Virus record (IMG/VR): IMGVR_UViG_3300017706_001873
Span: 1-25,621 of that record
Source of the DNA: a virus
Length of the DNA stretch: 25,621 nucleotides
Reading direction: 5' to 3' (one strand)
The stretch's first letter is position 1. Each line of letters begins with the position of its first letter. Of the stretch, positions 1-25,621 are shown in pieces. Under the pieces are notes generated by a model. It was not told where the DNA came from, searched no databases, and saw nothing but the letters and a program-made list of their open reading frames with translations. A program made the position numbers and the translations under genes.

Positions 1-338
1 GCACTATTAAGAACTACCTGACGTTTTTCAGAACTACTTCTGGCATTTTCAAATGTACTTTGGCCACTGGGTTTAATCTCAATGAGCTCCACATGTTCCT
101 TGCCATCGTTGTCTATGTATTGTATTAAAAAGTCTGGATAATAGGTATGCCAGCGATTGTCCAACGGGGACCTATAGGGTATTTTAACACACTCTGATCC
201 CCAGCGTGTGATGTTTGGGTGCTCATCACACATTCTACAAAAGGTATTTTCCCAGCTACTACGAAAAGTTGGCATCTTTGAACCCACATACTTGTCACGA
301 TTAATGACTTGGTATTTGCCCTTGTGGAAACGCTTCAT
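1..338 (-). CDS. 4: Head completion protein gp4-like (partial, C-terminus off window)
   Basis: This gene begins with ATG at 338 and runs off the left edge, so only about 112 N-terminal residues are visible. The visible part resembles T4 gp4 (also called gp50/4), a head-completion protein needed to finish DNA-filled heads before tail joining. It contains RSSWE near residues 26-30, YPDF near 67-70 and EIK at 87-89. Together these look like a PD-(D/E)xK nuclease-type active site with E30, D69 and E87-x-K89. The start overlaps the stop of the upstream 146-aa gene (ATGA), which suggests translational coupling. Downstream content is unseen. The family call rests on motif pattern and recall of T4 gp4; nuclease activity is inference. 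Confidence 0.78.
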   Translation of the reverse strand, partial: MKRFHKGKYQVINRDKYVGSKMPTFRSSWENTFCRMCDEHPNITRWGSECVKIPYRSPLDNRWHTYYPDFLIQYIDNDGKEHVELIEIKPSGQSTFENARSSSEKRQVVLNS

Positions 339-775
339 GGTTTAATGAAATGTGCTTGACGACTTTTTGAATTATTAACAGGTGTTGTAAGGCCCACGCG
401 ATTTCCTGCAGGTCTGAGTGCATTCATGGCTTCATAGCTGTCGACTGCTAATTTAAGTTGTGCATTATTATCGTCAAAATATTGCAGGGGATTTACGCCC
501 TGCTGTTTTGCTACTTTTATTAAAATAGTTCCCATAGCTCTGGCTGCTGGTTCGCCATAACCTATTTTTATGAGTTTGGTAAAAACCTGATCAAGCATTA
601 CAGGATCCACTGTGTCTGCAGGATCCAGAAAGCCCTGTAAAATAAAAGCACTTGCTTCTGGCAGAGGAAATTGTATGGTAGCATTTTTAAGATAATTATA
701 TAGCTTATCCTGAGTTACTCCATACTTTATTTCATTTCCGAAAGTATCATATATGTTAGCACTCACTCTGGCCAT
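335..775 (-). CDS. Conserved phage protein of unknown function (146 aa)
   Basis: This is a 146-aa soluble protein with no signal peptide or membrane segment. It is mostly helical-looking in the middle, with a Pro/Asn-rich C-terminal tail. The ATG start at 775 overlaps the stop of the upstream tube-fold gene (TAATG), and an AGGAGAT ribosome site lies at 781-787. Its stop overlaps the start of the gp4 gene. The position between tail-tube genes and gp4 corresponds to T4 gp53 (baseplate wedge), but I see no gp53 or LysM-like pattern, so I do not make that call. A minor virion or assembly protein is the most likely role, inferred only from context. Confidence 0.75.
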   Translation of the reverse strand: MARVSANIYDTFGNEIKYGVTQDKLYNYLKNATIQFPLPEASAFILQGFLDPADTVDPVMLDQVFTKLIKIGYGEPAARAMGTILIKVAKQQGVNPLQYFDDNNAQLKLAVDSYEAMNALRPAGNRVGLTTPVNNSKSRQAHFIKP

Positions 776-1986
776 TATGAATCTCCTGGGGGTACTGTGG
801 GATTATTCTCAAGGTCAAAATCAGGAACGCCCACCTCTATGGTCGCAGGTTTGGATGGTCTTCTTCTGGTTTCAACTATGGTGTCTGTGACATTATCAAA
901 TATAGTGCCCACTACCGCATCTTTTACATCTGCACCATTAACTGCGGCTACTAATGCTTTGTCAGCAACGTCACCCAAAAACTCACCAAATATATTCTTA
1001 AAGAAACTGGATTCACCAGCAGTAGGAGTTTCTGTGCCATAGGTAGTAGTGAAATCTTTGGTTGTGGAAAATTCATCTGGACTTTTAGTGATTCTGGGCT
1101 GATTGGATCTTTGTACTTCTGACCCACGATTGCCTAGAAATCTATAGTCTCGCTGAGTGCTTGCTGATATACTACCCGTACCATCGTCCCTGAAATTTCT
1201 ACTAACTAATTCAAGAGATGAAGCATCTTCAAATCTAGCTAAATCTATATTAGTTAAATCAAAATTTACTTCATCATATGTAGTAAAACTTTCATACTGA
1301 AATGTCATGGTAAATTCCATGACGTCATTACCAGCATAATCCAGAGGTGTGTGCGTAAATCCAGTCATTACAGGATTTATTAAACTATACTGCACACCTT
1401 TTTGTGCATGATACAATACATAATCGATGCGTTCGAAAAAGTTAGGATTTTCATTGACATTGTATCCATATTTGTTACTATCGAACGGACCGCCTTCGCC
1501 ATATTGGGAACCTATAAAATCCACTCCCCCCTGACCAATATTTGTGCTATTAATATCTCTGTTGCCTATCTCGCTTTTGTTTCTGGGATTCATATAATGG
1601 TATGCAAAATACTTCATGATAATTTGCAACCAGGCATTACTAGCAGTATCAACAACTCTGATAGTAACTGGCTGATACTCAACGCCTGTGTTTATTATTC
1701 TCTTTTTGTTGTACTCATTCATAGTTTGCGTTTTAAATTCCACCTGCGGCAGATCCGCGGTGCGAACTAAACTACTCATACGAACTCTGAGTTCATCGTT
1801 ATTTACTTCATCGAAAAAGGGTTGTCCGAATAAATCCCTGTCAAGCACGAAACTAACATATCCGCCAAATTGTTGTCTGGGCGGATCTTGTGAGGGATTG
1901 TAATGATAAGCATTACGGAAATCCCGCAAATAAAAACCTTGAGCAGTTAACGCAGTCCAAATATTTTTATAAGGGGATCCCGCCAT
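775..1986 (-). CDS. Baseplate tail-tube-fold protein, gp54/gp48-like
   Basis: The 403-aa product follows the tail tube gene directly. The central part has the pattern shared by T4 gp19, gp48 and gp54. A strand sequence (SSLVRTADLPQVEFKT, about residues 71-86) is followed by a pairing strand near EYQPVTIRVVD. Later come Y-x-x-x-N-P (near residue 200) and an EFTMTFQYE strand (near 225) that would close the tube barrel. In T4 such proteins initiate or cap the tail tube on the baseplate hub. The last 120 residues are Ser/Thr-rich and probably flexible. The ATG start has no strong ribosome site. Whether it matches gp54 or gp48 cannot be settled by eye; a tube-fold relative is the firmer statement. 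Confidence 0.62.
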   Translation of the reverse strand: MAGSPYKNIWTALTAQGFYLRDFRNAYHYNPSQDPPRQQFGGYVSFVLDRDLFGQPFFDEVNNDELRVRMSSLVRTADLPQVEFKTQTMNEYNKKRIINTGVEYQPVTIRVVDTASNAWLQIIMKYFAYHYMNPRNKSEIGNRDINSTNIGQGGVDFIGSQYGEGGPFDSNKYGYNVNENPNFFERIDYVLYHAQKGVQYSLINPVMTGFTHTPLDYAGNDVMEFTMTFQYESFTTYDEVNFDLTNIDLARFEDASSLELVSRNFRDDGTGSISASTQRDYRFLGNRGSEVQRSNQPRITKSPDEFSTTKDFTTTYGTETPTAGESSFFKNIFGEFLGDVADKALVAAVNGADVKDAVVGTIFDNVTDTIVETRRRPSKPATIEVGVPDFDLENNPTVPPGDS

Positions 1987-1998
1987 GCCATGCCGTTA

Positions 1999-2637
1999 TT
2001 AGGCTTGAACACCAGCATCATTGAGATTAGCACTATCTGGGAAAGGATTACCTCCCACCAATCTACCATTGATATCATTATCTCCCTGATAGTGAGTACA
2101 ATTATCAAAACGTACTGTCATGGTAATCTGAACTGCATCATTTGTACTATAATCATTCTGACCATATGCAACGTTTTGCAGGAAGCACCCTTCCAGGTAA
2201 AATACTTCTGTGGGGCCAGCATTTGTACCGTCCATGGTTTCAACTTGCATATCAAACTTATAATCGTTGCCAGCAGCCGGTGTGGTTTGCTGGAAAAAGT
2301 TTACCTGACGTTGTAGCTGAGCACCAACCAATCTGGTTGTTGCATTAGTGATGTCGTCTCTGACCACAACATCAATTGTGGACCATTCATGCTTACCATG
2401 TATATAACTCTTGCTGTTGTAAGAATCAATCATTACCTCTGGAAAAGACACTGAGGGTCTGGTTACACTTTGAACGTTTTGAGTGAGCACTCTGCTTTGA
2501 GGTTCGCCGCCGAAACCTGCCAACATAGTAACGCGGAAGCGATACTGTAGTTTAGGCATAAGGATACCATTACCCTGGTTACCAGCAAGTGGTACACCAA
2601 ACTTATCACGAGTTTCAACTGTATTAATATTTGCCAT
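1999..2637 (-). CDS. 19: Tail tube protein gp19
   Basis: The product is 212 aa, slightly longer than T4 gp19 (163 aa). It would polymerise into the inner tail tube through which DNA passes. The tube fold is recognisable. LQYRFRVTMLAGF near residues 30-42 is followed by VQSVTRPSVSFPEVMIDSYN (about 55-74), HEWSTIDVVVRDD, the segment FYLEGCFLQNVAYGQNDYS and a final strand VQITMTVRFDNC. It sits directly downstream of the sheath gene in the classic gp18-gp19 order. Its own late promoter lies at 2671-2678 and an AGGAGATA ribosome site at 2641-2648. The terminator between gp18 and gp19 implies that tube is transcribed separately from sheath. Confidence 0.88.
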   Translation of the reverse strand: MANINTVETRDKFGVPLAGNQGNGILMPKLQYRFRVTMLAGFGGEPQSRVLTQNVQSVTRPSVSFPEVMIDSYNSKSYIHGKHEWSTIDVVVRDDITNATTRLVGAQLQRQVNFFQQTTPAAGNDYKFDMQVETMDGTNAGPTEVFYLEGCFLQNVAYGQNDYSTNDAVQITMTVRFDNCTHYQGDNDINGRLVGGNPFPDSANLNDAGVQA

Positions 2638-2640
2638 TTC

Positions 2641-2648
2641 TATCTCCT
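2641..2648 (-). promoter_or_regulatory. Ribosome binding site of gp19
   Basis: The minus strand reads AGGAGATA just upstream of the gp19 ATG at 2637. It is a strong Shine-Dalgarno match that fixes the start. Confidence 0.7.
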
Positions 2649-2670
2649 ACTGGATATTTGTCTATGCCAT

Positions 2671-2678
2671 TATTTATC
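2671..2678 (-). promoter_or_regulatory. T4-type late promoter (gp19)
   Basis: The minus strand reads GATAAATA, one base different from the T4 late consensus TATAAATA. It lies about 35 bases upstream of the gp19 start. The same octamer occurs upstream of other structural genes in this window. Use by a gp55-like late sigma factor is inferred. Confidence 0.7.
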
Positions 2679-2718
2679 TAAATACACTAAAAAATATTAT
2701 ATACTATGTTTAAAGACG

Positions 2719-2741
2719 AAAAAGGGGGCTTAAAAGCCCCC
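2719..2741 (-). terminator. Rho-independent terminator after gp18
   Basis: On the minus strand a GGGGGC stem, a six-base A/T loop and GCCCCC are followed by TTTTT. It lies 20 bases past the sheath stop codon and upstream of the gp19 late promoter, so it separates the sheath transcript from the tube transcript. Confidence 0.88.
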
Positions 2742-2760
2742 ATAAACATATTTAAAATAC

Positions 2761-5598
2761 TTACTGGCCAGTTTCGCCCAGTGTATTTTGTATTCTGATT
2801 GGAACGTAAATAAATTCTATGGATTTAACTGGCTGTATAGCAATGTCTACCCATAGTTCATTACGGTCAATACGATCTGGCGTATTATTGGAACTGTCGC
2901 ACACTGTTAAGAAGTCAAACAAACCTCTGGAAGTAACTAGCTGCCCCAAAAATCTATCAACAGTTGTTTTTGCGTTTTGGCGAGTGATGTCATCGTTAGG
3001 TTCGAACAAGAAGGGTCTCATTGCCTCGTCCAACCTGTCACGAATATAGTTAACTAAACGTGCAACGTTTACACGATCCAGGGCGCTTGCTACTGGATTG
3101 AGTGTCTTTTGACCAAACACCACAATACCACGGCCTGTGAATGTACCAATTGGATTAACCTTGTTTATGTACAAATTATCTCGCTGGCCCTGGCTCAGTG
3201 CCACAGGCTTATACTCATTGGATTCAGCATCCAAATAACCCACGCTTGTGGCGTTGCTAACTAAGCCCCGCTGATATCCTGCTGGCGCAAACCAGGGATA
3301 AGCCACCTGATCATTGTATGCCATGGTTCTGAGAATCATATGACTAGGTGGAACCAAAATATCTGTTCCATCAAGTCCAGATGTCAAAGCGCTTGGATAA
3401 TACACAGCCGCATAAGGATTAGCTAGTGTAAGACCCTCTTCGCCGTTACCAGTGGCATTGTTTGCATTTGAAGCCCACTGTGATATACTAGTATTATCAG
3501 ATGCTAAACGCATGGGAGTATCACCTACTACAAAAGCAGTTTCCTTGCGATCCACATTGAGGTTGACCATTTCGTCCATGAGCTCTGGGTAGTTTGGACA
3601 ACCAATAAGGTTAAATCTTAAACCTTCGTTGCGAATATCTTCGTTTGCATTTAACGCACCCTGCATTGCAGCTACTACCATGTTACGCTGTGCATGTCTA
3701 AGCATGTATGGTGAACCATCAGATTTTAACCCGCTTACTGTTCTCCAACGGCTAGCATTTTCGTCCCACTGGCGAATAGTTCCACCACTAGCAATCATAT
3801 TCCACGCAAGTATTCCAGTAGGATACAATACAGCACTGGGAGCATCAGTAAACAATGCGCCGGCGCGGGATGATCTGAAATCACCAAATAATATTCCTGC
3901 TGGTGTGTCCTGGTCCGCATTGTCCATAAGAGCCCATCCAGCGGAAGACCAGCGATAAATCTGGGGATATAGTTCTAAATTGTCTGTGCTAATCCATACA
4001 TCACCCAGGAGCAAAGTACCGCCCGTGGATTGAGTTGTTGGTGCAAGTACTTGAAACTGCACGTCACCATTGAATGAAGACCAGGCTGACCCAGTACTAA
4101 CTAATAAATCAATATTATCGCTGCTAATTACATTGTCATACCAAAGTGTTTTATCAGCAACACTTCCCACAGGTGCTGTAGTACTTGCAACATAAGAAAG
4201 AGCTGACCATTCACTGTATGCAAGTGCAGAAGTAGTGTCCCCAAGTGTGCCATATTGCAGACCCAAAACACTGGGTGCCCAACCTGGTATGCTTCCATTA
4301 AAGAACTTTACCTGCCAGCCATCTTGCTGAGTAAATTTAATTTGATTACCATTTACGATTTCTGCTCTTAGCTTATCTCTGAGGCTTTGATTGGTTGCGC
4401 CAGACACACTATTGTTAATGTCGCTAACTGCGTCAGACAAACTAGCAAATCCATCACTATTAGAATCTGTTGTAAAAAACACAGGGATATACCCGTTTGC
4501 ATCAAAAACACCACTATCGTTAATGGAAATCCACATTGCTGCTGTTCCAGGACTATTGATATGATTAGTTAAATCAAATAGTGGATCAGTTGGAGTAATA
4601 ATAGTACTATAAAAAATATTTTCTGTGCCGGTAGACTCATTTTCCCAATTTCGCAATGTAACTTCGGCAATTGGAGTTTCATCATAATCTCCCCAAAGAT
4701 CTCCATCTACAGGGCCGCCTTGTGCACTATAATAAGTAAATGCTTCATTGCTATATTTGGAACCATAAACTGCTTCAGTCAACCATTCCTTAGCTATAGC
4801 GTTATATACTTTAATATTGATACTTGAGCCTTGATTTGGTTTGGAAGTCTGAAGGAACATATCATTTTCCCTGAGGGTTGTTCCGTCTTCCCTGGTTGCA
4901 GGAATATTTAAATGATTATTGATAATAAATATGTTGCTAGTAGCAGTGTTCCAAGAGGATTCACCAATAACGAACCATGCACCAGATCTTCTTTCACAAA
5001 TCCTAATTGTATTTGCTGTTGCGCCAGTGGAGGTGTAATATACAACACCAATATCATAGTCAACACCATATGCAGTTGTTGGGATGCCGTCAGAAGTTAT
5101 ATCAGTCGCTGGTACAACAACAGCGTTCTGTAACACCCACTGACCGCCTACTCTACGCTTTATGCCCCAGGTAGTATTATTAACATCTAACCAGCATTGT
5201 CCATCAGCTGGTGGCTGAGTGGGTGCTGTGGCGCTGGGTGCTAACTTAGCAAGATCAATGTCTGCTCTAAGCACATACGCACGATTAGCAAAGCCCAGAT
5301 AACTTCTGGCCGCTTCTAGTCCATACTCGTTAAGCTCATAACCATGAAGCGGTGTGCCGCCCGTGGTGTAAAAATTTGGATTACCGTAATTAATGAGTAA
5401 TTCGCGCTGACTAGAAATATTAAAAACTTTACCTGCGTTTTCTGGTGTGGTATATGCTGCAATACCTGTACCGTCTGATGAGGTCTTGTTCTCTTCTGTA
5501 GCTACAATTATAAGAGGAACAGTGCCTGATCCAACGCTGGCGTAGAAACTTTCGTCCGATACGCTAATACTCACTCCTGGTGATACTAATGTTGCCAT
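2761..5598 (-). CDS. 18: Tail sheath protein gp18 (enlarged)
   Basis: At 945 aa this is much longer than T4 gp18 (659 aa). It forms the contractile outer tail sheath. The N-terminus (residues 1-120, starting MATLVSPGVSISVSDES) and the C-terminal part (about 630-945, including RQNAKTTVDRFL, NELWVDIAIQPVKSIEF and FIYVPIRIQ) show the family pattern. The C-terminal strand is expected to pair with neighbouring subunits. Residues about 125-625 are a large low-conservation insertion with repeated motifs of the type GD-x-W ... W, near 133-154, 245-272, 298-318, 484-506 and 531-555. It resembles fibre modules and probably faces outward. The start is supported by AGGAGAG at 5604-5610, with a late promoter at 5630-5637. 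The gp18 call is firm; the role of the insertion is unknown. Confidence 0.93.
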   Translation of the reverse strand: MATLVSPGVSISVSDESFYASVGSGTVPLIIVATEENKTSSDGTGIAAYTTPENAGKVFNISSQRELLINYGNPNFYTTGGTPLHGYELNEYGLEAARSYLGFANRAYVLRADIDLAKLAPSATAPTQPPADGQCWLDVNNTTWGIKRRVGGQWVLQNAVVVPATDITSDGIPTTAYGVDYDIGVVYYTSTGATANTIRICERRSGAWFVIGESSWNTATSNIFIINNHLNIPATREDGTTLRENDMFLQTSKPNQGSSINIKVYNAIAKEWLTEAVYGSKYSNEAFTYYSAQGGPVDGDLWGDYDETPIAEVTLRNWENESTGTENIFYSTIITPTDPLFDLTNHINSPGTAAMWISINDSGVFDANGYIPVFFTTDSNSDGFASLSDAVSDINNSVSGATNQSLRDKLRAEIVNGNQIKFTQQDGWQVKFFNGSIPGWAPSVLGLQYGTLGDTTSALAYSEWSALSYVASTTAPVGSVADKTLWYDNVISSDNIDLLVSTGSAWSSFNGDVQFQVLAPTTQSTGGTLLLGDVWISTDNLELYPQIYRWSSAGWALMDNADQDTPAGILFGDFRSSRAGALFTDAPSAVLYPTGILAWNMIASGGTIRQWDENASRWRTVSGLKSDGSPYMLRHAQRNMVVAAMQGALNANEDIRNEGLRFNLIGCPNYPELMDEMVNLNVDRKETAFVVGDTPMRLASDNTSISQWASNANNATGNGEEGLTLANPYAAVYYPSALTSGLDGTDILVPPSHMILRTMAYNDQVAYPWFAPAGYQRGLVSNATSVGYLDAESNEYKPVALSQGQRDNLYINKVNPIGTFTGRGIVVFGQKTLNPVASALDRVNVARLVNYIRDRLDEAMRPFLFEPNDDITRQNAKTTVDRFLGQLVTSRGLFDFLTVCDSSNNTPDRIDRNELWVDIAIQPVKSIEFIYVPIRIQNTLGETGQ

Positions 5599-5603
5599 AA
5601 TAA

Positions 5604-5610
5604 CTCTCCT
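5604..5610 (-). promoter_or_regulatory. Ribosome binding site of gp18
   Basis: AGGAGAG on the minus strand, five bases before the ATG at 5598. Confidence 0.7.
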
Positions 5611-5629
5611 ATTGTGAATTAGTTAGCAA

Positions 5630-5637
5630 TATTTATC
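5630..5637 (-). promoter_or_regulatory. T4-type late promoter (gp18)
   Basis: The minus strand reads GATAAATA, 32 bases upstream of the sheath start codon. It is the same octamer and a similar distance as for gp19. Confidence 0.7.
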
Positions 5638-5704
5638 TAAAAAGCAATAATTATGCCTTATTAGAATATCTTTGGAATGCAAAATTACTAAACAGATAAA
5701 TAGG

Positions 5705-6364
5705 TCAGGCTTGTTTTTGGCGCTTTTGTATTTGGAATAAGATTTGGGATGTTTTAACTTTTAAGTCTTCAAGTGTGCCAGTATTACGAATTATGTGATC
5801 GACTGGGTATCCTGCCCAATTCCATTCGGATTGGTGTACATCACGATACTTAGTGGTCATTATGCGCTTGCTCACAACATTACCGCCGTTGGCTTGTACT
5901 GCTGTTTCATACCAGGCAGGTAACCCACCACGCTGTACCCAAATTATAGTTCCACACAGATGCTTAATTATATTAAGTTCATTTGTAAATCTTGCGTCAG
6001 TTACTACTACTGTATCAGAGTCAGATATTTTTCTTAATCGATATTCCAAACTATTAATCCAAATATCGTTGTGGAAATGATCTCTGAGAACATCAGTACC
6101 CACAAGTTGCAGGGCTAATCTGGGAGTAAAATTATCGATTCCTGTTTTACTAGTCCAAAAAATATCGGGTGTCTCACGAAACTCCCGGCTTTCCATGGTG
6201 TTACCTTCCAGAAGATGTCTAGGCCATCCAAATATACTTGAACACAAATCTTTAAGGGGAGCCGCAAAACTGTCTGTGCGTCCTGTTTTACCTACGGATT
6301 CTGTTATGAAATTGCCCACGGTGTCCTTTCCGGATCCTATGTGACCAACTATGCCTATAATCAT
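5705..6364 (-). CDS. 1: Deoxynucleoside monophosphate kinase, T4 gp1-like
   Basis: The 219-aa product starts MIIGIVGHIGSGKDTVGNFI, a Walker A P-loop (GxxGxGKD) typical of nucleotide kinases. The length is close to T4 gp1 (241 aa), which phosphorylates dNMPs to dNDPs for phage DNA synthesis in the cytoplasm. VVVTDARFTNELN, about residues 119-131, fits the Walker B/acceptor region of the gp1 family. It is the only clear nucleotide-metabolism enzyme among the tail genes here, as T4 gp1 also adjoins tail gene 3. A TTGACA-type promoter overlaps the end of the upstream gp13 gene, so it is probably expressed earlier than its neighbours. The ribosome site is weak (AAAGG). Substrate range cannot be read from sequence. 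Confidence 0.85.
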   Translation of the reverse strand: MIIGIVGHIGSGKDTVGNFITESVGKTGRTDSFAAPLKDLCSSIFGWPRHLLEGNTMESREFRETPDIFWTSKTGIDNFTPRLALQLVGTDVLRDHFHNDIWINSLEYRLRKISDSDTVVVTDARFTNELNIIKHLCGTIIWVQRGGLPAWYETAVQANGGNVVSKRIMTTKYRDVHQSEWNWAGYPVDHIIRNTGTLEDLKVKTSQILFQIQKRQKQA

Positions 6365-6378
6365 TACTATGCCTTTGT

Positions 6379-6410
6379 ATGTAATTTAATAAAATGTATA
6401 TATGTCAACC
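6379..6410 (-). promoter_or_regulatory. Probable host-sigma (early/middle) promoter for dNMP kinase
   Basis: The minus strand carries TTGACA at 6408-6403 inside the block GGTTGACATATATAC (6410-6396), which also occurs at 13228-13214. The -10 element is unclear; ATTACA or TTACAT at 17-18 base spacing is the best candidate. The gp13 stop codon TGA lies within the -35 box. Confidence 0.45.
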
Positions 6411-7172
6411 TATAATAAAATCCAGTGGACGACTGCCTTCCTCAAACAAAAAGATACCCTGTTTGAGTTTTTCCATTTCGTCGTAGCCTTCCTGTTTGAG
6501 GGCTTCACCGTCTAACTGTATGGCGCCGCCAGGACCTGGCAAACCTGTGGTGTATTTTGCTCTGGCTGTGCCCAGTGTAACTTTGGAAGCAGCAAGCGTC
6601 CAATTTGCCAACCAATCCGAACTATAAACATCTCTGAGTAGAGTGGCTTCTGGTATAAAGTTTTCTACTGCTACCAATACTTCTTCATCTGATGTTACGC
6701 GTCTTAATATAGTGAGTTGCTTGCTGACTCTGTCCCATAACCAATCAAATTCTGCGGCAAGAACAAACTGCGCAGTTTCCTGATACATTGCTATGGCATT
6801 AATCATGCTAAGAACACCACCACCTGCACCTGAACTGCCAGGAGGATATACACCATACACAGGGTCAAAAATAATACCACCGTTATCTATAAGACCACCA
6901 CTAAGGCCTGCCTGTTTACGCCATAATCTGGTAACTACCATGACTTCGTCAGGAAGTGTGTATTTGTTGATTTCTGCCTGTGCTTCCAGAAAAATATAGC
7001 TTTTTTGTACTGCACCAGAACTTAATCTGCGATACATACCCAAGGCATTGTCTATAGCCATGTCGTAGTGTTCGCGATCTAGTTCCACATCTACCATACC
7101 CTCGCCCAATCTTAAACGAGTGTAATTGATGAGTTCTTCTCTGTTACGAAATCCTATAGTGTCCTGGGGCAT
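6405..7172 (-). CDS. 13: Neck protein gp13-like
   Basis: The 255-aa product is compared with T4 gp13 (309 aa), a neck protein that with gp14 closes the portal after packaging and accepts the tail. The N-terminus RNREELINYTRLRLGEGMVDVELDREHYDMAIDNALGMYRR (written in parts as RNREELINYTRLRLG and VELDREHYDMAIDNAL) matches the gp13 pattern: a short helix, then an acidic helix carrying D-x-A-I-D-x-A-L. A Gly-rich loop occurs near residues 115-122. The start has an AGGAGATAT ribosome site and its own late promoter at 7191-7198. Its partner gp14 lies on the opposite strand at 8610, an arrangement unlike T4. Confidence 0.8.
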   Translation of the reverse strand: MPQDTIGFRNREELINYTRLRLGEGMVDVELDREHYDMAIDNALGMYRRLSSGAVQKSYIFLEAQAEINKYTLPDEVMVVTRLWRKQAGLSGGLIDNGGIIFDPVYGVYPPGSSGAGGGVLSMINAIAMYQETAQFVLAAEFDWLWDRVSKQLTILRRVTSDEEVLVAVENFIPEATLLRDVYSSDWLANWTLAASKVTLGTARAKYTTGLPGPGGAIQLDGEALKQEGYDEMEKLKQGIFLFEEGSRPLDFIIG

Positions 7173-7179
7173 GATATCT

Positions 7180-7201
7180 CCTGATAAATGTATTTATCAG
7201 G
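7180..7201. repeat. Inverted repeat containing the gp13 late promoter
   Basis: The 9-base arms CCTGATAAA (7180-7188) and TTTATCAGG (7193-7201) flank four bases. The minus-strand late promoter octamer GATAAATA lies inside it, and the 382-aa gene's stop codon (7197-7199) is in the right arm. It could act as an operator, or as a hairpin at the end of the upstream transcript. Confidence 0.75.
7191..7198 (-). promoter_or_regulatory. T4-type late promoter (gp13)
   Basis: The minus strand reads GATAAATA, 19 bases upstream of the gp13 ATG. It overlaps the stop codon of the preceding gene and sits in a perfect-arm inverted repeat. Confidence 0.62.
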
Positions 7202-8345
7202 AAAACGCCTTGATTATAATGCAATGTTCATTGATTCTGCCGTTAATAGCAGTATCGGTAGTGGAGAGATCATTATATAGCTTCTCAAACTTGGTACGAG
7301 CTAACTTATCTGCACCTTTTAATACTTCTGGCTTACGAATAGTCTTTTGCGAGCTTTTATTAACATCGAATCCCACCAGTGAGGTACCTTTGACTCCCAA
7401 ACCACCCAGCATGGGTTCTGCTACTGCATGGATTAGTTTACGATTTTTAGTATTATACACCCAAATTTCATTGGCTTCCAGAATGCCCACAGGATTTATA
7501 CTTGCAAGTCCAATGGAGGGATCTGATTGCTTATACTTTAGTTTAGCTACTAATTTTTCTTTACTGGGGGCTTTCTTAGATCTGGGCTTGCGGTTGGCCT
7601 TGCCAGTGTTTATCAGAGTGCTTGTAGCAGTCATAATTAGTTCATAAAATTTCAGGAAGTTTTTGCGATCTTGTGCTTTGCCAGTAAACTGGATATATGC
7701 TTCCTTGATCTCTTCGTCCTCCCAGGCCACCAACTCCTGTGCTTCAGCATACTCAGCCTCATACATCTGTTGTATAATCTTAGCATGGGCAGGTTTAATA
7801 GCGGGCTGATATGAAATCATCTCTTTGTAGGGATCAAACTTTTTGAGATCATACTCACCATCACGCCAGTCATCCAGATAACCTTCCCATTGCCCACATA
7901 GTTCAGACACCTGCTGACGCATACGTTCCTGTATGCTAATAACCCTGCCCACTGGTTTTTCTTCCTGTATTTCCTCTTCGACATGAGGATGCATTTCCAG
8001 TAGTGTATCTATTGCCATGGTAATTTGTTCAGTGTGCTCTGTACTGAGTTCAGCACCCTTGTTTCCTATGTATGCATACTTACCGAACACCTGAAAAGCA
8101 TAGTCAGGCACATGTTTAAGTTGCTTGGCCTTGGTCTTGTCAATAGTCAGAGCAAATTTCATAAACTCTGCTTTGAGAGTTTTTTTGGGCACTTCATAAT
8201 GAGTATACCACAAGGCTTCATCCATGAGTCTGTGATAATCTCTGGCAATGCCATTAATACTAACAGGCTTCATGTCAGATTTAATAATCTTATAATCAGG
8301 CGTTTTGATGCCCTGAGACGAGAAGTTTGCTTTTGCCTTTGCCAT
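7197..8345 (-). CDS. Conserved phage protein of unknown function (382 aa)
   Basis: This is a soluble, Lys-rich protein without signal peptide or membrane segment. Residues about 135-155 are Glu/Gln-rich, and a basic stretch (KANRKPRSKKAPSKEK) lies near 253-268. The C-terminal third has NEIWVYNTKNRKLIH near 295, VKGTSLVGFD near 323 and RKPEVLKGAD. I recall similar C-terminal blocks in hypothetical proteins of marine T4-like phages but know no function for them. It is preceded by AAGGGGG as ribosome site and follows the 61-aa gene by one base, so the two form a pair driven from the TTGACA promoter near 8577. Early expression and the basic tract would suit nucleic-acid binding, which is only a guess. 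Confidence 0.8.
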   Translation of the reverse strand: MAKAKANFSSQGIKTPDYKIIKSDMKPVSINGIARDYHRLMDEALWYTHYEVPKKTLKAEFMKFALTIDKTKAKQLKHVPDYAFQVFGKYAYIGNKGAELSTEHTEQITMAIDTLLEMHPHVEEEIQEEKPVGRVISIQERMRQQVSELCGQWEGYLDDWRDGEYDLKKFDPYKEMISYQPAIKPAHAKIIQQMYEAEYAEAQELVAWEDEEIKEAYIQFTGKAQDRKNFLKFYELIMTATSTLINTGKANRKPRSKKAPSKEKLVAKLKYKQSDPSIGLASINPVGILEANEIWVYNTKNRKLIHAVAEPMLGGLGVKGTSLVGFDVNKSSQKTIRKPEVLKGADKLARTKFEKLYNDLSTTDTAINGRINEHCIIIKAFS

Positions 8346-8346
8346 A

Positions 8347-8532
8347 TTACTGCCCCCTTAGCGCAGATGCTATTTGTTGTATGTCCTGAAAAACATTTTT
8401 GTATCTAGATTTATCTACCGTTACCTCAAGCATCACGCTTGATTTGTCGATGACCACATAACTCGGTCGTCTATCATATATATCTACGACAGCGTCCCCG
8501 TCGTTGTTGTGGGTTAATACTATGAATGCCAT
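8347..8532 (-). CDS. Small protein of unknown function (61 aa)
   Basis: A 61-aa, mostly beta-looking soluble protein starting MAFIVLTHNNDGDAVVDIYD. It is supported as a gene by a GGAG ribosome site before ATG 8532, a good TTGACA-N17-TATTTT promoter just upstream and one-base spacing to the following 382-aa gene. No family was recognised. It is the first gene of the leftward early transcript. Confidence 0.7.
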   Translation of the reverse strand: MAFIVLTHNNDGDAVVDIYDRRPSYVVIDKSSVMLEVTVDKSRYKNVFQDIQQIASALRGQ

Positions 8533-8553
8533 GATTATCTCCAGTGTTTATAT

Positions 8554-8582
8554 AAAATAACATGTTCCTGTGGATCTGTCAA
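8554..8582 (-). promoter_or_regulatory. Host sigma-70-like promoter for the 61-aa/382-aa pair
   Basis: The minus strand has a perfect TTGACA (8582-8577), a 17-base spacer and TATTTT (8559-8554). This is the best sigma-70-like promoter seen here. It is back to back with a plus-strand late promoter at 8585-8592. Confidence 0.65.
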
Positions 8583-8584
8583 GC

Positions 8585-8592
8585 GATAAATA
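8585..8592 (+). promoter_or_regulatory. T4-type late promoter (gp14 block)
   Basis: GATAAATA on the plus strand, 18 bases upstream of the gp14 ATG at 8610. It is the only clear promoter for the rightward gp14-lysozyme-gp15 block. Confidence 0.68.
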
Positions 8593-8598
8593 GTACAC

Positions 8599-8606
8599 AA
8601 GGAGAA
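8599..8606 (+). promoter_or_regulatory. Ribosome binding site deciding the gp14 start
   Basis: AAGGAGAA lies three bases before ATG 8610. An in-frame ATG at 8562 lies upstream of both this site and the late promoter, so it is unlikely to be used. Confidence 0.7.
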
Positions 8607-8609
8607 CTG

Positions 8610-9701
8610 ATGCCACGTATATCGTTATGGAACCGAAATAAGACACATGATTACGATTTTATCGATCGTATCGTGGGCGAAAATGTCTTTGCTGGCGGCA
8701 CTGGGGTAATTTGCCACAAATACATGGGAGTTGTGGAAACACCATATGATGGTGATCCCAGTAACCCTAGTTCAGCAATCGATACAACAGAAGTCTTTAT
8801 ACAGGACTTACTATTCCTGGAAAATCGTGATCGAAAGTATTCTAAGGATCTGTACGAAATGCGAGGAGCATATGCGCTGGCTGACAACGATAGCTTTGAT
8901 CTTACTCAGTTTGGGGCATTCCTGGCTAACGATACTATGTTTATGAACTTCCATATAGAAAGCATGGTCAGCACACTGGGCCGCAAATTGATGCCAGGCG
9001 ATGTCCTGGAGCTGCCTCACCTCAGAGACGACTTGCTATTAGGCAAGGATGACGCTGTTAACAGATTCATGGTAGTCAAGGAAGGAACTCGCCCAGCAGA
9101 AGGTTATGATCCTAGATGGTGGCCACACTTGTGGAGAGTTAAATTAGGCACCATAACTGACTCACAGGAGTATCGTGACATACTTGGGGACGGCACCCAA
9201 GCAGAGGATCTCAGAAATCTTATTAGTACATACCAGACAGAACTGCGCGCACAAGACAGAGTCATGGAGCAAGCTGAGATCGATGTACCAAACATGCCAC
9301 ATACCAGATCCAGAGACCATTTATTTGTAGACCCCAGTTTACCAACACCGCCAAGTATTGCTCTTGAGGGGGATGGTAGTACAGGAAATCTTCATGGCGG
9401 TACTATCATAGGCAGTGGAGACACTTTTCCACAGTCAGGGGTAACAGATGGAGATTATTTTCTCAGAACAGATTTTATTCCTGACAGATTATTCCAAAAA
9501 TCTGGTAATCGTTGGGTAAGAATGGAGGACGAAACCAGAGAGAAATGGACTAGTGCAAATCGTGCCCTCAAACACTTTATCAATAACGATAATATCAGAC
9601 ACAACAGTGACGAAACCATGGAACCTGAAAAAACTAACATGAGTCAGGTTGTGATGCCAAAAACAGATACCAAACCCAGAAACAGAAAATTAGAGGATTA
9701 G
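8610..9701 (+). CDS. 14: Neck protein gp14-like
   Basis: The product is 363 aa from ATG 8610, longer than T4 gp14 (256 aa). gp14 assembles with gp13 at the portal to form the neck. The recognisable pattern is an N-terminal region followed by a conserved block near residues 106-140, FGAFLANDTMFMNFHIESM then GRKLMPGDVLELPHL. This corresponds to the gp14 segment with a short domain swap and the E/P-GD-x-x-x-x-P motif. The C-terminal 100 residues are an extension holding DGDYFLRTDFIPDRLFQKSGNRW, quoted in parts as GDYFLRTDF and GNRW. That is the same fibre-like motif as in the sheath insertion. It heads a rightward block that also encodes lysozyme and gp15. The assignment is supported by motif and context. 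Confidence 0.72.
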   Translation: MPRISLWNRNKTHDYDFIDRIVGENVFAGGTGVICHKYMGVVETPYDGDPSNPSSAIDTTEVFIQDLLFLENRDRKYSKDLYEMRGAYALADNDSFDLTQFGAFLANDTMFMNFHIESMVSTLGRKLMPGDVLELPHLRDDLLLGKDDAVNRFMVVKEGTRPAEGYDPRWWPHLWRVKLGTITDSQEYRDILGDGTQAEDLRNLISTYQTELRAQDRVMEQAEIDVPNMPHTRSRDHLFVDPSLPTPPSIALEGDGSTGNLHGGTIIGSGDTFPQSGVTDGDYFLRTDFIPDRLFQKSGNRWVRMEDETREKWTSANRALKHFINNDNIRHNSDETMEPEKTNMSQVVMPKTDTKPRNRKLED

Positions 9702-9704
9702 ACA

Positions 9705-10154
9705 TTGAACAGACAAGCAATATATGAGCAACTTAAAATTGATGAAGGTGTAGAATATGAAATCTATCTCGACCACCTTGGGTACCCCACATTTGGTGTG
9801 GGCCATCTGGTGCTCAACACAGACCCAGAATCAGGACAGGAAGCAGGGACGCCAGTGTCAGAAAACAGAGTACAAGAGTGTTTCCAAAAAGACCTCGACA
9901 TCGCAATTTCTGAATGTCAGGAATTGTACGAGCCTGGAACATTTGACGGATTGCCTGGAGAAATCCAGGAAATATTGGTTAACATGATGTTCAACATGGG
10001 CAGAACCAGACTTAGTAAATTTAAAAAGATGCATGGTGCGATACTTGAGGCATCCTGGAAAACAGCTGCAATAGAAGGCAGAGATAGTTTATGGTATAAA
10101 CAGGTAACGAACAGAGCAGAAAGATTAATGGGACGTTTAGAAAATGTCAAATAA
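9705..10154 (+). CDS. T4-type lysozyme (GH24 endolysin)
   Basis: The 149-aa product resembles T4 gpe (164 aa) and the lysozyme domain of gp5. It should cut the beta-1,4 bond between N-acetylmuramic acid and N-acetylglucosamine. The catalytic triad E14, D23 and T29 is visible (IDEG, YLDHLGYPTFGVGH) with the same spacing as T4 E11/D20/T26. The C-terminal SLWYKQVTNRAERLM matches the T4 WYNQTPNRAKR block. The start is TTG at 9705, seven bases after AGAGGA and three bases past the gp14 stop. No signal peptide is seen, so export would need a holin or release at lysis. Its place between gp14 and gp15 could instead mean a virion-associated lysozyme. Confidence 0.92.
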   Translation: MNRQAIYEQLKIDEGVEYEIYLDHLGYPTFGVGHLVLNTDPESGQEAGTPVSENRVQECFQKDLDIAISECQELYEPGTFDGLPGEIQEILVNMMFNMGRTRLSKFKKMHGAILEASWKTAAIEGRDSLWYKQVTNRAERLMGRLENVK

Positions 10155-10323
10155 AATCAGAGTAAAAGAACTGCCCAAAAACCCAATAGAGCGAACATAC
10201 GCTTTGGACGAATATTCAGGAAGATTGGTTGTGTACCTGGATAAAAGATGGCAGTTTGCAGAGGATGCTACAGCAAATGAAAATAGCAGAAATAGTTACA
10301 AAAAAGTGGTCAAACAAATATAA
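10144..10323 (+). CDS. Small fibre-motif protein (59 aa)
   Basis: A 59-residue frame starts at ATG 10144, overlapping the last codons of lysozyme by 11 bases in another frame. Its product begins MSNKIRVKELPKNPIERTYA. It contains RTYALD then LVVYLDKRWQF, the same aromatic pattern as modules in gp14, gp15 and the sheath. Its 3' part overlaps the 40-aa gene that starts at 10277. Tight packing between lysozyme and gp15 supports it. Function is unknown, and it may be a minor virion decoration. Confidence 0.55.
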   Translation: MSNKIRVKELPKNPIERTYALDEYSGRLVVYLDKRWQFAEDATANENSRNSYKKVVKQI

Positions 10324-10399
10324 GCGTTCGATTGACTGTGGCAAACCCAAAGGCTTTAGTCAAAAGGCTCACTGTGCTGGACAGAAAAAGAGAAAATAA
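10277..10399 (+). CDS. 40-aa basic Cys/His mini-protein
   Basis: ATG 10277 opens a 40-residue frame, MKIAEIVTKKW...KRSIDCGKPKGFSQKAHCAG..., ending in a Lys/Arg tail. The SIDC-x-x-PKGFSQKAHC block resembles a short motif I recall from many marine T4-like phage proteins, with two Cys and one His that could bind metal or nucleic acid. An in-frame ATG at 10265 is an alternative start; AGAGGA at 10260-10265 favours 10277. Its TAA overlaps the gp15 ATG (TAATG), so it is translationally coupled to gp15. Function is unknown. Confidence 0.6.
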   Translation: MKIAEIVTKKWSNKYKRSIDCGKPKGFSQKAHCAGQKKRK

Positions 10400-11790
10400 T
10401 GGCGGGAAAATACAATAACATAGACGGCAAATCTGAAAATTTAGATTGGTGGTATGACAAGCAGATACGTAGGTATCTGATACAATTAATCAGAATTTTT
10501 AGTCATTTTCATGTCAGAGAGTACACTGACACCGGTGAAAATTACAATCGTGTTCCCTGTAGATATGCAGATAGTAGTCGTATGGTCACACACATCATGC
10601 GCAATAATTCAGAAAATATCATAAACTCTGCACCATTTATAAGTGTTTCAATACAAAATTTAAAGTATGATCAAAGCAGGACACAGGAACCTTTTAATGT
10701 AGACACAGTGCAGGTAGCAGAAAGAGAATATGACAGGGAGTCGAATACATATTTAAATGGACCCGGCAACTTATACACAGTAAACAGATACATGCCTGTG
10801 CCATATAATCTCACCATACAGGTTGATATTTGGTCTCCCAATACTGACACCAAGTTGCAAATCATGGAGCAGCTAATGGTTATATTTAACCCTAGCATAC
10901 AAATTCAAAGCACTAATAATCCTCTGGACTGGAGTAGCATATTTGAAGTAACTCTCACTGACGTTAATTGGAGCAATAGATCTATACCTCAGGGAGTGGA
11001 TGAAATCATAGACATTTCCACCATGACTTTCGAAGTTCCCATATGGATTAATCCTCCAGCACAAGTAAAGAGACAACAGATAATTCAAACAATTGTGACA
11101 AATGTATTTTCTGACACCGACATCGATGATTATGGATTCGACAGCCAATTTTATGATTTCTTTAGAAGTGTATCTGAAACTCCTGAACAATTAATAATAA
11201 CTCCCAATGATTATAGATTAAGAATAGAAGCTAGTGAAGCTCAACTTTTAAATTTAGATTATTCTCCTGCTACATGGAGCGACTTATTGGAAATACAAGG
11301 CGGTCTGTTGACAGATACTAGTTTGCTAAAAATTAACACCAGTGATGATTTGGATAATGAGGTAGCAATGATAGTAGGCGGTGTTAAGGAACATCCTTTT
11401 GACCCTAGTAAATTAATATGGAACATAGCTGCAGATACGTTGCCTTCCAATACACTGCCTTCCATAGATAGAATCGTAAATCCAGATGATGCTGCACCTG
11501 ATGATGGCTTGCCCTCTGCACAAATAGGACAAAGATACTTAATTACATCAGACACTCCCTGGTCAGGGAGCGACTATTGGGGCATTAATAACGTCAAGGC
11601 AAATGCAAATGATATCATTGAATACTCCGCGCAAGGAGAATGGATTATATCATTTAACAGTTCTGAATCTCCACAAACGCAAGTTTTAACCAATAACTAT
11701 ACTAACAAGCAGTTAAAATGGGATGGTGAAAAATGGTTCAGTTCATATGAGGGAGTCTACAACGGCGGTTTCTGGAGGCTCTTCCCCTAA
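10399..11790 (+). CDS. 15: Tail completion and sheath stabiliser gp15-like
   Basis: At 463 aa it exceeds T4 gp15 (272 aa), the hexamer that caps the tail end and joins it to the neck. The first 245 residues follow the gp15 pattern. YDKQIRRYLIQLIRIFSHFHV near 19-39 corresponds to YNSSFRRYATLMGDLFSNIQI. RVPCRYADSSRM near 51-62, RYMPVPYNLTIQVDIWS near 130-146, QIMEQLMVIFNP and STMTFEVPIWINPP also match in order. Residues about 250-463 are an extension with fibre-like aromatic repeats (GQRYLIT, LKWDGEKWF, GGFWRLF). It starts in TAATG overlap with the 40-aa gene and overlaps the following Nudix gene. The assignment is firm for the N-terminal half. Confidence 0.85.
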   Translation: MAGKYNNIDGKSENLDWWYDKQIRRYLIQLIRIFSHFHVREYTDTGENYNRVPCRYADSSRMVTHIMRNNSENIINSAPFISVSIQNLKYDQSRTQEPFNVDTVQVAEREYDRESNTYLNGPGNLYTVNRYMPVPYNLTIQVDIWSPNTDTKLQIMEQLMVIFNPSIQIQSTNNPLDWSSIFEVTLTDVNWSNRSIPQGVDEIIDISTMTFEVPIWINPPAQVKRQQIIQTIVTNVFSDTDIDDYGFDSQFYDFFRSVSETPEQLIITPNDYRLRIEASEAQLLNLDYSPATWSDLLEIQGGLLTDTSLLKINTSDDLDNEVAMIVGGVKEHPFDPSKLIWNIAADTLPSNTLPSIDRIVNPDDAAPDDGLPSAQIGQRYLITSDTPWSGSDYWGINNVKANANDIIEYSAQGEWIISFNSSESPQTQVLTNNYTNKQLKWDGEKWFSSYEGVYNGGFWRLFP

Positions 11791-12217
11791 CAAAATTACT
11801 GCCGCAGGGGTAGTATTTCTTGCACGTGATACTGGCAGATGTCTACTACAACTAAGAAATTCAGAAAAACGATTTAAACACACCTGGGGTTTTTGGGGAG
11901 GCATGACTGAAGGTAGCGAAACTCCATATGAATGTATTAGGCGTGAGTTAATGGAGGAAATAGGCATCGTGCCTGAACTAACTAAATTAAATCCCATTGA
12001 CGTGTACCAAAGTCAAAATAAAAAGTTTTATTATTATAGCTTCGTATATGTCACAGAAACAGAATTCATGCCAGTTCTTAACACAGAAAGTGCAGGATAT
12101 AGTTGGGTAAACATTGGCATATGGCCTAAGCCATTACATCAAGGTACTTTTTCTACCTTGGAAAAAAACGGTGGTACAGAAAAACTAAAACGTATACTGG
12201 AAATTGCTAGGGCCTGA
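11747..12217 (+). CDS. Nudix hydrolase
   Basis: The Nudix box G-x5-E-x7-R-E-L-x-E-E-x-G-I is complete within GGMTEGSETPYECIRREL and MEEIGI. The protein should hydrolyse a nucleoside diphosphate linked to another group, with a metal held by the REXXEE glutamates. The substrate (dNTP, NAD, capped RNA or nucleotide sugar) is not readable. The start is uncertain. ATG 11747 gives 156 aa and ATG 11723 gives 164 aa, both within the end of gp15. Neither has a good ribosome site, so it may depend on coupling to gp15. The 3' end overlaps the convergent sugar dehydrogenase by 11 bases. A link to sugar nucleotides is possible because of that neighbour, but it is speculative. Confidence 0.85.
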   Translation: MRESTTAVSGGSSPNKITAAGVVFLARDTGRCLLQLRNSEKRFKHTWGFWGGMTEGSETPYECIRRELMEEIGIVPELTKLNPIDVYQSQNKKFYYYSFVYVTETEFMPVLNTESAGYSWVNIGIWPKPLHQGTFSTLEKNGGTEKLKRILEIARA

Positions 12218-13010
12218 ACTTTTTATTTTTATTTACTGCATTTTCCAGTACACTCATATCTACACCCAACTTATTTGCATAATACAGCAGCGCAGCCGTA
12301 TCCTTGGGGAAACAATGGCCCCCGAATCCCAATTGAGCGTCAGGTCCAGGAACTTGCATATGAGTATTGCCTATCCTTGGATCTCTGGTCAGCATATCCA
12401 GGAAATCCTCCCAGGGAACCTCAGTTTTGCTCTGGGTGTGTAAGTCATGTAATTCATTGAAGAAAACAACTTTAGTAGCTAACCAGCTATTGATAGTGTA
12501 TTTGAGCAAACTTGCAGTTATAAAGTCAGTCTTAAAGGTTGGTACTACTCTGACTTTACTATTGATAACATAGAGCCGTTCAACATATTCACAATCACTC
12601 CATTCCCCGCCCAGTATTTGCATGTTAGGATTTAAAAAATCAGCATTGGAATTTGCTTCAGTGAGAAATTCAGGATTATATACTAATCTTAAATTTCTAT
12701 TGTTTTTACTAAAGTTTGTCAGATGTTTGGGAGTAATTGTACTTTTTATAATTACTACACCTTTGAAATTAAGATTACTTAATTCTGAAACCACACTGTT
12801 TACTATACTAACATCAACATCACCGGACGTAGTTTCGGGGGTAGGAACACAAACAAACAATGCGTCTGCTTTAAAATTTTTAACACAAGTTTCAATACTA
12901 ACATCTGTGAGCAATGGATCTACTATGAGTTTTTGTACATCACGGTTAAACCCATTGGATACTGCGCTACCCACAAATCCATGGCCTATGATACCTAATT
13001 TTATTGTCAT
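12207..13010 (-). CDS. UDP-glucose/GDP-mannose dehydrogenase-like enzyme, short form
   Basis: The 267-aa product has the NAD-binding Rossmann motif GIIGHGFVGSAV (residues 6-17), CVPTP near 54-58 and NPEFLTE (112-118). K170 and N174 lie in the central helix, and the catalytic cysteine C233 is in GFGGHCFPKDT. The family oxidises the C6 of UDP-glucose or GDP-mannose to the uronic acid in two NAD-dependent steps. Full enzymes have about 400-450 residues. This one stops about 34 residues after the catalytic Cys, so the C-terminal nucleotide-sugar-binding domain is missing. It either uses another substrate-binding arrangement or is degraded, but all visible catalytic residues are kept. It starts at ATG 13010, and no strong ribosome site is visible. 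Confidence 0.85.
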   Translation of the reverse strand: MTIKLGIIGHGFVGSAVSNGFNRDVQKLIVDPLLTDVSIETCVKNFKADALFVCVPTPETTSGDVDVSIVNSVVSELSNLNFKGVVIIKSTITPKHLTNFSKNNRNLRLVYNPEFLTEANSNADFLNPNMQILGGEWSDCEYVERLYVINSKVRVVPTFKTDFITASLLKYTINSWLATKVVFFNELHDLHTQSKTEVPWEDFLDMLTRDPRIGNTHMQVPGPDAQLGFGGHCFPKDTAALLYYANKLGVDMSVLENAVNKNKKFRP

Positions 13011-13014
13011 ATGT

Positions 13015-13356
13015 TTACTTACTTGTCTTTCTGTCTACACCGTACCAATCTGGTCCTGGCTCTGGTTGATTCAATCTGTGATCATATAGATCTGTTAGCA
13101 CATTATTATATTTTCTTAAATGCCTAAGGTTTTGTTTACTAACACTCCTGGACGAATTCTGGTAAGCATGTGTAACATTATTGATCGCTAAAGCATAGTC
13201 TACACTAACCAGGGTATATATGTCAACCGAGCTGTTTGTCCCTTGACTGATATACGATCAATAAAGGCAAGTACCTCCTAGTGATAGGGATATATTCCGT
13301 GGACAATGGCTACGTTTAAGCTTATAGAAACATCCACTAGTAATTGTTATTTTCAT
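13015..13356 (-). pseudogene. Possible TGA-interrupted small gene (113 codons)
   Basis: This 450-base interval (13011-13459) has no conventional gene. In one minus-strand frame, ATG 13356 opens 32 codons to a TGA at 13260-13258. The same frame then continues 80 more codons to TAA at 13017-13015. The second part reads like protein, with SVSKQNLRHLRKYNN near the middle and the end QPEPGPDWYGVDRKTSK, but it has no ATG, GTG or TTG near its beginning (only a late GTG). The frame may be a decayed gene, a recoded one or chance. AGGAGG lies at 13279-13274 without a well-spaced start. A 13-14 base near-repeat (TGGACAATGGCTA at 13300-13312, TGGACAAATGGCTA at 13390-13403) is also present. No tRNA or terminator was seen. 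Confidence 0.3.
13197..13228 (-). promoter_or_regulatory. Probable host-sigma promoter upstream of sugar dehydrogenase
   Basis: The minus strand shows TTGACA (13226-13221), an 18-base spacer and TAGACT (13202-13197). The block GGTTGACATATATAC is identical to the one before dNMP kinase. It would transcribe the candidate small frame and then the dehydrogenase. Confidence 0.45.
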
Positions 13357-13459
13357 AATTGATCACTATATAATTAAAAAGATTAGTATTGGACAAATGG
13401 CTATCTGATTAATAATCGTAGTTGTTATAATTAATTATCTGCCATAGTCAAATTAAGAT

Positions 13460-13924
13460 CTACTCCGCATCATTAAGTGGATTCTCTAATATCTCTTTCA
13501 TACGATCTTCAAGCTCTTTTCTCATAGTTCTCATGTCAGTATCAAACTCTTTGAAACGCTGTTGCATTTCCTTTTCCATTTCATAAACATCATCACGAAC
13601 TTCTCGTTGGGATTGCGTTGATTCGTTTTCAACTTCCCTGGCTAGTCGTACAGCTTCCTGTATATCTTTACCCAGTTCGTCTTTAATAATTATCGTGAGA
13701 TCCTGAAGATTTTTTAACTCAATCTCACTTGTTTCTTTAAAAAGTGTAATCTGATTAATTATTTGATCAGGATTTAATTGTTCTAGTTTAGCTTCTGCTT
13801 CAAGGAGTCTATTGTAGAGTTCAAAGCCTCCCCATAGCCCTCCCATTAAAGTTCCTACTAATGGAAGTAATAGTAAAAGTTTGGACCCACCAATCTTTAC
13901 ACCGTTGTATTCTACTTCTGCCAT
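13460..13924 (-). CDS. Membrane-anchored coiled-coil protein (154 aa)
   Basis: One hydrophobic segment, KLLLLLPLVGTLMGGLWGGF (about residues 15-34), is followed by about 115 residues of charged heptad-like coiled coil rich in Glu, Lys and Arg (QREVRDDVYEMEKEMQQRF, MRTMRKELEDRMKEIL). There is no cleavable signal peptide. The likely topology is a single membrane helix with the coiled coil on one side. It starts one base after the nidogen-like gene stops and is the last gene of the five-gene membrane/secreted cluster. It could be a spanin-like, scaffold or exclusion protein, but no family was recognised firmly. Confidence 0.78.
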   Translation of the reverse strand: MAEVEYNGVKIGGSKLLLLLPLVGTLMGGLWGGFELYNRLLEAEAKLEQLNPDQIINQITLFKETSEIELKNLQDLTIIIKDELGKDIQEAVRLAREVENESTQSQREVRDDVYEMEKEMQQRFKEFDTDMRTMRKELEDRMKEILENPLNDAE

Positions 13925-13925
13925 T

Positions 13926-16823
13926 TTATTGCTCCTTTTTATATTGTGCGTTAATCATTTTCTGTAACTTGTTTTGCGTGTTACCTGCCATCATATAAAA
14001 TCCATATTTGTTATCATCTATTTTAGCATCGGGTATTTGAGACTCAGGACCATATCCTGGCGCGTCTGTCAATTGTGCCATCCCCGTGTACTGACTAAAC
14101 CCAGCAGTATACCCTATGTAAGCAACTGCAATTGTCTGATCTCCGTATTCACCGTCATCACCAGACTGTACTGCTTCTAACTGTTCTGCTAGATTACTAG
14201 CTGCAACCTCTGCTCCTAATGAATCTGCCAAACTCTCTACTGCACTTCCCACTCTCTGTTCTTGCATTGTAGGAGGAGCTATTTCAAATCTACCATAGTC
14301 AGGTGTTTGCTGACTAAGGAAATCTGAAATACCTGTTCCTGAGGCTATAGCATCATTAAAACCTGTTTCAAAGTTTTGATCTTGTCCGGATATGCCTTGT
14401 CCATCATCAAAACTCTGTATAAAGTCTTGTGTTTGACCGCCACCCGATTGTGTTTGATCTTGTGCTACATCAAACGCTGATGTACTAGCTCCTGTGTCTA
14501 TTGTTGTAACTGCCTGTACTGATGTTTGTCCCATTGACTGTTCTTGTTGTTCTTGTATTGTAGAGTCACCTGTTGTACTCTCTTGGGCTATATAACCGCC
14601 CAAATTGTTACTGCTACCATCTGATGATTGCATTTGTTGTCCACCATCGTTAAATGAATTTCCTGTGCTACCTGATGAACCACTATCTTGTATAATGTCT
14701 TGAACAACACTTACTGTTGCACTATCCCCACCAAAGTCTGCTTTACCGATAGCTGCTGAGATTGATATGGATGCTGATGATACTGCAGCTAAACTACCGC
14801 CACCTTTTTGTCTACGACTTCGGGTGTCACGACTTGGCTCTTCTCTAATTTGTTGTTCTTCTCTAACTTCTTCCCTTGCCTCTTCTTCTCTAAGTTCCTC
14901 TGCAGATTCCTCTTCTTGGAAAAACTCCTCTTCCATTTCAGGCATTAAAAGTTCTTCTAACTCTTCTTCACTAATTAATTCTTGGAACGCTTCATCGTCG
15001 ATTAGATCTTCAATTCTTTCTTCTCCAACTTCCTCAATAAACTCTTCAAATATTTCTTCTTCCTGTTCTTCTAATGCTTCACGCTCGAAGTCTTCTAAGT
15101 ATTCATCTTCAGGTCTGTCTTCTTCAAAGTCTTCTGGGTTAAAATCTTCTTCTCCACATGTAGGGCAATCTCTTAAATCGCCTGGGATGGCAATTAGATA
15201 TTCTAAGTCCTCATTATCTAAGTGGCTGTGATACATTAAGTCATCTGCTACTTGAGGATCTAAAGCATAGTCATATGTTTCCCAAACCATTTCCCCTTCT
15301 TCACTAAATTCTACCTCTGCTCCATACCATTCGTCCACTTGTTCTTGTCCAAACTCTCGAACGTCTATATCATACCACTCTTCCATGGTAAAATCTTCAT
15401 AGCCCTCCCCGAAGTGTTCTATGTTTTGATCGTGTTCTACTTCTGCCCAGGTCTCGTCTAATTCGCCTGTTAACATTAAAGTGGCCATGTCCTCATACTC
15501 TTCTTCAATATGGGTACCCATATGGTCTGTGCCGTTCCATTGGATACTAGGATCTAAGCCTAACGCAGCTATATCATCTTGACCCATTGTTATAAGTACT
15601 GCATCCTGTATACTCATACCTGAATCTACTAGCATTTGTTGTTCGCCGTTTAACTGATCGTATTGTAGAGAGTCGTCTTCTCTGGGATCGTATCCGCATG
15701 CACCACAATCATTTCCGTCTGCAAACCCTTGTTGGTTTTCTCTGTCCTGGTCAGTATAACCATATTCATCACCCTGCATGGACATCATATCGTCCCACAT
15801 TGCTTGTTCTTCCTCTTCTATACGCTGGAGTTCTGCATAGTAACCTGGACATGTAGAACTAAACAAAGGATCTCTATCACACTCTGAGTCTGCATATGCC
15901 TCAGCGAAACCTCCACATTGTGGGGAATACAATGGATCGTTTTGGCATTCTAAAAATAATTGTTGAGCTGCGTATGCGTCATCGTATCCTGGACAGTTTG
16001 ATGAAGATAAAGGATCAACTTCACATGAATTGTCTTGAGTATCTGAGTATATAACCTTGCCTGTTGTCCAGCCAGTGCCGATGTTAGCTCCTTCTATGTT
16101 TCCATTAGCGTTATCGTAACTATCAAAGGTTGTATGTCCGCCTGTGTTGTCATCGTAATATAAAAATGTTTTATGTTCGCCGTCGGAACCTTTACCTTGT
16201 TCACCGATTAACACATCATGATTTTTAATATCTAATTCTCCATACAACATACCAAAGGTATTGTCATCACGGATTATAAGCTCGAAACTATTACTAGAAG
16301 GTCTGTTGTACTCCCTCATAAAGTACCAACCATATACAACATAGTCTCCAAAGTTTTGATAAGCCATCTTAGATGATCTTGTTGTACCGTCGTCTAATGT
16401 TGCAATACCTAGAATAAGGTCTGTCCAAAAAGGATACAATGTGTAGTCTCTGTAAGGAAGTGGTTGTGGTGTGTAATCATTACATTGTGCTGAAGGTGCA
16501 CCACCGGTTGATTTAATTAAGTTAAGACATCCATTGGTATTTTGTCTACCACCATCAAATGTTTCGCCCCACCTAGTAAAGTCAAACCCCCAATGAGTTT
16601 CTGCACATCTACCATCGTCAGATCCGCTGCAATTTGTACCTGAATTATAAATGTTGAATAGTGGTATATTACCAACACCAGGACCGCCGGCTTCTGATCC
16701 GTCTGCTATAGACCAATCATTTCCTGTACCATCATAAGTAGAGGCACCATCAGCATTTCCCACAAAGGCAACACATAGGTAAGCCACAAATATTAGTTTG
16801 CTGAAGAAGTTAGTAATTTCCAT
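13926..16823 (-). CDS. Secreted nidogen-like protein with Cys repeats and acidic region (965 aa)
   Basis: A signal peptide covers about residues 1-26 (hydrophobic KLIFVAYLCVAFVG, then ADGA). Residues about 45-235 resemble a nidogen (NIDO) extracellular domain: LFNIYN, YPFWTDLILG, NSFELIIRDDNTFGMLYGEL and DVLIGEQG. Three repeats C-x-x-DPL-x-S-x-x-C-P/G-G-Y/F follow at 267-328. Then come a Gln/Asp-rich stretch, a very acidic Glu-rich segment (about 555-660) and a Ser/Gln/Gly-rich segment. The conserved-looking C-terminus has YIGYTAGFSQYTGM and ends near QKMINAQYKKEQ. NIDO domains mediate extracellular adhesion in animals and also occur in bacteria and phages. The first 31 bases overlap the end of the Asn/Thr-repeat gene. 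It may be an exported or surface protein rather than a capsid part. Confidence 0.83.
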   Translation of the reverse strand: MEITNFFSKLIFVAYLCVAFVGNADGASTYDGTGNDWSIADGSEAGGPGVGNIPLFNIYNSGTNCSGSDDGRCAETHWGFDFTRWGETFDGGRQNTNGCLNLIKSTGGAPSAQCNDYTPQPLPYRDYTLYPFWTDLILGIATLDDGTTRSSKMAYQNFGDYVVYGWYFMREYNRPSSNSFELIIRDDNTFGMLYGELDIKNHDVLIGEQGKGSDGEHKTFLYYDDNTGGHTTFDSYDNANGNIEGANIGTGWTTGKVIYSDTQDNSCEVDPLSSSNCPGYDDAYAAQQLFLECQNDPLYSPQCGGFAEAYADSECDRDPLFSSTCPGYYAELQRIEEEEQAMWDDMMSMQGDEYGYTDQDRENQQGFADGNDCGACGYDPREDDSLQYDQLNGEQQMLVDSGMSIQDAVLITMGQDDIAALGLDPSIQWNGTDHMGTHIEEEYEDMATLMLTGELDETWAEVEHDQNIEHFGEGYEDFTMEEWYDIDVREFGQEQVDEWYGAEVEFSEEGEMVWETYDYALDPQVADDLMYHSHLDNEDLEYLIAIPGDLRDCPTCGEEDFNPEDFEEDRPEDEYLEDFEREALEEQEEEIFEEFIEEVGEERIEDLIDDEAFQELISEEELEELLMPEMEEEFFQEEESAEELREEEAREEVREEQQIREEPSRDTRSRRQKGGGSLAAVSSASISISAAIGKADFGGDSATVSVVQDIIQDSGSSGSTGNSFNDGGQQMQSSDGSSNNLGGYIAQESTTGDSTIQEQQEQSMGQTSVQAVTTIDTGASTSAFDVAQDQTQSGGGQTQDFIQSFDDGQGISGQDQNFETGFNDAIASGTGISDFLSQQTPDYGRFEIAPPTMQEQRVGSAVESLADSLGAEVAASNLAEQLEAVQSGDDGEYGDQTIAVAYIGYTAGFSQYTGMAQLTDAPGYGPESQIPDAKIDDNKYGFYMMAGNTQNKLQKMINAQYKKEQ

Positions 16824-18133
16824 TCTGTTTTACAAGTAGTCCCTGATTTTCTAATACCTTTATGTTTGCCTGCGGTGTGGTCTGTCTTTTTGCAGGCCTT
16901 AATCCAATCTGTTTTTTTATTCTTTTCATCTTTGCTGGCTAATATTACTTTTAAAGCAACCTGCTCTTCTCGCCTTTCCATCTTCTGTTGATACTCTTTA
17001 AAGTCCGGTCTTTCATGAGCATTTTCGTCCCACTTAGCTGCGGCTTCTTGGCCTATGGCTCCTTCATATGGACAAGGAGTGCCTGCCATTTCCATTGCTT
17101 GAAATACTCGTTTGTCCTGGCACATTAATGAAACTGCTGCCACTTTCATTCCCATATCATATACGGTTTTAGAAAGTTTAATTCTTTCACAATTTAAATC
17201 GTTAACTGATCTACCACCTGATATACCAAATATCTGTCCTTGGAAAGCACCACTTACGCCTGTTGTACATAAGTCCTGCGAAAACGATGCCCCTATACTG
17301 GGTGCTATAGCACTAGCTGGAGGACTCTTAATTTCTTGTTTAATGTTCTGTGTCGTTTCGTTTATGTTTTTGTTGGTGTTATTATTGGTGTTGTTACTGG
17401 TATTTGTATTGTTTGTTTTAACATTACTATCACTAGTACTTTCGTTTTTGTTAATATTCTCGTTTTTATTATCAGAAGTCGTATTGTTGTTATTATTATT
17501 GGTATTGTTAGACGTGCTATTTACAGTTTGATCTACCGTAGAGTTATTTGTGTTCGTATTATTAGCAGTACTGTTGACAGTTGAATTATTTGTGTTTGTA
17601 TTATTAGAAGTAGAGTTATTCGTGTTGTTATTGGTATTAGTGCTAGTATTCGTGTTCGTATTGTTATTGGTATTTGTGTTGTTACTAGTCGATGTGCTAG
17701 TATTGTTATTTGTGTTATTATTGGTGTTCGTATTATTATTTGTGTTGTTAGAGGTATTGATGTTAGTATTTGTGTTGGTATTTGTGTTGGTATTGGTTGA
17801 AGTATTAGTATTTGTATTTACGTTGGTACTAGTGTTAGTATTCGTATTAGTGTTATTGCTAGTATTTGTGTTCGTGTTCGTATTAACCGAAGTATTATTA
17901 TTTGTATTGGTTGAAGTATTAGTATTCGTCGACGTATTTGTATTCGCGTTCGTGTTCGTATTGTTGTTAGTATTAGTTGCTGTTGAGGTAGTCGTCGTTG
18001 TAGTAGTCGTAGTATTATCTACTGACTCACAATATTGAGTACCTTGAGTACAATCACCTGTTTGGTCTGCATGTACATTAATTGATAGGACTAAAATACT
18101 CATAGCTCCCAGAGCAAAAATAATTTTCTTCAT
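16793..18133 (-). CDS. Secreted Asn/Thr-repeat protein with conserved C-terminal domain (446 aa)
   Basis: A clear signal peptide (MKKIIFALGAMSILVLSINVHA, quoted here as MKKIIFALGAMSIL plus VLSINVHA) ends near residue 22. Two cysteines follow. Residues about 41-255 consist almost only of Asn, Thr and Ser in TN, NNT and TNTN units. The C-terminal domain (about 265-446) is ordinary sequence: SPPASAIAPSIGASF, then NDLNCERIKLSKTVYDMGMK, then CQDKRVFQAMEMAGTPCPYEG, with Cys residues that could pair after export. I recall related C-terminal domains in marine phage proteins, without known function. The Asn/Thr tract probably forms an extended, possibly glycosylated stalk. The gene precedes and overlaps the nidogen-like gene. 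Confidence 0.82.
   Translation of the reverse strand: MKKIIFALGAMSILVLSINVHADQTGDCTQGTQYCESVDNTTTTTTTTTSTATNTNNNTNTNANTNTSTNTNTSTNTNNNTSVNTNTNTNTSNNTNTNTNTSTNVNTNTNTSTNTNTNTNTNTNINTSNNTNNNTNTNNNTNNNTSTSTSNNTNTNNNTNTNTSTNTNNNTNNSTSNNTNTNNSTVNSTANNTNTNNSTVDQTVNSTSNNTNNNNNNTTSDNKNENINKNESTSDSNVKTNNTNTSNNTNNNTNKNINETTQNIKQEIKSPPASAIAPSIGASFSQDLCTTGVSGAFQGQIFGISGGRSVNDLNCERIKLSKTVYDMGMKVAAVSLMCQDKRVFQAMEMAGTPCPYEGAIGQEAAAKWDENAHERPDFKEYQQKMERREEQVALKVILASKDEKNKKTDWIKACKKTDHTAGKHKGIRKSGTTCKTEWKLLTSSAN
17360..18014. repeat. Low-complexity Asn/Thr-coding repeat tract
   Basis: The minus strand is an imperfect run of AAT, AAC, ACT and ACN codons, roughly six-base units, encoding (TN)n with interspersed Ser. 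Synonymous codons vary along the run. The tract is therefore not a fresh slippage product, and selection on the protein is plausible. The opposite strand is open only because of this composition. Confidence 0.85.
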
Positions 18134-18211
18134 CAGTCTTTTCCCATGTTAACGAAGTTTAGTAACTTCTGTTTTTTGCTACGCTTTACTACATTTGGAT
18201 GTTGAGTATTA

Positions 18212-18499
18212 CTACTCGTTATTACTAATAGTAATATCGTCCAAACTACGCTTGACGTGCTCTGCCTCCCTGATCTCTATTACTGTATCCAACTTCTGTT
18301 GCAATCTGATGTTATCATTATCCAACATACGAATTTTTTCCATAAGCCTTAGGCTTGTGCTATGTATTTCTTCTATGAGTGGTTCTATTTGTTCTGTTAT
18401 AAATTTCCAAATAAAGTAAACCAGATATAGCAATAATCCACTACTAACAATAGGAAAACCATAATCGGAAATTGCAATTGCAACAGTTTGAGGATCCAT
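18212..18499 (-). CDS. YvrJ/holin-like small membrane protein B (95 aa)
   Basis: The N-terminus MDPQTVAIAISDYGFPIVSS is followed by a hydrophobic helix (GLLLYLVYFIWKFI, residues 21-34) and a charged coiled coil (about 40-80). The D/E-x-GFPIV motif before the helix is shared with the upstream 93-aa gene and is like the YvrJ family and BhlA/UviB-type holin-like proteins. The ATG overlaps the upstream stop by one base (TAATG). It is probably an inner-membrane protein. Whether it is a holin, a membrane sensor or a partner of the downstream coiled-coil protein is open. Confidence 0.78.
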   Translation of the reverse strand: MDPQTVAIAISDYGFPIVSSGLLLYLVYFIWKFITEQIEPLIEEIHSTSLRLMEKIRMLDNDNIRLQQKLDTVIEIREAEHVKRSLDDITISNNE

Positions 18500-18780
18500 T
18501 AATCATTCCTCGCATCGTCTTTGCCCTTGGCTCTGGCAACACGATCTATGTCCGGTCTAATACCCAATACATTGCACACTGTGACATCAATTCTTATGGT
18601 GTCATTGTTCATGGTGCTCACGCGATTTTCCATACCCTTAAGTATGTTATTGAGAAATTTAAGTTGATCCAGAATACCGTTAAGTATATGATTAACTGCG
18701 ACAAAGATAAAAACACCAGCTACTAAACTGATGACAATAGGGAATCCTAATTCGGCTATAATGCCTAATGCTTCTTCCAT
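18499..18780 (-). CDS. YvrJ/holin-like small membrane protein A (93 aa)
   Basis: MEEALGIIAELGFPIVISLV leads into a hydrophobic helix (about residues 12-29). A short amphipathic coiled region (ILDQLKFLNNILKGMENRV) and a basic Asp/Lys-rich tail follow. The same E-x-GFPIV motif as the next gene marks them as paralogues, diverged apart from motif and layout. It is the first gene of the leftward cluster, with AGGAGAG at 18788-18794 and a late-type promoter at 18837-18844. A holin role would fit late expression, but the lysozyme is far away at 9705. Confidence 0.78.
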   Translation of the reverse strand: MEEALGIIAELGFPIVISLVAGVFIFVAVNHILNGILDQLKFLNNILKGMENRVSTMNNDTIRIDVTVCNVLGIRPDIDRVARAKGKDDARND

Positions 18781-18836
18781 TTACACGCTCTCCTGTTTCC
18801 TGTGTTGGTAGAGTCTGTGTTTCTGTATGTAACTCT

Positions 18837-18844
18837 TATTTATG
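18837..18844 (-). promoter_or_regulatory. T4-type late promoter for the membrane/secreted cluster
   Basis: The minus strand reads CATAAATA, a variant of the GATAAATA octamer, about 57 bases upstream of the first cluster gene. No other promoter-like element is visible within the five-gene cluster. Confidence 0.45.
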
Positions 18845-18894
18845 CATAAACCGCAAAAATAGATCCTGGGCATACTGTTTTAGTAAGTAGAAGT

Positions 18895-21567
18895 ATGAAA
18901 TCTATTGCATTTATAGACGTTTTTGGCTTGCCGTATGACGGAGACACCCTTAACCGTAGAGGACTAGGCGGGTCGGAAAGTGCCGTAATCCAATTAAGCA
19001 GAGAATTAGCACTATTAGGCTATGACGTAAAGGTATTTAACGATTGCACCAGGGACGACTGTAAGCCTGGCGTATATCATGATGTAACATATATACCATT
19101 GTCGGAAATAATTAATTACACTCAAGGTTTTGATGTCATGATTTCCAGTCGTACAGTAGCACCTTTTGCACCCAATGCTATTAAAGAACGCTTTAAGACC
19201 TTTACTGTCATGCCTGACTTTGAACATGTTTCCAATGCTAGCAGATATCGCGTCCTATGGATGCATGATACTTTTTGTGATGGGGACGATTTGATCGAAG
19301 GCATGTGTCTGGATGGCTTGATACACAAAGTATTTACACTGAGTGATTTCCATACTACCTATGTCACAAACTGCGATCATGGCAAAAAAAGAAACTTTGA
19401 AGTCATGAAAAAATATATTTTTCAGACCAGAAATGCTATTACAAAATATGGTGATGATTGGGTGGATGTTACTACAAAGGATCCCAATCTGTTTGTTTTT
19501 AACAGTAGTGTTACAAAGGGCATGAGAAGTTTAGTTGAACGTATCTGGCCCAGAGTCAAAGAACAATTGCCAGAAGCAAAGTTGGCGATTCTGGGAGGGT
19601 ATTATAAATTTGGCGACAATGATGCCAAGGACGAACAACAACAAACATATGAAAATTTAAAATCACTTGCTGAAAATAATCCTGATTTAAACATACAATT
19701 TACTGGCATTGTTACACCACCAGAAGTTGCAATGTGGATGAGAAGATCCAGCTTTATGCTTTATCCCGGTGAATTTCCAGAAACTTATGGCATCAGTGTG
19801 CTGGAGGCTCTGAGCTATAATACTCCAGTTATATGTAACATTTTTGGTGCCTTGGAAGAGGTTGCCATAGATCAGGCATGCTGGAAGACTCCCTATGCTA
19901 TACAGGCAAATGGATTATTTCCCAACATCGTAGGTGCTGACCAGGAGGATAGATTTGTAAATTTGACTATTGAGGCCTATAATAATACATACTTGCATCA
20001 ACAAAAGCAATATGCATGCAACCAATTAGCAGGGATCAATACATGGGATACAGTAGCACTACAATGGAAACAACATTTCTGTGCAGCACTTAAATTTGAT
20101 TATCTATCCAAAGTTGAATATCAAAGCGTAAGTGACATTAATCAAAGGGTAAAGCATGTTTTTGGCACTAGATTTAGTAATCCCCACCATAACCCAGTTA
20201 TCAGAAAAAAACAACAACACATTGACGTTGTGGTGCCTTTCTATAACGCAACCAAATTTTTGCCGCTGTGTTTAAAAAGTATTTTTGCACAGGACTATGA
20301 CAATTATACAGTACATCTCATCAATGATGCAAGCACAGATAATCCACTGGAAACCATAGACGATATATTAAAAATACACCGACCTGACTGTAACTTAAAA
20401 GTATACGACAATAAAGAAAATCTAGGTGCAGTAAGAAATCAAGTGGAATTAATAAACAAACTTGATCCTGAAAACATAGTAATACTTGTTGATGGCGATG
20501 ATTGGCTTTATCCAGATTCAGAAATTTTCCAAAAGATAAACAATCTATATCACGCAGATTGTGAGTTTAGTTATGGGAGTTGTTGGAGTTTAGTGGACGG
20601 TATTCCCTTAATAGCCCAACCATACCCTCCAAACATACAGCAAAATAAACAATACAGATCTCATCGCTTTTCCTGGAACATGCCTTACACACACTTAAGA
20701 ACCTTCAGAGCACGTATGTTGCATATATACAAGGACACCACATATCAGGATGCCAATGGCAAATGGCTTAAAGCAGGTGGCGATACTGCCCTATTTTACG
20801 CTGCCTTAGAAGCAGCACATCCCGACAAAGTAGTTTGTGTTCCTGATCTATGGTACGTCTACAATGATGCTCATAGCGATAACGACTACAAAGTCAACGC
20901 AGAAGAACAAACAAGCAATGCAAACTATGTGCTTAATCATGGTGTAGACTGGCTGGACGATCCCAAAGTGTATGCCAGTGCTAAAAAACGAGTATTGATA
21001 GCTATACCCACCGCTAAAAACATTGAAGTTGATACCTTCAAAAGTATTTACGACCAAATAGTGGACGACAATATTGAGATAGATTTTCAATATTTTTATG
21101 GGTATCGCGTGGATCAAATCAGAAACTTAATTGCAGATTGGGTAATAAAAGGAAATTATGACTATCTGTTTAGTGTGGATAGTGACATTACATTTGACAA
21201 TGACGTGTTACAAAAATTTCTGGATCATGATTTGGATATTGTTAGTGGTATATACAGACAAAGAAAGGAAGATCAGATTTTGGAAATATATGCTGAACAT
21301 GGCGGGAATGTATCCTGGGAGGATATACAAAACAAGCAACTAATTAAAATAGGGGCATGTGGATTTGGGTGTGTTTTAGTAAAACGTAAAGTGTTTCAGT
21401 CTGTGGGGCAACCTGCATTTGAATACCATGTTGCATTAAATCACAAAAACACAATAAGCGAGGACTGGGATTTTTGTGCCAAGGCACGAGATAAGGGTTT
21501 CGAAGTCTGGGCAGACACAGATGTAGTTTGTGGCCACATTGGTAGCACTACATATAAAATCTCTTAA
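18895..21567 (+). CDS. Three-domain glycosyltransferase fusion (890 aa)
   Basis: Three domains follow each other. Residues 1 to about 400 are a GT-B fold of the GT4 type, with GLGGSESAVIQLSREL (23-38), a glycan-transferase strand LAILGGYY (230-237) and the EX7E motif E296...E304 in FPETYGISVLEA. Residues about 442-690 are a GT-A fold of the GT2 type, with IDVVVPFYNATKFLPLCLKS, NDASTD and the metal-binding DGDD at 533-536. Residues about 698-890 are another GT-A-like domain, with VLIAIPT at the start and DSD at 762-764. No signal peptide is seen, so action is cytoplasmic. Possible acceptors are virion proteins, modified DNA bases or host surface glycans. No ribosome site better than GTAGAAG precedes ATG 18895. 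Confidence 0.88.
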   Translation: MKSIAFIDVFGLPYDGDTLNRRGLGGSESAVIQLSRELALLGYDVKVFNDCTRDDCKPGVYHDVTYIPLSEIINYTQGFDVMISSRTVAPFAPNAIKERFKTFTVMPDFEHVSNASRYRVLWMHDTFCDGDDLIEGMCLDGLIHKVFTLSDFHTTYVTNCDHGKKRNFEVMKKYIFQTRNAITKYGDDWVDVTTKDPNLFVFNSSVTKGMRSLVERIWPRVKEQLPEAKLAILGGYYKFGDNDAKDEQQQTYENLKSLAENNPDLNIQFTGIVTPPEVAMWMRRSSFMLYPGEFPETYGISVLEALSYNTPVICNIFGALEEVAIDQACWKTPYAIQANGLFPNIVGADQEDRFVNLTIEAYNNTYLHQQKQYACNQLAGINTWDTVALQWKQHFCAALKFDYLSKVEYQSVSDINQRVKHVFGTRFSNPHHNPVIRKKQQHIDVVVPFYNATKFLPLCLKSIFAQDYDNYTVHLINDASTDNPLETIDDILKIHRPDCNLKVYDNKENLGAVRNQVELINKLDPENIVILVDGDDWLYPDSEIFQKINNLYHADCEFSYGSCWSLVDGIPLIAQPYPPNIQQNKQYRSHRFSWNMPYTHLRTFRARMLHIYKDTTYQDANGKWLKAGGDTALFYAALEAAHPDKVVCVPDLWYVYNDAHSDNDYKVNAEEQTSNANYVLNHGVDWLDDPKVYASAKKRVLIAIPTAKNIEVDTFKSIYDQIVDDNIEIDFQYFYGYRVDQIRNLIADWVIKGNYDYLFSVDSDITFDNDVLQKFLDHDLDIVSGIYRQRKEDQILEIYAEHGGNVSWEDIQNKQLIKIGACGFGCVLVKRKVFQSVGQPAFEYHVALNHKNTISEDWDFCAKARDKGFEVWADTDVVCGHIGSTTYKIS

Positions 21568-21585
21568 ATTTAATCATATTTAGCG

Positions 21586-21600
21586 ATACAAAATTTGTAT
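21586..21600. repeat. AT-rich inverted repeat between convergent genes
   Basis: ATACAAA-A-TTTGTAT forms 7-base arms around one base. It lies between the convergent glycosyltransferase and adhesin genes. It could be a weak bidirectional terminator, but it lacks a GC-rich stem. Confidence 0.35.
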
Positions 21601-21616
21601 ACAAAAGGTATAATAT

Positions 21617-22504
21617 TTAAAATGTTATGCTACCAGAGCCTGTAAAAAGGTATCTGTAATATGTAGTACCGCCCGAAGAATATGTACTTGTGGTAGGATT
21701 ACCTGATGTTGCCACTGCCTGGTATTCAGAAGTCATACAAACTAAGCCACTGCCACCATCACCGCCATTGTAGCTTCCCGCAAAGCCTCCACCACCACCA
21801 CCGCCACCAGTGTTAGCTGCTCCAGCTTGTGCAGCAGTAGAGGAAGAATTGCCCCCGTTGCCACCTCCACCAGAACCTCCCGATCCCCCACTACCGGTAT
21901 AGGCGCCACCACCTCCACCACCACAGTAGGTTACAGATGTTCCTGTGATACTGCTTGCTCTGCCAGTACCACCAATGCCTCCGCCACTGGAACGGTAGCT
22001 ACCACCGCTGCCCCCAGCTCCACCGCCAGCACCTGCGTTAGAATATGGCCAGCCAGCAGGATAATCACCACCACCACCGGAATTCCCATAACTTGGCGAG
22101 GTGCTGCCTGTAGCAGTAGCCGAACCCCCACCTGATAACAAATTTCGTAAATCGCCGCCGCCCCCTGAGCCACCATTACAATTAGCAACAGTGGTATTAT
22201 AACCAGCACCATTACCGCCAGCTATAGCAGTAGCAATAGAACCAAAACTTGAACTTGAACCTTTTCCTGAAGTAGTGCCGCCGGCGCCAACTGTTACGGT
22301 ATAAGCAACGCCTGATGATATAGTTACTGCTGAAGTTTCATGAAATCTTCCAGCACCACCACCCCCACCGATATTATTTCCTGCGGCGTCACCTCCCGCA
22401 CTTCCAGGACCTAGCACTAACATTGCAGCCGAAAAAGTTGCAGGATTACCGCCGCTGGTAACTGTGGATGCCGCTTGTTGTACTATGCTAAAAATTTTAC
22501 TCAT
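21617..22504 (-). CDS. Glycine-rich tail-fibre tip adhesin (gp38-like in character)
   Basis: From ATG 22504 the product is 295 aa: MSKIFSIVQQAASTV, then a long region of Gly-rich blocks (GGGGGAG, GGAGGSGGS, GGGGGGGGF) separated by Ser/Thr/Asn/Tyr-containing loops. It ends in YYRYLFTGSGSITF, a closing strand common in Gly-rich phage tail proteins. Glycine-rich sandwiches with exposed loops form receptor-binding tips in T4-like phages that carry a gp38-type adhesin. A longer in-frame start at 22549 would add 15 residues but overlap the preceding gene; 22504 lies one base past that gene's stop and is preferred. It is the distal gene of the fibre cluster and probably a main determinant of host range. 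Confidence 0.78.
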   Translation of the reverse strand: MSKIFSIVQQAASTVTSGGNPATFSAAMLVLGPGSAGGDAAGNNIGGGGGAGRFHETSAVTISSGVAYTVTVGAGGTTSGKGSSSSFGSIATAIAGGNGAGYNTTVANCNGGSGGGGDLRNLLSGGGSATATGSTSPSYGNSGGGGDYPAGWPYSNAGAGGGAGGSGGSYRSSGGGIGGTGRASSITGTSVTYCGGGGGGAYTGSGGSGGSGGGGNGGNSSSTAAQAGAANTGGGGGGGGFAGSYNGGDGGSGLVCMTSEYQAVATSGNPTTSTYSSGGTTYYRYLFTGSGSITF

Positions 22505-22505
22505 A

Positions 22506-22877
22506 TCATACACCCATGGGTGAATTAGTAATTTCAGTCCAGGACCCATCGTCCTCAGACCATATATATATTTTGTCGTCTATTGGCATTGGAGTGGGCG
22601 GTTGCCAATCATGATTGCTATCCAAACTCCAACTAGTGTAGGGTGCAGGGGCTACAAAAACATCTGAAGATTGATCATATGTGTAACCTATGCCCGCATA
22701 TTGTTTCCTAAAGTTATTATTGTAGGATGTTTGTATCCAGGTACCGCCCATGAGTTCCTGACAAAATTGTACGCCTAGAGATTCCTGTTCCACGCCAGTG
22801 TCACTTAATAGTACTTTATTATCGACTACAATAACGTTTATAACTGTATTATTATGTATTTGTGCAAAATGAGCCAT
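22506..22877 (-). CDS. Conserved fibre-cluster protein of unknown function (123 aa)
   Basis: The product begins MAHFAQIHNNTVINVIVVDN and contains WIQTSYNNNFRKQYAGIGYTYD near residues 66-87 and YTSWSLDSNHDWQPPTPMP near 99-117. It is rich in Tyr, Trp and Pro and has no membrane segment. I recall very similar short proteins, often in fibre regions, in many marine T4-like phages, but no function for them. The end (IYIWSEDDGSWTEI) again has the aromatic W...W pattern seen in other virion proteins here. It lies between a fibre gene and the Gly-rich adhesin, so a fibre part or assembly factor is likely. Confidence 0.8.
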   Translation of the reverse strand: MAHFAQIHNNTVINVIVVDNKVLLSDTGVEQESLGVQFCQELMGGTWIQTSYNNNFRKQYAGIGYTYDQSSDVFVAPAPYTSWSLDSNHDWQPPTPMPIDDKIYIWSEDDGSWTEITNSPMGV

Positions 22878-22894
22878 TGATTGTCCCTAAAAAA

Positions 22895-24184
22895 TTATGA
22901 CATGTCGGCGCCACTAAGGAAGCCATACCAATTAGTACCTGCGTCCCTGGTATAAAAACCATAAATGTTAGTTTCACCGCTAGCAGGATCGTCTGGTGCA
23001 CTGCCACCAGCCCAGTTAACACTGGCCGGCCAGGTAAGTGTATGTGTTCCACCAGCAGTAACTTCCAGCGTGAGTCCCAGTGCAGTATTAGTAGTGCTTG
23101 GTACATTAGTAAAGGAGAACGTTGTTGCGCCCGATGTACTTAAACTAAACACCGATGCGGCTGTGCAATCTATAGCCACTGTTGTGCCAGTGAGTGCCTG
23201 ATAAGTTTCTACATAATATCCGGCCAGAATTTCGTCAGTAACAGTTACATTGCCAGCATCCACGTTTCCAGTGCTAATAGTACCACCGGCGCCGCCAGAA
23301 ACAATAATAGTGTCAGTAACATTTACATTACCAGCATCCACGTTTCCAGTGCTAATAGTACCACCGGTGCCGCCAGCAACAATAATAGTGTCAGTAACAT
23401 TAACATTACCAGCAGCAATATTACTAGTAGTAGATATAATTTCAGTGGACAAATTACCAGTGACTGTCAAATTTGCAATATTTGCGCCGTCCACAATACC
23501 CATGGATATCTGATTATTTGTAACTGTGGTTTCAATTTGGTTGGCAACTCCTACCATACTAATAGTTTCACCAGTGTTCACTATGTCAGTTCCAGTATTT
23601 CCTGCCACAGTAAAATTAGTAAATCCCTGACTACCAGTGTATCCCACTCCGCCAGTGCTACCAGTGTAGCCTTGACCAGAGCTTGCAACTAAATATCCTG
23701 CAGTGGGGGTTGAAAATGTTGCTGTCAACTGATTGGCATTTACAAAATTGATAGTTGGGTACCCGTATGTACCTGTTATGCTGTTGCCAGTGTCGTCGAT
23801 TATTTCTATATTTAGATACTTTTGTCCCAAATTATGAGATACTGACCAAACGTTTGCTGCCACAGATTGATTATATACAAAGCCACCTATGCCAGGATTT
23901 GATTTTACAAATCCCAAAGAACCCACTGATACATCAAGATTAGCAGTAACTGACTTATTGGATGAATTACCTAAAAGAATATTTCCATGGGCTAATGAAT
24001 CTGACAGTAAATCATTCCAGTCAGAACCATTATATATTTTTAGTGAAGTATTTGCAGAATCCATCCATACATCACCCTGTGATGCCGATGTTGGTTGATT
24101 GTCGTTACCGTAAATTGCACTACCGGATTTTCCCACTTTAAAGGATGTCTGGGTAGTGCCCTTAAAATTGCCATAGATAGCCAT
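22895..24184 (-). CDS. Tail fibre protein (429 aa)
   Basis: The N-terminus MAIYGNFKGTTQTSFKVGKS and the motif GDVWMDSANTSLKIYNGSDW (about residues 38-57) are fibre-like. A module VWSVSHNLGQKYLNIEIIDD...GTYGYPTINF (about 112-150) is shared with the neighbouring fibre. A short collagen-like stretch (GYTGSTGGVGYTGSQG) precedes a beta-rich region, and two near-identical 26-residue repeats (NVNVTDTIIV...GGTISTGNVDA) lie near 260-310. The C-terminus is Thr/Ser-rich with a closing WYGFLSGADMS. Its own late promoter and a leader with two hairpins lie upstream. It is probably a structural segment of the long or short tail fibre. Confidence 0.82.
   Translation of the reverse strand: MAIYGNFKGTTQTSFKVGKSGSAIYGNDNQPTSASQGDVWMDSANTSLKIYNGSDWNDLLSDSLAHGNILLGNSSNKSVTANLDVSVGSLGFVKSNPGIGGFVYNQSVAANVWSVSHNLGQKYLNIEIIDDTGNSITGTYGYPTINFVNANQLTATFSTPTAGYLVASSGQGYTGSTGGVGYTGSQGFTNFTVAGNTGTDIVNTGETISMVGVANQIETTVTNNQISMGIVDGANIANLTVTGNLSTEIISTTSNIAAGNVNVTDTIIVAGGTGGTISTGNVDAGNVNVTDTIIVSGGAGGTISTGNVDAGNVTVTDEILAGYYVETYQALTGTTVAIDCTAASVFSLSTSGATTFSFTNVPSTTNTALGLTLEVTAGGTHTLTWPASVNWAGGSAPDDPASGETNIYGFYTRDAGTNWYGFLSGADMS
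23253..23408. repeat. Two tandem 78-base repeats in the fibre gene
   Basis: Units begin CCAGCATCCACGTTTCCAGT at 23253 and at 23331, exactly 78 bases apart, with only a few mismatches and no frame change. A third partial copy starts near 23409. Each unit encodes 26 residues, so copy-number change would alter fibre length in frame. Confidence 0.88.
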
Positions 24185-24202
24185 ATTAAAAAACCCCTAA
24201 GT

Positions 24203-24236
24203 CAGTGATTATCACTGTCAGTCACTATAGTGACTG
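24203..24236. repeat. Two adjacent hairpins in the fibre leader
   Basis: CAGTGATTATCACTG (24203-24217, 7-base arms) is followed after one base by the perfect palindrome CAGTCACTATAGTGACTG (24219-24236). Both lie between the late promoter and the start codon of the 429-aa fibre gene, so they would be in its mRNA leader. Confidence 0.85.
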
Positions 24237-24245
24237 TCTCAATGG

Positions 24246-24253
24246 TATTTATC
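24246..24253 (-). promoter_or_regulatory. T4-type late promoter (429-aa fibre gene)
   Basis: The minus strand reads GATAAATA, 62 bases upstream of the ATG at 24184. It starts the longest leader seen for any late gene here, which contains the two hairpins. Confidence 0.65.
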
Positions 24254-24279
24254 CTTTTAAATATTAGTCTGGAGAGAAT

Positions 24280-25621
24280 CTATCCAATTCGCCAAGTACT
24301 GCCATCGTAATACACTGGCACAGTAAATGCACCACCTGATGCAACAATATTTCCGAAATTACCAGTTGCTGATACGCTTGAATCGCTTATAAAACATCTG
24401 CTACCAGTGCTAGCAGAGGGTAGAGTTGCATATGTATATAATGTGGTAACGTCGCTGGTTCCTGTACTACCAGTGTACCCCACATCGCCCTGGTGTCCTG
24501 CTGATAATATAGCTCTGCCAGTTGCAGGATAATTCCAGTTTATAGTACATGTATTTAGATTATCAAATACAATAGTTGGATAATCATATGTTCCTGTGAT
24601 GGAGGTATTTGCTAGATCAATGATCTCAACATTTAAATACTGTAAACCCAAATTATGGCTTATTACCCATGAATTACTCACAACATTCTGCTCATACACA
24701 TAGGGTTCTACTAGTACGCCAGCACTTCCAGTATAACCCATAATACCCTGACTACCATTGTAACCAGTAATACCCTGGCTACCCGTGAATCCTATACTAC
24801 CTGTGTATCCCCGCTCACCCTGTGATCCAGTAAAACCCCTGGGTCCTTGTTGTCCGCCACCACTGGAAAGTACTACTGTGCCTACCGTGTTAGCTTGCCA
24901 TTCCACACTTACGTTGCAAGTGTCTAAAAATGTTACGGTGGGGTAACCATATGTTCCACTAAGACTTTTGTCCTGAACATCAATCACTTCCACGTTTAAG
25001 TATCTCTGTCCCAAATGATGATTAATCATCCATACATTGCTTGGAGTTGTTTGATGATATACAAAATGGCCTGCAACTACTGCGTTGCCCTGTGAACCCG
25101 TGAATCCAGGCACTGTGCTAGCATTGCCTTGTGGTCCCTGACTTCCAGTATATCCTCTGGGTATGTTACCGATAGCAGTGTTAAGCGTGTTACCCCATTG
25201 GTTGACCCAAGCATTTGAAGCATAGTAACTAAGATCTGGAATATTTACTGCTGTGCCTACATATCCCTGGACCCAGGTTTCAGTGGCATAACTACTTAAA
25301 TCTATATTACTGATTTCACTAGTAACTTTTGAGTCCACATATACTTTGGTAGCATAAGTGGAAAGATCAGACGGGTTGTAAGTAAATACCCCAGTTGTAT
25401 CATCATATGTCAAGGTACTAAGTGTTGATACTGTGCTATTTACAACAGAAAATTCTTGTTTAACGTTATTAGCAAGACCAGGCACGTTCGCTTCCCAGGT
25501 AATGGTATCCTGTCCGGCGTTGAACGTTATATCAATATTATTACCACCTCTGAATGTAATTACATCCTGAGGTTGATCTGCAATAATAACTGTATTAGAT
25601 TGGTAATTTCTAAAAGTTCGC
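24280..25621 (-). CDS. Tail fibre protein with collagen-like repeats (partial, N-terminus off window)
   Basis: The reading frame stays open to the right edge, so the true start is outside. A GTG at 25485 is not needed as a start, because residues upstream of it (ITFRGGNNIDITFNAGQDTI in the frame) are fibre-like as well. Visible parts are coiled or beta segments (STYATKVYVDSKV, SYATETWVQGYVG), collagen-like G-x-y stretches of the GYTGSQG/GFTGSQG type, and two copies of the module W-x-I-x-HxLGxxYLNVEVIDV...GTYGYPTV. The C-terminus ends in YYDGSTWRIG. Collagen-like repeats in fibres form trimeric rods. It belongs to the host-recognition apparatus, probably proximal to the 429-aa fibre. Confidence 0.82.
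   Translation of the reverse strand, partial: RTFRNYQSNTVIIADQPQDVITFRGGNNIDITFNAGQDTITWEANVPGLANNVKQEFSVVNSTVSTLSTLTYDDTTGVFTYNPSDLSTYATKVYVDSKVTSEISNIDLSSYATETWVQGYVGTAVNIPDLSYYASNAWVNQWGNTLNTAIGNIPRGYTGSQGPQGNASTVPGFTGSQGNAVVAGHFVYHQTTPSNVWMINHHLGQRYLNVEVIDVQDKSLSGTYGYPTVTFLDTCNVSVEWQANTVGTVVLSSGGGQQGPRGFTGSQGERGYTGSIGFTGSQGITGYNGSQGIMGYTGSAGVLVEPYVYEQNVVSNSWVISHNLGLQYLNVEIIDLANTSITGTYDYPTIVFDNLNTCTINWNYPATGRAILSAGHQGDVGYTGSTGTSDVTTLYTYATLPSASTGSRCFISDSSVSATGNFGNIVASGGAFTVPVYYDGSTWRIG

Follow-up and report, generated by a model that had tools for sequence, protein, structure and literature searches.

Curli (type VIII secretion) operons have been described in phage HTVC008M, in Melnitz phages and in pelagiphage clades, and the roles proposed for them include sibling capture, defence against superinfection, and a pore acting in lysis (PMC7029224, PMC9004378, PMC9599517). 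These operons are said always to be preceded by a 'histidine kinase, sometimes two' (PMC9599517). The window considered here is the whole of a 25,621-nucleotide viral record (IMG/VR, IMGVR_UViG_3300017706_001873), in which an earlier note, made from the sequence alone, had singled out five leftward genes, here called P1 to P5, as one cluster of envelope-directed proteins. All five open reading frames are present, with exactly the coordinates claimed for them, and a Pfam scan placed none of their products above a Pfam cut-off. The judgement that these are envelope-directed rather than ordinary T4 virion proteins appears to be right, as does the expectation of co-conserved genes among them. The single five-gene cassette, however, dissolves upon comparison with relatives, in which P1 and P2 travel with curli and P3 to P5 form a separate trio; each of these units stays together, and all five genes are found together only inside a curli superoperon.

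The leader pair of phage curli operons

P1 (18499..18780, minus strand, 93 aa) and its paralogue P2 (18212..18499, minus strand, 95 aa) overlap at the P1 stop and P2 start. Each has a transmembrane helix containing the motif GFPIV, as had been noticed earlier, joined to a coil that is C-terminal in P1, and both match phrog_18771, a family with no assigned function (E 2e-24 and 1e-20). The late-type promoter that had been placed at the head of the cluster is also there: the T4-type element CATAAATA (18837..18844, minus strand) lies 64 bp upstream of P1, and in 51 of 59 distinct curli loci the 140 bp preceding P1 contain ATAAATA, compared with 3% of random 140-mers. Every phage curli locus with sufficient upstream sequence has P1 and P2 in tandem ahead of csgF-csgG (78/78 loci in which over 1.5 kb is available before csgG, taken from 80 further viral-contig CsgG loci and earlier ones, some of them overlapping copies of one contig). 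Among named phages, homologues of the pair are found only in HTVC008M and Melnitz phages, again directly upstream of csgF-csgG. P1 and P2 belong to the phage curli operon as its invariant first gene and its second gene.

Judged by position, the pair is probably the 'histidine kinase' of the published description (PMC9599517). The kinase assignment itself was rejected for proteins of 93–95 aa that consist of a transmembrane segment and a coil and match no kinase or phosphoacceptor domain. P1 and P2 resemble YvrJ and the small phage holins (PF12841, phrog_4898) in size and in a GFPIV-type N-terminal helix, although the scores are far under curated cut-offs or not significant; YvrJ was discarded at 13.7 bits for P1 and 10.9 bits for P2, against a Pfam cut-off of 29.5. 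Three curli loci (L092, L093 and L094) hold an extra 58-aa open reading frame between P1 and P2, which is missing in L095 and in the window. Towards the other end of jumbo curli operons, conserved small membrane proteins and a lipoprotein (SCASVGGAWNAGTEIVTGTVDSVVGG) sit between the second curlin gene and either P3 or the cyclase gene (L121 8284-9124, L132 11915-12775). The presence of curli operons in marine jumbo-type phage contigs (L110, L111 and L135, of 217, 340 and 250 kb, respectively) extends the published pelagiphage cases.

The curli locus of the window and its present content

In contrast to the published carriers of phage curli, the window probably comes from a jumbo-type myophage lineage. 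Its tail-sheath stabiliser (10399-11790) is nearest to those of jumbo phages Phosso, Atu_ph07 and PA5oct (287-490 kb), and the protein is carried at 52-57% identity by the curli contigs of 217, 250 and 340 kb, affinities that make the window a likely piece of a marine jumbo-type T4-like myophage. An endolysin gene (9705-10154, plus strand; Phage_lysozyme PF00959, E 3.4e-7) with a TTG start sits between the neck and tail-sheath-stabiliser genes. Surface-sugar genes stand on both flanks of the five-gene locus, namely a UDP-glucose dehydrogenase-like gene (12207..13010, minus strand), whose product is short and gives a match beginning midway through the NAD-binding domain, and a divergent gene (18895..21567, plus strand) for a multi-domain glycosyltransferase of 890 aa with group 1 and family 2 glycosyltransferase domains. 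Both flanking genes are common to curli-bearing relatives.

The closest of these relatives, L093, is collinear with the window through the tail-fibre end, the glycosyltransferase (93% identical), P1 (96%), P2 (84%) and the UDP-glucose dehydrogenase (90%), with a DNA identity in the flanks of 88-90%. Between P2 and the dehydrogenase, L093 carries csgF, csgG, a curlin repeat, FecR, another curlin repeat, and a CHASE2/adenylate cyclase; its curli genes are confirmed by Pfam, the first curlin-repeat protein remaining sub-threshold, and its cyclase has CHASE2 and Guanylate_cyc domains. In the window, P3, P4 and P5 are the sole genes between P2 and a remnant of the cyclase, and a Pfam scan found no curlin repeat or FecR in them; an HMM search of the 25.6-kb record did not find csgG, the curli secretion genes being represented by a start-less csgF remnant.

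The boundaries of this exchange can be placed closely. DNA homology to L093, in two blocks of 88% and 85%, continues beyond the csgF start (L093 3520-3818) and ends at window position 18203, about 55 bp into csgF, so that a scar of the csgF 5' end (18203..18258, minus strand) overlaps the end of P2, its start changed from ATG to ACG (CATGTCAAGC in L093, CACGTCAAGC in the window). Homology resumes (90%) at 13277, within the final ~85 codons of the cyclase gene, the stretch there having 91.8% DNA identity to L093 9575-9842; of the CHASE2/adenylate cyclase gene at the operon end the window keeps only this frameshifted 3' remnant (13011..13277, minus strand). Since the collinear relative holds curli at this point and remnants of csgF and of the cyclase persist, a curli operon once stood here and has been replaced. 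Comparison of the two sequences gives good support to a loss of the curli core (csgF-csgG-csgA/B-fecR-csgA/B, with the greater part of the cyclase gene) in favour of a horizontally acquired P3-P4-P5, with P1-P2, the late promoter and the decayed curli edges left behind. What the window has in common with a phage curli operon is thus its locus, leader pair, promoter, flanks and these two remnants, whereas P3 to P5 show no sequence relationship to curli proteins.

P3 and P4 of the window are closest to those of L013 (81% DNA identity) and its flanks to L093, so the acquired segment stems from a different lineage. In the P4 tree the window is sister to L013 (support 1.0) and falls outside the P4s tested from curli contigs, and this separation indicates that the trio probably reached its cyclase-adjacent spot more than once. 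A single metagenomic contig shows the replacement, and a second copy of the exact junction strings was not found elsewhere, as might be expected if the assembly had joined two phages into a chimera and the trio, though real, had never been at this locus. Such an origin is most improbable, given that a frameshifted cyclase remnant and a start-less csgF reflect decay and not a clean join, and that seven other contigs repeat the order of trio beside cyclase. Curli could lie elsewhere in the genome, of which the record is a 25.6-kb fragment.

The P3-P4-P5 trio and its distribution

P3 (16793..18133, minus strand, 446 aa) is composed of a signal peptide (residues ~1-22), an Asn/Thr/Ser repeat (39-267) and a conserved Cys-rich C-terminal domain (270-446), and matches phrog_20531. 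The signal peptides attributed to P3 and P4 in the earlier note, likewise recognised here by eye, are backed by the recurrence of signal-like N-termini in homologues. The Asn/Thr repeat, also pointed out there, is borne out by composition (99 N, 77 T and 24 S in 229 residues) and by a two-residue alternation reached in none of 2000 shuffles; this period-two pattern, together with the mixture of synonymous codons across the repeat, shows that the composition is selected at the protein level. Podophage P3 proteins have a short S/T/N linker. A search with the P3 domain yielded at least 324 IMG/VR viral contigs, and 13 P3-like matches lie in contigs assigned to MAGs of diverse bacterial and archaeal phyla (L190-L202), probably mis-binned phage contigs. 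AlphaFold models of the P3 C-terminal domain (pLDDT 70) and of P4 (mean pLDDT 55) are of low confidence, and a Foldseek fold search with them gave no usable solved match, while two BFVD matches were unnamed phage proteins.

The P4 gene (13926..16823, minus strand, 965 aa), whose reading frame overlaps that of P3 by 31 bp, encodes a signal peptide, a beta-rich nidogen/RemA-like domain (~60-225), a Cys-containing, acidic Glu-rich stalk, and a conserved helical C-terminal domain. The P4 family profile (4-172) matches the N-terminal residues 2-170 of RemA (PDB 8gl6, E 9.9e-8), which supports the earlier description of P4 as nidogen-like, whereas none of 31 P4 family members contains a NIDO domain at the Pfam gathering score. 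The likeness to RemA, a gliding adhesin of Flavobacterium johnsoniae, extends to this single N-terminal domain, and P4 comes without a T9SS and without lectin repeats. Podophage P4 proteins have a shorter body and a different, weakly CBM-like head, yet retain the C-terminal domain, implying that the binding head is exchangeable.

P5 (13460..13924, minus strand, 154 aa) is a membrane-anchored coiled coil, as proposed, with one N-terminal transmembrane helix followed by the coil and a C-terminal NPL. The terminal NP[LM] is present in 46/46 distinct complete P5 homologues and in 0.3% of other open reading frames. An N-terminal transmembrane segment and coil are also features of Rz/Rz1 spanins, and some trios adjoin real spanin genes; P5 differs in its conserved NPL tail, and the same phages encode separate spanins. 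An Rz-like i-spanin identity was rejected for P5, which matches no PHROG or Pfam spanin family, while true spanins in trio-bearing phages do match phrog_739/812. Two proteins annotated as lysozyme, CRP-207 gp73 (L184 3292-3873) and CRP-810 gp51 (L185 5165-5587), are P5 homologues with transmembrane segment, coil and NPL tail; they have no lysozyme domain and so provide no link to an endolysin. Two annotations therefore look wrong, this 'lysozyme' and the kinase assigned to the small proteins heading phage curli.

The three genes keep close company, P4 following directly upon P3 in 86 of 93 loci and P5 upon P4 in 46 of 49, counts that do not equal independent events since the IMG/VR loci are redundant in places. 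The trio has carriers among myophages, podophages and roseophages, as a rule in the absence of curli, and the isolates with it include the Pelagibacter phages HTVC202P, HTVC023P, HTVC033P, HTVC115P, Baldr and Mosig, and the Roseobacter phages CRP-207 and CRP-810; it was not found in HTVC019P. Isolate trios share with the window the gene order, the P3 domain and the transmembrane-coil-NPL layout of P5, although the middle gene in the CRP phages is not detectably homologous to P4 (weak, E 0.06). In HTVC115P, gp46 (L001 11249-11698), annotated as a toxin-activating lysine-acyltransferase, lies ~2 kb downstream of P5. Within one podophage group distribution is patchy, with P3 present in 6 of 29 informative HTVC023P-type contigs and absent from the other 23, and none showing curli near the capsid gene; G079 was ruled out as a member of this type.

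CsgG was detected in none of 26 P3-bearing records outside the curli contigs, and among the 37 records tested it occurs only in nine curli contigs, HTVC008M and Melnitz. Mutual exclusion of trio and curli was nevertheless ruled out, as 7 of 48 curli records hold both. Besides the window, P1-P2 and the trio occur together in only seven fetched contigs, with the whole curli core between the two units, and all seven have the same order: P1-P2, full curli, and P3-P4-P5 ~15 bp before the cyclase gene. No paper describing the trio was found in a literature search with incomplete coverage of journals, and P3-P5 is apparently an undescribed, portable and widely travelled phage module.

Possible functions of the trio

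The trio swaps with curli or joins it, is patchy in one podophage group and stands at a distance from lysis genes in most large myophage records, and for these reasons the evidence leans towards accessory surface remodelling, with superinfection control or an aid to lysis as alternatives. An accessory late module remodelling the envelope or surface, acting in the manner of phage curli, alongside it or in its place, is a plausible reading of these sequences, if a little short of probable. P3 and P4 would exit the cytoplasm by host Sec. P3 could then supply an extended Asn/Thr-rich stretch, possibly fibre- or amyloid-like to judge by its composition and alternation, and P4 an exchangeable ligand-binding head on an acidic stalk, nidogen/RemA-like here and CBM-like in podophages. 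P5 may use its coil and NPL tail to anchor or assemble both at the inner membrane; the trio itself encodes no outer-membrane channel. Infected cells would then adhere or aggregate ('sibling capture'), or their surface would be hidden from other phages.

A role as a lysis accessory, in which P5 is i-spanin-like or a holin partner and P3 and P4 serve at release by weakening or bridging the outer envelope, seems rather unlikely, even if it fits the published proposal of a curli pore timing lysis and the Rz-like layout of P5. Several gene neighbourhoods speak for it: podophage contigs L057, L061 and L085 embed the trio with endolysin and the spanins Rz and Rz1, Mosig has a GTA-type holin with three transmembrane segments directly upstream of P3, and HTVC023P a peptidase M15 directly downstream of the trio. 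These podophages, however, already encode spanins and endolysin, P5 matches no spanin family, P4 proteins, at up to ~1000 aa, do not resemble lysis proteins, and the trio is absent from most informative HTVC023P-type contigs. In most large myophage records the lysis genes are 8-43 kb away, which together with the carriers' own spanins makes a core lysis role unlikely and an auxiliary one possible; the patchiness, too, weakens the case for core lysis machinery.

Superinfection exclusion or receptor masking, with secreted P4 and P3 coating the cell or its debris and blocking adsorption of other phages or of progeny, is unlikely on balance. Export signals, exchangeable heads, a patchy accessory distribution and the adjoining surface-sugar genes (UGD and glycosyltransferase) would all suit it. 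The late-type promoter can be read both ways, being in keeping with such a system and yet late in timing for exclusion, and no similarity to receptor or exclusion proteins is seen. It is very unlikely that P3-P5 are virion or tail-associated proteins whose signal-like N-termini serve as membrane-insertion segments for entry: tail genes flank the region, and the S28-C10 trio lies between tail-fibre and terminase genes, but Sec-type N-termini are conserved in P3 and P4 across families, the trio is co-located with curli operons and lysis genes, and neither Pfam nor PHROG reveals similarity to virion families.

Returning to surface remodelling, a more specific and more tentative form of it would make the trio a second phage host-surface system that is interchangeable with curli and displaced it here, P1-P2 being a shared control or anchor for either cassette. 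Among phages, one cassette that alters the host surface seems to be exchanged for another. Why ocean phages carry curli is a puzzle in the literature, and the scarred replacement of the curli core by an unrelated secreted trio offers a handle on the purpose of the locus: the trio may have the same effect there as curli, whatever that is, and its presence in cultured phages opens it to deletion and testing.
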